A DNA stretch of 64,000 nt from Tabrizicola piscis (GTDB lineage: Bacteria > Pseudomonadota > Alphaproteobacteria > Rhodobacterales > Rhodobacteraceae): positions 3,844,001 to 3,908,000 of the forward strand of contig NZ_CP034328.1 of assembly GCF_003940805.1 (NCBI RefSeq), written 5' to 3'. Numbering within the stretch: position 1 is the first letter of the stretch; each line of letters starts with the position of its first letter. The notes below the pieces were generated by a model that did not search any database, had not been told where the DNA came from, and saw only the letters and a program-made list of their open reading frames with translations. Both the position numbers and the translations under genes were made by a program. Positions 1 through 64,000 of the stretch are shown here, piece by piece.

Positions 1-267
1 GCCATCGGCGAGGTGCGCGGCAAGGGGTTGTTCCTCGGCGCCGAACTGGTGGCCGACCGGGACACGCGTGAGCCTGCCGACGAGAAGAAGGTTCAGGCCG
101 TCGTCGCCGACTGCATGGCGCAGGGCGTGATCATCGGGGCCACGAACCGGAGCGTGCCGGGGTTCAACAACACCCTGTGCCTGAGCCCGGCGCTGATCGC
201 GACGAAGGATGATATTGATCAGATCACCGGAGCGATTGGGGCGGCGTTGGGACGGGTGTTTGGGTAG
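1..267 (+). CDS. tpa: Taurine--pyruvate aminotransferase, C-terminal end (partial)
   Basis: The window opens inside this gene in frame 1; only the last 88 codons are present. The sequence (GKGLFLGAELV near the start, then a VGIGATNRS-like small-domain segment) is the C-terminal small domain of a class III PLP-dependent aminotransferase. The specific call rests on context: tauR, xsc, a sulfite-type exporter and soeABC follow, and tpa-tauR-xsc is a known order in Rhodobacter. The enzyme would transfer the taurine amino group to pyruvate, giving sulfoacetaldehyde and alanine in the cytoplasm. The PLP lysine and active-site residues lie outside the window, so another omega-aminotransferase of class III cannot be excluded. 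Confidence 0.7.
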   Translation, partial: AIGEVRGKGLFLGAELVADRDTREPADEKKVQAVVADCMAQGVIIGATNRSVPGFNNTLCLSPALIATKDDIDQITGAIGAALGRVFG

Positions 268-291
268 GAGTTGAGGGTTTGTGGGCAGGGA

Positions 292-313
292 GGGTGTCCC
301 GGAAGGGGCACCC
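292..313. terminator. Stem-loop after tpa, GGTGTCCC repeat family
   Basis: A 9-bp stem (GGGTGTCCC paired with GGGGCACCC, one G-U pair) with a GGAA loop lies 25 bases after the tpa stop and before the convergent TIR-like gene. No long T run follows, so strong intrinsic termination is uncertain. Near-identical stems occur after ureG (20629-20649) and tspO (53786-53808), marking it as a small dispersed repeat used at gene ends. Confidence 0.5.
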
Positions 314-332
314 ATGTAATCAGTTTGACCAG

Positions 333-1160
333 TCAGGTGATCGACCGCACTCGCGCCATAACCTCCTCTGCCAGTTTTTGGATGCCTTCTCCGTTGTTTA
401 AATAGCTGAGGTAGCGGATAGGCCTTAGATCAAACGGAACGTCATCGTGAGATTGGGAAATTAGGATCACCTGTTTTCCAAGTGTGTGGGCGATCCCCGC
501 TTCATAGAAGACGTTCGGGTTTTTTCTTGATAGATCGCAAATAACCACAACCGAGGTACAGATCAACTCAATGATGTCTGTCATAACATGGGCGTGAACC
601 CACATGTCGTCCGCCCGGCGACAGGTAAAGCCATCTGCTTCAAGAACTGCCTTAATGCCTTGATATACTGAGTTAAATGAGCCATCAAACGGCATCATGA
701 AGGAAATCAATTTGGGATCAATGGGCTTCGCACTTAGCTGGAACACGCTTGGCTTAGGTTGATCAAGCTTTGCTCGCTTAAGCAGGATCTCAAACAGATC
801 AACGTCTTTAACAGCCCAATGATTTGTACCAAACTCCCAGTCATGCATATCCAACTCGGTCTGCATTTCTTCAATGTCGGCATTTGTGAGCTTTGGGAGG
901 TCAGAATCTATAGTATAATCAATCTGAAAATCAGCGCCTTTTCGAGTTACCCGCGAGATCCATGCGATTCTGGCAATCTCGTTCGATCTCCCTTCTTCCA
1001 TTAGAAGTGCGGGAAATCTCATTAGGCTATCGAAGTCGATTAAGTCGCCCTTTGTGAATTGGCTTTCCAAATCCTTGGAGGTATATCCAAAGACGCGCTC
1101 TGCAAAGATAAAGCCACGACGATCATCATTGACGCGCCCAGAAACAATTAGATTGAACAT
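333..1160 (-). CDS. TIR-like / nucleoside 2-deoxyribosyltransferase-like domain protein
   Basis: The 275-aa protein has two parts. Residues 1 to about 145 form an unrecognised N-terminal region. Residues about 150-275 show the pattern of a TIR-like or nucleoside deoxyribosyltransferase-like fold: FMMPF, a DGF..RADD strand, DII..I..S..VICDLS, then NPNVFYEAGIAHTLGK and VILIS. The glutamate in FYEAG sits where the catalytic acid of NAD- or nucleoside-cleaving members lies. Such domains occur in bacterial defence effectors and nucleotide-metabolism enzymes; the actual substrate is unknown. Two 60-base lines I counted are 40% and 50% G+C, far below the neighbours, which suggests horizontal acquisition. 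GGAGG lies about 5 bases before the ATG. It is convergent with tpa. Confidence 0.7.
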   Translation of the reverse strand: MFNLIVSGRVNDDRRGFIFAERVFGYTSKDLESQFTKGDLIDFDSLMRFPALLMEEGRSNEIARIAWISRVTRKGADFQIDYTIDSDLPKLTNADIEEMQTELDMHDWEFGTNHWAVKDVDLFEILLKRAKLDQPKPSVFQLSAKPIDPKLISFMMPFDGSFNSVYQGIKAVLEADGFTCRRADDMWVHAHVMTDIIELICTSVVVICDLSRKNPNVFYEAGIAHTLGKQVILISQSHDDVPFDLRPIRYLSYLNNGEGIQKLAEEVMARVRSIT

Positions 1161-1200
1161 TTGGCCTCCGATTCATTGCCTCATCTCATATACGATTAGT

Positions 1201-1217
1201 TGAGTTGTCACAACTCA
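1201..1217. promoter_or_regulatory. Perfect 8-bp inverted repeat upstream of the TIR-like gene
   Basis: TGAGTTGT and ACAACTCA flank a single central base, 41-57 bases upstream of the TIR-like start codon. Read on the minus strand, TTGTGA inside the palindrome and TATATG about 15 bases further down resemble weak -35 and -10 elements. The palindrome would then overlap the promoter like an operator. The regulator is not identifiable. Confidence 0.4.
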
Positions 1218-1405
1218 GGCTGCATTCTTTCCAGTAAGGTGGGTGCCAACTTTCCGCTCCCTCGATTTGACCGGCATGGTTGACGGCTTCCGATCTCCAC
1301 GCGCGTAGAGATGGAAGGAATACGCGTTGAAGACGGGAAAAAGCCGTCAAATCCACCCCAAAACCGCCCCATATACCCAGCGTTCTCAAAGGCATGCGAA
1401 TGCAG
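1218..1405. other. Intergenic stretch without a recognised gene
   Basis: Together with the flanking palindrome and stem-loop this makes about 320 bases between the TIR-like gene and the desaturase gene. Short open frames exist on both strands but none has a recognisable motif or a good ribosome binding site. It may hold remnants of whatever brought in the TIR-like gene, but no integrase, tRNA end or direct repeat could be identified. Confidence 0.4.
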
Positions 1406-1428
1406 AAGGGGGCCGTTGCGGCCCCCTT
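1406..1428 (-). terminator. Strong hairpin downstream of the desaturase gene
   Basis: A perfect 9-bp G+C-rich stem (AAGGGGGCC with GGCCCCCTT) and a 5-base loop lie about 55 bases past the desaturase stop, read on the minus strand. No uninterrupted T tract follows, but the stem strength and location favour a transcription end. Confidence 0.55.
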
Positions 1429-1481
1429 GAACTTTTCTGCTGTAACTGTTTCTTGACCGGTTACTCGGGGCAGACCCTGAC

Positions 1482-2519
1482 CTACGCCACCCCATACCGC
1501 AGGCGGGCTTCCTTGAAGCTTAGCAGCTTGCCCTCAACCGTATCCCACAGGTGCAGGTTCACCGACCGCAGGCTTTGGCCGATTGTCAGGCGTTGCGCCT
1601 CGGCGAGGGTCCGGTGGTCACGGATCACTTCGGGCAGGCGGTAGAACGGGATGCGGGAATAAAGGTGGTGGACGTGGTGGATGCCGATATTGCCGGAAAA
1701 CCAGCGCAGGGGTTGCGGCAGGATGTAGTGGGAGGACCCCTCCAACGCGGCATCGTGCAGTTGCCAGTCGTCGCCCTTTGACCAATGAGTTTCCTCAAAC
1801 TGGTGCTGGACGTAGAAGAGCCAGACCCCAAGGGTCGCAGCGATCAGCGATGTCGGCAGGAAGATCAGCAGCACCGGCAACAGGCCGCCGAACCAGATCA
1901 CCAGCCCGACGGCAATGCCGATCATCGCATTGGTGCCCATCGCGCTTGTCCAGTAGCGCCAGCCGGAATTCATCAGGCCGAAGGGCAGCCGGTTCTGCAA
2001 AAGGAACAGGTAGCTGGGGCCAAGCACGAACAGCACCACCGGATGGCGGTAAAGCCGGTACATCAGGCGGCCGAACCACCCCCGGGCGCGGTATTCGTCT
2101 ATGGTCAGGGTCAGCACGTCGCCGATCCCGCGCTGATCCAGATCGCCGTGATGGGCGTGGTGGATCGAATGGGTCCGCTTCCACACGGCATAGGGCGTCA
2201 GGGTTAGCACGCCAAGGGTACGCCCCAGCCAATCCTGCGCGGTGCGATTGTTCAGGAAGGCCCCATGGCCGCAGTCATGCTGGATGATGAAGATGCGGAC
2301 CAGAAACGCGCCGTTCAGGATCGCAAGACCAAGGGCCAGCCAAGCGCTGACCGAAAGCGCCATCCATGCCAGTGCCCAAAGGGCGAAGAACGGGACGAGG
2401 GTGGCCGCAAGTTCCCAAAGACTGCGCCTTGTGGAAGGTTCGCGGTAGCGGGCAAGGACCGCTAACCAGTCACGGGCCTGCCTGGGCGCGGGGCGGGGGG
2501 TAGACATCGGTTCGGGCAT
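1482..2519 (-). CDS. Membrane fatty acid desaturase family protein
   Basis: This is a 345-aa membrane di-iron desaturase. The three histidine boxes are visible: HDCGH near residue 83, HSIHHAHH near residue 118, and HHVHH near residue 280. Hydrophobic pairs of helices lie before and between the boxes (about residues 38-78 and 155-230). The family inserts double bonds into acyl chains or lipids using O2 and an electron donor; the histidine spacing is like omega-6/omega-3 types, but the substrate cannot be read from sequence. The ATG at 2519 is used; an ATG at 2507 is equally possible. It is divergent from tauR and functionally unrelated to the flanking taurine genes, so it belongs to the block separating tpa from tauR. 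Confidence 0.85.
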   Translation of the reverse strand: MPEPMSTPRPAPRQARDWLAVLARYREPSTRRSLWELAATLVPFFALWALAWMALSVSAWLALGLAILNGAFLVRIFIIQHDCGHGAFLNNRTAQDWLGRTLGVLTLTPYAVWKRTHSIHHAHHGDLDQRGIGDVLTLTIDEYRARGWFGRLMYRLYRHPVVLFVLGPSYLFLLQNRLPFGLMNSGWRYWTSAMGTNAMIGIAVGLVIWFGGLLPVLLIFLPTSLIAATLGVWLFYVQHQFEETHWSKGDDWQLHDAALEGSSHYILPQPLRWFSGNIGIHHVHHLYSRIPFYRLPEVIRDHRTLAEAQRLTIGQSLRSVNLHLWDTVEGKLLSFKEARLRYGVA

Positions 2520-2723
2520 CAAGGCCTGTATCTGTTTGCCGGGATGGCTGCGGCAGCTGCGTTTGGCCTTCGCAGCTAAGCCCCAAGACAGGCGGACTAG
2601 TCAGGCCCTATTGGGTTAGGGGGTGTTGGCGCAGGTTTCAACAGCTTTGATGACGCAGGGACAGAGATCGGGCGCTTTGTCGGGTGCGAATGCTTGACTT
2701 CGTCCCTTTCGATGCGCCTTGAT

Positions 2724-2757
2724 CTGGACTTATCGCTGGACCTATCGCTGGACCCGG
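2724..2757 (+). promoter_or_regulatory. Three TauR operator repeats upstream of tauR
   Basis: Three direct repeats at exact 12-base periodicity are seen: CTGGACTTAT (2724), CTGGACCTAT (2736) and CTGGACCCGG (2748). The Rhodobacter capsulatus TauR operator consensus reported in the literature is CTGGACYTAA, so the first two match at 9 of 10 positions. The array ends 6 bases before the tauR ATG. A TTGACT hexamer at 2694-2699 could be a -35 element, which would put the boxes at or downstream of the start of transcription and favour autoregulation. Confidence 0.7.
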
Positions 2758-2763
2758 GCGCCC

Positions 2764-4209
2764 ATGGCCATTCCTGTCGAAGCCTTCTACCTGACCCCCG
2801 GGGCGAGCGGATCCTTGCAACAGCAGATCCGGGCGATGGTGACGCAAGGCATTCTGGCCGGACGCTTCCGGCCGGGCCAGCGGATGCCGTCGTCGCGCGG
2901 TCTGGCGGGCCATCTGGGGATCAGCCGGATCACCGTGACGCTGGCCTATGCCGATCTGGTCTCGGGCGACTACCTCACCTCGGCCGGGCGGTCGGGGTAT
3001 TTCGTGTCCGAGACGGCCCCCCTTGCGCCGCAATTTCCGGTGTCTGCACCACAGGGCGAGGCGGTGGATTTTCGGGCGCTGACCGGCGGGCGGTTCAGTG
3101 GTGCCGCGCGGGTGGCGCGTCCTGAAGATTGGGACAGCTACCCCTATCCCTTCATCTACGGTCAGGCGGACCCGACCCTGTTTGACCACCAGAACTGGCG
3201 GCAATGCGCCTTGCGCGCCTTGGGCAAGCGCGATTTCGCGGCGCTCACGTCGGATTATTACGAACGCGACGATCCGCTGCTGGTCGAGCAATTGTTGCGC
3301 ACCATCCTGCCACGGCGCGGAATTGCGGCGCGTGAGGAAGAGGTGCTGCTGACGCTGGGCGCGCAGAACGCCCTGTGGATCGCCGCGACGCTGCTCCTTG
3401 GCCCGGGGCGGCGGGCGGGGGTGGAAAACCCGGGTTATCCGGGCTGGCGTGGGGTGGTGACGGCAACGGGTGCGGCGGCGGTGCCGGTGGATGTGGACGC
3501 GCTGGGACTGCCGCCCGAGCGGCTGGCGGCGGATGTCGTCTTTGTCACGCCCTCGCACCAATGCCCGACAAATGCGACCATGCCGGTTGAGCGGCGCGTG
3601 GCCCTGCTGGACGCGGCAGAGGCGCAGGGTTTTGTCATCGTCGAGGATGACTATGAATTCGAGATGTCGTTTCTGAAGCCTGTCGCCCCGGCGCTAAAGT
3701 CGTTGGATCGTGGGGGGCGGGTGATCTATGCCGGGTCGTTCTCCAAATCGGTGTTCCCGGGGCTGCGGCTGGGCTATCTGGTCGGCCCGCCAGGCTTTAT
3801 CGCCGAGGCGCGGGCCTTGCGGGCGCTGATGCTGAAACATCCGCCCGGCCATATCCAGCGGACGATGGCCTATTTTCTGGGGCTTGGGCATTATGACGCG
3901 CTGGTCAACCGGATGAAGAACGCCTACCGCCGCCGCCGTCAGGTGATGGCCGAGGCGATTGCCGACGAAGGGCTGGAGATTGCGGGGCAGGGTGGCTTTG
4001 GCGGCTCCAGCTTCTGGATGCGCGCGGCGGAGGGGGTGGACACCGAGGCGCTGGCCATCGCGCTGCGGGCCGAGGGGGTGCTGATCGAACCGGGGCGGGC
4101 GTTCTTTGCCGGGGACGGGCCGAAGAACTATTACCGACTGGCCTATTCCTCGATCGCCTTGCCAAAGATCGCCGAGGGCGTGGCGCGGATTGCGCGGGCG
4201 TTGCGCTAG
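2764..4209 (+). CDS. tauR: MocR/GntR-type taurine regulator
   Basis: The 481-aa protein joins an N-terminal GntR winged helix-turn-helix (about residues 10-80, with SSRGLAGHLGISRITVTLAY) to a fold-type I aminotransferase domain that binds PLP. The PLP lysine is in SFSKSVFPG. This is the MocR/PdxR/TauR architecture. TauR senses taurine through PLP and activates taurine genes. The ATG at 2764 is chosen because any longer frame would translate the operator repeats as WTYRWTYRWT. It has no clear Shine-Dalgarno sequence. Its place directly upstream of xsc supports TauR over other MocR members; in the R. capsulatus order tpa would directly precede it, but here two other genes intervene. Confidence 0.88.
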   Translation: MAIPVEAFYLTPGASGSLQQQIRAMVTQGILAGRFRPGQRMPSSRGLAGHLGISRITVTLAYADLVSGDYLTSAGRSGYFVSETAPLAPQFPVSAPQGEAVDFRALTGGRFSGAARVARPEDWDSYPYPFIYGQADPTLFDHQNWRQCALRALGKRDFAALTSDYYERDDPLLVEQLLRTILPRRGIAAREEEVLLTLGAQNALWIAATLLLGPGRRAGVENPGYPGWRGVVTATGAAAVPVDVDALGLPPERLAADVVFVTPSHQCPTNATMPVERRVALLDAAEAQGFVIVEDDYEFEMSFLKPVAPALKSLDRGGRVIYAGSFSKSVFPGLRLGYLVGPPGFIAEARALRALMLKHPPGHIQRTMAYFLGLGHYDALVNRMKNAYRRRRQVMAEAIADEGLEIAGQGGFGGSSFWMRAAEGVDTEALAIALRAEGVLIEPGRAFFAGDGPKNYYRLAYSSIALPKIAEGVARIARALR

Positions 4210-4383
4210 GGGCAAGCCGCCGAGGCGCTTCGCCGCCGGAGCCCCCAGGTTGTTTTTGCAGAAAGACAGGGGTTCGGTCTGGTCTTATTGGGCGCGAATC
4301 TCTGGCCCTACGGCAGAAGGGCGGGCGCGCGTAGGGTGCCGGGCAACGGGCCTTGGGGCCGCATGGATGACGGGAGACTTGCC

Positions 4384-6159
4384 ATGAAGATGACGACCGA
4401 GGAAGCCTTTGTGAAAGTGCTGCAGATGCACGGGATCGAACATGCGTTCGGCATCATCGGATCGGCCTTCATGCCGATTTCCGACATCTTCCCGAAGGCC
4501 GGGATCACCTTCTGGGACTGCGCGCATGAGGGGTCGGGCGGGATGATGGCCGACGGCTTCACCCGCGCGAGCGGGAAGATGTGCATGATGATCGCGCAGA
4601 ACGGGCCGGGGATCACCAACTTCGTGACGGCGGTCAAGACGGCCTACTGGAACCATACGCCCTTGCTGCTAGTGACCCCGCAGGCGGCGAACAAGACCAT
4701 CGGGATGGGCGGGTTTCAGGAAGTGGAGCAGATGGCCCTTTTCCAGGACATGGTGGCCTATCAGGAAGAAGTGCGCGACCCATCCCGCGTGGCCGAAGTG
4801 CTGAACCGCTGCATCCTGAACGCCAAACGGATGAGCGCGCCGGTCCAGATCAACATGCCGCGCGATTTCTGGACGCAAGTCATCGACATCGACCTGCCCG
4901 CGATGGTGGAATTCGAGCGCCCCGCCGGGGGCGAGGCGGCAATCGCGGCGGCGGCGGAGCTTCTGTCCAACGCGAAATTCCCGGTCATCCTGAACGGTGC
5001 TGGCGTGGTACTGGGTGGCGCGATCCCGGCCAGCATGGCGCTGGCCGAACGGCTGGATGCGCCGGTTTGCGTGGGCTACCAGCACAACGACGCCTTCCCC
5101 GGCAGCCATCCGCTGTTCGCCGGGCCCTTGGGATACAATGGGTCAAAAGCGGCAATGGAGTTGATTTCCGGGGCGGATGTGGTACTCTGTTTGGGTACCC
5201 GGCTTAATCCGTTTTCAACGCTTCCGGGATACGCGCTGGACTACTGGCCCAAGGCGGCCAAGATCATCCAAGTCGACATCAACCCGGATCGGATCGGGCT
5301 GACGAAAAAGGTGACAGTTGGAATTGTCGGCGACGCTAAAAAAGTCGCCGAGGCGGTTTTGGCGCGATTGGCCTCTACCGCGGGCAACCATGCGCGGGCG
5401 GAACGCAAGGCGCGCATCGCGCAGGTGAAATCGGCCTGGGCGCAGGCGCTTTCCAGCATGGACCACGAAGAGGACGATCCCGGCACGACCTGGAACCAGC
5501 GCGCACGCGACGCCAAGCCTGAGTGGATGAGCCCGCGGATGGCATGGCGGGCGATTCAGGCGGCATTGCCGCGTGAGGCGATCATTTCAAGCGACATCGG
5601 CAACAACTGCGCCATCGGCAACGCCTATCCAACCTTTGAACAAGGGCGGAAATACCTTGCGCCGGGCCTGTTCGGTCCCTGTGGCTATGGTCTGCCGTCG
5701 ATCATCGGGGCCAAGATTGCCTGCCCTGATACTCCGGTTGTCGGCTTTGCCGGCGATGGGGCTTTCGGCATTGCGGTCACGGAACTGACGGCCATCGGCA
5801 GGCCGGAATGGCCGGCGATCACGATGGTCGTGTTCCGCAACTATCAGTGGGGGGCGGAAAAGCGCAACTCGACCCTGTGGTATGACGACAACTTCGTCGG
5901 GACGGAACTTGACACCGGGGTCAGCTATGCTGGCATCGCCAAGGCTTGCGGTTTGCAAGGTGTGCAGGCGCGGACGATGGAGGAGCTGACCGAGGCGCTG
6001 CGCAAGGCGGTGGCGGACCAAATGGCCGGAAAAACCACGCTGATCGAAGCCATGATCAACCAGGAACTGGGTGAGCCCTTCCGCCGCGACGCGATGAAGA
6101 AGCCGGTCGAGGTGGCGGGGATTTCCCGGGCGGACATGCGGCCGCAGGTGGTGGGGTGA
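4384..6159 (+). CDS. xsc: Sulfoacetaldehyde acetyltransferase
   Basis: This 591-aa enzyme has the usual Xsc length. It is a thiamine-diphosphate enzyme related to acetolactate synthase that converts sulfoacetaldehyde plus phosphate into sulfite and acetyl phosphate. The N-terminal PYR domain (EHAFGIIGSAFMPISD), a central domain and the C-terminal PP domain with the GDG cofactor motif (GFAGDGAFGIAVTEL, followed by FRNYQWGAEKRN) are visible. The ATG at 4384 has GGGAGA upstream; the longer frame from 4288 would cover the promoter gap. CTGGTCTTAT at 4279 and CTGGCCCTAC at 4302 weakly resemble TauR boxes. It lies 174 bases after tauR and heads the downstream genes of the module. Confidence 0.93.
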   Translation: MKMTTEEAFVKVLQMHGIEHAFGIIGSAFMPISDIFPKAGITFWDCAHEGSGGMMADGFTRASGKMCMMIAQNGPGITNFVTAVKTAYWNHTPLLLVTPQAANKTIGMGGFQEVEQMALFQDMVAYQEEVRDPSRVAEVLNRCILNAKRMSAPVQINMPRDFWTQVIDIDLPAMVEFERPAGGEAAIAAAAELLSNAKFPVILNGAGVVLGGAIPASMALAERLDAPVCVGYQHNDAFPGSHPLFAGPLGYNGSKAAMELISGADVVLCLGTRLNPFSTLPGYALDYWPKAAKIIQVDINPDRIGLTKKVTVGIVGDAKKVAEAVLARLASTAGNHARAERKARIAQVKSAWAQALSSMDHEEDDPGTTWNQRARDAKPEWMSPRMAWRAIQAALPREAIISSDIGNNCAIGNAYPTFEQGRKYLAPGLFGPCGYGLPSIIGAKIACPDTPVVGFAGDGAFGIAVTELTAIGRPEWPAITMVVFRNYQWGAEKRNSTLWYDDNFVGTELDTGVSYAGIAKACGLQGVQARTMEELTEALRKAVADQMAGKTTLIEAMINQELGEPFRRDAMKKPVEVAGISRADMRPQVVG

Positions 6160-6234
6160 CGCTCGGCGACAGCCGTTCTTGCCGCCGGCTCTTTGGGTAT
6201 CCGGGCAACATCGGGTCCGCGGCACAGGTTTCCC

Positions 6235-6975
6235 ATGCCCTATGACCTTGGGCCGATGGCGCTGGCATGGATGGCGCTGGCGACGTTTATCGCGGGGTTC
6301 GTCCGGGGGTATTCAGGCTTTGGCTTTTCGGCACTGCTGATCGCCGCCTCTAGTCTTGTGACCAATCCGCTGAATTTCGTGGCGGTTGTCGTCATTCTGG
6401 AAACGGTCATGTCGCTTCAGGCCGCCAAGGGCGCTGGGCCGCATGTGGACTGGAAGCGGGTCTGGTGGCTGCTTGGCGGGGCGGCCATCGGCTTGCCTTT
6501 GGGGCTGTGGATCCTGACCGGCGTATCTGAAGATACTGCGCGGGCGGTGGTGTCGGGCTATGTCCTGCTGATGTGCGCGGTGCTGCTTTTGGGCTGGCGC
6601 TTGCGGGCCGAGGTGACGGGCGCTCCGAACGGGGTGGCGGGGGTGATCTCGGGCCTTGCCAACGCGCCGGGGATGGGAGGGCTGCCGGTGGCTGCCTTTT
6701 TCGCCGCACAGCCGATGCCGGCGAACGTCTTCCGCGCGACACTGATCGCCTATTTCCCGCTGTTGGATATCTATTCCGCCCCGCTCTACTGGTATGCCGG
6801 GCTGGTCAGCTGGGATACGCTTTGGGCGGCGCTGCTGGCCTTGCCCGTGACGCTGTTTGCCAATTGGCTGGGCGGGCGGCACTTCTTTGGCTCGGACCCG
6901 CAGGAGTTCCGGCGTTTTGCCATCGTGCTTCTGGCGGGGCTGGCAGTGCTGGGGTTGGGCAAGGCGCTGATCTGA
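6235..6975 (+). CDS. TauE/SafE (TSUP) family anion exporter
   Basis: The 246-aa protein is strongly hydrophobic with about seven or eight predicted membrane spans. It has the typical TSUP N-terminus (AGFVRGYSGFGFSALL) and a second repeat with GLANAPGMGG. The family moves sulfite, sulfate or organosulfur anions across the cytoplasmic membrane. Between xsc and soeABC, exporting excess sulfite or sulfate from taurine breakdown is the natural role. The ATG at 6235 is taken; the longer TTG start at 6193 adds unconserved-looking sequence. The stop codon overlaps the ackA start (TGATG), so the two are translationally coupled. Confidence 0.85.
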   Translation: MPYDLGPMALAWMALATFIAGFVRGYSGFGFSALLIAASSLVTNPLNFVAVVVILETVMSLQAAKGAGPHVDWKRVWWLLGGAAIGLPLGLWILTGVSEDTARAVVSGYVLLMCAVLLLGWRLRAEVTGAPNGVAGVISGLANAPGMGGLPVAAFFAAQPMPANVFRATLIAYFPLLDIYSAPLYWYAGLVSWDTLWAALLALPVTLFANWLGGRHFFGSDPQEFRRFAIVLLAGLAVLGLGKALI

Positions 6976-8042
6976 TGCTGCTGGTCGTGAACTCCGGGTC
7001 GTCTTCGCTGAAGCTCGCGGTGTTTGACGGGACGGTCGAGGTGGCGCGGGCGTCCGTGACCGAGATCGGGCCGGACGGCCATGCGGCGGCACTTGGCAGC
7101 GCGTTGGCCAAGGCCGGGGTGCCCATAGCCCGGCTGCGGGCGGCGGCGCATCGGGTGGTGCATGGCGGTGCATTGCTCACGGAGACATGCCGTGTCACGC
7201 CGGGCGTGCTGGCCGGGATTGCGGCCTGTGTCCCGCTGGCACCGCTGCACAACCCGGCCAATCTGGTGGGGATCGAGGCCGTCGCGGCCCTGGCTCCGGG
7301 GCTGGCGCAATATGCCTGCTTTGACACAGCCTTCCATGCAACGAACCCGGAGGTGGCGGTGACCTATGCCCTGCCGCTGGCCGAACGACAGCGCGGCCTG
7401 CGCCGCTATGGCTTTCACGGGATCAGCTATGCCGCCCTGGTGCGGGTCCTTGCGGCTGAGGGGCCGTTGCCCGGGCGGCTGCTGGCCTGCCATCTGGGCA
7501 ATGGCGCCTCGCTTTGTGCCATCTTGAACGGGCGTTCGGTTGCAACCACGATGGGCTATTCGCCGCTGGACGGGCTGACGATGGGCACGCGGTCAGGGTC
7601 CATCGACGGCAACGCGGTCCTGCGATTGGCCGAGGTGCACGGGGTGGCCCGGGCGGCTGAGATCCTCAACCGCGAAAGCGGGCTTTTGGCCCTTGGCGGA
7701 TCGAATGACCTGCGGATGCTGCACGCCAATGAGGCCAGCTTCGCGCTGCAGCATTTCGCCTATTGGGCGGTGCGGCATGCCGGCAGCATGGTGGCCGCGA
7801 TGGGGGGGCTTGATGCGGTGGTCTTCACCGGCGGGATCGGTGAGAATGACGCTTGGATGCGGAAGGAAATCCTGTCCGGCCTTGCCTTTATGGGAGTATC
7901 TTCCGACCCTGATGCCAATGCCCGGAACGAAAGTACCTTGCACGATCCGACATCCCGTGTCGCAATCCGGATTGTGCCCGCCGACGAGGAGCGCCAGATT
8001 GCACTTGAGACGCAAGCCGTCATCGCCAGGGAGGGCGCATGA
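6975..8042 (+). CDS. ackA: Acetate kinase
   Basis: The 355-aa protein has the acetate kinase signatures VVNSGSSSLKLAVF at the N-terminus, RYGFHGISYAAL near residue 140, MGTRSGSIDGN, and FTGGIGEND near the C-terminus. It is somewhat shorter than the common 390-400 aa form. It would convert acetyl phosphate from Xsc into acetate with ATP formation, giving substrate-level energy from taurine; a phosphotransacetylase is not seen in the window. The ATG at 6975 overlaps the exporter stop, and its own stop overlaps the soeA start (ATGA). Confidence 0.9.
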   Translation: MLLVVNSGSSSLKLAVFDGTVEVARASVTEIGPDGHAAALGSALAKAGVPIARLRAAAHRVVHGGALLTETCRVTPGVLAGIAACVPLAPLHNPANLVGIEAVAALAPGLAQYACFDTAFHATNPEVAVTYALPLAERQRGLRRYGFHGISYAALVRVLAAEGPLPGRLLACHLGNGASLCAILNGRSVATTMGYSPLDGLTMGTRSGSIDGNAVLRLAEVHGVARAAEILNRESGLLALGGSNDLRMLHANEASFALQHFAYWAVRHAGSMVAAMGGLDAVVFTGGIGENDAWMRKEILSGLAFMGVSSDPDANARNESTLHDPTSRVAIRIVPADEERQIALETQAVIAREGA

Positions 8043-10906
8043 ACGACCAGCCGAAGATTGACCTTGCGCGCCCCGTGTCGGACGAGATCCGGCAGACGAC
8101 CTGCTACATGTGCGCCTGCCGCTGCGGGATCAATGTGCATCTGAAGGCGGGTACAGTGACCTATATCGAGGGCAACCGGGATCATCCGATCAACAAGGGT
8201 GTTCTCTGTGCCAAGGGGGCCAGCGGGATCATGCAGGTCACCGCCCCCAGCCGGTTGAAGGCCCCGCTGCGGCGCGTGGGGCCGCGCGGGTCCGGCGCGT
8301 TCGAGGTGATCTCGTGGGAGGAGGCGCTGTCAACCGCTGTCTCCTGGATGAAGCCGCTGCGAGAGACCGCGCCGGAAAAGCTCGCCTTCTTCACCGGGCG
8401 CGACCAAAGCCAATCCCTCACCGGCTGGTGGGCGCAGAACTTCGGCACGCCAAACTATGCGGCGCATGGGGGCTTTTGTTCGGTCAACATGGCGGCGGGC
8501 GGCATCTACACCATCGGCGGGGCCTTCTGGGAATTCGGCCAGCCGGATTGGGAGCGGACGAAGCTGTTCGTCATGTTCGGCGTGGCCGAGGATCATGACA
8601 GCAACCCGATCAAGATCGGTCTGGGCAAGCTGAAGGCGCGCGGCGCGCGGGTCATCAGCGTCAATCCGATCCGCACGGGCTATTCCGCCGTTGCGGATGA
8701 CTGGATCGGGATCACGCCGGGAACCGATGGCCTGCTGATCCTGTCCCTGATCCATTGCCTGCTGGAGGCCGGGAAGGTCGACCTTGACTACCTCGCCCAA
8801 TGGACCAACGCGCCCTTGCTGGTGAACGGGGCCGAGGGGGCGGAGAAAGGCCTTTTCGTCAGGAACGCCGAAAGCCAGCCCTTCGTGATCGACAAGGCCT
8901 CCGGCCACCCGGCACCCTGGGATGGCAAAGGGGTGCAGCCCGACCTTGGGGCCGAATGGCAGGGCAATCGCACGGTCTTCCGCCATATGGTCGAGGAATA
9001 CCTCAAGCCGGATTACGCCCCCGAAGCCGTCGCCGTGCGCTGCGGCGTGACGGCGCTGCGCATCCGGCAGCTGGCGGCAGAACTGGCCGAGGTTGCCTTT
9101 GATCAGGCGATCACGCTGGACCGGCCCTGGACCGACTTCCGCGGGAATGACCATAGGGACATGCCCGGCCGCCCGGTCAGTTTCCACGCCATGCGGGGGA
9201 TTTCGGCCCATTCCAACGGCTTCCAGACGGCCCGGGCGCTGCACCTTTTGCAGATCATCCTCGGGTCGCTGGAAACGCCCGGCGGCTACCGGCTGAAGCC
9301 ACCCTATCCAAAGCCGGTCGAGGCGCACCCGACGCCCCATTTCGTGACCACTCCCGGAAAGCCCCTGACCGGCCCGCATCTGGGCTATGTGCGGGGGCCG
9401 GATGACCTGTGCCTTCTGCCGGATGGCCAGCCCGCCCGCATCGACAAGGCGTTTTCGTGGGAAAACCCGTTTTCGGCCCATGGGTTGATGCATATGCTGA
9501 TCCCCAACGCCCATGCGGGCGACCCCTACCGGATCGACACGCTGTTCCTCTACATGGCGAACATGGCGTGGAATTCGTCGATGAATTCCGCCCGAGTGAT
9601 GGAGATGCTGACCGACAAGGGGCCGGATGGTGAATACCTGATCCCCCGGATCATCTACTCCGACGCCTATGCCAGTGAGATGGTGGCCTACGCCGATCTG
9701 ATCCTGCCTGACACGACCTATCTGGAGCGGCACGATTGCATCAGCCTTCTGGACCGCCCCATCAGTGAGCCGGACGCGGCGGGTGACGCGATCCGCTGGC
9801 CGGTGGTCACGCCCGACCGGGACGTGCGGTGCTTTCAGTCAGTGCTCCTCGACCTTGGGGCGCGGCTGGGCCTGCCGGGGATGGTGAATGAGGATGGCAG
9901 CCCGAAATACGCCGACTATGCCGATTACATCGTGAACCACCAGCGCAGGCCGGGGGTTGGTCCGCTGATGGGCTTTCGCGGTGACGGCACGCAGACGGGC
10001 AGGGGCGCGCCGAACCCGGACCAGATGCAAAGCTACATCGACAACGGGGCCTTCCATCAGGCGCATGTGCCGGAAGAGGCGGCCTTCATGAAACCCTGGA
10101 ACGCCGCCTATCAGGACTGGGCGGTGAAACTGGGGCTGTACGAAACACCGCAGCCCTATCTTTTCAACATCTGGTCCGAACCGATGCGCCGCTTTCAACT
10201 GGCCGCCGAAGGCTTTGGCCCCCGCCAGCCGCCCGACCACCTGCGCGACCGGCTGAAGCAGGCAATGCATCCCTTGCCGATCTGGTACGCGCCCTATGGC
10301 GATGATGATGCCGCCTTCGGCTATACCGTCCATGCGCTGACGCAGCGACCGATGGACATGTACCATAGCTGGGGCAGCCAGAATGCCTGGCTGCGGCAGA
10401 TCAGGGGGCGGAACTCGTTGTTCCTGCCGACGAAGATCTGGGAGACGCAGGGGTTTGAGGACGGAGACTGGGCCCGGGTATCCTCGCGCGCCGGTGTCAT
10501 CACCGTGCCGGTGGCGCATATGGTGGCGCTGAACGAAAACACCGTCTGGACCTGGAACGCGATCGGCAAGCGGAAGGGGGCCTGGGCTCTGGATGCGGAC
10601 GCGCCAGAGGCGACGACGGGGTTTCTGCTCAACCACCTGATTTCCGAACTGCTGCCCGACAAGGCCGAACATCAGGGCCACCGCTTGTCGAACTCAGACC
10701 CCGTCACCGGTCAGGCGGCGTGGTTTGACTGCCGGGTCCGGGTGGAACGGGTTGCGGCAGAAGATCATGCGCGCGGAATGTCGGAACCGGGTTTCCCGCA
10801 ACTGCCCGACCCGCCACGCGCGGGCGGGGGCCGGGCGCAAAACTTTTCGAAAAGTTTTGCCAAAAGTTTTCGAAAACTTTTGGCGCCGGTGGAGGGGAAG
10901 CGATGA
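8039..10906 (+). CDS. soeA: Sulfite dehydrogenase, molybdopterin catalytic subunit
   Basis: This 955-aa protein belongs to the DMSO reductase family of Mo-bisMGD enzymes. Cys22, Cys25, Cys29 and Cys57 form the N-terminal [4Fe-4S] site (TCYMCACRCGIN, then GVLCAKG). No twin-arginine signal precedes it, so it faces the cytoplasm, as reported for SoeABC of purple sulfur bacteria and roseobacters. Gene order soeA-soeB-soeC and the taurine context support sulfite oxidation to sulfate with electrons passed to the quinone pool. The last roughly 15 codons before LAPVEGKR (NFSKSFAKSFRKL) are encoded by two overlapping perfect palindromes. The start overlaps ackA, the stop overlaps soeB. Other molybdopterin oxidoreductases (polysulfide or thiosulfate reductases) are less likely alternatives. 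Confidence 0.85.
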   Translation: MNDQPKIDLARPVSDEIRQTTCYMCACRCGINVHLKAGTVTYIEGNRDHPINKGVLCAKGASGIMQVTAPSRLKAPLRRVGPRGSGAFEVISWEEALSTAVSWMKPLRETAPEKLAFFTGRDQSQSLTGWWAQNFGTPNYAAHGGFCSVNMAAGGIYTIGGAFWEFGQPDWERTKLFVMFGVAEDHDSNPIKIGLGKLKARGARVISVNPIRTGYSAVADDWIGITPGTDGLLILSLIHCLLEAGKVDLDYLAQWTNAPLLVNGAEGAEKGLFVRNAESQPFVIDKASGHPAPWDGKGVQPDLGAEWQGNRTVFRHMVEEYLKPDYAPEAVAVRCGVTALRIRQLAAELAEVAFDQAITLDRPWTDFRGNDHRDMPGRPVSFHAMRGISAHSNGFQTARALHLLQIILGSLETPGGYRLKPPYPKPVEAHPTPHFVTTPGKPLTGPHLGYVRGPDDLCLLPDGQPARIDKAFSWENPFSAHGLMHMLIPNAHAGDPYRIDTLFLYMANMAWNSSMNSARVMEMLTDKGPDGEYLIPRIIYSDAYASEMVAYADLILPDTTYLERHDCISLLDRPISEPDAAGDAIRWPVVTPDRDVRCFQSVLLDLGARLGLPGMVNEDGSPKYADYADYIVNHQRRPGVGPLMGFRGDGTQTGRGAPNPDQMQSYIDNGAFHQAHVPEEAAFMKPWNAAYQDWAVKLGLYETPQPYLFNIWSEPMRRFQLAAEGFGPRQPPDHLRDRLKQAMHPLPIWYAPYGDDDAAFGYTVHALTQRPMDMYHSWGSQNAWLRQIRGRNSLFLPTKIWETQGFEDGDWARVSSRAGVITVPVAHMVALNENTVWTWNAIGKRKGAWALDADAPEATTGFLLNHLISELLPDKAEHQGHRLSNSDPVTGQAAWFDCRVRVERVAAEDHARGMSEPGFPQLPDPPRAGGGRAQNFSKSFAKSFRKLLAPVEGKR
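10837..10884. repeat. Paired TTCGAA-centred palindromes inside the soeA 3' end
   Basis: Two overlapping perfect palindromes, 10837-10860 (24 bp) and 10859-10884 (26 bp), share the core TTTTCGAAAA. They are very A+T-rich compared with the surrounding DNA and are translated as part of SoeA. A second pair with the same design lies after idi at 46027-46070, so this is a dispersed REP-like element. Confidence 0.75.
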
Positions 10907-11631
10907 CCGCCCTGCCGCATGCAACCGACAAGAAGCTGGGCCTGGTGATCGACCTTGATACCTGCGTCGGCTGTCAGGCCTGCGTCACGGCCTGCAAGGG
11001 CTGGAACGATCAGGGCGACGGCCTCAGCGATCAGGATGCCCATGGCGCTGACCCTTCGGGCACCTTCCTCAACCGTGTCCATTCCTATCAGGTCACTCTC
11101 CCCGACGCCCCGCCGCAGATCGTGAACTTCCCGCGGTCCTGCCTGCATTGCGAGGACGCGCCTTGCGTCACCGTCTGCCCCACGGGCGCCAGCTACAAGC
11201 GGGCCGAGGACGGGATCGTGCTGGTCAACCCGGACTCCTGCATCGGCTGCGGCCTGTGCGCCTGGGCCTGCCCTTACGGCGCGCGTGAGATGGATGCCGA
11301 TCAGGGGGTGATGAAGAAATGCACCCTCTGCGTCGACCGGATCTACAACGACACCCTGCCCGAGGAGGACCGCGAACCCGCCTGCGTCCGCACCTGCCCA
11401 ACGAACGCCCGCCATTTCGGCGATTTCGCCGATCCGGACAGCAAGGTGTCGCGGCTGGTGGCCGAACGCGGCGGCTATGACCTGATGCCGGGAATGGGGA
11501 CAAAGCCGACCAACAAATACCTCGCCCCCCGCAAGAAGGGCCCGGGTGAGGCAAGCCTTCTGGCCCCCCTGCTTGATATCAAGGCAACTGGGGTCGCGGG
11601 CTGGCTGGACCGGATGCTGGGAAAGATCTGA
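10903..11631 (+). CDS. soeB: Sulfite dehydrogenase, four-cluster ferredoxin subunit
   Basis: This 242-aa iron-sulfur protein carries four cysteine clusters: CVGCQACVTACKG (about residue 24), CLHCEDAPCVTVCP (about 83), CIGCGLCAWACPYG (about 111), and CTLCVDR with CVRTCPTNARHFGD (about 140-170). It matches the electron-transfer subunits DmsB, PsrB and SoeB, which relay electrons between the molybdenum subunit and the membrane subunit. The start overlaps the soeA stop, and soeC follows one base after its stop. In this cluster it should carry electrons from sulfite to the quinone pool. Confidence 0.87.
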   Translation: MTALPHATDKKLGLVIDLDTCVGCQACVTACKGWNDQGDGLSDQDAHGADPSGTFLNRVHSYQVTLPDAPPQIVNFPRSCLHCEDAPCVTVCPTGASYKRAEDGIVLVNPDSCIGCGLCAWACPYGAREMDADQGVMKKCTLCVDRIYNDTLPEEDREPACVRTCPTNARHFGDFADPDSKVSRLVAERGGYDLMPGMGTKPTNKYLAPRKKGPGEASLLAPLLDIKATGVAGWLDRMLGKI

Positions 11632-11632
11632 C

Positions 11633-12505
11633 ATGCACCCGGCCCCTTCCGTCATCCTGTTTTCCACGCTGTCCGGCCTTGGCTTCGGCTTTCTGGCCTT
11701 CCTTGGCGCGGGGGTGCTGCTGCCCTCTGGCTGGGTGGCGTTCTTTCTGTGGGGGCTGGGTTACGGCTTGGCCGTGGCGGGGCTTCTCGCCGCGACCTTT
11801 CACCTTGGGAACCCCGTGAACGCGGCCAAGGCCTTCAGCCAGTGGCGCACAAGCTGGCTAAGCCGCGAGGCCTGGGCCTCCGTTGCAACGCTGCTCACGC
11901 TGGCCCCCATGGCGCTGTCGGACTTGCTGGGTCTGGGTCTGCCGCGCGTCATCGGGCAGGTCGGGGCCGTTCTGGCGCTGGTCACGGTGCTGACCACGGC
12001 GATGATCTATACCCAGATCAAGGCCGTGCCGCGCTGGCACCTGTGGCTGACGCCGGTGATGTTCCTTGGCTTTGCCATCGCCGGGGGCGCGATGCTTTCC
12101 GGGGCGATCTGGGCGCCGCTGGCATTGGTCGCGGTCGGGGCGGTGCTGGTAGCGCTCTGGCGGGTGGGCGACGGGGCCTTTGCCCGCGCGGGCCAGACCA
12201 TCGGCACAGCCACAGGACTGGACCGGATCGGCACCCCTTGGGTATTCGAACCTGCCCATACCGCCGGAAACTACCTGCTGCGCGAGATGATCTTTGTCGT
12301 CGGCCGCAAACATGCAACCAAGCTGCGCTGGATCGCCCTTGGCCTTGCGTCGGTCCTGCCTGCACTGGTTCTTCTGCTGCCGCTGGGCTGGCCGGGCGTG
12401 GCGCTCGCCACCGTCCTGCATCTGGCAGGCGCTTTGGCCGCCCGCTGGCTGTTTTTTGCCGAGGCAGAGCATGTCGTGGGGCTTTACTACGGCGCGCGGG
12501 GATGA
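11633..12505 (+). CDS. soeC: Sulfite dehydrogenase, DmsC-like membrane anchor
   Basis: The 290-aa protein is hydrophobic with about eight membrane segments and resembles DmsC-type quinone-binding anchors. The N-terminus MHPAPSVILFSTLSGLGFGF starts directly in a membrane segment, and FHLGNPVNAAKAFSQWRTSW is a conserved DmsC-like loop. It would anchor SoeAB on the cytoplasmic side and pass electrons to ubiquinone. The ATG at 11633 follows the soeB stop by one base; the longer frame from 11546 overlaps soeB and is not used. It is the last gene of the sulfonate module. Confidence 0.85.
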   Translation: MHPAPSVILFSTLSGLGFGFLAFLGAGVLLPSGWVAFFLWGLGYGLAVAGLLAATFHLGNPVNAAKAFSQWRTSWLSREAWASVATLLTLAPMALSDLLGLGLPRVIGQVGAVLALVTVLTTAMIYTQIKAVPRWHLWLTPVMFLGFAIAGGAMLSGAIWAPLALVAVGAVLVALWRVGDGAFARAGQTIGTATGLDRIGTPWVFEPAHTAGNYLLREMIFVVGRKHATKLRWIALGLASVLPALVLLLPLGWPGVALATVLHLAGALAARWLFFAEAEHVVGLYYGARG

Positions 12506-12517
12506 TCCCTATCAGCC

Positions 12518-13873
12518 ATGGGAAATCCGTTCAAAAGCTATGATATTCGCGGTCGCCTCGGTGTCGACCTTGACGAAACCGTTGCCCACCGCATCGCCCG
12601 CGCCTTTGCCCAAGTCACCGGTGCGGCGGCTGTGGTGCTGGCCCGCGATTGCCGTGAAAGCTCACCCGCGCTGGCCGAAGCGGTGGCAAAGGGGCTGATG
12701 GCAGAAGGGGTGCAGGTCCTGGACCTTGGCCTTGCCGGAACCGAAGAGATGTATTTCGCCACCGCCCATCTTGGTGCGGGGGGTGGGATCATGGTCACCG
12801 CCTCGCACAACCCGGCAGATTACAACGGCATGAAGCTGGTCGGCCCCGGTGCGATGCCCCTGACCGCCGAGGCCTTTGCCAAGGTCCGCGCGTTGAGCGA
12901 GGCAGATGCGCCGGACCGGCTGCCGGGCGGCAGCTGGCAAGATGTCAGTGCAACGCGGGCCGCCTATGTGGCGCGGGTCGTCGGGATGGTCGGCGCGCAA
13001 GCGATCGGGCCGCTGCAAGTGCTGGTCAATGCGGGGAACGGGGCGGCGGGGCCCACTCTGGATGCCCTGGCCGAGGGGCTGGAGAAGGCCGGAGCAAGGC
13101 TTGACCTTCTGCGCTTGCATCATGACCCGGATGGAAGCTTTCCGAACGGCATTCCCAACCCGCTTTTGCCAGAAAACCGGCCCGTCACCGCAGCCGCGGT
13201 GCAGGCGGCAGGGGCCGGGATGGGCGTGGCCTTCGACGGCGACTTTGACCGCTGCTTCCTGTTCGACGGGCAGGGCGGCTTTGTCGATGGCGAGCATGTA
13301 GTGGCCCTGCTTGCCGCAGCACATCTGCAGCAGACCCCGGGTGCCACCATCATCCATGACCCGCGCGTGCTTTGGGCGGTCGAAGACACCATTGCCCGCC
13401 ACGGTGGCCGGTCGGTCCTTGCCCCGACCGGGCATGTGTTCCTCAAAGCGGCGATGCGGCGCGAAGGCGCGGTCTATGGCGGCGAGATGAGCGCGCATCA
13501 CTATTTCCGCGATTTCATGGCCTGTGACAGCGGCATGATCCCCTGGCTGATGGTCGCCGGCCTGATCGGCCGAACCGGGCGCAGTCTGGCGGACCTTGTG
13601 GGCGATCTGCGGCGGGATTTCCCGTCCTCGGGCGAGATCAATTTTGCCGTGGCCGATACCGCCGCCACGGTTGCACGGGTGCACAAGGCCCTGGCCCCGC
13701 TTGCCAAGGCTGAGGACCGGACCGATGGGCTAAGCCTGAGCTTCGGCGATTGGCGGCTGAACCTGCGGGCGTCGAATACCGAACCCCTCCTGCGCCTGAA
13801 CGTCGAGGCGCGGGGTGATGCGGGACTGGTGGCCGCAGGCGTGGCCCGGCTGACGGCGCTGATCGAAGGCTGA
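12518..13873 (+). CDS. Phosphomannomutase/phosphoglucomutase
   Basis: The 451-aa protein is an alpha-D-phosphohexomutase. The phosphoserine loop TASHNP (near residue 95), the magnesium loop DGDFDR (near 242), the sugar loop GGEMSAHHYF (near 325) and a C-terminal phosphate-binding segment RASNTEPLLRLN are all present and in order. It interconverts mannose (or glucose) 6- and 1-phosphates for nucleotide-sugar, polysaccharide or LPS synthesis. It starts 12 bases after soeC but has no obvious role in sulfonate use, so it may only share transcription. The usual symbols manB, algC or cpsG cannot be separated from sequence. Confidence 0.88.
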   Translation: MGNPFKSYDIRGRLGVDLDETVAHRIARAFAQVTGAAAVVLARDCRESSPALAEAVAKGLMAEGVQVLDLGLAGTEEMYFATAHLGAGGGIMVTASHNPADYNGMKLVGPGAMPLTAEAFAKVRALSEADAPDRLPGGSWQDVSATRAAYVARVVGMVGAQAIGPLQVLVNAGNGAAGPTLDALAEGLEKAGARLDLLRLHHDPDGSFPNGIPNPLLPENRPVTAAAVQAAGAGMGVAFDGDFDRCFLFDGQGGFVDGEHVVALLAAAHLQQTPGATIIHDPRVLWAVEDTIARHGGRSVLAPTGHVFLKAAMRREGAVYGGEMSAHHYFRDFMACDSGMIPWLMVAGLIGRTGRSLADLVGDLRRDFPSSGEINFAVADTAATVARVHKALAPLAKAEDRTDGLSLSFGDWRLNLRASNTEPLLRLNVEARGDAGLVAAGVARLTALIEG

Positions 13874-13927
13874 TCCGCTAATCGCCACTTTCTTGGGCGG
13901 ACTGCCTGGAAATATAGCGATGCCATC

Positions 13928-13955
13928 GCCCACGGCACGCGTCCCGCGCGTGGGC
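13928..13955 (+). terminator. Possible stem-loop after the phosphohexomutase gene
   Basis: A 7-bp stem GCCCACG / CGTGGGC closes a 14-base loop 55 bases after the mutase stop and 63 bases before ureD. It lacks a T run. It may end the upstream transcript; the ureD promoter would then lie in the remaining space, where I see no convincing -35/-10 pair. Confidence 0.35.
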
Positions 13956-14017
13956 AACCGCCATCAATTGTCATCCTCTGCCCGCCGCGCCGACAGTGCG
14001 CGTGAGGGGACCCAAGG

Positions 14018-14830
14018 ATGACCGCATTCCAGCCGATCATGATGCCGCCGCGCGATGCGCTGCAGCGCGCCAAGGGTGAGGCTCTGGTCACGCTTGACAG
14101 TTTGGCCCGGTTGCAGCGCCTGCGGCAGGAAGGCTCGGCCAAGGCGATCCTGCCGGGTGGCGGCGCTGTGCCAGAGGTGGTGTTTCTGAACACCTCGGGC
14201 GGGCTGACGGCGGGGGATCGCCTGCGCTTTGCGCTTGACCTGCAGGGCGGTCGGGCTGTGGCGACAACACAGACCGCAGAACGTGCCTATCGGGCCGAAG
14301 GGGCCATGGCGCGGATGGATGTGCAGCTGACCGTCGGCCCGGATGGCTGGCTGGACTGGCTGCCGCAGGAAACGATCCTGTTCGACCGCGCGGCACTCGA
14401 CCGCCGGACCCTGATCGACCTTGCCCCCGGCGCGGGCTGCCTTGCGCTTGAGGCGGTGGTACTGGGCCGCGCCGCGATGGGGGAAACGGTGCGCCAGTTG
14501 CGGTTTCGTGACCGGCGGGAAATCCGCCTTTCGGGCGCGCCGGTCTGGATCGACCCGCTGGCACTGGACGATGCGGCGCTGGACGGTGGTCCTGCAGGCC
14601 TGGGCTCGGCCCGCGCCTTTGCCAGCATCGTCATGACGGGCGAGGCCCCGCTTGACCCGTTGCGCAGGCTGCTGGACGAACCCGGCGCGACCGGGGCCGC
14701 CAGCGCCTTTGCAGGGCGTACGGTCGTTCGCCTGCTTGCGGTGGATGGCTGGCCTCTGCGCCGCCAGATCGTCCGCATCCTTCACATCCTGCGGCAGGGT
14801 CGCCCCTTGCCGCGTGTCTGGCAGCTTTGA
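14018..14830 (+). CDS. ureD: Urease accessory protein UreD
   Basis: The 270-aa protein shows UreD features: LNTSGGLTAGDRLRF near residue 55, TTQTAERAYR near residue 84, and PQETILFDRA near residue 115. UreD (UreH) binds apo-urease and with UreF and UreG forms the complex that inserts nickel. It is the first gene of the urease operon, in the order typical of alphaproteobacteria. AAGGATG gives a close but usable ribosome binding context at 14018. Length is normal for the family (about 270-290 aa). Confidence 0.92.
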   Translation: MTAFQPIMMPPRDALQRAKGEALVTLDSLARLQRLRQEGSAKAILPGGGAVPEVVFLNTSGGLTAGDRLRFALDLQGGRAVATTQTAERAYRAEGAMARMDVQLTVGPDGWLDWLPQETILFDRAALDRRTLIDLAPGAGCLALEAVVLGRAAMGETVRQLRFRDRREIRLSGAPVWIDPLALDDAALDGGPAGLGSARAFASIVMTGEAPLDPLRRLLDEPGATGAASAFAGRTVVRLLAVDGWPLRRQIVRILHILRQGRPLPRVWQL

Positions 14831-14854
14831 TCCCTCCATGAACCCGAGTGTCGC

Positions 14855-15157
14855 ATGAACCTGACCCCGCGTGAGAAAGACAAACTCCTCGTCAGCCTGG
14901 CCGCCATGGTCGCGCGGGGCCGTCTGGCGCGCGGCGTCAAGCTGAACCACCCCGAAGCCATCGCGCTGATCAGCGATTTCGTTGTCGAAGGTGCCCGCGA
15001 CGGGCGCAGCGTCGCCGATCTGATGGAAGCGGGCGCGCATGTGATCACCGCCGATCAATGCATGTCCGGCATCCCCGAAATGATCCACTCAGTTCAGGTC
15101 GAGGCGACCTTTCCCGACGGCACCAAACTTGTCACCGTTCACCACCCCATCCGATAG
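14855..15157 (+). CDS. ureA: Urease gamma subunit
   Basis: The 100-aa protein is the canonical gamma subunit: [20 protein letters not shown] at the start and TVHHPI at the end. It is a structural subunit of urease, which hydrolyses urea to ammonia and carbamate in the cytoplasm. It follows ureD after 24 bases and precedes a small membrane peptide gene, then ureB. Confidence 0.96.
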
Positions 15158-15166
15158 GAGGCCCCG

Positions 15167-15337
15167 ATGCTGCGCCTTGCACTGCCGATGCTGCCCTTGC
15201 TGGTCACGCCCGCCTTTGCGCATGAAGGCCTGCACCACCATCCGCATGGGGTGGAATTCGGCTGGCTGACGGCGGCACTTGTCGGGTCGATCGTCGGTGG
15301 CGGGGTCGTCTACGCAGCCCTGAGGCGGCGGAAATGA
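15167..15337 (+). CDS. Small histidine-rich membrane peptide between ureA and ureB
   Basis: This 56-aa frame has an AGGAGG ribosome binding site 5 bases before the ATG, and its stop overlaps the ureB start (AAATGA). It begins with a signal-peptide-like hydrophobic segment ending in TPAFA (residues 1-18). Next comes a histidine-rich stretch, [10 protein letters not shown] (19-28), a second hydrophobic segment (34-51) and a basic tail RRRK. The mature part would sit in the membrane with the histidines outside. The histidines suggest metal binding, perhaps nickel, given the urease operon; that is inference. I do not recognise a named family. Confidence 0.75.
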
Positions 15338-15642
15338 TCCCGGGTGAGGTTTTTCCCGCCGCGGGCGACATCACCCTGAACGAAGGGGCCGAAGTGACGG
15401 TGCTGATGGTCGCCAATACCGGCGACCGGCCGGTGCAAGTCGGAAGCCACTACCATTTCGCCGAGACCAATCCCGGCCTCGCCTTCGACCGCGACGCCGC
15501 GCGGGGCCAGCGTCTGGACATCGCCGCGGGCACCGCCGTGCGGTTCGAGCCCGGCCAGACGCGCGAAGTGCGGCTGGTCCCGCTGTCGGGCGCGCGCGTG
15601 GTCTATGGCTTCAACCAAAAGATCATGGGGCCTTTGGGCTGA
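15334..15642 (+). CDS. ureB: Urease beta subunit
   Basis: The 102-aa protein has the beta-subunit pattern: [18 protein letters not shown] at the start, [20 protein letters not shown] near residue 30, and a C-terminal [11 protein letters not shown]. It is a structural subunit of cytoplasmic urease. The start codon overlaps the stop of the small membrane peptide, giving translational coupling. The operon is interrupted after it by two genes not belonging to urease. Confidence 0.96.
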
Positions 15643-15704
15643 CATGTGACATAAAAAAAGGGCAGGCCTTGGTGGCCCGCGCCTTCAACAGGGGAGAGTG
15701 ACAA

Positions 15705-16520
15705 ATGTGCGACGCCTGCCTGATCGAAAACATCAAAAGCTCCATGCTGTCCCGCCGGTCGCTGTTCACCGGTGCCGCAGCGACGACCGCCGCCGTGGTC
15801 GCGGCGGGGCTGACCACGGCGAAACCCGCGCTGGCGCAAGCCGCGGGCCGGGTCGTGGACCTCACCCATGCCTATGACGGTGCCTTTCCGACCTTCGACG
15901 GCAACCCCGGCATCCTGTACGAACCTGCAGTGAAGTTTGAGGGCAACGGCTACCAGCTCTGGAAACTCACGATCTTCGAACACACCGGCACGCATATCGA
16001 TGCGCCGCTGCACTTCTCCGCCGACGGCACCTCGGTCGCCGATCTGGCGCCAGAGCAGCTGATCTGCCCGCTGTGCATCATCGACGTGACCGCGAAGGCA
16101 GCTGAAGACCCGAACGCGATGGTCGAACCTGCGGATATCGAGGCCTGGGTGTCCGCCAATGGCGCGATCCCGGCGGGGTCTTGCGTGGCGATGAACTCCG
16201 GCTGGGGGGCCAAGGTCGCATCGCCGGACTTCCGCAACACGGCCGATGGCAAGCTGGCCTTCCCCGGCTTCTCCAAGGCCGCGACGGACATGCTGGCGGG
16301 GCTGGATGTGGCAAGCATCGGCGTTGACACCCTGTCGCTTGACCCCGGCAACTCCGCCGATTTCGCCGTGCACTTCAGCTGGTTGCCGGGTGGCCGCTTC
16401 GGGATCGAGAACTTGGCCAACCTTGACCAGCTTCCCGCCACGGGCGCCACGATCTTCATCGGCGCGCCAAAGCACAAGACCGGCACCGGCGGCCCGGCCC
16501 GCATCATGGCGGTGGTCTGA
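15705..16520 (+). CDS. Tat-exported cyclase family hydrolase (PF04199-like)
   Basis: The 271-aa protein has a twin-arginine signal (SRRSLFTGAAATTAAVVAAG, ending near ALAQA at residue 46). The mature part carries DLTHAYDGAFPTFDG and HTGTHIDAPLHF, the metal-site motif of the cyclase/kynurenine formamidase-like family. Members hydrolyse amides or lactones with a metal ion; the substrate here is unknown, and location is periplasmic. It lies between ureB and ureC, and its stop overlaps the next gene. Whether it contributes to urea or amide nitrogen release is speculation. Confidence 0.8.
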   Translation: MCDACLIENIKSSMLSRRSLFTGAAATTAAVVAAGLTTAKPALAQAAGRVVDLTHAYDGAFPTFDGNPGILYEPAVKFEGNGYQLWKLTIFEHTGTHIDAPLHFSADGTSVADLAPEQLICPLCIIDVTAKAAEDPNAMVEPADIEAWVSANGAIPAGSCVAMNSGWGAKVASPDFRNTADGKLAFPGFSKAATDMLAGLDVASIGVDTLSLDPGNSADFAVHFSWLPGGRFGIENLANLDQLPATGATIFIGAPKHKTGTGGPARIMAVV

Positions 16521-16915
16521 TGGCGACAGTTCCGCTTTTGCGGGACGAAGAGGCGGGGGCCGCGGCCCTCGCCGTCTTCGACGACATCCGCGCGAAGCGG
16601 CAGACCGACTACGTCAACAACTTCTGGCGGGCGCTGGCGCATGATCCGGCCACGCTGAAGGCCACATGGGAACGGGCGCAGGCGGTGATGGCCCCCGGCG
16701 CGCTTGACCCGTTGGTGAAGGAGCTGATCTACATCGCCGTTTCCACCGCCAACGGCTGCGATTACTGCGTCCACTCACACACCGCCGCCGCGAAGGCCCG
16801 GGGAATGACCCCGGCCATGCACGGCGAACTTCTGGCCGTGATCGCAATGGCGGCCCAAACCAACGCCCTGGCCACCGCGCTGTCGGTGCCGGTGGACGAC
16901 CGTTTCAAGGCCTGA
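16520..16915 (+). CDS. Carboxymuconolactone decarboxylase family protein
   Basis: The 131-aa protein is an AhpD-like helical protein with CDYCVHSHTAAAKARG, the CxxC-x3-H motif of the family (residues about 78-93). Members include peroxidase-partner AhpD proteins and lactone decarboxylases; the CxxC favours redox activity. The ATG overlaps the stop of the upstream cyclase gene (TGATG), so the two are a coupled pair inserted in the urease operon. It ends 9 bases before ureC. Confidence 0.82.
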   Translation: MATVPLLRDEEAGAAALAVFDDIRAKRQTDYVNNFWRALAHDPATLKATWERAQAVMAPGALDPLVKELIYIAVSTANGCDYCVHSHTAAAKARGMTPAMHGELLAVIAMAAQTNALATALSVPVDDRFKA

Positions 16916-16924
16916 GAGGACGAC

Positions 16925-18667
16925 ATGCCCGCCACCATCTCCCGCAAGACCTATGCTGACATGTATGGCCCCACGGTGGGCGACAAGGTGCGATTGGGTG
17001 ATACCGAGCTGATCATTGAGGTGGAGCGGGACCTGATCGCCGAACGCAGTTCGGGCGGGGCCAATGCTTTGCGCTATGGCGAGGAGGTCAAGTTCGGCGG
17101 CGGCAAGGTGATCCGCGACGGGATGGGGCAATCGCAACTGACGCGGGCCGAAGGGGCGATGGATACGGTCATCACCAACGCGCTGATCGTGGATTACACG
17201 GGCATCGTGAAGGCTGACGTCGGCCTGCGCGACGGGCGGATCGCCAAGATCGGCAAAGCCGGGAACCCCGACACCCAGCCCGGCGTGGACGTCATCATTG
17301 GCCCGGGGACGGAGATCATTGCGGGCGAAGGCCGCATCCTGACGGCAGGCGGGATGGACGCCCACATCCACTTCATCGCGCCGCAACAGATAGACGACGC
17401 TCTCCATTCCGGGATCACCACCATGCTGGGCGGCGGCACCGGCCCCGCGCATGGCACGCTTGCCACCACTTGCACCCCCGGCCCTTGGCACCTGATGCGG
17501 ATGATGCAGGCGGCGGATGCCTTTCCGATGAACCTCGCCTTCGCGGGCAAAGGCAACGCCTCGCTTCCTGCCGCATTGGAGGAACAGGTCCGCGCCGGGG
17601 CCTCCTCCCTGAAACTGCACGAAGATTGGGGCACCACCCCGGGCGCCATTGACTGCTGCCTGACCGTGGCCGATGCGATGGACGTCCAGGTGATGATCCA
17701 CACCGACACGCTGAACGAATCCGGCTTTGTCGAAAACACGCTGAAGGCCATCGCCGGCCGCACGATCCACGCTTTTCATACCGAAGGTGCTGGCGGCGGG
17801 CATGCGCCCGACATCATCAAGGTCGTGGGCTCGCAGAACATTCTGCCGTCGTCCACCAACCCCACGATGCCCTACACGGTCAACACGATCGAAGAACACC
17901 TCGACATGCTGATGGTCTGCCACCACCTTGACCGCCGCGTGCCCGAAGATGTGGCCTTCGCCGAAAGCCGCATCCGGCGTGAGACGATTGCGGCCGAGGA
18001 TATTCTGCACGACCTTGGCGCCTTCTCCGTCATCTCCTCGGACAGTCAGGCGATGGGCCGGGTGGGGGAGGTCATCACCCGCACTTGGCAGACCGCGCAC
18101 AAGATGAAGGTCCAGCGCGGGCGGCTGGAGGGCGAGACCGGGGAAAACGACAACCTGCGCGTCAAGCGCTACGTCGCCAAGTACACGATCAACCCGGCCA
18201 TCGCGCATGGGGTGTCGCGCCACATCGGTTCGGTCGAGGAAGGCAAGCGCGCCGATCTTGTCCTGTGGTCGCCCGCCTTCTTCGGCGCCAAACCCGAGAT
18301 GGTGCTGCTGGGCGGGGTGATCGTCGTGGCCCAGATGGGCGATCCCAACGCCTCGATCCCCACGCCGCAACCGGTGCACACCCGCCCGATGTTCGGCGCC
18401 TTCGGCGGCAGCGTCACCCGCAACGCCGTGACCTTTGTCAGCAAGGCCGGGCTGGAAGCGGACATCAAGGGCGCCTACGGACTGGCGAAAGACACCCTTG
18501 CCGTCGAAGGCACCCGGGGTCTGGCCAAGCGCGACATGAAGCTGAACTTCGCCACCCCGACCATTGAGGTGGACCCGGAAACCTATGAGGTGCGGGCCGA
18601 TGGGGTTCTTCTGACCTGCGAACCTGCACGGGAGTTGCCCCTTGCGCAGCGCTACTTCCTGTACTGA
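16925..18667 (+). CDS. ureC: Urease alpha (catalytic) subunit
   Basis: This 580-aa protein is the catalytic subunit. Visible features are [16 protein letters not shown] at the start, the first nickel histidines in [10 protein letters not shown], the carbamylated lysine in [17 protein letters not shown], the flap segment MVCHHLD, and the C-terminus PLAQRYFLY. Two nickel ions bridged by the carbamylated lysine hydrolyse urea. The length is slightly above the common 566-572 aa. GAGAGGACGAC precedes the ATG. It is separated from ureB by the cyclase and decarboxylase-like genes, which is not the standard urease layout. Confidence 0.96.
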
Positions 18668-18671
18668 CCCG

Positions 18672-18863
18672 TCACGCATGGGCCGAGGCTTCGGTCGGCG
18701 CTGGGTTTCGTTGGCCTTGTGGCAACCGCCTGCTGCGAAAAAAGGGCAGGGCCGGGGACGCAATCTCAATGGACGCCGGCACCGTTTCGCGCTGCCTCAG
18801 GCGGGCGATTTCAGTCCGGATTTCGGCCAGTTCATTGACAAGGGCAAGGCAGGGCAGGGTCAT
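18672..18863 (-). CDS. Small coiled-coil protein antisense within the urease operon
   Basis: The frame encodes 63 aa on the opposite strand in the 264-base gap between ureC and ureE. The ATG is preceded by AAGGAG at a 7-base spacing, a near-ideal ribosome binding site, which is the main reason to call it. Residues 6-28 (LALVNELAEIRTEIARLRQR) have a coiled-coil heptad pattern; the rest is basic and low in complexity. I do not recognise the family. The C-terminal half looks less gene-like and may be altered by a past frameshift. Confidence 0.5.
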   Translation of the reverse strand: MTLPCLALVNELAEIRTEIARLRQRETVPASIEIASPALPFFRSRRLPQGQRNPAPTEASAHA

Positions 18864-18931
18864 CTTGACGCTCCTTCATTCCACGCCCTCAGCATCGCGC
18901 TGAAGTCTGAAAACTTCGCTAAGGGGACCCC

Positions 18932-19381
18932 ATGACTTTGCCAGTCGCCCAGACCCTGCACCGCGCCGGAAACTGGCCTCGTCTCGCCACGGCCAAGGTC
19001 GTGCTGGGGTATGAGGATCGGTTCCTGCGCCGCAAGCGGCTGGTCACCGCGTCGGGGGAAGGGTTCCTCGTCGACCTTGCTGAGACATCGAACCTGCTGG
19101 CTGGTGATGCGTTTGAACTGGCCGATGGGCGGCTGGTGGAAATCGCGGCGGCTGAAGAGCCTGTGCTGGTGGTGACGGGTGATCTTGTGCGGCTGGCATG
19201 GCACATCGGCAACCGCCACACGCCCTGCCAGATCGAACCCGACCGGCTGGTGATCCGCGCCGATCATGTTCTGGCCGACATGCTGCGCGGTCTGGGCGCC
19301 AGCGTGACCGAGGGGATGGAGCCCTTTACCCCGGAAGGCGGCGCCTATGGCATGGGGCGCACGATGGGGCATGCGCACTGA
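18932..19381 (+). CDS. ureE: Urease accessory protein UreE
   Basis: The 149-aa protein matches UreE nickel chaperones: an N-terminal peptide-binding-like domain (LPVAQTLHRAGNWP, then KRLVTASGEGFLVDL) and a C-terminal metal-binding domain with LAWHIGNRHTPCQIE, where the conserved histidine lies. The histidine-rich tail found in some UreE proteins is reduced to GHAH. It delivers nickel to the UreDFG complex. AAGGGG precedes the ATG. The last 11 bases overlap ureF. Confidence 0.92.
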   Translation: MTLPVAQTLHRAGNWPRLATAKVVLGYEDRFLRRKRLVTASGEGFLVDLAETSNLLAGDAFELADGRLVEIAAAEEPVLVVTGDLVRLAWHIGNRHTPCQIEPDRLVIRADHVLADMLRGLGASVTEGMEPFTPEGGAYGMGRTMGHAH

Positions 19382-20003
19382 TCTGCTGACCCTGGTGCAA
19401 TGGCTTTCCCCCGCGTTTCCAACCGGGGGCTACGCCTATTCGCATGGGCTTGAGGCGGTGATGGCCGAAGGGGAGCGGACCGCAGCGGGGCTGCGGGTCT
19501 GGATCGAAGGGATCCTGCGCTTTGGGTCGGGGCAGGCAGATGCGGTGCTGCTGGCCAGCGCAATCAGGCCCGGGGCAGACTTTGCCGCGCTGGACGACCT
19601 CGCGCGGGCGATGGCGGGCAGCCGCGAACGGTTGAGCGAGACGGTGGAACAAGGCACCGCCTTTGCCCGCACCGTGGCGGCGCTGACCGGCCGGGACCTG
19701 CCAGCGCGGGCCTTGCCCGTGGCCGTGGGTGAAGCTGCGGCGGCGCTGGATCTGGCGGCCGAGGATGTGGTGGGGGTCTACCTGCACGCCTTCGCGGCAA
19801 ACCTTGTCGCCTGTGCCACGCGCTTTGCCCCGTTGGGCCAGACCGAGGGGCAGTCGATGTTGGCGGGCCTTCACCCGGTGATCAGTGAGATTGCGGGCTG
19901 GGCGGTTGCGGTTGGGATCGAGGAGATCGGCACTTCGGCCTTCGGGGCGGAGCTGACGGCGATGCGGCATGAAGAACTGGATGTAAGGATTTTCAAGACA
20001 TGA
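19371..20003 (+). CDS. ureF: Urease accessory protein UreF
   Basis: The 210-aa protein starts [20 protein letters not shown], the standard UreF N-terminus, followed by YSHGLE. The ATG at 19371 is selected over 19347 because it restores this N-terminus; it overlaps ureE by 11 bases. UreF couples UreG GTP hydrolysis to nickel insertion. The stop overlaps ureG (ATGA). Length is normal for the family. Confidence 0.93.
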
Positions 20004-20626
20004 CCGCTTCCAGTAATGGACCATTGAAGGTGGGGATCGGCGGGCCGGTGGGGGTGGGCAAGACCTCGCTGACGGAAGCCTTGTGCCGGGCGCTGGCGGG
20101 GCGCTGTTCGATGGCGGTGATCACCAACGATATCTACACCCGCGAGGATGCCGAGTATCTGATGCGGGCGCAGGTGCTGCCCTTGGACCGGATCCGGGGG
20201 GTGGAGACGGGGGGGTGCCCGCACACGGCGATCCGCGAGGATGCCAGTATCAATCTGGCCGCTGTGGCCGACCTGCGGGCCGTGCATCCCGATCTGGACC
20301 TGATCCTGATCGAAAGCGGGGGGGACAATCTGGCGGCAACCTTTTCGCCGGAACTGGCCGACCTGTCGATCTATGTGATCGACACTGCCGCCGGGCAGGA
20401 CATCCCCCGAAAGCGCGGGCCGGGGGTGGTGCGGTCGGATCTGCTGGTGGTCAACAAGACCGACCTTGCCCCGCATGTGGGGGTGGACCTGGAGCTGCTA
20501 GAGGCCGACACCAAGCGGGCGCGGGGGGAGCGGCCTTATGTGATGGCCCGGGTCCGGCAGGGGGTCGGGGTTGCTGAGGTCGTGGCGTTTCTGGAGGCCG
20601 AAGGGGGGCTTAGCCTGCGGCCCTAA
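20000..20626 (+). CDS. ureG: Urease accessory GTPase UreG
   Basis: The 208-aa GTPase has the P-loop [10 protein letters not shown] near residue 14, then [13 protein letters not shown], the [15 protein letters not shown] metal motif with Cys-Pro-His, [11 protein letters not shown], and [10 protein letters not shown] as the guanine-specificity motif. It powers nickel delivery to apo-urease. It is the last gene of the urease operon; a stem-loop follows directly. The start overlaps ureF. Confidence 0.95.
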
Positions 20627-20628
20627 GG

Positions 20629-20649
20629 GGTGTCCCGGGCAGGGACATC
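20629..20649 (+). terminator. Stem-loop after ureG, GGTGTCCC repeat family
   Basis: TGTCCC pairs with GGGACA around a short loop, extended by two outer pairs, starting 3 bases after the ureG stop. It is a second member of the family also found after tpa and after tspO. It probably ends or stabilises the urease transcript. Confidence 0.55.
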
Positions 20650-20860
20650 TAGGGAAATCTCTTAACATCAAGCGGTTGCAGTGTTGCGTTCAGGGTTGGT
20701 TAACCACGTCCCGCTGGCGGCTCCCTGCACTTCTGGTGTGAAATCGAGCGCGTTCCGCGCGAAGACCGTTATCCCAGCCTCTGGCCTGCGGCCAACCGGC
20801 CGGAGCGTTGCGGTTTTCCACCACGCAACCCGGAGGGTCTTGCCGCCCCTTGGCAAAGCA
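20650..20860. other. About 210 bases of unexplained sequence between ureG and cytochrome c2
   Basis: This convergent gap has no convincing gene. An open frame on each strand covers most of it but neither shows a motif or a good ribosome binding site. The sequence contains several internal inverted repeats (for example GGCCTGCGGCC and GAGCGCGTTCCGCGC). It may be a repeat element or a structured RNA; see findings. Confidence 0.35.
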
Positions 20861-20891
20861 AAACCCCCGGCCCTTGCGGGGCCGGGGGTTT
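20861..20891. terminator. Strong bidirectional terminator
   Basis: A perfect 13-bp stem (AAACCCCCGGCCC with GGGCCGGGGGTTT) and a TTGCG loop lie 26 bases after the cytochrome c2 stop on the minus strand. A and T runs at the stem ends make it workable in both directions. It is the best terminator in the window. Confidence 0.85.
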
Positions 20892-20916
20892 CGGATTGCG
20901 GATCAGATGATCCGGA

Positions 20917-21393
20917 TCAGTTGGTCGCAGGTGCAGCTTCGCCTTCGGCAGGGGCTGCTTCGCCAGCGGCGGCCGGAGCCGGCGAGAGCGAGGCGATATA
21001 GGCCCAGACGTTGGCGGCATCTTCCGGCTTTTTCAGCTTGAACGCCATCTTGGACTTGGCCTTGTCGTCGCCAAGCTTGGCTTTCAGAAACTTGGCCGGG
21101 TCCTGAACGTATTCGACGAAGTTCGCTTCGTCCCAGACCAGACCGGTCGCGCCGAGTGCGACGATGGATTCGCCATACTTGAACTCTGGGTAGGTGCCGA
21201 CCGTGCGGCCGGGAAGGCCGAACAGGTTCGGGCCGGTCTTCGCGTTCTTGCCGGCAAGCACCTCGCCCGCTTCGTTCTGGACGACGTGGCAGGTCTGGCA
21301 TTGGTTGAAGGTTTTGCCCCCTGCTTCGATGTCCTGCGCAAAGGCTGGCGCGGCAAGGCTGGCAAAGGCAAGGGCGGTCAGGGTCATTTTCAT
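20917..21393 (-). CDS. cycA: Cytochrome c2
   Basis: The 158-aa precursor has a Sec signal peptide (MKMTLTALAFASLAAPAFA, residues 1-19) followed by a class I cytochrome c with CQTCH as haem site (about residues 33-37) and the distal methionine in KSKMAFKLKKPED. An alanine/proline/glutamate-rich tail of about 20 residues ends the protein. Cytochrome c2 is the periplasmic electron carrier between the bc1 complex and the photosynthetic reaction centre. Its place beside hemA matches Rhodobacter PGC surroundings. GGGAGGA precedes the ATG, and TATACA at 21422-21427 could be a -10 element, so it may have its own promoter in the 77-base gap after hemA. Confidence 0.88.
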   Translation of the reverse strand: MKMTLTALAFASLAAPAFAQDIEAGGKTFNQCQTCHVVQNEAGEVLAGKNAKTGPNLFGLPGRTVGTYPEFKYGESIVALGATGLVWDEANFVEYVQDPAKFLKAKLGDDKAKSKMAFKLKKPEDAANVWAYIASLSPAPAAAGEAAPAEGEAAPATN

Positions 21394-21470
21394 CAGGGGG
21401 GTCCTCCCGGTTTCGTTCGACTGTATACTGTCGCCCACGCCGGGTTTGGCAAGGCCCCCCCTGCGCAAAT

Positions 21471-22682
21471 TCACGCGACTGCGTGTGAAATCGCGCATCT
21501 GTTCCACAATGCGCCAAGGGCGGTGACCAGTTTGTCGATGTCCGCCTCGGTGTGATGGGGCCCGGGGGTCAGGCGCAAACGTTCGGTTCCCTTGGGCACG
21601 GTCGGGTAGTTGATCGGCTGGACGTAGATGCCCCAATCCTGCATCAGGATATCGCTGATCATCCGACATTTGACCGGGTCGCCGATCATCACCGGGATGA
21701 TATGGCTTTCGTTGGCCAGATGCGGGATGCCGATCCGGTCCAGTTTCTTGCGCAGGAGGGCGACATTGGCCCGTTGCGCCGCGCGTTCTTCGCCCGAGGC
21801 CTTGAGGTGGCGGATCGAGGTCGTCGCGGCGGCAGCCACCGCAGGGGGAATGGCCGTCGTGAAGATGAAGCCCGAGGCGAAGCTGCGGATGAAGTCGACC
21901 AGCGCGGTTGACCCGGTGATGTAGCCGCCCATGCAGCCGAACGCCTTGCCCAGCGTGCCTTCGATCACGTCGATCCGGTCGGCCAAGCCGCGCTCTTCTG
22001 TCACACCGCCGCCGTGGGGGCCGTACATGCCGACAGCGTGCACTTCGTCGATGTAGGACAGCGCGCCATGAGCTTCGCAAACTTCGACAATCTCACGGAT
22101 CGGGGCGATGTCGCCATCCATCGAGTAGACCGATTCGAAGGCCACGATCTTGGGCCTGTCGCCGGTGGCATGCAGCTTGCGGTCCAGATCGCGCCAGTCG
22201 TTGTGTTTCCACAGCACCTTGTCGGCGCGGGAATGGCGGATGCCTTCGATCATGCTGGCATGGTTGCCTTCATCGGAAAAGATCACCGCGTTCGGGATGC
22301 GGCTGCCAAGGGTGGACAGCGCGGCCCAGTTCGAGACGTAGCCCGAGGTGAAAAGAAGGGCGGCATCCTTGCCGTGCAGGTCGGCCAGTTCCACTTCCAG
22401 CGCGCGGTGCTGGACGGTGTTGCCGCCGATGTTGCGAGTGCCGCCGGCCCCGGTACCGCAGGCTTGCACGGTCTTGACCATGGCTGCGACCACATCGGGA
22501 TGTTGTCCCATCCCCAGATAGTCGTTCGAGCACCAGACGGTCACCTCGGCCACTTCGGGCCCGCCGTGGCGGTCGGCGCGGGGGAAGGCGCCGCAGCGCC
22601 GTTCCAGTTCGGCGAAGGTGCGGTAGTTGCCTTCGGATTTCAGCGCGTCAAGCTGGCTTTGGAAGTGGCGTGCGAAGTCCAT
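21471..22682 (-). CDS. hemA: 5-aminolevulinate synthase
   Basis: The 403-aa PLP enzyme condenses glycine and succinyl-CoA to 5-aminolevulinate, the first step of haem and bacteriochlorophyll synthesis in alphaproteobacteria (Shemin pathway). Features include [12 protein letters not shown] at the start, [48 protein letters not shown] and the PLP lysine region EGTLGKAFG. The ATG at 22682 is 5 bases after the puhE stop; a start at 22691 would overlap puhE. Cotranscription with puhE is likely. Confidence 0.95.
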
Positions 22683-22687
22683 GGGGA

Positions 22688-23509
22688 TCACTTTCTTGTC
22701 GTAAGACTGGGTGTTGCAGTCAGAGTGGGGTCATTGGCGGCGGGCGCTGCGGGCAGCATCCAGCGCCAGAGCTTCTGGTCGGGCAGGGGCAGCACCATGA
22801 ACCAGTGTTCAAGGAGTGCCAGCAGGGTCAGGGCGGTCAGCAGGACGTGTCCGGCCTGGGCGGCGTCGGTCGGGGCGGCCACGGCACGTTCCAGCCAGCA
22901 GGCGGCGGCGAAGGTGAGCAGGGTGACCGAGATCGGGAAGAGCCAGTTCATCCGGGCATGGCGGAAGTGGCTGGCAAGATGGGTCAGCGGGCGGGGCAGG
23001 AATTCCGTATTGATGCGCGGGACGCCGAAGAACAGGTTCAGCTTGGCCGAGGCGCGGGCGAAAAACAGGACCGCAAAGGTGTAAAGGCCGAAGGGGTTGG
23101 CGGCGTTCCAGGCGGCGTAGGTCAGGAGCGTGAGGGCGACGATCAGGGCTGCCTCATGCCACAGGAGGGTGAGGGTGGCCTGCCGGAACCTTTCCCAGCC
23201 CTTGGCGAAGGGCGAGGCAGTGCGGGTGTTCGGGCCGGTGATGATGCCGGAGAGGAAGGCAAGCTCGATCCAGCCCCAGAGGGCGAGGGCAGAGAGGAAG
23301 GCCGCGTAGGTGGCGGGGACGGTGGCGTCGTCCAGCGTCAGGCCAAGGCCGATGACGCCGCCGATCAGAAGCGGCAGGCCCCAGAGGACCGAGATCAGAT
23401 GCGCCTGTCCGCCCGCCCGGTCGGCGTGACGGACGCGCCACAGGATCGCGCCGGTGGAAAACCACCAGACAAAAAGGGCCAGAAGCGCCGCGATCCAGGA
23501 ATTGGTCAT
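22688..23509 (-). CDS. puhE: Photosynthetic complex putative assembly protein PuhE
   Basis: The 273-aa protein is almost entirely hydrophobic, with about seven to eight membrane segments, and matches PuhE in position and type ([20 protein letters not shown] at the start). Loss of PuhE in R. capsulatus alters reaction-centre and light-harvesting assembly and bacteriochlorophyll production, as published. The ATG at 23509 is chosen over a longer frame because the extra residues come from the hairpin-rich gap after acsF. Confidence 0.88.
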
Positions 23510-23510
23510 G

Positions 23511-23591
23511 TGCGGCACCCCCCGAAAGGGATGCCGCACCGGCGGGGGAGACGCGCCCATCCCCCCCGCCTACCCGCTGCCGGAACAGCGG
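23511..23591. terminator. Cluster of three hairpins between acsF and puhE
   Basis: Three successive stems fill the 97-base gap: TGCGGCA/TGCCGCA (23511-23538), GGCGGGGG/CCCCCGCC (23541-23570) and CCGCTG/CAGCGG (23574-23591). None has a long T tract on the minus strand. They could attenuate or delimit the long bchF-to-acsF transcript or stabilise mRNA ends after processing. Confidence 0.5.
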
Positions 23592-23606
23592 TATGGGTGT
23601 ATCCAG

Positions 23607-24713
23607 TCAATACGTCGGCTCCAGCCGCACGTTGGCGGGCAGGGCGTGGCGTTTGGCCGGAATGGTGTAGAGCCTGGCAAAGGTGAAGGCGGCTTTCGCG
23701 CCCGCAGCCCAGGTTTTCAGCTTGCCCGCGACGCCGCCCTGCCGTTTTGCCGCATCCATGGCGATGAAGGCCCGGTTCATCCGTTCCAGGTTCGGGATCC
23801 AGCGCGGGTGGTCGATGTCCAGCTCGATCGGGAAGATCTGCCGGGCGATGGTGGAGGTCTTGCGGAACACCTCCTGGTCGTACCAGCTGATCTCGACGCC
23901 GAGGGCCTTGTGGAATTCCGGCCGGGCATGGTCGCGGACCCACATCGTCGAATAGACCGCCGTCAGGAAGAACTTGATCCAGAGCTTGTTGACGAAGCTT
24001 TCCGTCAGCTTGGGGTCGGTCTTCATGAGGAGGGCAAAGGCCTCGCCATGGCTGAACTCGTCATTGCACCATTCGCGGAACCACTTGAAGATCGGGTGGA
24101 AGCGCTGTTCGGGATGCGCCTCAAGGTGGCGGAAGATGGTGATGTAGCGGGCGTAGCCGATCTTTTCCGACAGGTAGGTGGCGTAGTAGATGAACTTTGG
24201 CCGGAAGTAGGTGTATTTCTTCGCCTTGGTCAGGAAGCCAAGGTTCACCGCCACCCCTGCTTCGCGCAGGGCGTCGTTGATAAAACCGGCGTGGCGGGCC
24301 TCATCGCGGGCCATGTAGCTGAACAGCTCGCAGATGTCGGCATTGCTGCCGCGGCGTTTCATTTCTTTGTAAAGCACGCAGCCGGAGAATTCGGCGGTGC
24401 AGGAGCTGACGAGGAAGTCGATGAATTCACGCTTCAGGGGCGGGTCCATCCCATCCCAGTCGACGGCGTCCCAGGCGTCGGTCTTCTTGAAATGGCCCTT
24501 GTTCGGGTCCGATTTCATCTGGGCGATCAGCTTGTCCCATTCCTTGCGGACCGGGGTGACGTCGATGCGGTCCATCTCGTCGAAGTCAGTCGTGTAGAAG
24601 CGCGGGTTCAGCAGCGTGGTTTCCGTGGCCATCGCGGTGGTGTCTTGCGGGGCCATCCCGGCGGCGACTTCGGCACCGCTGTCGGGGTAAAGGTCCATCG
24701 GTGTTGCGTTCAT
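23607..24713 (-). CDS. acsF: Mg-protoporphyrin IX monomethyl ester oxidative cyclase (aerobic)
   Basis: The 368-aa di-iron oxygenase closes the fifth ring of bacteriochlorophyll using O2. The di-iron ligands are in the helices SSCTAEFSGCVLYKEMKRR, MARDEARHAGF and WCNDEFSHGEAF. The start MNATPMDLYPD at 24713 overlaps the stop of the upstream 98-aa protein gene (ATGA-type junction). It makes the pathway possible in air, and matters here because the anaerobic cyclase gene bchE carries a frameshift. A sequence gap with hairpins separates it from puhE. Confidence 0.95.
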   Translation of the reverse strand: MNATPMDLYPDSGAEVAAGMAPQDTTAMATETTLLNPRFYTTDFDEMDRIDVTPVRKEWDKLIAQMKSDPNKGHFKKTDAWDAVDWDGMDPPLKREFIDFLVSSCTAEFSGCVLYKEMKRRGSNADICELFSYMARDEARHAGFINDALREAGVAVNLGFLTKAKKYTYFRPKFIYYATYLSEKIGYARYITIFRHLEAHPEQRFHPIFKWFREWCNDEFSHGEAFALLMKTDPKLTESFVNKLWIKFFLTAVYSTMWVRDHARPEFHKALGVEISWYDQEVFRKTSTIARQIFPIELDIDHPRWIPNLERMNRAFIAMDAAKRQGGVAGKLKTWAAGAKAAFTFARLYTIPAKRHALPANVRLEPTY

Positions 24714-25006
24714 AGCCGGATCTCCTCGGAAAAGGAGAATTCGCACAGTTCCATGAAGCCGAAATCTCCGGTCATCTTGGTCCAGAGCCGTTCGATCGGC
24801 GTGGCGCGGGTGATGGTGGCGGTGCGGTCTTCGACGATGACTTCGCCATAGGCGGCAAGGACGGGTGCGCCGTGGACCAGCACCTCATCGCCCGGATAGA
24901 CGACAGCGCCGTTGTTGAAGCGGACGTGGGCGTGCAGGCTTTCGAAACGGTGGCTGACCTCGACGGTGCAGGGCACCCTTTCCTTGGTTCGTGTGAAAAG
25001 TCCCAT
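24710..25006 (-). CDS. Conserved 98-aa PGC protein between puhC and acsF
   Basis: The 98-aa protein (start MGLFTRTKERVPCTVEVSHR) has no membrane segment. It contains NNGAVVYPGDEVLVHGAP, which looks like a small beta-barrel or SH3-like fold, and ends in an acidic/aromatic segment. I know homologous small open frames at this position in Rhodobacter PGCs, but no assigned function. It lies 11 bases after puhC, and its stop overlaps acsF, so a role in pigment synthesis or AcsF function is plausible inference. Confidence 0.8.
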   Translation of the reverse strand: MGLFTRTKERVPCTVEVSHRFESLHAHVRFNNGAVVYPGDEVLVHGAPVLAAYGEVIVEDRTATITRATPIERLWTKMTGDFGFMELCEFSFSEEIRL

Positions 25007-25017
25007 GATGGTATTCC

Positions 25018-25491
25018 CTATTCTTGATCCAGAAGCCGTTCGAACGCGGCTTTGTTGTCGCCTCCGAAAGCGTAGAGCTCGGCGCTCCACCCGGTTTCGG
25101 GGTCTTCGGCCACAAGGCGGCCATTGGCATATTCGACGATGCGCACGGGCTTGGTCTGGTCGACCTTGTGCTTGCGCCGTTCGGTGAAGATGCCCGACTG
25201 GATGACGGTGATAAAGCCCCCATGCGGCAGATCCATCAGGACCGTGCCGTCGGTATTGCGGACAATGACGGCCTGGGCGGAAAGCCCTTCCAGGACGATC
25301 CATTTTTCGCGCACGACCTCGGCGGCTTGAGGTTGGGCCACAGGCTCGCGCCCGGTGACGGAAGCGAAGGTGGTGATCGCCAGCGTTGCAAGGGCCAGCC
25401 CGAACATGGCGCGCACCAGAATGCGCGGCACCAGTTCGCTGTCGCGGGTGCGGTAGCCGGGTTCGTGGATCAGGGTTTGACGGTCGGTCAT
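25018..25491 (-). CDS. puhC: Photosynthetic complex assembly protein PuhC
   Basis: The 157-aa protein has a short cytoplasmic N-terminus, a single membrane helix (residues about 24-46, RILVRAMFGLALATLAITTF), and a periplasmic domain of about 110 residues. This is the PuhC layout; PuhC is needed for efficient reaction-centre and LH1 assembly in R. capsulatus. It lies 13 bases after puhB in the puh operon. The ATG at 25491 is chosen because the longer frame runs into puhB sequence. Confidence 0.9.
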   Translation of the reverse strand: MTDRQTLIHEPGYRTRDSELVPRILVRAMFGLALATLAITTFASVTGREPVAQPQAAEVVREKWIVLEGLSAQAVIVRNTDGTVLMDLPHGGFITVIQSGIFTERRKHKVDQTKPVRIVEYANGRLVAEDPETGWSAELYAFGGDNKAAFERLLDQE

Positions 25492-25504
25492 GTCATGCCC
25501 CCCC

Positions 25505-26152
25505 TTATTCGGCTGCAACGGGCGCGAAAGCTGCGCCCTCAGTGCCGCTGCGCGAGACCTGCGGCTGCGAGACCCGGGCTTCGGCTGCTTCCGAGAACAA
25601 CCGGGCCACACGGGCGGCATCCGGGATCGACCGCAGCGCGGGCTGGGTCTTGGCCCAATGGCCGGGGCGCACATGCGGCCAGGCGACAAGGACGGAGATC
25701 CGCGTTTCGCCCAAGGTGTCGAGCGCGATGGTGCCCGTGCCGTCGCGGCGCAGGTCAAGGTTGGCCGCGCCAATCTGCACGAAGGGCAGGTTGAAGGTGA
25801 CGGGCAGCGCCGCCCCGATCCGCAAGACAACGCGGGCGGTGGTCAGCGTATAGGTCGTGGCGCGGGCCTGAACCCAGGCCAGGCCGTAGACGATGCCAAG
25901 GCCAAGCAGGCCAAGCATCAGGTAGGGCAGCCCCATCGCGAAGGCCATGGCCAGCCCGCCATCGGCAAAGCCTGCACCAGCACGCCACAGCACGATCAGG
26001 ACGAAATATCCGGCGATCCAGCGGATGCGGTAGGCATCCCGCGCAAGGGCCCAAGATTCGGGGCGGCCTTGCCAGAGGATCAGTTCACCTTGCGGGGGCC
26101 GTTCCGGCAGACCTGGCATGGCGTCGAAAGCGAAGTCGTCATGGCCTGACAT
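25505..26152 (-). CDS. puhB: Photosynthetic complex assembly protein PuhB
   Basis: The 215-aa protein starts MSGHDDFAFDAMPGLPERPP and continues with GELILWQGRPESWALARDAY, characteristic of PuhB, a PH-domain-like membrane protein. Three membrane segments lie at about residues 52-115, followed by a soluble domain with TTYTLTTARVVLRIGAALP. PuhB acts as a reaction-centre assembly factor. An alternative ATG 15 bases upstream exists. It follows puhA after a 64-base gap that holds a strong hairpin. Confidence 0.9.
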   Translation of the reverse strand: MSGHDDFAFDAMPGLPERPPQGELILWQGRPESWALARDAYRIRWIAGYFVLIVLWRAGAGFADGGLAMAFAMGLPYLMLGLLGLGIVYGLAWVQARATTYTLTTARVVLRIGAALPVTFNLPFVQIGAANLDLRRDGTGTIALDTLGETRISVLVAWPHVRPGHWAKTQPALRSIPDAARVARLFSEAAEARVSQPQVSRSGTEGAAFAPVAAE

Positions 26153-26180
26153 GTGCAGACCCTCCATGTTGGTGTGAAAG

Positions 26181-26205
26181 GCGGGGCCCGGGCGCGGGCC
26201 CTCGC
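26181..26205 (-). promoter_or_regulatory. Stable hairpin in the puhA-puhB gap
   Basis: A G+C-only stem of about 10 bp with one bulged T and a 4-base loop occupies the gap between puhA and puhB. A structure here could protect the abundant puhA message or reduce read-through into puhB, as hairpins do in the puf operon. There is no T run. Confidence 0.45.
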
Positions 26206-26216
26206 CTGTCAGATGC

Positions 26217-26987
26217 TTAGAACCCGCGCTTGCGCTTGGGGGCGTCGTACATCCAGCCGGATGCGACATAGGCGGAGATCTTGTCTTCTTCGAGCTTGGT
26301 GACTTCGGTGGCCGACCGGGTCGCCGGGATGCCGTCAAAGCTGTCCGAGGCAAGGGCCATCACCCGCACGCGGTCTTCCCAGATCCGGGCAAGGGTCATC
26401 GGCACCAGCCGCTTTTGCCCTGAGTTCAGGTCGATCTCGATATAGCGGACCAGCTGTTCCGGGGCATCGACCCAGACATCCGACACGCGGCCGACAACCT
26501 CAAGATCGGCGGCTTGCACCGGCAGACCGCGCGGGTCGCGCCCGGCCGAGATGACAAGCCCGTCAGCGCGCGACATGGGCACCAGCTTGTTGTGGCCATG
26601 GCCATCCAGTTCCGGTTCATCGCGACGCGGCACCCAGGAGGCAGGGCCGACGCCATCGACCATCGGGTTGCCGGTGGGCGCATGGGGGAAACCTTCGGAC
26701 ACGGCCGTCCGGGCCAGCGCCAGATCACTGCGGCGATGCGCAGCCTCATTCGCGGCGGAGGGAACAGTGACGTCGCCCTTGCCATGCGGCAGGCGGAAGG
26801 TCTTGGGCTTGGGCACCGGGAAGGGGCCCTGGTTCGGGGCCTTCAGCCCGTCTTCGGTTTCCAGCGGATAGCCTTCCCGCATGTTTTCCGTCTGCAGATA
26901 GTAGATCAGCAGGGCGAAGAAGCCCCAGAACAGCCAGATCGACAGACTGGCGAGGTCGAAGTTGCCGAAGAAGTTGACACCTACCAT
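26217..26987 (-). CDS. puhA: Photosynthetic reaction centre H subunit
   Basis: The 256-aa protein has the H-subunit layout: a short periplasmic start ([16 protein letters not shown]), one membrane helix (about residues 12-31), [15 protein letters not shown] at the cytoplasmic exit, and a globular domain ending [20 protein letters not shown]. It caps the L/M reaction-centre core and guides protons to QB. It is transcribed with bchF to lhaA upstream and puhB, puhC downstream. Length is close to the R. sphaeroides protein (260 aa). Confidence 0.97.
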
Positions 26988-27020
26988 TGGGGTATCCTCC
27001 GTTGTGTTGATCCGGTGGGA

Positions 27021-28454
27021 TCAGGTGGGAAATTCGGCGATGCCGAAGCGATCGCCGGACGTGGGAGTGGGCGCGAGCGGGGCGACCCGGACCAGCGGTC
27101 CGAGTGCGACGAGGGTCAGGAACAGAAGGCCGATCTCGGCGTGGTAGACGAAGGTATAGCCAAGGGTCGGGTCGGTCAGGGCGGGGCCAAGGGCACCGCT
27201 TTCGGCCAGATGGCCGGTGATGTCGCGGATCGCGCCACCAAGGAAGATCGCAAGGCCTGCGGCGGTTGCCTGCGCGGCGCCCCAGGCCCCAAGCGCAAGG
27301 CCTGCGCCAGCGCCCGCAGTCTTCAGCGCCATGGCGGCGGTGAGGGTGGACACGGCAAAGAGCCCCACGCCAAAGCCGATCGCCGCAGCGCCGATGTAGA
27401 ACAGGGCAGCGCTTTCCAGCGGTCCGGCGAAGATGACGGCGGTAAAGGCGGCGATGCCCGCGAGGATACCGCGCGCGGCGATGCGGAACGGATCACGCCC
27501 CTGACCCAGCCAGCGGGCGGCTAGGATGAAACCTACCAGCGCGCCAAAGGCATAGACCGCCGTCAGCAGCGTGGTCTTGCTGACGGAGAGGCCCAACACC
27601 TCACCCCCGTAGGGTTCCAAAAGCACGTCCTGCATGTTGAAGGCCAGCGTGCCCAGCACGACCACGGCCAGAAGCCGCCCCGCCGTGCCGCCCGCCATCA
27701 GATCGGCCCAGGCATCACGGAACCGCGGACGCGGAGCCTCACGCTCTTCGCGGCTCATCGGGCGGACCTTTTCCTGCTGCCACAGGGCGATGACGTTTAG
27801 GATCAGGGTGGCCGCCCCGCAGCCCTGCACGACGCGGACCAGCGTGATCGGGTCGTAGTCGCGCAAAAGCCAGCCGACGATGACGGCCGACACGCCCATG
27901 CCCAAGAGGAACATGACATAAAGAAGGGCCACGACACGCGGCCGCGTCTCATCCGTCGCGCGGTCCGAGGCTAGGGCCAGACCCGCGGTCTGCGTCATAT
28001 GGAGGCCAATCCCGGTCATCAGGAAGGCCAGCGCCGCCAGTACCTCACCCGCCCAGGTGGGGCCATAGGTCTGGTCGCCCGACAGCACGATCAGCGCGAA
28101 GGGCATGACGGCAAGCCCGCCCATCTGCCACAGCGACCCGAACCACAGGTAGGGCACGCGCTTCCAGCCGATGGCCGACCGGTGGGTGTCCGACCGATGC
28201 CCCAAAAAGGCGCGGAACGGCGCGACAAGCACTGGGATCGAGATCATCAGGGCCACGATGATGGCCGGAACCGACAGTTCCACGATCATCACCCGGTTCA
28301 GCGTGCCAAGGAGCAGCACCGTGGCCATGCCGACCGACACCTGAAACAGCGACAGACGCAGCAGCTGGCGCAGCGGCAGCCCTTCGGATGCGGCGTTCGC
28401 GAAGGGCAACCACGACGCGTCCAGCGCCTTGAGATGCTTTTTCCGCAGGATCAT
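27021..28454 (-). CDS. lhaA: Light-harvesting 1 assembly protein, BCD-family carrier
   Basis: The 477-aa protein has about twelve membrane segments and belongs to the bacteriochlorophyll delivery (PucC/LhaA) branch of the major facilitator superfamily. LGTLNRVMIVELSVPA and a RSDTHRSAIGWKRVPY loop are signature segments. LhaA is required for LH1 assembly. The ATG at 28454 overlaps the bchM stop (ATGA). It ends 33 bases before puhA. Confidence 0.93.
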   Translation of the reverse strand: MILRKKHLKALDASWLPFANAASEGLPLRQLLRLSLFQVSVGMATVLLLGTLNRVMIVELSVPAIIVALMISIPVLVAPFRAFLGHRSDTHRSAIGWKRVPYLWFGSLWQMGGLAVMPFALIVLSGDQTYGPTWAGEVLAALAFLMTGIGLHMTQTAGLALASDRATDETRPRVVALLYVMFLLGMGVSAVIVGWLLRDYDPITLVRVVQGCGAATLILNVIALWQQEKVRPMSREEREAPRPRFRDAWADLMAGGTAGRLLAVVVLGTLAFNMQDVLLEPYGGEVLGLSVSKTTLLTAVYAFGALVGFILAARWLGQGRDPFRIAARGILAGIAAFTAVIFAGPLESAALFYIGAAAIGFGVGLFAVSTLTAAMALKTAGAGAGLALGAWGAAQATAAGLAIFLGGAIRDITGHLAESGALGPALTDPTLGYTFVYHAEIGLLFLTLVALGPLVRVAPLAPTPTSGDRFGIAEFPT

Positions 28455-29115
28455 GGCCGATACTCCATGCATTCCGAGATGTAAAAGCCGCGCGAGACCC
28501 GCCCGATCTGGGCTAGCCCCGGCCCGGTGGCGCGGCCAAGGTCCTTCAGGCTGTGCGGGATCATCACCGGCGACCGGTCATTGCGCGGGAAGAGCTTGCC
28601 CATGTGCCACATCGCCATCAGCAGCGTCGTGCGCGGGGCCACGGTAAACACCACCGCGCCGCTGCGTTGGCCAAGGGCGTGCAGCGTGCGGGCAATGTCA
28701 TCCGCGCCGTAATAGATCAGGCTGTCCATCGCGAGGACATAGTCAAACCGCCCCAGCGCAGGGTCGGTCATGTCGCCCGCGTGAAAGCTGACCTGCTGGC
28801 GCAGCGTCACGGGCAGGCGGTCATGCGCGATCTTCACCAGCTTGGGCGAGATGTCGGCGGCCATCACTTTGGCGCCGCGCTTGGCCAGTTCTTCCGTCAT
28901 CGCACCCGTGCCGCAGCCCGCATCGAGCACCCGGCAGCCCGCCAGGTCTTGAGGCAGGCGCGACAGCATGAGGGCGCGCATCTTGTCACGGCCTTCGCGC
29001 ACCGTCTGACGGATGCGCGATACCGGCGCGTCCGAGGTCAGCCGCTCCCACGTCTTGGTGGCGGTGCCGTCGAAGTAGCTTTCGACCCGGTCGCGCGTGG
29101 TGGCGTAGTTCGGCA

Positions 29116-29116
<1 letters not shown>
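28451..29116 (-). CDS. bchM: Mg-protoporphyrin IX methyltransferase
   Basis: The 221-aa SAM-dependent methyltransferase has VLDAGCGTGAMTEELAKRG as the SAM-binding glycine loop (about residue 64) and GRFDYVLAMDSLIYY. It methylates the ring-C propionate of Mg-protoporphyrin IX, giving the AcsF/BchE substrate. The ATG at 29116 overlaps the bchL stop (TGATG), and the stop overlaps lhaA. Length matches the family. Confidence 0.95.
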
Positions 29117-30096
<980 letters not shown>

Positions 30097-30103
30097 TCAT
30101 TGG

Positions 30104-33100
30104 TCATTCGGCAGCGATCCCTTCCATCCGGTCTTCCAGCTCATCCGCCGCGCGTTGCAGGGCGGCGAGGGTGGCTGCATCCGGGGTCCAGTAGTTGCGG
30201 TCCGAAGCCTCAAGCAGGCGTCCCGCCATCCGGACGCTGGCTTCGGGGTTCAGGTCGGCCAGACGCTTGCGCATCTCTTCGTCCAGCACAAAGGTCTCGG
30301 ACAGGCGCTGGTAGACCCAGGGCTCGACATGCCCCGTGGTGGCCGACCAGCCCATCGTGTTCGTCACATGCGCCTCGATCTGGCGCACGCCTTCGGCGCC
30401 GTGCCGCAGCAGGCCTTCGTAGAACTTGGGGTTCAGGCTGCGGGCGCGGGTTTCCAGCGCGATCTGGTCTTTCAGCGTGCGGACCTGACCGCCACCGCGG
30501 GTCTGGTCGCCGATGTAGACCGGCGTTGCTTCACCGCCCCCATGGGCCCGGCGGACAGCGCGGGCCACCCCGCCCAGCGTGTCGAAGTAGTGGTCAACCG
30601 AGGTGACGCCCAGTTCGACCGATTCCAGGTTCTGGTAGGCCAGGTCCACATCGCCCAGCACTTGCTGGAGGAGCTTCGCCTGCTTCACCGGCTTGCCATT
30701 CACGCCGTAGGCGAAGCTCTTGCGGGCCTCGTAGGCATCGGCCAGCTCATCTTCCTCGCCAAAGGCGGAGGAGCCGACCAGCGTGTTGACGTTGGCGCCG
30801 TAGGCCCCTTCGGCGTTGGAAAACACCCGCAGGGCGGCGGTTTCAAGGTCCACGCCCATGGCTTGGGCATAGGCCAACGAATGGGCGCGGATGAAGTTCT
30901 GCGATGCCGGCTCATCCGCAGAGGCGGCCTTGAAGGCGGCTTCGGCCAGCATCCGGGTCTGCAGGGGCAGAAGGTCGCGGAAGATGCCGGACAGGGTCAT
31001 CACCACGTCGATCCTTGGGCGGCCAAGTTCCGCAAGCGGGATCAGGTCCGCGCCACACAGCCGGCCGTAATGGTCAAACCGCGGCCGCGCGCCCATCAGC
31101 GCCAACGCCTGGGCAATCGGCCCGCCATCCGACTTGATGTTGTCCGACCCCCACAGCACCAGCGCCACGGTCTGCGGCACGGTTGGGTGCGCGTCCAGCA
31201 AGCGCTGCGCCTGTGCAGCCCCATCGGCCAGCGCAAAGGCGGTGGGCATCCGGAACGGGTCAAAGGCGTGGATGTTGCGGCCCGTGGGCAGGATCGCGGG
31301 CGAGCGGATCAGGTCGCCCCCCGGCACAGGTGCGATGTAGCGGGCGGAAAGCGCGCGCAGAAGGCCCGGGATTTCGGTGTCTTGCGCCATGTGGCGGGCA
31401 GCTTCGGCGCGGGCCTCCTCAGGGATCAGCGACAAAAGCTCCACCATCGCGGCGGGTTCCATCTTGCGGCCAAGGACGTGGAGGCCGTCGGTGATGAGCG
31501 CGCCTTCCGTCTCCAAAAGCTTCAGCCAGAGCGTGTCGATGTCGCCCACCAGGTCCACCGCGCGCGCCTGCTCCACCGCCAGCGCGGCAAGTTCGGCATA
31601 GTCGCTGGCATCGGCCTCGGTCGCGCGGAGGCGGGTGAGCGTGTCCTTGAGATCCACAAGGCCCTTGTAGAGGCCAGCGCGGGCGAGGGGTGGGGTGAGG
31701 TGGGTCACCGTCACTGCGTTCGACCGGCGCTTGGCCAGCGTCGCTTCGGACGGGTTGTTGGCGGCGTAAAGGTAGACGTTCGGGAGGTTGCCGATCAGCC
31801 GGTCGGGCCAGCAGTTGGAGCCGACCCCGGCCTGCTTGCCCGGCATGAACTCCAAAGCGCCGTGCATGCCGAAGTGGAGGAGGACATCCGCCCCGAAATC
31901 CTCACGCAGCCAGCGGTAGAAGGTGGTGAAGGCATGGGTCGGCGCGAAGCCCTTTTCGAACAGAAGGCGCATCGGGTCGCCCTCATAGCCGAAGACGGGC
32001 TGGAGGCCGACAAAGACATTGCCGAACTGGCAGCCCAGCACATGCACGCCGCGCCCGTCGGTCTGGATGCGGCCGGGGGCGGGGCCCCAGGCAGCCTCAA
32101 CCTCGGCCAGCCAAGGGGTCTTGGCGACGATCTCGGCGGCGGGGACGGTGGTGTGGACATTGGCAGGCTGGCCATGGCGGGCGGCGTTGCCTTTCAGCAC
32201 GGCCTCACGCAAAGCCTCAACGCTTTCGGGGGGCGTCAGGTCGTAGCCTTCGGCTGTCAGGGCGTGCAAGGTGTTGAAAAGGCTTTCAAACACACCAAGA
32301 TAGGCGGCGGTGCCAGCAGCACCAGCGTTCGGCGGAAAGCCGTAAAGGACAATGGCCAGCTTCCGCGTGGCGGTTGCGGACCGGTGCAACTTGGCCAAAC
32401 GCGCGACCTTATCGGCCAAAGCCTCGATCCGTTCGGGGCAGGGCGACATGGCGCGGGTTTCGGCCGCCTCAAGCGTTGCCGGTTTGCAATTGCGACCGCA
32501 GCCGTTGCAGCCCTCGGGGTCGTGGCGACCGGCGAAGACGGTGGGGTTCGTCGCGCCGTCAATCTCAGGCAGCGCGATCAGCATGGTGGTTTCCACCGGG
32601 CCAAGGCCACCGGAGGCCGCCTGCCACTGGCGGAGCGACTGGAACTCCAGCGGGTGGGCGGCGACGTAGGGCACGTCAAGTGCGGTCAGCGCCGCAACTG
32701 CCGCCGGGCTGTCGTTGTAGGCCGGGCCACCGACGAGCGAGAAGCCGGTCAGCGACACCATCGCATCGACCTTGCCTGCAAAGTAGGCGTCAATCGCGGG
32801 GCGGCCATCAAGGCCCCCGGCGAAGGCGGGCAGGACGGCGATGCCGCGCGCCTCAAACGCCTTGATGACGGCGTCATAGTGGCCGGTATCGGCGGCAAGG
32901 ATGTAGCTGCGCAGCATCAGAAGGCCGACCGTGGCGGTCGCCCCCTTCGGACGCGGCATGTCGCGGGCGTCGGTGGTGATCCGCCCTTTCAGCGAGGGGT
33001 GATAGAGCCCCACATCCGGGTAATCGACGGGGGCGGCGGCAGTCGCGCCCTTCCAGCCGTGCTTCGTCGCATAGCGGCCGACGAGAAAGCGGATCATCGC

Positions 33101-33700
33101 CTCAAGGTTATCGTCCGAGGCGCCCAGCCAGTATTGCATCGACAAGAACCAGGCGCGCATGTCCTGCGCCTTGCCGGGGATCCAGCGCAGGATCTTCGGC
33201 AAGCGGCGCAGAAGTGCCATCTGCTTTTGCCCCGACCCTGACCCCGGTGCCTTCGACCCGCGCAGCTTTTTCAGCAAGGCCATCGCGCCCGAGGCGGGCT
33301 TGGACATGTCCAGATCGCCCATCTTGGTCAGCTTGACGATCTGCGGGTCGGCGATGACGCCGACGAAAGCGTCCAGACGGTCACGGACCTTGTGCAACTC
33401 CGGCAGGATTGCGGTGATATGTTCTTCGATGAACAGAAGGTTCGCGACGACGATATCGGCGCCCGCCACGGCGGCCTTGGCGCGGGCCAGGGCGGCGGGG
33501 TTTTCGGCCCATTCGGCGGCGGCATGGACTGACACGTCCAGCCCGGGGAAATCCTTGGCCAGACGCGGAGCAATCCGGGCGGCGGGGCCTGCGGCATGGG
33601 CATCCAGCGTCAGGATCACAAAGCGGTAGGTCGGCACACGCGCTGCCCGTTTCGGGGCAAGTGCGGCCTCCTGAGCCTCCATATGGCGGTCATCGCGCAT
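30104..33700 (-). CDS. bchH: Magnesium chelatase subunit H
   Basis: The 1198-aa protein is the porphyrin-binding chelatase subunit, which inserts Mg2+ into protoporphyrin IX together with BchI and BchD. It shows [12 protein letters not shown] in the N-terminal domain, cysteines in [28 protein letters not shown], and the C-terminal [19 protein letters not shown]. The ATG at 33700 overlaps the last bases of bchB. The length is as expected (about 1190 aa). Confidence 0.96.
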
Positions 33701-35255
33701 AATGGGCCTTTGCTTCATAAAGGGTGTCGATGCTGATTGCTGTCACGCCTTTGTCGGCCGCGAATTTCTCGGTGTTCCGTTTCGCCTTGCCGCGCACGAA
33801 GAACGGGATCTTCTTCAACTCGCGTTCGGCATCGGCCAGCCAGATCACCTCGCCCGTCACGGGCTCCTCGGCCTGCGGTTTCATACTGGCGGCAATATCC
33901 CCGCCGGAGGCTTCCACCTCGGCAACCAGTGCCTCGGGCCGCGCACTTGCCTTGGCGCCGTGGTGGCTGGGACCGGCAGCATCGTGAAACTCGAAATCCT
34001 CGCGGAACATGGTGAGGAGGTGTTCTTCCAGACCCATGACCAGGGGGTGAACCCAGGTGTCGAAGATCACGTTCGCGCCCTCGAACCCCATCTGGGGGGA
34101 GTAGCGGGCCGGGAAGTCCTGCACATGCACGGGGGCAGAGATCACGGCGCAGGGGATGCCAAGGCGCTTGGCGATGTGGCGTTCCATCTGCGTGCCAAGG
34201 ATCAGTTCGGGCTGCAGGCGGGCAATCTCGGCCTCGACCTCCAGATAGTCGTCGGTGATCAGCGCCTCGATGCCATAGGTCTTGGCCGCGGCGCGCACCG
34301 GGCGGGCCTGTTCGCGGTTGTAGCAGCCAAGGCCCACGACCTCGAACCCGATCTCCCTGGCGGCGATGCGGGCGGCGGCGATGGCATGGGTGCCGTCGCC
34401 GAAGATGTAGACGCGCTTGCCGGTCAGGTAGGTGCTGTCGACGGATGCAGCATACCAGGGCTGGCGCAGGCCGGTCTCAGCCGGAAGCGGGAGGCCGGTG
34501 ATCGTGGCGACCTCGGCCAGGAAATCGCGGGTGGCATGGGTGCCGATGGGCACGACACGCGTAAAGGGCTGGTTCAGCGCCTTTTCCAGATGCCGCGCGG
34601 CGGTTTCGGCCGTTTCAGGATACATCAGCACGTTGAAATGCGCGGCCCCAAGGCGGGCGATGTCCGCCGGGGTGGCGTCCAGCGGCGCGCAGACATTGAC
34701 GGTGATGCCCATGGTGGCAAGCAGCCGGGTCAGTTCGGTCACGTCGTCGCGGTGGCGGAACCCCAATGCCGTTGGGCCGATCAGGTTGCAGGTGACAGCC
34801 TCGGTCCGGGCCATCGGCTTGGCGAGGACCTTGACGATCTGGAAAAACGTCTCATCCGCGCCGAAGTTTTCCTTGCGGCTGTAGGACGGCAGGTCGAGCG
34901 GAATGACCGGGATCGGCAGGTTCAGCGCCTCAGCCAGACCGCCGGGATCGTCCTGGATGAGTTCGGCAGTGCAGGACGCGCCGACGATCATCGCTTGCGG
35001 CTGGAAGCGGGTGAAGGCGTCGCGGGCGGCGTCCTTGAACAGGTTCGCCGTGTCGGCGCCAAGGTCACGGGCCTGGAAGGTGGTGTAGGTGACCGGCGGG
35101 CGGTGATTGCGCCGCTCGATCATGGTGAACAGAAGGTCGGCATAGGTGTCGCCCTGCGGGGCGTGCAGGACGTAGTGCAGGCCCTTCATCGCGGTGGCGA
35201 CACGCATCGCGCCGACGTGCGGGGGGCCTTCATATGTCCAAAGGGTAAGCTTCAT
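33690..35255 (-). CDS. bchB: Light-independent protochlorophyllide reductase subunit B
   Basis: The 521-aa nitrogenase-like protein starts [20 protein letters not shown], has [36 protein letters not shown], and the BchB-specific C-terminus [19 protein letters not shown]. With BchN it forms the catalytic component of dark-operative protochlorophyllide reductase, an O2-sensitive enzyme. The upstream gap to bchN carries repeat copy 2. It overlaps bchH by 11 bases. Confidence 0.96.
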
Positions 35256-35264
35256 GGCTGGCCT

Positions 35265-35311
35265 CCGGGGCGCTGCCCCGGACCCCGGGATATTTGGACC
35301 AGAATGAAAGG
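35265..35311. repeat. 47-bp intergenic repeat, copy 2 (inverted)
   Basis: The copy between bchN and bchB is the reverse complement of copy 1 (30028-30074), differing at one position (G in place of C in ATTTGSACC). The two copies flank bchH-bchB as inverted repeats about 5.2 kb apart. It ends 5 bases before the bchN stop and lies 9 bases upstream of the bchB start. Confidence 0.85.
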
Positions 35312-35316
35312 CTGGG

Positions 35317-37100
<1,784 letters not shown>

Positions 37101-37174
37101 GAAGCTGAAGGTCTTCCCCGAAGTGTTGTCGTGACCGTGTCGCCTTGACCCAAGACTAGACGGGCCAGCGTAAG

Positions 37175-37192
37175 TGTCAACCAAAACTTACA
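37175..37192. promoter_or_regulatory. PpsR/CrtJ box upstream of bchF
   Basis: TGT-N12-ACA (TGTCAACCAAAACTTACA) lies 75 bases upstream of the bchF start in the bchF-aerR gap. PpsR represses the bch superoperon through such palindromes under oxygen and light. Confidence 0.8.
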
Positions 37193-37345
37193 CACTGCTG
37201 CACAGTCTCGACCGGCTCAGATTTCAGCGTATTCGCCAATCAAGACCCATATTTGCTTCGTTTTTCAGCGGTATCGGCAAGGAACGGCGTAGTGTCGCAT
37301 GGCGTTTGGCGAAAAGTGTCAATTTGCTTTGACAATGCTTTCCCC
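37193..37345. promoter_or_regulatory. Divergent bchF-aerR control region with a second PpsR box
   Basis: The second palindrome, TGTCAATTTGCTTTGACA at 37317-37334, is a closer match to the extended TGTCAA...TTGACA form. It lies on the aerR side, 11 bases before an ATG at 37346. The whole gap between the bchF start and the best-supported aerR start is 345 bases; no other gene is recognised in it apart from the possible aerR 5' segment. Confidence 0.75.
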
Positions 37346-37445
37346 ATGGCGGACAGTAAGGAAAACGCTGCGCTGGACCTTGTGCGCGCAGTCCCGGACC
37401 GAGCACCGGCAATCACGCCGGATGCGGACGGGTTGGAGTGGCGGA

Positions 37446-38258
37446 ATGCGCGACAGCCAGTATGGCGTGCCAATCGAGCGTTGCGGAGACGAATTGTCGA
37501 CGCTGGCGCGGACCGTTGTTGCGCGTCTGGCGGCGCGTAGCGGTCGGGCGTTGCAGCAGATCGACCCTGATCTTGTCTTTGCGATGGCGCGCGCGGTCGC
37601 ATCGGTTGACCCTGCGCTTTATGACGCGCTGCGCCCCGAGATTCGCCGTGCCCGCATCAGCGATATCGATCTTGTTGACAGCTATTTTCCCGCCGTTGCG
37701 CGCCTGCTTGGCTGCGACTGGGCTGAGGACCGGGCCGGCTGGGCCGAAGTCACCATCGGCCTTGCGCGGTTGCAGTCGCTGGTCCATCAGATCGGCCTTG
37801 GCTGGGATGGCAGTACGGCGGTTGACGGCGCGTCGGTGTTGATCGTGCTGCCCGAGGGGGAACAGCACAGCTTTGGCGCGCAGGTGCTTGCCGGACAGTT
37901 GCGGCGTCAGGGCATTTCGGTGCATCTACAGATCGGCACGCGGTTGGCCGTGCTGCGGACTCTGGTGCAAGAGCGCCAGTATGATTGCGCGATGGTGTCT
38001 GTGGGATGCGAAACCAAGCTTGAACTGGGCCGGAAGATCGTGAAGGCGTTGAAGGAAGCGTCAGGCGGGCGGCTCTGGGTGGCCGTGGGTGGTGCGGTGC
38101 TGGATCGGGTGTCCAACGCGGCACAGCTGACGGGGGCCGATATTGCCACGAGCGACCCGGGTCAGGCGCTTGCCGGCGCGCAACTGGGCACGGCTGGAGC
38201 GGCGTGGAAAGTCTCTGCCATCACGGAGGCGGCCGACCGACGGTTGGTTGCTCCGTGA
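37446..38258 (+). CDS. aerR: B12-binding antirepressor AerR/PpaA
   Basis: The 270-aa protein has an N-terminal helical part and a cobalamin-binding domain from about residue 130, with LPEGEQHSFGAQVLAGQLRR containing the likely axial histidine. AerR (PpaA in R. sphaeroides) binds PpsR/CrtJ and modulates repression in response to light and B12. The ATG at 37446 has GGAG at 7-base spacing. Sequence from 37346 to about 37445 looks coding in a different frame (see findings), so the N-terminus may be longer or disrupted. It overlaps ppsR. Confidence 0.85.
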   Translation: MRDSQYGVPIERCGDELSTLARTVVARLAARSGRALQQIDPDLVFAMARAVASVDPALYDALRPEIRRARISDIDLVDSYFPAVARLLGCDWAEDRAGWAEVTIGLARLQSLVHQIGLGWDGSTAVDGASVLIVLPEGEQHSFGAQVLAGQLRRQGISVHLQIGTRLAVLRTLVQERQYDCAMVSVGCETKLELGRKIVKALKEASGGRLWVAVGGAVLDRVSNAAQLTGADIATSDPGQALAGAQLGTAGAAWKVSAITEAADRRLVAP

Positions 38259-39667
38259 CCACCGACGGCCGCCATCTGTTGAATTCCGGCAAGCTGCCGA
38301 TGATTCCGCCCGATCTCATGACCGAGATTCTGGCGACGGCTGCGGACATCACGCTGCTTGTCGCGCCAAGCCTGCGGGTGGTGGCCGTGCTGGTCAACCC
38401 GTCGCACCGGTCCTTTGGTCAGCTGACCGACTGGGAAGGCATGCAGCTTCCCGACATCCTGACCGAGGAAAGCCAGCGCAAGCTGGCCTTGCGGCTGGCC
38501 GATCTTGAAGGCGCCCGGCGCAGCCAGACGATCGAGTTGAACCACGCCACGCAGCAAAGCTGGGATTTCCCGGTCCGCTATTCGATGCACCGGATGGGGC
38601 CGGATGGGTCCATCCTGATGCTGGGCCGCGACCTGCGCCCGCTGGCCGAAGTGCAGCAGCAGCTGGTCACGGCGCAACTGGCGCTGGAACGCGATTATGA
38701 GGCGCAGCGCGAGCTGGATACGCGCTACCGCGTGCTGATGGAAATGACGCGCGATCCGGTGATGCTGGTCTCCATGTCCTCAGGCCGGATCACGGACCTG
38801 AACCCGGCGGCGGCAGTGCTGCTGGGTGGCGCGCGGCCCGAACTCATCGGCACTGCCGTCGCGCAGGAATTCGATGGCCGGAGGCGGGGCGAGTTTCTGG
38901 AAGCGCTGGCCAACATCGCCACGGTCGATGCTGCGACCCCGGTTGAGGTCACAGCGCGTCGGTCGCAGCGCCGGGTGCTTGTGACGCCGAAACTGTTCCG
39001 TGCCGCGGGTGAGCGGATCCTGCTCTGCCTGATTGATCCTGCGGAACGGGCATCTCTTGCCTCGGACGAGCTGGGCGAGAATCTGCAGCGGCTTTATCAT
39101 GAAGGCGTGGATGGCATCGTCTTTGCCGACGCCGATGGCGTGATCCGTGCTGCGAACGAGGCGTTCCTGAACCTGACCGATGCCAGCGGCATTGCCGCCG
39201 TGCGCGGCCGGTCCATCGCCGATTATCTGGTGCGGGGCCAGGTGGACCTGCGGGTGCTTCTGGACAACGTCAAGCGCACCGGGCAACTTCGGCTGTATGC
39301 CACGCGTCTGACCACCGATTTCTCTGGTCAGATCGCGGTGGAACTGTCGGCCAGCTGGCTGAACGACCGGCCGAACCCGGTGCTGGTTCTGGTGATCCGC
39401 GATGCCAGCCGGGCCGAGACGATGCGCCGTGCCAACGGCGGGTTGCCCGACGAAGGCTCACGGTCGGTGATGGAACTGGTGGGGTCATCGACGCTTAAGG
39501 ACATCGTGGCGGAAACCACCGATGTCATCGAAAAGATGTGTATCGAAACTGCGCTGGAGCTGACCCGTAACAACCGGGTGGCCGCGGCTGACATGCTGGG
39601 CCTGTCGCGGCAGTCGCTGTATGTGAAGCTGCGCAAGTATGGCATCCTGAACCGCGACGGCGAATAG
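38255..39667 (+). CDS. ppsR: PGC transcriptional repressor PpsR/CrtJ
   Basis: The 470-aa protein has PAS-like domains (about residues 20-120, 150-260 and 275-390) and a C-terminal Fis-type helix-turn-helix (NNRVAAADMLGLSRQSLYVK). Two cysteines stand at residues 258 and 429, matching the redox cysteines reported for R. sphaeroides PpsR. It represses bch, crt and puc genes in air by binding TGT-N12-ACA. The GTG at 38255 overlaps the aerR stop (GTGA), the expected translational coupling. Confidence 0.93.
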   Translation: MTTDGRHLLNSGKLPMIPPDLMTEILATAADITLLVAPSLRVVAVLVNPSHRSFGQLTDWEGMQLPDILTEESQRKLALRLADLEGARRSQTIELNHATQQSWDFPVRYSMHRMGPDGSILMLGRDLRPLAEVQQQLVTAQLALERDYEAQRELDTRYRVLMEMTRDPVMLVSMSSGRITDLNPAAAVLLGGARPELIGTAVAQEFDGRRRGEFLEALANIATVDAATPVEVTARRSQRRVLVTPKLFRAAGERILLCLIDPAERASLASDELGENLQRLYHEGVDGIVFADADGVIRAANEAFLNLTDASGIAAVRGRSIADYLVRGQVDLRVLLDNVKRTGQLRLYATRLTTDFSGQIAVELSASWLNDRPNPVLVLVIRDASRAETMRRANGGLPDEGSRSVMELVGSSTLKDIVAETTDVIEKMCIETALELTRNNRVAAADMLGLSRQSLYVKLRKYGILNRDGE

Positions 39668-39683
39668 CCCGGTTTCGACCCGT

Positions 39684-39697
39684 TTGACCTAAATCAA
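39684..39697. promoter_or_regulatory. FNR-type (FnrL) box upstream of bchE
   Basis: TTGAC-CTAA-ATCAA matches the FNR consensus TTGAT-N4-ATCAA at 9 of 10 positions. It lies 53-66 bases before the bchE ATG. FnrL activation of the oxygen-independent cyclase gene at low oxygen is established in Rhodobacter, so the control logic for bchE appears intact here. Confidence 0.75.
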
Positions 39698-39716
39698 TGA
39701 AAGCTGCCCTCCCGCC

Positions 39717-39734
39717 TGTCAACATAAGTTGACA
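39717..39734. promoter_or_regulatory. PpsR/CrtJ box upstream of bchE
   Basis: TGTCAACATAAGTTGACA, a near-perfect full palindrome, lies 15 bases before the bchE ATG. Together with the FNR box it would give combined oxygen control of bchE and probably the downstream bchJ-bchG region. Confidence 0.85.
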
Positions 39735-39749
39735 CAAGGGAGAGCCGCC

Positions 39750-41404
39750 ATGCGCATCGTCTTCGTCCATCCCAACTACCACTCTGGCGGAGCCGAGATT
39801 GCCGGGAACTGGCCGCCAGCCTGGGTTGCCTATCTGGCCGGGGCGCTGAAGGCCAAGGGGTTTGATGACATCCACTTCATCGACGCGATGACGATGCATG
39901 TCAGCGGCGAAGACCTGCGGGCGCGGCTGGTGGAACTGCAGCCCGATATCATCGGCGTCACCTCGATCACCCCGTCGATCTATGCGGCGGAAGAGGTGTT
40001 GAAGCTGGCGGCGGACGCGATCCCGACGGCAGTGCGGGTGCTGGGCGGCGTGCATGCCACCTTCATGTTCCGTCAGGTCCTGACCGAAGCGCCTTGGGTT
40101 GACGTGATCGTGCGGGGGGAAGGTGAAGAGATCATGCTCGCCCTTGCCGAAGCGGTGCGGGATGGCCAATGGCCCGCGACCCGCCGCCAGATCAAGGGCC
40201 TCGCCTTCCTTGACGGGGATGAGATCGTGGCGACCCAAGCTGCGCCGACCGTCAAGGATCTTGACAGCATCCGCCCCGACTGGACGCTGATCGACTGGCC
40301 GCATTACATCTACATCCCGCTTGGCGTGAAGGTCGCCATCCCCAACATGGCGCGGGGGTGTCCCTTCACCTGCAGCTTCTGCAGCCAGTGGAAATTCTGG
40401 CGCGACTACCGTGTGCGCGACCCCAAGAAAGTGGCGGATGAGATCGAAGATCTGGTGACAAACCACGGCGTCGGCTTCTTCATCCTGGCGGACGAGGAAC
40501 CCACGATCAACAAGAAGAAATTCGTCGAATTCTGTCAGGAACTGATCGACCGCGGCCTGAACGACCGGGTGAAATGGGGCATCAACACCCGCGTCACGGA
40601 CATCTACCGCGACCGTGACCTGCTGAAATTCTATCGCAAGGCGGGGCTGGTGCATGTGTCGCTTGGCACCGAAGCGGCAGCGCAGTTGAAGCTGGATCTC
40701 TTCAACAAGGAGACCAAAGTCGAGGAAAACAAGGAAGCCATCCGCCTGCTGCGGGAAGCGGATATATTCACCGAGGCGCAGTTCATCGTCGGTCTCGACA
40801 ACGAGACGCCGGAGACTTTGGAGGAGACCTTCAAAATGGCATGGGACTGGCAGCCCGACCTTGCCAACTGGTCGATGTACACTCCTTGGCCTTTCACGCC
40901 CCTCTTCCAAGAGATCAAGGATCAGGTCGAAGTCTTTGATTTTTCGAAGTATAACTTCGTCACCCCCATCATGAAGCCCGCCGCGATGACGCGGGGGAAC
41001 TCCTTGACGGGGTGATGAAGAACTACCGCCGGTTCTACATGCGCAAGGCCCTGTTCCACTACCCTTGGCGCGGGACGGGGTTCCGGCGGCGCTATCTGCT
41101 GGGGTGTCTCAAGGCCTTCATCAAGGCCGGGGTCGGGCGCACCTTCTACGATCTTGGCAAGGCCGGTTACTGGGGCCCGCAGACCAAGGGGCAGGTCGAT
41201 TTCCACTTTGACGAAACCCGCACGATTGCCGAAGCACAAGTCGCCGATTGGGAAGCCAGCGCCGAACGCAGCCGCAAGCACAAGGAGCGGCAAGAGGCGG
41301 TGCGCGCCCAGATGAAGGAACGCGCCAAGGACCGGGCGGTGCCCGACCTTGGGCCGATGGCCTGCGGCGGCGGGCGTGAACAGATGCAGGAACCGGCAGA
41401 GTAG
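39750..41404 (+). pseudogene. bchE: Mg-protoporphyrin monomethyl ester anaerobic cyclase with one-base frameshift
   Basis: The first frame (39750-41015) encodes a B12-binding-like N-terminal region and the radical-SAM core with [17 protein letters not shown] (CxxxCxxC). It then ends prematurely after MTRGNSLTG. The rest (41012-41404), starting [17 protein letters not shown], continues in another frame. Adding one G to the G5 run at 40993-40997 would restore [17 protein letters not shown] and a protein of about 551 aa. Either the gene is inactive or the run was misread in sequencing. BchE makes the fifth ring without O2; AcsF (23607-24713) does it with O2. No other stop or shift is seen. Confidence 0.88.
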
Positions 41405-41406
41405 CC

Positions 41407-41988
41407 ATGGATGGCGGCTCGCCCTTCATCGAGGATGGCGCGCGGATCGGGCCGAACGCCATCCTGCAACTGGTGGCTGTACTGGACCAAGAAGTTGGCC
41501 GTGCCGCGCGTGACCGGGTGATGCAATCGGCGGGGCAGGTGGTGCCGCCGGAAGGTGCCGGGATGTGGCCCGAAGCTGCCTGCCGCGCGGTGCATCTGAC
41601 CGTCTACCGCGATCTGCCCGACCGGGCCGAAGCGCTGATGGCCAAGGCGGGTGCGGCGACCGCCGACTACATCCTTGCCAACCGCATCCCTGGCCCGGCC
41701 AAGGCGCTGATCCGGGCGCTGCCATCCCCGCTGGGGGCTAGGCTTCTGACCGGCGCCATCACGCGCCACGCCTGGACCTTCGCAGGGTCCGGGCAGTTTC
41801 GTGTGACGGGCCACAGACCCCTGACCGTCGAGATCGAGAACAACCCCCTGACCCCCGGTGCCGGGCGGCCCTGCCACTGGCACGCGGCCGTCTTCACGCG
41901 GCTTTATCAGGCGCTGGTCTGGCCCGCCGCCCGGGTCGAAAGCACAGAGACGCCTTCGGCCAGCCGCTTTACCCTGCACCAAAGGTAG
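41407..41988 (+). CDS. bchJ: Bacteriochlorophyll synthesis protein BchJ (4-vinyl related)
   Basis: The 193-aa protein matches BchJ, a member of the V4R/4-vinyl-reductase-like fold, starting near FIEDGARIGPNAILQLVAVL and ending with GRPCHWHAAVFTRLYQALV. BchJ was first assigned to 4-vinyl reduction; later work gives that activity to BciA/BciB and suggests BchJ carries or supports Mg-porphyrin substrate use. It starts 2 bases after bchE. A 108-base gap follows it. Confidence 0.88.
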   Translation: MDGGSPFIEDGARIGPNAILQLVAVLDQEVGRAARDRVMQSAGQVVPPEGAGMWPEAACRAVHLTVYRDLPDRAEALMAKAGAATADYILANRIPGPAKALIRALPSPLGARLLTGAITRHAWTFAGSGQFRVTGHRPLTVEIENNPLTPGAGRPCHWHAAVFTRLYQALVWPAARVESTETPSASRFTLHQR

Positions 41989-42077
41989 CGGGACCGCGCA
42001 AGCCCGGGCGGGTGGTCGGCTGAAACCATCTGCCCTGTACCTGCCCGCGACAATTCTGTGCTTGCCTGACTCCTCAG

Positions 42078-42095
42078 TGTAAGGTTTAATTGACA
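42078..42095. promoter_or_regulatory. PpsR/CrtJ box abutting the bchG start
   Basis: TGTAAGGTTTAATTGACA ends one base before the bchG ATG. This leaves no room for a ribosome binding site between box and start, so either the message is leaderless, or the box represses by blocking the region around the start. Confidence 0.75.
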
Positions 42096-42096
42096 C

Positions 42097-42996
42097 ATGA
42101 CTGTCAGCTCCATCATCCCCGCCCGCCAATATCCCGAACCGCGCGCCATGCTGCGGCTGATCAAGCCGATCACATGGTTCCCGCCGATCTGGGCCTTTCT
42201 GTGCGGCGCGGTGTCCTCGGGCATCCCGCTTGGCGCGAACTGGCAGACCGTGGTTCTGGGCATGGTCCTTGCCGGCCCCATCGTCTGCGGGATGAGCCAG
42301 GCCGCGAATGACTGGTGCGACCGCCACGTCGATGCGGTGAACGAACCGGATCGCCCGATCCCCTCGGGCCGGATTCCCGGGCGCTGGGGCCTTTGGATCG
42401 CGCTGGCGATGACGGGGCTGTCCTTGGCTGTGGGCTGGTTGCTTGGCCCCTGGGGCTTTGGGGCGACCGTGGTTGGCGTCATCGCCGCCTGGGCCTACAG
42501 CGCCGAACCGATCCGGCTGAAGCGGTCGGGCTGGTGGGGGCCGGGGCTGGTGGGTCTTTCGTATGAGGGCCTGCCATGGTTCACCGGCGCTGCCGTGCTT
42601 CTGAACGCCGCCCCGCGGTTTGAGGTGGTCATGATGGCCGCCCTGTACGCCTTTGGGGCGCATGGCATCATGACGCTGAACGATTTCAAGGCATTGGAGG
42701 GTGACCGCCAGCATGGCGTACGGTCGCTGCCTGTGGTGCTTGGCCCGGAGGTTGCAGCCAAGATCGCCTGCACGGTGATGGGCATGGCGCAGCTTCTGGT
42801 GATCTGCTTCCTTCTGGTCATGGGCGCGCCGTGGCATGCGCTGGCCGTCACCGCGCTTCTGGCGGCGCAACTGGCCGCGATGCGGGTCATGCTGCGCGAT
42901 CCGAAGGCCAAGGCGCCATGGTATAACGGCACCGGAGTCGTCCTTTACGTCAGTGGCATGATGGTCACCGCCTTTGCGCTGCGGGGGCTGGCATGA
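42097..42996 (+). CDS. bchG: Bacteriochlorophyll synthase
   Basis: The 299-aa UbiA-family prenyltransferase has about eight to nine membrane segments and the first aspartate motif in NDWCDRHVDAVNEPDRPIPS, with the second region TLNDFKALEGDRQHG. It esterifies bacteriochlorophyllide a with geranylgeranyl or phytyl diphosphate in the membrane. Homologues start in the same place relative to LIKPITWFPP, supporting 42097. The stop overlaps the next carrier gene (ATGA). Confidence 0.95.
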   Translation: MTVSSIIPARQYPEPRAMLRLIKPITWFPPIWAFLCGAVSSGIPLGANWQTVVLGMVLAGPIVCGMSQAANDWCDRHVDAVNEPDRPIPSGRIPGRWGLWIALAMTGLSLAVGWLLGPWGFGATVVGVIAAWAYSAEPIRLKRSGWWGPGLVGLSYEGLPWFTGAAVLLNAAPRFEVVMMAALYAFGAHGIMTLNDFKALEGDRQHGVRSLPVVLGPEVAAKIACTVMGMAQLLVICFLLVMGAPWHALAVTALLAAQLAAMRVMLRDPKAKAPWYNGTGVVLYVSGMMVTAFALRGLA

Positions 42997-44279
42997 CGCT
43001 CAGCTGGACCCAGATTGTCCGGCTTGGTCTGGTACAACTGTGCCTTGGCGCGGTGGTGGTGTTGACCACATCGACGCTGAACCGGCTGATGGTGGTGGAA
43101 CTGGCGCTGCCGGCGATGCTGTCGGGCGCGCTGGTGGCGCTGCATTCCTTCGTGCAGATCACCCGGCCCAGCTGGGGCTTCTGGTCTGACGCGCAAGGCA
43201 ACCGGACGCGGTTCATCATCGGCGGCATGGCGATTCTGTCGTCGGGTGCGTTCCTTGCGTCGCTGATGGTGGCGATGGGGATTGCCGGGCAGGGCTGGGG
43301 GCTGGCGGTGTCGGTGCTGGCCTATGTGCTGATCGGGCTTGGGGCAGGGGCCTCGGGCACCTCGCTTCTGGCGCTGTTGGCCTCGGGCTGCGCGCCTGAC
43401 CGGCGGGCGGCGGCGGCGACGATTACCTGGCTGCTGATGATCTTCGGGATTGCCGTCACCTCTGGGGTGATCGGGGCCCTGCTTGACCCCTACTCGCCCC
43501 AACGTCTGATGGTCATTGTCGCCATCGTCACCCTTGGCGCGGTGGCCCTGACCGCCGCCGCCATCTGGGGGATCGAGCGCCGCGTCATCCCCACCCGCCT
43601 GCCGGACGATACCCCGCTCCTGAAAGGCCTGGCCGAGGTCTGGTCCGAAACCCGCACCCGCGTGTTCACGCTGTTCATCTTCCTGTCGATGACCGCCTTC
43701 TTCCTGCAGGAACTGATCCTTGAGCCCTATGCGGGCCTTGTCTTCGCCTATTCCCCCGGCCAATCGACCAGCCTGTCCGGCGCGCAGCACGGCGGCATGT
43801 TTGTCGGCATGCTGGCCGTTGGCATCGCGGTGTCGTTCCTGAAGACCGGCACCCTGCGGGTCTGGGTCACCACCGGCTGTGTCGGGTCGGCGGTCATGCT
43901 GCTGCTGATTGCCTCGCTGGGGCAGCTGGGCATCGGGTTCCTGACCCCGGCGGTCACCGTGCTCGGCGTGTTCTCCGGCATGTTCGCCATCGCCTCGATC
44001 GGGGCGATGATGCAGCTGGCCGGGCAGGGCAGGTCCGGGCGTGAAGGCACGCGGATGGGCGTCTGGGGGGCGTCGCAGGCCATCGCGCAAGGGCTTGGCG
44101 GGTTTGCCGGGGCGGCGCTGGTCGATGTCTTGCGCCTGTCGGGCGATACGGCGGACGCCTTCGGCCTTGTGTTCCTGATCGAAGCCGCACTTTTCCTCGC
44201 CGCGGGCCTGATGGCCTGGCGGATCATCGACGGCGGCCGCTTGCGCGCGCCCACCCCTCACCTTGTTCCGGGAGAATGA
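42993..44279 (+). CDS. BCD-family (PucC-like) carrier between bchG and bchP
   Basis: The 428-aa protein has about twelve membrane segments and is related to LhaA and PucC (TSTLNRLMVVELALPAMLSG near the N-terminus). In Rhodobacter PGCs a carrier of this length sits between bchG and bchP, often named ORF428 or bch2. A role in moving or assembling bacteriochlorophyll is assumed by family, not shown for this member. It overlaps bchG by 4 bases and ends one base before bchP. Confidence 0.9.
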   Translation: MTLSWTQIVRLGLVQLCLGAVVVLTTSTLNRLMVVELALPAMLSGALVALHSFVQITRPSWGFWSDAQGNRTRFIIGGMAILSSGAFLASLMVAMGIAGQGWGLAVSVLAYVLIGLGAGASGTSLLALLASGCAPDRRAAAATITWLLMIFGIAVTSGVIGALLDPYSPQRLMVIVAIVTLGAVALTAAAIWGIERRVIPTRLPDDTPLLKGLAEVWSETRTRVFTLFIFLSMTAFFLQELILEPYAGLVFAYSPGQSTSLSGAQHGGMFVGMLAVGIAVSFLKTGTLRVWVTTGCVGSAVMLLLIASLGQLGIGFLTPAVTVLGVFSGMFAIASIGAMMQLAGQGRSGREGTRMGVWGASQAIAQGLGGFAGAALVDVLRLSGDTADAFGLVFLIEAALFLAAGLMAWRIIDGGRLRAPTPHLVPGE

Positions 44280-44280
44280 C

Positions 44281-45462
44281 ATGACCTATGACGTCTTCGT
44301 TGTGGGCGGCGGGCCTTCCGGGGCAACGGCTGCCGAAGACCTTGCCCGCGCAGGCAAACGCGTGGCGATGCTGGACCGTGATGGCCGGATCAAGCCGTGT
44401 GGCGGCGCAATCCCGCCGCGCGCGATCAAGGATTTCGCGATTCCCGAAGACATGATCGTGGCGAAGGTCGATGTCGCCCGCATGATCTCGCCCTCTGGTC
44501 GGTCGGTCGATATCCATATCGAGAACGGCTATGTCGGCATGGTGGACCGCGAACATTTCGACGAATTCCTGCGGGTCCGTGCGGCCAAGGCCGGGGCCGA
44601 GCGGTTGACCGGCACCTATCTGCGGATCGAGCGGGACAGCGCGGGCACCCATGTCGTCTGGCGCGACAAGGCCAGCGGAGAGGAACGCCGCAGCCTGACG
44701 AAACTCATCATCGGGGCAGATGGCGCGCGGTCGGTCGTGGCCCGGGATGAGGTGCCGGGTGGTGACACGATCCCCTACGTCATCGCCTATCATGAGATCA
44801 TCAAGGCCCCCGCCGCGAACAAGGACTATGACCCCAAACGCTGCGACGTCATCTATGACGGGCGGATTTCCCCGGATTTCTACGGCTGGGTCTTTCCGCA
44901 TGGCGATCAGGCCAGTGTCGGCATGGGCACCGGGGTCGATGGGGTCAACCTGAAAGAGGCGACTGCGGCGCTGCGCGCGTCCTCTGGCCTTACGGGGTGC
45001 GAAACCATCCGCAAGGAAGGCGCGCCGATCCCGCTCAAGCCCTTGGACAAATGGGACAATGGCCGCGATGTGGTGCTGGCTGGCGATGCCGCCGGTGTGG
45101 TCGCCCCCAGTTCGGGCGAGGGGATCTACTATGCCATGCTGGGCGGGCGGGTCGCGGCGACTGCGGCGCAGGCCTGCCTTGCCTCGGGCAAGGCCAAGGA
45201 CCTCAAACTGGCCCGCAAGCTGTTCATGAAGGACAACAAGACCGTGTTCAAAGTCTTGCGGTCGATGCAGGACGCCTACTACAAATCCGACGACCGCCGC
45301 GAACGCTTTGTCAGCCTGTGCCATGACGTTGATGTGCAGAAGCTGACGTTTGAGGCTTACATGAACAAGAAACTGGTCGCCGCGCGACCCTTGGCCCATC
45401 TGAAGATCGGTGTGAAGAATGTGGCACATCTGATGGGCTGGGTGAAACCAAGCTGGACCTGA
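44281..45462 (+). CDS. bchP: Geranylgeranyl reductase
   Basis: The 393-aa flavoprotein begins with the FAD-binding MTYDVFVVGGGPSGATAAED, has KPCGGAIPPRAI, and GDAAGVVAPSSGEGIYYAM as the second flavin motif. It reduces the geranylgeranyl chain of bacteriochlorophyll to phytyl. The ATG at 44281 follows the carrier stop by one base; a longer frame overlaps that gene. idi follows 2 bases after the stop. Confidence 0.95.
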   Translation: MTYDVFVVGGGPSGATAAEDLARAGKRVAMLDRDGRIKPCGGAIPPRAIKDFAIPEDMIVAKVDVARMISPSGRSVDIHIENGYVGMVDREHFDEFLRVRAAKAGAERLTGTYLRIERDSAGTHVVWRDKASGEERRSLTKLIIGADGARSVVARDEVPGGDTIPYVIAYHEIIKAPAANKDYDPKRCDVIYDGRISPDFYGWVFPHGDQASVGMGTGVDGVNLKEATAALRASSGLTGCETIRKEGAPIPLKPLDKWDNGRDVVLAGDAAGVVAPSSGEGIYYAMLGGRVAATAAQACLASGKAKDLKLARKLFMKDNKTVFKVLRSMQDAYYKSDDRRERFVSLCHDVDVQKLTFEAYMNKKLVAARPLAHLKIGVKNVAHLMGWVKPSWT

Positions 45463-45464
45463 TA

Positions 45465-46013
45465 ATGGACGGAAGTCTGGAAGAAATGATCCCCGCCTGG
45501 GTGGGTGGCCGCTTGCAACCCCTTGGCAAGCTTGAGGTTCATCAGCGCGGCCTGCGGCACAAGGCGGTGTCGGTCTTTGTGCTGGACGGGCCGCGCGTCC
45601 TGATCCAGCAGCGCGCGGCGGGCAAGTATCACACGCCGGGGCTTTGGGCGAACACCTGCTGCACCCACCCCCGCTGGGAGGAAGACCCCGCCACCTGCGC
45701 CGTGCGTCGGCTGCGTGAGGAATTGGGGATTGCCGGCCTGTACCCCGCCTTCGCCGGGCGCGTGGAATACCGCGCAGATGTCGGCAGCGGTCTGATCGAA
45801 CATGAGCTGGTCGATATCTTCGTGGCCGAGGCACCGTCCGACCTGCGCATCCAGCCGAACCCGTCCGAAGTGCAGGCGGTCCGCTGGGTTGACCTTTACG
45901 ACCTGTCGGCCGAGGTTTTGCGGACACCCGACCAGTTCACCCCCTGGCTGCGCATCTACCTGACCGAACACATGGACCGCATCTTCGGCGCCATGTCCGC
46001 CTCCCTGCGCTAG
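45465..46013 (+). CDS. idi: Isopentenyl-diphosphate isomerase, type 1
   Basis: The 182-aa Nudix-fold enzyme has LHQRG-like start VHQRGLRHKAVSVFVLDG, the conserved cysteine in WANTCCTHPRWEED, and RRLREELGI as Nudix helix. It interconverts IPP and DMAPP for carotenoid and phytyl supply. Its place after bchP is standard in Rhodobacter. A repeat with paired palindromes follows. Confidence 0.93.
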   Translation: MDGSLEEMIPAWVGGRLQPLGKLEVHQRGLRHKAVSVFVLDGPRVLIQQRAAGKYHTPGLWANTCCTHPRWEEDPATCAVRRLREELGIAGLYPAFAGRVEYRADVGSGLIEHELVDIFVAEAPSDLRIQPNPSEVQAVRWVDLYDLSAEVLRTPDQFTPWLRIYLTEHMDRIFGAMSASLR

Positions 46014-46026
46014 GGCGCGCGGGGCT

Positions 46027-46070
46027 AAATTCCTTCGAAGGAATTTGCAAATCTTTTCGAAAAGATTTGC
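46027..46070. repeat. Paired TTCGAA-centred palindromes between idi and bchO
   Basis: Two abutting perfect palindromes, 46027-46046 (20 bp) and 46047-46070 (24 bp, core TTTTCGAAAA), lie in the convergent idi-bchO gap. The second differs from the first soeA palindrome (10837-10860) at only one position per arm. It may act as a bidirectional transcription end. Confidence 0.8.
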
Positions 46071-46085
46071 GCCAGGCCCGCCCGT

Positions 46086-46931
46086 TCAGCGCGCCAGCCA
46101 GCCGGTGATCGCCTGCGCCACCGCGCTTGCGTCTTCCTCATGCGCCAGATGGCCAAGGCCCGGCAGCTCCAGCACATCCGCCCGCGGCAGCATCCCTGCC
46201 GCCTGACGAGACACCCGTGGCGGCACGATCCTGTCACCCGCCGTGGCCAGAAGCAGCGACCGCACCGTCATCTGCGGCGCCCGCGCCATCAGCCGGTCGA
46301 TCCGCCACTGCGCCATCATGCCCAGCGTGCCATCGACATGGGCCGCCTTCTTCACCAGCGTCAGGTATTGCGCCACCCCTGCGGGGTCGAGGGGCGAGCC
46401 GGTATTGTCCAAGAGGCTGCGGATCTTGCCCTCGGTCCCCCACAACCGGCTGATGACCGAAGGCACGAAGGGCGTCACCGACAAGGCCCGCGCCAGCAGC
46501 GGAAACAGAAATCCGGCAGCGCCTTCGAACTGGCCCAGGGCGGCGTTGATCCCCACGACGGCGCGCAGCGGGATCAGCGTTGACAGTTGCAGCGCCAGCG
46601 CCGCACCGGCGGAATGGCCAATCACCACCTCGGGCTGCCAGCCTTGCTGTGCCAGCAGCGTGGCAAGGTCTTCGGCCATCGGTTCGATCCCGAAGCGCGT
46701 GCGCGACCCGGCGCGGGTGAAGCCCTGACCCGGCAGGTCAGGGACGATGCAGCGCCAGCCATCCAGCGCCGGGATCAGATGGCGGAACGAATGGCCCGAG
46801 GCGCCCGCGCCATGCAACAGGAGCGCCGTGGGACCAGCGCCATGGTCGATCACGCACCAGTCATGGGGGCGGGCACGGACTTGCCGCGCATCGCCGCGAA
46901 ACGGCCAGTCGGGGGGAAGGGTGTTTGGCAT
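46086..46931 (-). CDS. bchO: Alpha/beta hydrolase BchO
   Basis: The 281-aa protein is an alpha/beta hydrolase with the nucleophile elbow GHSAGAAL (about residue 104), the oxyanion region LLLHGAGASGHSF, and a C-terminal LPGLGHLAHEE containing the catalytic histidine. BchO lies with bchI and bchD in phototrophs and is thought to assist Mg chelation; its reaction is not established. It starts one base after the bchD stop. Confidence 0.92.
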   Translation of the reverse strand: MPNTLPPDWPFRGDARQVRARPHDWCVIDHGAGPTALLLHGAGASGHSFRHLIPALDGWRCIVPDLPGQGFTRAGSRTRFGIEPMAEDLATLLAQQGWQPEVVIGHSAGAALALQLSTLIPLRAVVGINAALGQFEGAAGFLFPLLARALSVTPFVPSVISRLWGTEGKIRSLLDNTGSPLDPAGVAQYLTLVKKAAHVDGTLGMMAQWRIDRLMARAPQMTVRSLLLATAGDRIVPPRVSRQAAGMLPRADVLELPGLGHLAHEEDASAVAQAITGWLAR

Positions 46932-46932
46932 C

Positions 46933-48654
46933 TCAGCCAGCTTGCAACGGCGTCAGCGCCGCCTCAAGGGCCGATGACAGACGTTCCGCCGTGGCGCGCG
47001 GCAAGGGCAGGTAGGCCGCGCCGAGGGTGGCAGACAGCGCACGAAGCCCGTCCTGAGGCCGGGCGGCCGTGTCGATTACCACGCCCGCGAACCCCGCCCG
47101 TCGCCAGGCCTTCGCCGCCACCACCGCCTCAGCCTCGGCCCGCGCACGGCCCGGGGTGCCATCCAGCGCCACATTCGCCCGCCCATCGGTCAGCAGCGCC
47201 AAGACCGGCGTCAGCCCCTTGGCCCGCGCCCGAACTGCCGTGTCCTGCGCCATCTGCAGGGCCGCCGCCAAAGGCGTGCCCCCGCCGCCCGGCAACCCCG
47301 CCAACCGCCGTTTTGTCTGCACCAAAGACCGCGTCGGCGGCAGGATCAGCTCCGCCCCCGCCCCGCGAAAGGCGATCAGCGCCACATGGTCGCGCCGCGC
47401 ATAGGCCCGGGCGAGGAGGAGTTCAACCGCCCCCTTCGCCTCGGCCAGCCGGGCAAGGGCGGCGGAACCTGAGGCATCGACGGCAAAGATCAGCACACGC
47501 TCATTGCGTTCCTGATAGCGTTTGATCCGCAGGTCAGAAGGGCGGATATGGACCAGCCGGTCCTGCAGCGCCGTCTTCCGCCGCATCCCTTGCCACGGGG
47601 CTGCCGCGCGCAAAGTCGCGATCAGGTCCAGCCGCAGGCCTGCCGAGGGACGGCCCGGCCGCGCCGACAGGGGCCGCCCATGGCTGTGGCCCGGCCGCGC
47701 CTCGCCTGATCCGGTGGCACCCCCGGTCGCACGGGCAGCGCGGGCGATGGCCAGCTGGTCAAGCAGGGCTTCGGGCAGGGCGGCGCGGACGGCTTCCAGC
47801 ACCAACTCCTCGGGAATGTCGCCGGGGTCGGGGCGGTTTTCACCATCGCTGTCGCCCTCGTTTTCAGTGTCGGGGGCAGGGGGCGGGGGCTGGTCCTCTG
47901 CCGCCTCTGGCCAGCGCGTGGCGCGGTGAGCGAAGACCAGTTCCGCTGCCGTAGTCACATCCTCGGCCCGCACCCCGGCATGACCGCGCAAGGCCGCCAG
48001 CACCCGCGCCAGCCGCAAGGCCAGCAGCGGCGCGCGCAGCGATGTGATGCCAAGGCTGGCCGCCACCCCCGTCAGCGTGACGGCCGCGCGGGGCGGCACC
48101 CGCAGCTTCAGGAACCGCGCCCGGGCCTTGGCGATCTGTTCGAGGTCCAGTGCCAGCGGCACCGCCTCGGCCAAGGGGATATCGTCCAAGGACAGAAACA
48201 GTGCCAGTCGGTCGGCCAAAGCGCCTGGCAAAGCCTCCTCCGCCTCGGCGCCTTCGTCGAGCGCGACAAGGCAATGCCTTGGATGGTCCAAAGCCTGCGC
48301 CAGCCGCGCGGCCAACCCGGCGGGGCAGCGTTCCGCCATGGTCAGCACCAAAGCCGAGGGTTGTGCCAGCAGGCCTTCGGTCCGCACTTGCCGCCCTTCG
48401 GCCAGCGTCGCCGTCAGGTCCAGCCCGCCAAACAGCGCCTCATCGCCAAGCGACGGATGCAGCCGCCGGACCGGCAAGGGCAGCGCTGTCAGCGCCCCGG
48501 TCACCGCATCCCTGACTGGCCCGGACCTTGCCCGCAGCCACAGGCCGCCCAGACCTGCAGGGTCCACCGCCAAAGCCATCAAGGCCAGCCGCACCCGCGC
48601 CCAGGCCGGAGAGAGCTCCGGCAGGGCCGTCACGGGGTCGGGGATGGCAGTCAT
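46933..48654 (-). CDS. bchD: Magnesium chelatase subunit D
   Basis: The 573-aa protein has an N-terminal AAA-like domain without a clear P-loop, a proline/acid-rich linker (about residues 240-275), and a C-terminal von Willebrand A domain with the metal site FAVDASGSAALARL. BchD forms the platform with BchI for ATP-driven Mg insertion by BchH. It starts 5 bases after bchI. The length agrees with the R. capsulatus and R. sphaeroides proteins (about 560 aa). Confidence 0.95.
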   Translation of the reverse strand: MTAIPDPVTALPELSPAWARVRLALMALAVDPAGLGGLWLRARSGPVRDAVTGALTALPLPVRRLHPSLGDEALFGGLDLTATLAEGRQVRTEGLLAQPSALVLTMAERCPAGLAARLAQALDHPRHCLVALDEGAEAEEALPGALADRLALFLSLDDIPLAEAVPLALDLEQIAKARARFLKLRVPPRAAVTLTGVAASLGITSLRAPLLALRLARVLAALRGHAGVRAEDVTTAAELVFAHRATRWPEAAEDQPPPPAPDTENEGDSDGENRPDPGDIPEELVLEAVRAALPEALLDQLAIARAARATGGATGSGEARPGHSHGRPLSARPGRPSAGLRLDLIATLRAAAPWQGMRRKTALQDRLVHIRPSDLRIKRYQERNERVLIFAVDASGSAALARLAEAKGAVELLLARAYARRDHVALIAFRGAGAELILPPTRSLVQTKRRLAGLPGGGGTPLAAALQMAQDTAVRARAKGLTPVLALLTDGRANVALDGTPGRARAEAEAVVAAKAWRRAGFAGVVIDTAARPQDGLRALSATLGAAYLPLPRATAERLSSALEAALTPLQAG

Positions 48655-48659
48655 GTCGG

Positions 48660-49682
48660 TCAGGGCAGAACCTCCGCCAGCGTCCGGCCCACGCGGGCGG
48701 CCGAACCCGCCTCATCCAGCGGGTCGCGACGCAGGCGGTGGGACAGTGCCATGGGGGCCACCCGGCGCAAATGGGTGCGGCGCACGGCGGTGTCGCCTTC
48801 GAAGGCGGCCAGCGCGCGGGCGGCGCGCAACAGCGTCAGCTCGCCCCGCAGCCCGTCAGACCCTAGGGCAAGGCACAGGGCCGCGCAGTCGTGCAAGACC
48901 ACGCCGGGCGTCTTCAGCTTCGGCAAAGCCTCCCGCGCGGCAAGGATCTGGTTGCGCAGACCCGCATCCATCACCCGCCATGTTTTCATGAACTTGTCAT
49001 ACTGGTTTTCATAGGCATCGCGGCGGCGGATCACCTCGACCCGCGTTTCGATGTCGCGCGGGCTGGTCACCTCCACCGACAGACCGAACCGGTCCAGCAG
49101 CTGCGGCCGCAACTCGCCCTCCTCGGGGTTGCCCGATCCCACCAGCACGAATCGCGCCGGGTGGCGGATCGAAAGCCCCTCCCGCTCCACCACGTTCTCG
49201 CCCGACTGGGCCACGTCGAGGAGGAGGTCAACGATGTGGTCCTCCAGCAGGTTGACCTCATCAATGTAAAGATACCCCCGGTTCGCCCGCGCCAGCAAGC
49301 CAGGCTCAAACGCCTTTTCCCCCCGCGTCAGCGCGCGTTCGATGTCCAGCGCACCCACCACCCGGTCCTCGGTCACGCCCAGCGGCAGATCAACCACGGG
49401 CGTTGGCTTGGTCACCATCCGGTCCGTCACCCCTTGCGCCCAAGGCGGGCACAGATCGCGGCGCGGGGCGTTGATCGGGCAACCCTCCACCGCCTCGATC
49501 GGCGGCAAGAGGGCGGCCAGCGCCCGGACGGCGGTGGATTTTCCGGTGCCCCGGTCGCCAAAGACAAGGACGCCGCCAATGCCGGGATCAATGGCCGTCA
49601 GGGTCATCGCGGACTTCATGTCCTCTTGCCCGACGATGGCCGAGAAGGGGAAAGGCTGGCGGGGCGTGTGGGTCTTGGTCAT
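48660..49682 (-). CDS. bchI: Magnesium chelatase ATPase subunit I
   Basis: The 340-aa AAA+ ATPase has Walker A GDRGTGKSTAVRAL (about residue 44), Walker B YLYIDEVNLLEDHIVD, and the sensor-2 region SLRHPAR-like SIRHPARFVLVGSGNPEEGE. It hydrolyses ATP in the chelatase motor. The ATG at 49682 is used; the long frame from 49982 runs through crtA. It follows crtA after 7 bases. Confidence 0.96.
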   Translation of the reverse strand: MTKTHTPRQPFPFSAIVGQEDMKSAMTLTAIDPGIGGVLVFGDRGTGKSTAVRALAALLPPIEAVEGCPINAPRRDLCPPWAQGVTDRMVTKPTPVVDLPLGVTEDRVVGALDIERALTRGEKAFEPGLLARANRGYLYIDEVNLLEDHIVDLLLDVAQSGENVVEREGLSIRHPARFVLVGSGNPEEGELRPQLLDRFGLSVEVTSPRDIETRVEVIRRRDAYENQYDKFMKTWRVMDAGLRNQILAAREALPKLKTPGVVLHDCAALCLALGSDGLRGELTLLRAARALAAFEGDTAVRRTHLRRVAPMALSHRLRRDPLDEAGSAARVGRTLAEVLP

Positions 49683-49689
49683 CTGAGCC

Positions 49690-50541
49690 TCATTCGGCAG
49701 GGGTCGAGGTCGGGGGTGACCATGGGCATCGTACAGTATCGGTCTGGACACCCTGCGGCGCAACTGCCAAGGCGGCGGCAAGGCTGTCACTTCCCTCCCC
49801 CCTCGTGGGGGAGGGAGAGGGTGGGGGGGCACCCGCAAGGCCGCCGCGGGACAGCAATTCCGCGCCGTTCCAGCGCCCCTCAACCCCCAGAACGCGGAAG
49901 CGGGCGTAAAGCTCATCCGTAAACCAGCCCTCGGCGCGCACGGCGGCGATGGCCCGGCCATGCGGTCCGTCCCCCCGTGCAAAATGGGTCATGCTGACGG
50001 CATCGGGCCAGATCGAAAAGGTGATCTGGTGCAACAGCGGCACTTCGCCAATGCCGATTTTGAACAGCACATTCGGGTCTTGCCCGATCACTGCCGAAAT
50101 GTCGGGAACCCGCCGCCAGAACCGCAGCGCGCGGCCCGGCTTGACGCTGGCCCGGGTCAGCACGGCCAAGGGGCCTTTGGGATCGACCGGGTGGGATTCG
50201 GGGACAAACGGGTTCACTCCGGCCCATGACCCCCGCGCCGACAGCGGTGACATGGTGATCGTGCAGGCCTCGGTCGCATGGGCCCGCCAGCGCCGCCAGA
50301 CCGGGCTTTGCGCCATGCCGGCCTGCGCCGTTGCCGCGTCGGGCCAAGCGGCAAGGATGGCCCAGACACCCCAGTTCGGCTTTGGCGTGAAGCCTTCGCC
50401 CGTGCCCGAGCCACAGAGTTTCCAGAACATCAGATGCGGTTCGCGCCGCAAGGCCAGACGCGCCGCTGCCATCTGGCTGATGACCCACAGCTTCGGGCCA
50501 AGGCCCTCAAATCGAAACAAGCTTAGGGTGGCGATCGGCAT
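49690..50541 (-). CDS. crtA: Spheroidene monooxygenase
   Basis: The 283-aa protein converts spheroidene to spheroidenone (a keto group at C-2) using O2. It starts MPIATLSLFRFEGLGPKLWV and shows HLMFWKLCGSGTGEGFTPKP and TFSIWPDAVSMTHFA, family segments. The conserved part seems to end near residue 235 (RWNGAELL). The remaining roughly 47 residues (with PPPSPSPTRGEGS) are encoded by a G+C-rich repeat and look like read-through of the original stop. It is the first gene of crtA-bchI-bchD-bchO. Confidence 0.92.
   Translation of the reverse strand: MPIATLSLFRFEGLGPKLWVISQMAAARLALRREPHLMFWKLCGSGTGEGFTPKPNWGVWAILAAWPDAATAQAGMAQSPVWRRWRAHATEACTITMSPLSARGSWAGVNPFVPESHPVDPKGPLAVLTRASVKPGRALRFWRRVPDISAVIGQDPNVLFKIGIGEVPLLHQITFSIWPDAVSMTHFARGDGPHGRAIAAVRAEGWFTDELYARFRVLGVEGRWNGAELLSRGGLAGAPPPSPSPTRGEGSDSLAAALAVAPQGVQTDTVRCPWSPPTSTPAE
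49793..49815. repeat. Hairpin repeat inside the crtA 3' end
   Basis: A 9-bp stem (CCCTCCCCC with GGGGGAGGG) with a CTCGT loop lies in the last 110 bases of crtA and is translated as PSPTRGEG. Elements encoding this peptide are familiar intergenic repeats in G+C-rich bacteria. Its position suggests insertion at or near the original crtA stop. Confidence 0.6.
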
Positions 50542-50552
50542 CTGCGGTCCAG

Positions 50553-50570
50553 TGTAACGTTATACTTACA
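50553..50570. promoter_or_regulatory. PpsR/CrtJ box near crtA
   Basis: TGTAACGTTATACTTACA lies 12 bases upstream of the crtA start in the 121-base divergent crtA-crtI gap. Confidence 0.8.
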
Positions 50571-50627
50571 CTCTACCGCAAAATACCCCTACGGGAAGGG
50601 GCTGTTTTGCCGCATGATCTGCACAGT

Positions 50628-50645
50628 TGTAAATCTGGCTAGACA
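50628..50645. promoter_or_regulatory. PpsR/CrtJ box near crtI
   Basis: TGTAAATCTGGCTAGACA lies 18 bases before the crtI ATG. The box near crtA is 57 bases away, so looping between the two could co-repress both directions. Confidence 0.78.
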
Positions 50646-50662
50646 CTCTATCATCCTTTCCC

Positions 50663-52234
50663 ATGACCACAGCGCATCCCATCAGACCCCGCCCCGACAC
50701 CCCCTCCGGCCAAGGTGAGGCGCTGGTGATCGGCGCCGGGCTTGGCGGGCTTGCCACCGCCATGCGACTGGGCGCCAAGGGCTGGCGGGTCACCGTGGTC
50801 GACCGGCTGGACCGCCCCGGCGGCCGTGGGTCCTCCATCACCAAGGACGGGTACCGCTTCGATCTTGGCCCGACGATCGTCACCGTGCCGCAGATCCTGC
50901 GCGACCTCTGGGCCACCTGCGGCCGCGATTTCCATAAGGACGTGGATCTGCGCCCGATGGACCCGTTTTACGAGATCCGGTTCGACGACGGCGAACGCTT
51001 CACCATGCGGACCGGCGCCGCCGCGATGGAGGCTGAGGTTGCCCGCGTGTCGCCCACCGACTTGCCCGGCTACCAGCGCTTCCTGACCGATGCGAAGGCC
51101 CGCTACAGCTTTGGCTTCGAAGATCTGGGTCGCCGCCCGATGCACAAGCTGATGGACCTGATCAAGGTCCTGCCCAAGTTCGTCTGGTACCGCGCCGACA
51201 AATCCGTTCATTCCCACGCCGCAGCCCGGGTCAAGGACCCGCACCTGCGCTTTGCGCTGTCGTTCCACCCGCTGTTCATCGGGGGCGATCCGTTCCGCGT
51301 CACCAGCATGTATTCGCTGGTCAGCCATCTGGAGGCATCCTTTGGCGTCCACTACGCCATGGGCGGGGTGCAGGCGATTGCCGATGCCATGGTCGCCGTG
51401 ATCGAAGGGCAGGGCGGTCGCGTCCTTCTGGGGCAAGAGGTGGATGAAATCACCGTCACCAATGGCCGCGCCTCGGGGGCCACACTGAAAGACGGGCGCA
51501 GGCTGGACGCCGAAGTGGTCGTCTCGAACGCCGATCCGGGCTTTACCTACGGCCAGCTGCTGCGCAACCATGCAAAGCGCCGCTGGACCGACAAGCGCAT
51601 GGCCCGCGCCCGCTGGTCGATGGGGCTGTTCGTCTGGTATTTCGGCACCAAGGGCACGCGTGACATGTGGCCCGATGCCGGCCACCACACCATCGTCGTC
51701 GGCCCCCGCTACAAGGACCACATCCGCGACATTTTCCGCGCAGGGCGGCTTGCCAAGGACATGAGCCTTTATGTCCACCGCCCCACGGTGACAGACCCCT
51801 CTGCCGCCCCGGCGGGCGATGACACCTTCTACGTCCTCAGCCCGGTCCCCCACTTGGGCCACAATGCCGCCGACTGGGCGACTGAGACTGAGACCTACCG
51901 CAACCGCATGGCCGACGTGCTGGAAAAGCGCCTGATCCCCGGCTTCCGCGACAAGATCAGCGCTGAGGTCACCTTCACCCCCGAAACCTTCCGCGACCGC
52001 TATCTGTCGCCCTTCGGCGCGGGCTTTTCGCTGGAACCCCGCATCCTGCAATCGGCCTACTTCCGGCCCCATAACGTGTCCGAGGAAGTGCCGGGCCTTT
52101 ACCTTTGCGGTGCGGGCACCCACCCCGGCGCGGGTGTCCCCGGCGTGATCGGCACGGCCGAAGTCACTGCAGGGCTGATCCCGGCGCCAAGCGTGCGGGT
52201 TGCCGACCTGCCCCTGCCCATGGCCGCCGAATGA
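50663..52234 (+). CDS. crtI: Phytoene desaturase (neurosporene-forming)
   Basis: The 523-aa flavoprotein has the dinucleotide motif VIGAGLGGLATAMRLGAKG near residue 22, RPGGRGSSITKDGYRFDLGP, and the C-terminal YLCGAGTHPGAGVPGVIGTA. In Rhodobacter-type pathways CrtI makes three desaturations to neurosporene; that the product is neurosporene is inferred from crtC/crtD/crtF/crtA. The stop overlaps crtB (ATGA). Confidence 0.95.
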   Translation: MTTAHPIRPRPDTPSGQGEALVIGAGLGGLATAMRLGAKGWRVTVVDRLDRPGGRGSSITKDGYRFDLGPTIVTVPQILRDLWATCGRDFHKDVDLRPMDPFYEIRFDDGERFTMRTGAAAMEAEVARVSPTDLPGYQRFLTDAKARYSFGFEDLGRRPMHKLMDLIKVLPKFVWYRADKSVHSHAAARVKDPHLRFALSFHPLFIGGDPFRVTSMYSLVSHLEASFGVHYAMGGVQAIADAMVAVIEGQGGRVLLGQEVDEITVTNGRASGATLKDGRRLDAEVVVSNADPGFTYGQLLRNHAKRRWTDKRMARARWSMGLFVWYFGTKGTRDMWPDAGHHTIVVGPRYKDHIRDIFRAGRLAKDMSLYVHRPTVTDPSAAPAGDDTFYVLSPVPHLGHNAADWATETETYRNRMADVLEKRLIPGFRDKISAEVTFTPETFRDRYLSPFGAGFSLEPRILQSAYFRPHNVSEEVPGLYLCGAGTHPGAGVPGVIGTAEVTAGLIPAPSVRVADLPLPMAAE

Positions 52235-53250
52235 CCAAAAGCAACATCGCCCCAGCCGATCTGGATGCCTGCCGCGCCGCCATTCGGACGGGGTCGCTGT
52301 CGTTCCACGCCGCCTCGCGCCTGCTGCCGGCCCGTGTCCGGGATCCGGCCTTGGCGCTTTACGCCTTCTGTCGCCTTGCCGACGATGCCGTGGATGAAGG
52401 CCATGACAAGACCGCCGCCGTCCTGCGGCTGCGGGATCGTCTGGACCGTGTCTATGCTGGCCGGCCGGTGAACTCGCCCGCCGACCGCGCCTTTGCGGCT
52501 GTGGTGGAAGACTTCCAGATGCCCCGCGCGCTGCCTGACGCTTTGCTTGAAGGCATGGCATGGGATGCGGTCGGCCGCCGCTATGATGACCTGTCCGGCG
52601 TCCTTGCCTATTCCGCCCGTGTCGCGGCTGCCGTGGGGGCGATGATGTGCGTCCTGATGCGGGTGCGCGACAGTGACGCGCTTGCCCGGGCCTGCGATCT
52701 TGGCCTTGCGATGCAACTGACCAACATCGCCCGCGATGTGGGCGAAGACGCGCGGGCAGGCCGCCTGTACCTGCCGGTTGACTGGCTGACCGCCGCCGGG
52801 GTCGATCCTGAGGATTGGCTTGCCAACCCCGCCGCAACCCCAGCCATCCGCCTTGCCACAGCGCGACTGCTGACCGAAGCCGACCGCCTTTACGCAAGGT
52901 CCGAGGCTGGCGTCTCGGCCCTGCCGCTTGGCTGCCGCCCCGGCATCATCGCCGCCCGGATGATCTATGCCGGGATCGGCAGCGCCGTGCGCCGCCAGAA
53001 CCATGACAGCATCACGGCCCGCGCCCGGACTGGACGTGCCCGAAAGCTTGGCTGGCTTGGGCTTGCCACGCTCAAGGCCGGCACCACGGCCATCCTGCCG
53101 CGCCCGCCCGTCCTGCATGCCCCGCCGGTGGAGGAGGTTGCCTTCCTTGTGCGCGCGGCCGCCCAGCAATCGCCCTCGAAAGGCAGAAGTGACGCCCTTC
53201 TCAGCGTTCTGGCCCAGCTTGAGGCCCGCGACCGGGGTCTTTCCGCCTAA
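52231..53250 (+). CDS. crtB: Phytoene synthase
   Basis: The 339-aa protein condenses two geranylgeranyl diphosphates. It has YAFCRLADDAVDEG as first aspartate motif (near residue 45), RRYDDLSGVLAYSARVAAAVG, and the second motif LTNIARDVGEDARAGRLYLP. The ATG at 52231 overlaps the crtI stop. tspO follows after 55 bases. Confidence 0.95.
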   Translation: MTKSNIAPADLDACRAAIRTGSLSFHAASRLLPARVRDPALALYAFCRLADDAVDEGHDKTAAVLRLRDRLDRVYAGRPVNSPADRAFAAVVEDFQMPRALPDALLEGMAWDAVGRRYDDLSGVLAYSARVAAAVGAMMCVLMRVRDSDALARACDLGLAMQLTNIARDVGEDARAGRLYLPVDWLTAAGVDPEDWLANPAATPAIRLATARLLTEADRLYARSEAGVSALPLGCRPGIIAARMIYAGIGSAVRRQNHDSITARARTGRARKLGWLGLATLKAGTTAILPRPPVLHAPPVEEVAFLVRAAAQQSPSKGRSDALLSVLAQLEARDRGLSA

Positions 53251-53305
53251 GCGGTTGTGACACGGGCCGATCCGGCCTATCTCCCTTGGAAAAGGGGTGC
53301 CGCGC

Positions 53306-53782
53306 ATGGATTACGGGTTGTTCTTCGTCTACCTCACCGCCTGCGGTGCCGCTGCGGCGACCGGGGCGCTGTTTCCCACCGGGCCTTGGTATGTGGCGCT
53401 GAAAAAGCCCAGCTGGACGCCGCCGAACTGGGTGTTCCCGGTGGCGTGGATGTCCCTCTACCTGCTGATGTCCGCCGCTGCCGCCCGTGCCGCGACGTTT
53501 GAGGGGGCGAGCCTTGGGCTGGCGCTGTGGTCGGTGCAGATTGCCTTCAACACCCTGTGGACCCCGGTGTTCTTCGGGCTGAAGCGGATGCGGGCGGCCT
53601 TGGTGCCGATGGCGGGGCTGTGGCTGTCGGTGACGGCGACTTGTGTCGTGTTCTTCACGATCGACTTTTGGGCCGGGTTGATGTTCGTGCCCTATGTGAT
53701 CTGGGTCAGCATCGCCGGGGCGCTTAACTTCGAGATGGTCCGCCTGAACCCGGTTGAGGCGCGGGGGCCGGTGGGGGGCTGA
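53306..53782 (+). CDS. tspO: TspO/CrtK tryptophan-rich sensory protein
   Basis: The 158-aa outer-membrane protein has five hydrophobic segments and the family signature WYVALKKPSWTPPNWVFPVAW, with WSVQIAFNTLWTPVFFGLKR. In R. sphaeroides TspO it has the same length and negatively affects PGC expression through tetrapyrrole handling in response to oxygen. The ATG at 53306 is chosen over a GTG at 53297. It converges on crtC. Confidence 0.93.
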   Translation: MDYGLFFVYLTACGAAAATGALFPTGPWYVALKKPSWTPPNWVFPVAWMSLYLLMSAAAARAATFEGASLGLALWSVQIAFNTLWTPVFFGLKRMRAALVPMAGLWLSVTATCVVFFTIDFWAGLMFVPYVIWVSIAGALNFEMVRLNPVEARGPVGG

Positions 53783-53785
53783 GGC

Positions 53786-53808
53786 GGGTGTCCCGGGCGG
53801 GGACACCC
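53786..53808. terminator. Stem-loop after tspO, GGTGTCCC repeat family
   Basis: A perfect 9-bp stem GGGTGTCCC / GGGACACCC with a 5-base loop lies 3 bases after the tspO stop, the third member of this family in the window. It sits in the convergent tspO-crtC gap. Confidence 0.65.
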
Positions 53809-53856
53809 TCTCAAGCGCCATAAATCAAGGCCTTAAGGGGTGACCTTCATCCTTCG

Positions 53857-54699
53857 TTAATCCTTGAAGTCCCATCCCGGCCGGCGAGGCACGCGCATGG
53901 CGATCATGGGTTTAAGCCAGGGTTGGCGGTAGCGCACGAGGTCCAGCGCCTCATGCACGCCGGTTGTCACTTCGCCGTCGATCTTCGTTTCCACCAGCGA
54001 CCGCGAATAGAACGGCGCGTCCAGAAGGCTCATCTTCTGGGACGGGTGAAACCCCGGGTCGGCCCGCGTGTTGCGCCGGACTGCCCAGAGGCTGCGCCGA
54101 AACGGGCTGACGGGTGGTAACGCGATCTCTTGCACCGTCCCGTCGCGCAGGACCTCGACCCCAAGGGCCAGGGATGACCCGTCGCTGCGGGTGGCGTCGT
54201 AGAAGCAGACGGTGCGGTCCTTTAGCGGAAAACGGCCCCAGGTCCAGAACCGGAAATCCGCCTCCAGCGCCGCCGTCCCAAAATTCGCGTCCCAGTAGCC
54301 GTGGCCTTCCCAGGAGTGGCCTTGGCTTAGGTCTACCTTGATCCGGGCGATGGGCGCGAAGGGGCGCCAGGTGTGGCTGGCGTCGGGCGTAAGCCGGGCC
54401 TCGACCCCGGTCAGGGCCGCGGGCGTCAGAGTGATGGTGCCCTGCACGCGGCTGACCAGCGGCAGAGAGGAAATCTCGTTCACCTCAACCACCAGTTCGC
54501 GCCCGGTCCAGTGCATCGACGATGGCCCGATCTGGAGCCGGTCGGGCGACTGGCGCAGGGCGGCGCGGCCACGATCCGTCATCGTGAAGCGACCGCCGGT
54601 GCCGTAGGTCGCGACGTTCAGGCAGACGTGGTTCTGCGGAGATTTCCGGCCCGACCAGCGGTACCAGGGCGAAAACACCGACCCGATGAAGCCGATCAC
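53857..54699 (-). CDS. crtC: Hydroxyneurosporene synthase (carotenoid 1,2-hydratase)
   Basis: From the GTG at 54699 the product is 280 aa, close to the roughly 280-aa Rhodobacter CrtC. It begins MIGFIGSVFSPWYRWSGRK (GTG read as Met), with SSMHWTGRELVVEVNEI and GHSWEGHGYWDANFG further on. It adds water to the 1,2 double bond of neurosporene. The GTG overlaps the crtD stop (GTGA). However, the same frame continues upstream inside crtD with YAWWYLDGVSDDG, which resembles the N-terminus of longer CrtC proteins; see findings. Confidence 0.88.
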   Translation of the reverse strand: MIGFIGSVFSPWYRWSGRKSPQNHVCLNVATYGTGGRFTMTDRGRAALRQSPDRLQIGPSSMHWTGRELVVEVNEISSLPLVSRVQGTITLTPAALTGVEARLTPDASHTWRPFAPIARIKVDLSQGHSWEGHGYWDANFGTAALEADFRFWTWGRFPLKDRTVCFYDATRSDGSSLALGVEVLRDGTVQEIALPPVSPFRRSLWAVRRNTRADPGFHPSQKMSLLDAPFYSRSLVETKIDGEVTTGVHEALDLVRYRQPWLKPMIAMRVPRRPGWDFKD

Positions 54700-56276
54700 C
54701 GAGACGGCGCGCGTGCCGTCGTCTGAGACCCCGTCAAGGTACCACCAGGCATAGCCGTCTGGGGCAACATGGACCGAGAAGTCAGGTCCCCCATTTTCAG
54801 GTCCGCCATGACCGCCGCCGCCGCGTGCTTGCCGGAGAGCGCCGCCATCGGCACCCCAGCCCCCGGATGCGCCCCGCCCCCCGCCAGATAGAGGCCCGGC
54901 AGCGCCGTCCGCGCCTGCGGTCGCGCGAAGGCGGCGAAGGTGCCCTCCGGGCTCCTGCCGTAGATCGACCCGTCCGATCCCGGAAAAAGCCGGTCCAGCA
55001 TGGCGGGTGTGGTCAGCCCCGCCGGACCCGGCTCGGGCGTGAAGGTCAGGCCCATCTGGCGCAGGCGTTGAAAGGTTCGGGCGTGGCATCGGGCGAAATC
55101 CTCTGGGTGGTCGGGGCGGCCCGGGGGGGCGTTGATGATGATCTCGAACCGTTCGGGGCCGGTTGGAACGGCCCCCGCAGCGCGATCCTCGGCGCAGATG
55201 TAAAGCGTGGGGGCTAAGGGCATGTCACCCTTGGCAAGGGGGCCGAACTCGGCCTTCGGGTCAGACGAGAAGAATACATTGTGGTGGATGAGATCGGCGG
55301 CAAGTGGCCCTTCGACACGGGCGGCGAAAGACCAGACCCATGCCGACAGGCTGCGGGGGGTGGTGCTGCGCGCTGGAACGGCCGCCCCCAGCCCCTCGCC
55401 CAGATGCCCCGCAGCCAGTGCTGCAGGGTCACCGGCAAAGACGCAAGCCGCGCAGGGCAGGGTGATCCCGTCCTGCAGCTGCACCCCCGTGACCCGCCCG
55501 CCCTGACGCACGATCCGCCGGGCAGGTGTGGACAGGCGGAGGGTGACGCCCAGCCGTTTTGCAAGGTCCGCCAGCGCCAGCGCAAGGCGGTGCATCCCGC
55601 CCTCAACCGCCCAGACGCCAGCCGCCTCGGCCCGCCAGATCAGCGCAAGGACCCCGGGAGCATGGGTGGGCCTGCCGCCGACATAGGTGGCGTAGCGGGC
55701 GAAAAGCTGGACAAGGCGCGGGTCGCGGAACTGGCGGCGCAGAAGCCCCGCCAAGGACAGGCCGGGCAGAAGAGCGGGCCACAGCGCGGGGCGGGCAAGG
55801 GTGGCGCGGAGGATCGCGGCAAGCTGTGGCCCCGGAGCCTGCATCACTGGCGCGTCGAAGGCCTGGTGCAGGCCCTGCGCCAGCCGGTCAAAGCGGCGGA
55901 AGGCGGCGCCCTCGCGGTCGCCGGCGAAGGTGGCGATGGCGGCAGCGTCGATTGCGGGATCGCCGGTGAGATCAAGGCGGCTGCCACCCTCCCACCAGTG
56001 CCGGGCGAGAACGGTTTGCGGCAAGAGGGTCAGGTGATCCTCCAGCCGCTCACCGGCCAGCGCGAAGAGATCGTCGAACACTTGCCGCAGGGTCAGCACG
56101 GTGGGCCCGGCATCGACTGGCCCAGCGGGCGAGGGCAGAGTGCGCATCTTGCCACCGGGGGTGGCCGCCGCTTCGACAAGCGTGACGGCAGAGCCTGCGG
56201 CGGCAAGCCGGATCGCAGCCGCCAGACCGCCCATTCCGGCGCCGATGACGATGACGTTTGGTGAGTGGCTGTCCAT
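54696..56276 (-). CDS. crtD: Methoxyneurosporene (3,4-) dehydrogenase
   Basis: The 526-aa flavoprotein starts with VIVIGAGMGGLAAAIRLAAA (FAD site near residue 8) and TPGGKMRTL, and ends with LYLAGGGAHPGAGVPMAALSG followed by about 45 less conserved residues. CrtD introduces the C-3,4 double bond on the way to spheroidene. The C-terminal tail overlaps the possible CrtC N-terminal coding in another frame. The start lies 29 bases from the PpsR boxes shared with crtE. Confidence 0.93.
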   Translation of the reverse strand: MDSHSPNVIVIGAGMGGLAAAIRLAAAGSAVTLVEAAATPGGKMRTLPSPAGPVDAGPTVLTLRQVFDDLFALAGERLEDHLTLLPQTVLARHWWEGGSRLDLTGDPAIDAAAIATFAGDREGAAFRRFDRLAQGLHQAFDAPVMQAPGPQLAAILRATLARPALWPALLPGLSLAGLLRRQFRDPRLVQLFARYATYVGGRPTHAPGVLALIWRAEAAGVWAVEGGMHRLALALADLAKRLGVTLRLSTPARRIVRQGGRVTGVQLQDGITLPCAACVFAGDPAALAAGHLGEGLGAAVPARSTTPRSLSAWVWSFAARVEGPLAADLIHHNVFFSSDPKAEFGPLAKGDMPLAPTLYICAEDRAAGAVPTGPERFEIIINAPPGRPDHPEDFARCHARTFQRLRQMGLTFTPEPGPAGLTTPAMLDRLFPGSDGSIYGRSPEGTFAAFARPQARTALPGLYLAGGGAHPGAGVPMAALSGKHAAAAVMADLKMGDLTSRSMLPQTAMPGGTLTGSQTTARAPSR

Positions 56277-56304
56277 TCGGGCAGTCTAGCCGAGGGCAGA
56301 GCGT

Positions 56305-56322
56305 TGTAAACCTTTGCGAACA
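56305..56322. promoter_or_regulatory. PpsR/CrtJ box 1, crtD-crtE gap
   Basis: TGTAAACCTTTGCGAACA lies 28 bases upstream of crtD. It is separated from box 2 by 6 bases, so both could be bound side by side. Confidence 0.78.
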
Positions 56323-56328
56323 CCCGAC

Positions 56329-56346
56329 TGTAAGTTTTAGTTTACA
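56329..56346. promoter_or_regulatory. PpsR/CrtJ box 2, crtD-crtE gap
   Basis: TGTAAGTTTTAGTTTACA is a strongly A+T-rich palindrome 84 bases before crtE. The paired arrangement suggests joint control of divergent crtDC and crtEF. Confidence 0.82.
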
Positions 56347-56430
56347 TCATGCCGCGCTGGTGCAAGACTTGGGCCATGGTGCCGTGTTTGGCCCGCTGGC
56401 CCACGGTTCCGGCCCTGTTCGAGGTGCACG

Positions 56431-57333
56431 ATGCAGCTATCTGTCCGAATCGAGGCGGCAGTCACCGAAGCCATTCAGCTGGCCAGCGGCGGCTTTGCGG
56501 GGTCTGAGCGGGTGCCGCAGCGGCTGGCGGCCGCGCTGGACCATGCCACGATGTCGGGCGGTGCCCGGATCCGGCCCACGATCCTGCTGTCGGTGGCGAA
56601 GGCCTGCGGCGATGACCGTCCGGCCCTGTCAGATGCGGCGGCGGCGGCGCTGGAGCTGATCCATTGCGCGAGCCTTGTGCATGACGACCTGCCCGCGTTC
56701 GACAATGCCGATACCCGGCGGGGCCGCCCATCCGTCCACCGCGCGCATGGTGAGCCTTTGGCGATTCTGGCGGGTGACAGTCTGATTGTCCTTGGGTTCG
56801 AAGTGCTGGCGCGGGCGGCGGGGGATCAACCCTTGCGCGCGTTGCGTCTGGTGCAGGCTTTGGCGCAGCGCACCGGGATGCCGGGCGGTATCTGCGCCGG
56901 GCAGGGTTGGGAATCCGAAGCTCAGGTCAATCTGTCGGCCTATCATCAGGCCAAGACGGGGGCCTTGTTCATTGCCGCCACCCAGATGGGGGCCATCGCG
57001 GCGGGGCAGGAGCCGGAGCAGTGGGAAGAGCTTGGCGCGCGGATCGGTGAGGCGTTTCAGGTGGCCGATGACCTGAAGGACGCGCTTTTGACGGCGGATG
57101 AGATTGGCAAGCCCGCCGGGCAGGATGCCGCGCTTGGCCGCCCGAATGCCGTGCATCTGATGGGGGTTTCGGGCGCGGTGCGGCATTTGAAGGATATTCT
57201 GGGGGGGGCGATAGCCTCGATCCCGTCCTGCCCGGGTGAGGCGCAGCTGGCCGGCATGGTCCGGGCCTATGCCGAGCGGATGACCCCGGTCGATCTTGGG
57301 GCGCAGCGGGCGCGGGCGACGGGCGCGAAATGA
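56431..57333 (+). CDS. crtE: Geranylgeranyl diphosphate synthase
   Basis: The 300-aa prenyl transferase has the first aspartate motif [20 protein letters not shown] (near residue 85) and the second motif [12 protein letters not shown] (near residue 208). It supplies geranylgeranyl diphosphate to carotenoids and to the bacteriochlorophyll tail. GAGG lies 6 bases before the ATG. The stop overlaps crtF (ATGA). Confidence 0.94.
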
Positions 57334-58472
57334 CCGAGACGGGCCTTGGCTCTGGGGTTCCGCGTTCGGTCGCGGGGCCGGGCTGGGCTGCGAAACTGGC
57401 GCTGCAACCCTGGTTCCACCGCTTTTGTTCCCGCGTTCCGGGCCTGCGCGGCATTGCGCGGGCCGAGGGTGAGGCGCTGTTCGAGGTTGTGTCGGGGTTT
57501 GTCCGCAGCCAGTGCCTGCTGGCGCTGGTGGAGTTGCGGGTGTTGCACCGGCTGGCTGAGGCGCCGGAAACCACGGCGCGGCTTGCGGCGCTGAGCGCGG
57601 TTCCGGTCGATCGGATGGCCGTGCTTTGCCAAGCCGGGGCGGCGCTGAAGCTGATGCGCCGGAAGGGTGACATTTGGCGGCTGACCCCGCGCGGGGCGGC
57701 GTTCCTGACCGTGCCGGGGCTTGAGGCGATGGTGCGCCATCACCCGGTGCTTTACCGCGATCTTGCGGATCCCGCAGCATTTTTCCGCGGCAAGACCGAC
57801 CCGGAGCTGGCCGGGTTCTGGCCCTATGTCTTTGGCGCGGGCGGGGCGGCTGATCCCGACCTTGCCGCGCGCTATTCGGATCTGATGGCCGACAGCCAAG
57901 GATTGGTGGCCGAAGATACGCTGCGGCTCGTGGATTTCCGGGGCATCACGCATCTGATGGATGTGGGCGGCGGCACCGGGGCCTTTCTGGCGGCGGTCGG
58001 GAAAGCCCATCCCCAGCTGACGCGCACCCTGTTTGATCTGCCCGCCGTTGTGGCTGGGGCGCGGGCGCGGCTTGGGGCTGATGTCACGATCATCCCGGGC
58101 AGCTTTCGCGACGATGACCTGCCGCTTGGGGCCGATGCGATCAGCCTGATCCGGGTGCTTTACGACCATGCCGATGCCACGGTGACCGCACTTCTGGCCA
58201 ATGTCCGGCAGGCGCTACCCCCGGGGGGGCGGCTGATCATCTCGGAGCCGATGTCTGGCGGGGCGCGGCCTGATCCGGCGACGGATGTGTACTTTACAGT
58301 TTACACCCTTGCGATGCAGACGGGCCGCACCCGATCAGAGGCCGAAATCGCCGGACTGCTGCAAAAGGCGGGCTTTGATGCGATTACCCCGGCAAAAAGC
58401 CTGCGGCCCTTCGTGACGACGGCCCTTTCTGCCATGACCCCTGCAGAATCCCTCTCGAAACTGTCTAATTAA
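57330..58472 (+). CDS. crtF: Hydroxyneurosporene O-methyltransferase
   Basis: The 380-aa SAM-dependent O-methyltransferase has an N-terminal helical dimerisation part and the SAM loop [20 protein letters not shown] near residue 210, then [10 protein letters not shown]. It makes the 1-methoxy group of spheroidene. A TGT-N12-ACA motif lies inside its coding sequence at 58288-58305. The start overlaps crtE. Confidence 0.93.
58288..58305. promoter_or_regulatory. PpsR-like box inside crtF
   Basis: TGTACTTTACAGTTTACA is an exact TGT-N12-ACA palindrome within the crtF coding sequence (codons for YFTVYT). It lies about 155-170 bases upstream of the bchC boxes. It could extend repressor binding or be fortuitous. 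Confidence 0.5.
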
Positions 58473-58479
58473 ATTGACA
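58462..58479. promoter_or_regulatory. PpsR/CrtJ box 1 upstream of bchC
   Basis: TGTCTAATTAAATTGACA overlaps the last codons of crtF. Exactly 8 bases separate it from box 2, the spacing known for cooperative CrtJ binding at bchC in R. capsulatus. Confidence 0.85.
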
Positions 58480-58487
58480 GTCACGAT

Positions 58488-58505
58488 TGTAAGGCTAAAC
58501 TTACA
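58488..58505. promoter_or_regulatory. PpsR/CrtJ box 2 upstream of bchC
   Basis: TGTAAGGCTAAACTTACA lies 56 bases before the bchC GTG start. With box 1 it probably controls bchCXYZ-puf transcription. Confidence 0.85.
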
Positions 58506-58561
58506 ACAAGGGCGCCGATGAACCGAAGGGTTCGGGTGCTGTGCCCAGGGGGATCGAAACA

Positions 58562-59506
58562 GTGCAGACGACGGCAGTAATCCTGCAAGGCGCACGGGAA
58601 CTGGGGTTGGAGTCCCTTGGACTGGTTGCGCCCGGGTCGGAAGACCTGGTTGTCGAGGTTCGGCACTCGGGCATCTCCACCGGGACGGAAAAACTGTTCT
58701 GGTCCGGCACGATGCCACCCTTTCCCGGCATGGGGTATCCGTTGGTTCCCGGCTATGAAGCCGCGGGCGAAGTAGTTGAAGCGGGTGCCGATACGGGGTT
58801 CCGGGTTGGCGAAACAGTGTTCGTGCCCGGTGCCAACTGCTTTACCGGCAACGTGAAGGGCCTGTTCGGCGGTGCTTCGCGGCATCTGGTCACCAAAGCC
58901 TCGCGGGTTGCGCGGATTGATGGGGGCATGGGGGCCGAGGGCGCGCTCTTGGCGCTTGCCGCGACGGCCCGTCATGCGCTGGCCGGGTTCAACACCGCTT
59001 TGCCGGATCTGATCGTGGGCCACGGCACGCTGGGCCGACTGCTGGCCCGGCTGACCCTGGCTGCTGGTGCGCCTGCGCCGACGGTCTGGGAAACCAATCC
59101 CGACCGCCGCGATGGCGCTGTCGGCTATCAAGTCATCGCGCCGGAAGACGACCCGCGCCGCAACTATCGGGCCATCTATGATGCAAGCGGGGCCAAGGGC
59201 CTGCTGGATCAGCTGGTGATGCGCCTGCAAAAGGGTGGCGAGATTGTTCTGGCCGGGTTCTACACTGAACCCGTCGCCTTCGCCTTCCCGCCCGCCTTCA
59301 TGAAAGAGGCGCGCATCCGCATCGCTGCGGAATGGGCCGCTGAAGACCTGACAGCCACCCGGTCGCTGATCGAAAGCGGCGCGCTGTCACTGTCCAACCT
59401 GATTACGCACCGCCGCCCGGCCGCCGAGGCGCGGGAGGCTTACGAAACGGCCTTCACCGATGCGGGCTGCCTGAAAATGATTCTCGACTGGAAGGGCCAC
59501 GCATGA
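58562..59506 (+). CDS. bchC: 3-hydroxyethyl bacteriochlorophyllide a dehydrogenase
   Basis: From the GTG at 58562 the product is 314 aa, starting [20 protein letters not shown] as in Rhodobacter BchC; AGGGGG precedes it. The zinc-type dehydrogenase fold shows [32 protein letters not shown] and a [12 protein letters not shown] nucleotide loop. It oxidises the 3-hydroxyethyl group to acetyl. An upstream GTG at 58541 adds 7 residues and is less likely. The stop overlaps bchX. Confidence 0.94.
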
Positions 59507-60504
59507 ACGACGTTCCGAACCTGAAGACCTTCGACGCCCGTCTGCGCGAAGAGGCCCATGAAGAGCCAACGCTGGAAATCCCGCAGGATCCGCCGTCGAA
59601 GAAAACCCAGATCATCGCGATCTATGGCAAGGGCGGGATCGGGAAATCCTTCACGCTGGCCAACCTTTCCCACATGATGGCCGAGATGGGCAAGCGCGTG
59701 CTCCTCATCGGCTGTGACCCGAAATCTGACACGACCTCGCTGCTGTTCGGTGGCAAGGCTTGCCCCACGATCATCGAAACCTCGACCCGCAAGAAGCTTG
59801 CCGGGGAGGAGGTGAAGATCGGCGATGTCTGCTTCAAGCGCGGCGGCGTCTTCGCGATGGAGCTTGGCGGGCCGGAAGTTGGCCGGGGCTGCGGCGGGCG
59901 CGGGATCATCCATGGCTTTGAGCTTCTGGAAAAGCTTGGGTTTCATGACTGGGACTTCGACTATGTGCTGCTCGACTTCCTGGGCGACGTCGTCTGCGGC
60001 GGGTTCGGTCTGCCGATCGCCCGCGACATGGCGCAGAAGGTGATCCTGGTTGCCTCGAACGACCTGCAGTCGCTGTATGTGGCCAACAACGTCTGCTCGG
60101 CGGTGGAATACTTCCGCAAACTGGGTGGCAATGTCGGCATCGCGGGGCTTGTGATCAACAAGGATGACGGCACGGGCGAGGCTGCGGCCTTCGCCGAGGT
60201 TGTCGGCATCCCGGTACTGGCCGCGATCCCGCAGGATGACGACCTGCGGAAGAAATCGGCGAATTATCAGATCGTTGGCAGCTACGAGTCGCAGTGGGGC
60301 CCGATGTTTGAACAGCTTGGCATCGCCGTGGCCGAAGCGCCGCCGGTCAAGCCGAAGCCGCTGACGCAGGACGGTCTGCTGAGCCTGTTCAGTGCCGAGG
60401 CGACGGGGGCCGATTTCGTCCTGACCCCGGCAACGGACGCGGACATGCGTGGCAAGAACGCCCTCGTGAAGCCCTCGCTGGAAGTGGTGTATGACAATGT
60501 GTGA
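59503..60504 (+). CDS. bchX: Chlorophyllide reductase, ATP-binding subunit X
   Basis: The 333-aa NifH-like protein has the P-loop [15 protein letters not shown] near residue 46, and cluster cysteines in GRGCGGRGI and [12 protein letters not shown]. As a dimer it drives BchY-BchZ reduction of chlorophyllide a to a bacteriochlorin. The longer N-terminus ([19 protein letters not shown]) is typical of BchX rather than BchL. Its last 8 bases overlap a 24-codon frame leading to bchY. Confidence 0.96.
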
Positions 60505-60571
60505 TCTGGACGCCCTTGCCGCCCTTGAAGCCGCGCTGAAGGCTTTGGAAGCCCGGAAGGCCGGCAAATGA
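60497..60571 (+). CDS. Possible 24-aa linker peptide between bchX and bchY
   Basis: An ATG inside the last codons of bchX opens a 24-codon frame ([20 protein letters not shown] followed by four residues) that ends exactly on the bchY start (AAATGA). The peptide is a predicted amphipathic helix of Ala, Leu, Glu and Lys. No other explanation for the 63-base gap is visible. It may be a coupling leader that lets ribosomes pass from bchX to bchY. Too short for firm calling. Confidence 0.45.
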   Translation: MCDLDALAALEAALKALEARKAGK

Positions 60572-62109
60572 CCGAAGGCCTTCGCCATATCGTCGCGGCC
60601 CCGGGGGGCGACAGCCTGCCCGCCGCGCCGACGGATGGCATGGGATGTCATGCCGGGGCGACCAAGATGGAAGCGGCTGCGCGGGCGGCGGGGAACTCTG
60701 AACTCCTCGACGGATTTGCGAAGGATTACCCGCAAGGCCCGCATGACAAACCACAATCCATGTGCCCGGCCTTTGGCTCGCTGCGTGTCGGCCTGCGGAT
60801 GCGGCGGGTGGCGACGGTTCTTTCGGGATCGGCCTGCTGCGTCTATGGCCTGACCTTCGTTTCGCATTTTTACGGGGCCCGCCGGTCTGTGGGTTATGTG
60901 CCCTTCAACTCGGAAAGCCTGGTGACCGGCAAGCTGTTCGAGGACATTCGCGACGCCGTGCATGAGCTGGCCGACCCGGACCGCTATGATGCGGTGGTGG
61001 TGACGAACCTTTGCGTGCCAACGGCTTCTGGCGTGCCGTTGAAGTTGCTGCCAAGCGAGATCAACGGCGTGCGCATCGTCGGGATCGACGTGCCGGGGTT
61101 CGGTGTGCCGACCCATGCCGAGGCCAAGGACGTGCTGGCCGGTGCGATGCTGAAATACGCCCGCGCCGAGATTGAGGCTGGCCCGGTCCAGGCGCCCGAG
61201 CGTGGGCGGTCAGACCGTCCCGCCGTGGCCCTGCTGGGCGAGATGTTCCCCGCCGACCCGATGATGATCGGCGCGATGCTGGCCCCCATGGGTCTGGCGG
61301 CCGGTCCAGTGGTTCCCTGCCGTGAGTGGCGGGAGCTTTATGCGGCGCTGGATTGCGGTGTCGTCGCGGCGATCCACCCGTTCTACACCGCCTCCATCCG
61401 CGAGTTTCAGGCGGCTGGGCGTGCGGTGGTGGGCAGTGCCCCCGTTGGGTATGACGGCACGATGGGCTGGTTGAAGGCCATCGGCGAAGCCTATGGGATT
61501 GATGCGGAAAAGGTGGCTGCAGCGCAGAACGCCTTTGGCCCGGCGATCAAGGCGGCACTGGCGGCGACGCCGATCAAGGGCCGGATCACGCTGAGCGGGT
61601 ATGAGGGGTCAGAACTTCTGGTCGCACGCCTGCTGATCGAAAGCGGCGCGGATGTGCCTTATGTGGGCACCGCCTGTGCGCGCAACGAATGGTCGGCGGC
61701 GGATCGTGACTGGCTGGAGGCCAAGGGCGTCGCAATCAAGTTCCGCGCGAGCCTTGAGGATGATCTTGCGGCGATGGAGGGCTTCAAGCCTGACCTTGCC
61801 ATCGGGACAACGCCGCTGGTGCAGAAGGCAAAAGCCCTAGCTATTCCATCGCTTTACTTCACGAACCTCATCTCTGCCCGGCCCCTGATGGGGCCTGCGG
61901 GCGCGGGGTCGCTGGCGCAGGTGGTGAATGCCGCCATCGCGGGCAAGACCCGGATGGAAGGGATGAAGGAGTTCTTTGAGGGCGTCGGCACTGGCGATAC
62001 GGCGGGCATCTGGGAAGGCGCGCCGAACCTGCGGCCAGATTATCGCGCGCTGCATCAGAAGAAGCTCGACAAGGCCGCGAAAGCCGCCAAGGCCGAGGAG
62101 ATGATCTGA
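60568..62109 (+). CDS. bchY: Chlorophyllide reductase subunit Y
   Basis: The 513-aa NifD/K-like protein has CHAG near residue 30, [40 protein letters not shown] and [20 protein letters not shown], with cysteines for the [4Fe-4S] cluster. With BchZ it forms the catalytic component of chlorophyllide a reductase. The stop overlaps the bchZ start (TGATG). Confidence 0.95.
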
Positions 62110-63596
62110 TGCTGATCCAGGATCATGACCGGGCAGGCGGCTACTGGGGGGCGATCTATGCCTTCTGTGCCGTGAAGGGCCTGCAGGTTGTCATCGACGG
62201 GCCAGTGGGTTGTGAAAACCTGCCAGTGACCAGCGTGTTGCACTACACCGATGCGCTGCCGCCGCATGAACTGCCGATTGTCGTGACGGGGCTTGGCGAG
62301 GATGAGATGACCTCGGGCACCGAAGCGTCGATGGCGCGGGCCTGGAAGACTTTGGACCCAGCCCTTCCCGCCGTCGTCGTGACCGGGTCGATTGCCGAGA
62401 TGATCGGTGGCGGGGTCACCCCGCAGGGCACCAACATCCAGCGGTTTCTGCCGCGCACGATTGACGAAGACCAGTGGCAGTGTGCGGACCGCGCGATGAC
62501 CTGGATCTTCACCGAATTCGGGATGACCAAAGGCCGGATGCCGCCGGAAAAGCCGCGTGAGCCGCAGGACAAGCCGCGCGTCAATATTCTGGGGCCGATG
62601 TACGGCACCTTCAACATGGCGTCCGACCTGCATGAGATCCGCCGTCTGGTCGAAGGGATCGGGGCCGAGATCAACATGGTGATGCCGCTTGGCGCCCATT
62701 TGGCTGAGATGCGGAATCTGGTGAATGCAGATGCCAACGTGGTGATGTACCGCGAGTTTGGCCGGGGTCTGGCCGAATGTCTGGGCAAGCCGTATCTGCA
62801 AGCGCCGATTGGCCTTGAATCGACGACCAAGTTCCTGCGCCAGTTGGGCGAGATGCTGGGTCTGGACCCGGAGCCGTTCATCGCCAAGGAAAAACATTCG
62901 ACGCTGAAGCCCCTGTGGGACCTGTGGCGTTCGGTGACGCAGGATTTCTTCGCGACCGCCAGCTTCGCCATTGTCGCGAATGAGACCTATACCCGCGGTA
63001 TCCGCAACTATCTGGAAACCGACCTTGGCCTGCCTTGTGCACTGGCTGTCGCTCGGGTGGCCGGGACCAAGACGAACAACGAAGCCGTGCGCGCGGGTTT
63101 GCGCCAGCATCGGCCGCTGATCGTCATGGGGTCGATCAACGAAAAGATGTATCTGGCGGAACTGAAGGGCGGGCATGGCCCCGCGCCCAGTTTCATTCCG
63201 GCAAGTTTCCCTGGTGCTGCGATCCGCCGCGCCACGGGCACGCCTTTCATGGGCTACGCCGGCGCGGTCTATCTTTTGCAAGAGGTCTGCAACGGCCTCT
63301 TTGACGCGCTGTTCCACATCCTGCCCTTGGGCACCGAGATGGACAGCACGGCGGCAACCCCGACCACGCTGCGCCGCGACTTCCCCTGGGATGTCGATGC
63401 GCAGGCCGAGCTGGACCGGATCGTGTCCGAGCACCCCATCCTGACGCGGATTTCCGCGGCCCGGACCCTGCGCGATGCGGCGGAGAAATCCGCGCTCGAC
63501 CAAGGGGCCGAACGGGTGGTCTTCGAATTCGTCGCCGCCCTGAGCCCCACGCGCAGCGCAGCGGCCCAAAAGACAAACAAGGGAGAGGTCCAATGA
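62109..63596 (+). CDS. bchZ: Chlorophyllide reductase subunit Z
   Basis: The 495-aa protein starts [20 protein letters not shown] and has [20 protein letters not shown] with the cluster cysteine, [15 protein letters not shown], and a family C-terminus. It pairs with BchY. The puf promoter of Rhodobacter lies in the bchZ 3' region upstream of pufQ; I could not assign it here from motifs alone. The stop overlaps pufQ (ATGA). Confidence 0.96.
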
Positions 63597-63829
63597 GTGA
63601 TCACACTGCAGGCGGACACGATGACAGCCATGGCGCCAGCCACGGCCACCGCACGCCGCGGGCCGAATTCTATGTCTACTTTTCGCTGATCTTCATGGTG
63701 GCGATCCCGGTGGCAGCAATCGCCTGGGCCATCGCCCTGGTCCGCGACCGCCATCTGCCGGTGCATGGCCCCCTGGCCCGCGCCTGGCGGGAAGCCGGGG
63801 CGATCACCCCGGCGATCTTCCGGCCGTAA
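63593..63829 (+). CDS. pufQ: Cytochrome subunit-like bacteriochlorophyll regulator PufQ
   Basis: The 78-aa protein has a histidine-rich N-terminus ([19 protein letters not shown], residues 4-22) and one membrane helix (about residues 27-49). This is PufQ, which promotes bacteriochlorophyll synthesis by stimulating tetrapyrrole flow, in part through ferrochelatase. It is the first gene of the puf operon; pufB and pufA should follow just outside the window. The start overlaps bchZ. Confidence 0.94.
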
Positions 63830-64000
63830 GGCCGCCGAATTCCGCTTTCCGCCCCTTCGGGCGCGGGGAGTGCACTCTGCCGGACCCGGTACCCGGCAGC
63901 TCGATCCTCCGGTGGCATGTGCGCCCACGACCATCGGAATTGCCATTCACCGCAGCCTTTCGGGGGTGCGGAGAAACTCGGGAAGGCATGACGCCAACCC
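63830..64000 (+). other. pufQ-pufB gap, incomplete
   Basis: The window ends 171 bases after pufQ without reaching pufB. Two inverted repeats are seen: TGCCGG/CCGGCA around an ACCCGGT-containing loop near 63880-63900, and CCGCA/TGCGG near 63952-63971. Such structures are typical of the processed pufQ-pufB mRNA region. No gene is recognised here. Confidence 0.45.

Follow-up and report, generated by a model that had tools for sequence, protein, structure and literature searches.

Described systems closest to this locus

As described in an excerpt of PMC13142503, BchE converts Mg-protoporphyrin IX monomethyl ester to protochlorophyllide without oxygen, using cobalamin and radical SAM. Absence of bchEJ from the cluster or from the genome is stated to be common in aerobic anoxygenic phototrophs, and is ascribed there to little use in oxic life (PMC12654162, in the portion consulted); a table in PMC6052148 likewise marks bchE as missing from some species of Rhodobacteraceae. 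The consequences of losing the gene have been described in Rba. sphaeroides, in which a bchE deletion made only Zn-BChl a, and Mg-BChl a was undetectable until ccoP, encoding a subunit of the cbb3 oxidase, was removed as well (excerpt of PMC4944227). In a paper on Stagnihabitans, the arrangement of bchE inside the cluster and acsF at its periphery is called uncommon in phototrophic Alphaproteobacteria, and the excerpted text of PMC6199135 concerns aerR constructs. A different kind of described case is technical: deletion errors of minION assemblies have been linked to homopolymers of 2-8 nt, with A/T runs the worse ones (PMC12007338, in part).

We have examined bchE in the window, by which we mean the whole 64,000-nucleotide stretch of Tabrizicola piscis DNA under analysis. 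The locus resembles the bchEJ losses treated in the excerpt of PMC12654162 in that acsF is kept and bchE cannot be read in one frame; it differs from them in that the genes are absent there, whereas in this genome one finds the gene together with its promoter boxes and both of its frames.

A one-base deletion divides bchE into two frames

This genome has a single bchE match, and it is split (Table 1). The initial annotation placed a one-base frameshift at a G run within the gene, and alignment to relatives confirms it, coordinates included: the run reads GGGGG in this genome and is one G longer, a G6, in G028, G016 and G013, and a 211 bp DNA alignment with these three relatives places one single-base gap in this genome, within the run. 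G025 (locus L019), also a near relative, has GGGGCG at the site and likewise carries one additional base. The upstream frame begins MRIV and is normal over residues 1-416, ending in AAMTRG, after which come NSLTG and a TGA stop; the product has 421 aa, where about 551 would be normal. The downstream frame (ORF 41012-41404) runs to QEPAE. A search of the plasmid collection in near mode returned no match.

Table 1. Coordinates of the features discussed. Positions are those of the window unless prefixed C1, and the names of the two promoter boxes are our assumption.
Feature	Position	Strand	Remarks
acsF	23640..24641	-	open; TIGR02029, 524.2 bits (cut-off 192.5)
FNR-like box, TTGAC-N4-ATCAA	39684..39697	+	also upstream of bchE in G028 and G013
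PpsR/CrtJ-like box, TGT-N12-ACA	39717..39734	+	also upstream of bchE in G028 and G013
bchE, upstream piece	39750..41015	+	ATG to premature TGA (41013-41015), 421 aa
G5 run	40993..40997	+	one base shorter than in G028, G016 and G013
bchE, downstream piece	41000..41404	+	other frame, normal stop; ORF from GTG at 41012
TGATG	41013..41017	+	premature stop overlaps in-frame ATG of the downstream piece
Terminase_6N gene (phage-type)	C1:4025618 (L140:17618)		one-base loss, G run; G013, G028, G015 and G022 all have one more base and are open
SBP_bac_5 solute-binding protein	C1 ~51,555 (L184 ~11555)		one-base loss, G run; against G013 alone
ntrC	C1 ~380,680 (L224 ~680)	-	one-base loss, C/G run; against G013 alone
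TIGR03862-family flavoprotein	C1:2238640 (L254:8640)	-	one-base loss, G run; against G013 alone

The further proposal that the two frames join to a normal BchE also holds, as they divide the NCBIfam BchE profile TIGR02026 between them: the upstream piece covers profile positions 1-417 (708.9 bits, cut-off 481.35) and the downstream piece positions 421-497 of 497 (109.2 bits). No single open frame spans the whole profile, and the upstream frame falls 80 profile positions short. Apart from the split, the locus is like other members of the family. The upstream piece has the Pfam B12-binding (PF02310) and Radical_SAM (PF04055) domains, and the radical-SAM motif, said earlier to be intact, is found in frame within it as CPFTCSFC; the three cysteines of CxxxCxxC (C204, C208 and C211) are present here and invariant in 20 relatives. 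The two promoter boxes, for which the same had been claimed, are borne out as sequence and are as in the intact G028 and G013. We take TTGAC-N4-ATCAA to be an FNR-like box and TGT-N12-ACA a PpsR/CrtJ-like box. The split bchE (39750-41404) and the open acsF lie within the same 64 kb.

The part of the protein behind the break is strongly conserved. In an alignment of 20 close BchE proteins, 42 of the 50 residues at 422-471 are invariant and, because this stretch is missing, a BchE ending at residue 421 is very probably inactive, as judged from sequence conservation. An AlphaFold2 prediction of an intact relative (P0001, from the 20-row alignment A1) had a mean pLDDT of 61.6, with values below 50 over residues 343-487, and is uninformative on the lost part. 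A PDB sequence search gave five chains, all of them distant and of the cobalamin/radical-SAM or B12-binding type, including TokK and OxsB.

bchE is intact in relatives that also have acsF

We read 97 BchE loci (L003-L019 and L032-L111; some genomes are in both sets) and found a full-length bchE, by a rule combining start motif and length, in 93 of them (539-595 aa). The four that fail this rule are L019, L062, L104 and L081. The L081 protein has 556 aa and a different start motif. L019 (G025) has a frame change near residues 31-44; it comes from a low-coverage bin and is apparently the same contig as L062 (coverage 2.8). A TGA seen inside the G013 match was set aside, as the query had started ahead of the ATG; read from its own ATG, the G013 gene is full length.

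Among the 31 same-genus genomes searched (G001-G031), acsF was found in 20 and a close bchE match in 17; completeness is 80-81% in the three where acsF was found and bchE was not. Every other same-genus genome that carries acsF at a completeness of 90% or more, 16 in all, carries bchE as well, at full length (L003-L018). This co-occurrence (16/16) contrasts with the review PMC12654162, according to which bchEJ is missing from the cluster or the genome in most aerobic anoxygenic phototrophs. We found no sibling strain: among the best 120 of 8000 candidates scored, the top protein match was 96% identical (full length, 551 aa, one member).

Neither piece of bchE shows decay

We calculated Ka/Ks for each piece separately and found values of 0.043 upstream and 0.043 downstream against G028, 0.078 and 0.062 against G016, and 0.049 and 0.020 against G013. 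On this measure, with close relatives as the reference, purifying selection is strong on the two halves and to a similar degree. With three more distant relatives as the reference, the downstream piece evolves faster in two comparisons (0.171 and 0.181, versus 0.075 and 0.116 upstream) and slower in the third (0.073 versus 0.117); we infer that the two faster cases reflect divergence of a variable tail, not relaxation in this strain. Since neither piece shows decay, the mutation is either very recent or absent from the cell.

Other genes in the assembly are broken in a similar way

The survey set 1.304 Mb of this genome against stretches of its relatives at the DNA and protein levels; coverage at the protein level came to 748,748 bases (651,978 + 96,770), and the mirror search took in 936,519 bases of G013, G028, G022 and G015. 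Five interior one-base losses were found in this genome, all at G/C runs: those in bchE, in a terminase gene, in the gene for an ABC solute-binding protein, in ntrC and in a flavoprotein gene (Table 1). In the 203 kb of aligned coding DNA compared at the outset, the only isolated interior one-base losses backed by more than one relative were those in bchE and Terminase_6N. By resemblance, we take the latter to be the terminase of a gene transfer agent. The break in ntrC removes the C-terminal ~60 residues, with a net 12-base in-frame difference nearby. The flavoprotein is a 383 aa ORF in G013, and its break lies in nearly the same sequence context as that of bchE.

Sequence identity to relatives is about as high behind the breaks as before them. 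For bchE it is 94% behind versus 96% before (G028); for the terminase the corresponding values are 96/88 (G013), 95/87 (G028), 80/84 (G022) and 86/88 (G015), and for the solute-binding protein, ntrC and the flavoprotein they are 80/76, 98/91 and 88/88. All five breaks therefore look very young.

A looser first pass yielded 37 rows in this genome and 29 in the relatives; seven junctions of this genome were aligned, and the identity limits were then tightened, with more DNA taken in as well. The tightened pass gave 16 rows for this genome, made up of seven for the genes reported (bchE 1, terminase 4, solute-binding protein 1, ntrC 1), one for an antisense ORF at bchE, and eight with an N-terminal second piece only, which were taken as start-site or intergenic effects (three aligned, one inspected). 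An extension of the survey added one row for this genome, the flavoprotein. Gaps scored as lying within genes were rechecked with proteins at eight sites and otherwise judged by eye from position and sequence.

Under a rule, set after the rows had been seen, that admits a break only if its second piece is C-terminal, the mirror search found none in its 936,519 bases except a row mirroring the terminase, a post hoc comparison of small numbers. The relatives' rows left out under it numbered 6 + 1 in the tightened pass and 2 in the extension, of which eight have an N-terminal second piece and one is the terminase itself. If events were spread evenly, the binomial chance of all five lying in this genome would be about 0.017; with bchE, the starting finding, set aside, the chance for all four would be about 0.039. 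Extrapolation to the whole genome predicts roughly 23 to 29 breaks of this sort.

A residual assembly error is the best-supported reading

Of the three readings offered by the initial annotation, sequencing error has the best support: four further genes are split at G/C runs in this assembly, and no such loss was seen in the relatives surveyed. Because these genes are split in a similar way to bchE, we consider it most likely (probability about 0.65) that the missing G is a residual homopolymer deletion in the assembly. Base calling at G/C runs would have dropped single bases, a cause that we infer from the pattern, and the living strain would most likely carry an ordinary, intact bchE. The pattern calls for no new biology. 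Fresh nulls of one kind, two dozen or more by extrapolation, are hard to explain by mutation when mutS and mutL are open in this genome and the genes hit are as conserved as ntrC; leftover homopolymer deletions explain the same pattern easily. The likeness to the residual deletions of long-read assemblies (PMC12007338) extends to the loss of one base, the homopolymer, the several genes affected, the intact relatives and the lack of downstream decay. It differs in that the five sites here are all G/C and not A/T, and minION may not be the platform used for this assembly. This genome has few A/T runs of 5 or more.

This reading needs to be held with some caution. The run-length spectra do not point to a systematic undercall: this genome is not short of G6 and longer runs, the density of G6 being 44.7 per 100 kb as against 34.3 in G013, 46.7 in G028, 31.0 in G022 and 36.7 in G015, and an intact CGGGGGGAA remains within bchE itself, at 40114. 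An error would therefore affect only some 1 in 100 runs. G/C runs are also favoured sites of real indels, and the events are few, with three of the five resting on one relative each. We presume that none of the five broken genes is plainly essential, so that none by itself proves an error. A screen for in-frame stops gave 33 rows for this genome, 22 of them within the first 100 residues, versus 30 for the relatives, and there may be real nulls of other kinds among the 11 that lie beyond residue 100.

A real, recent loss is less probable

A real bchE null could have arisen recently by slippage at the G run; bacteriochlorophyll would then be made via AcsF in the presence of oxygen, with no closure of the fifth ring in its absence. 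We regard this as rather unlikely, with several points in its favour. The assembled sequence itself shows such an allele, acsF is open and the bchE match is single. The invariance of 42 of 50 residues behind the break makes the truncated protein very probably dead, and the absences reported in the excerpts of PMC12654162 (aerobic anoxygenic phototrophs) and PMC6052148 (some Rhodobacteraceae) fit a biological loss. Against it stand the equal Ka/Ks of the two pieces versus G028, the full-length gene in 16 same-genus relatives (with the one exception of the low-coverage bin L019) and the four similar breaks elsewhere in the assembly. Furthermore, AcsF alone need not suffice, since the Rba. sphaeroides bchE deletion had no detectable Mg-BChl a (PMC4944227, in part). 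Thus, of the earlier suggestion that the strain relies on AcsF, the open acsF stands, and the real loss of bchE is possible and less well supported than a sequencing error.

Were the break real, formation of ring E would depend on oxygen. The strain would then be a fresh case of a phototroph dropping the oxygen-independent cyclase and keeping AcsF, caught before decay, and would offer a natural test of whether AcsF is sufficient in this genus. More generally, the case is a caution against equating a gene loss seen in one assembly with physiology when other conserved genes also break at homopolymers.

Recoding, reinitiation and phase variation

Readings other than an artefact and a real null are improbable even when pooled. 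In one, the ribosome would slip back by one base on GGG in the G run (translational recoding) or reinitiate at TGATG, and a working BchE would result, whole or in two pieces; we consider this very improbable. As read from the sequence, GGG in the P site could re-pair after a slip of one base, but no canonical tandem slippery heptamer is present at the run, and a conserved recoding signal would be unexpected because full-length relatives encode BchE in one frame. The premature stop does overlap an ATG of the downstream frame; however, reinitiation there would lose residues 417-421, and TGATG derives from normal Gly-Val-Met codons, so that the overlap would be by chance. The specific version in which the G5 allele is real and reinitiation gives a 421-residue part and a C-terminal part of 129 or 130 residues is hardly credible; the cobalamin/radical-SAM part and the C-terminal part would have to associate into a working, or partly working, anaerobic cyclase.

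Phase variation, that is, reversible slippage at the G run toggling bchE, had been raised by the initial annotation and is extremely improbable: the run is a homopolymer in which a change of length ends the protein before a conserved stretch, but it has only 5-6 G, it is interrupted in 66 of the 93 full-length relatives (G6 in 26, one unscored), runs of 7 and 8 G occur elsewhere in the genome, and no sibling strain in which the other state might be seen was found, the top protein match being 96% among the matches listed.

Among the loci of relatives, one bchE is interrupted by other means. In L104 (JACXUX010000042.1), from a Rhodobacterales metagenome bin, the gene has an in-frame stop that leaves a frame of 252 residues, with no frameshift.
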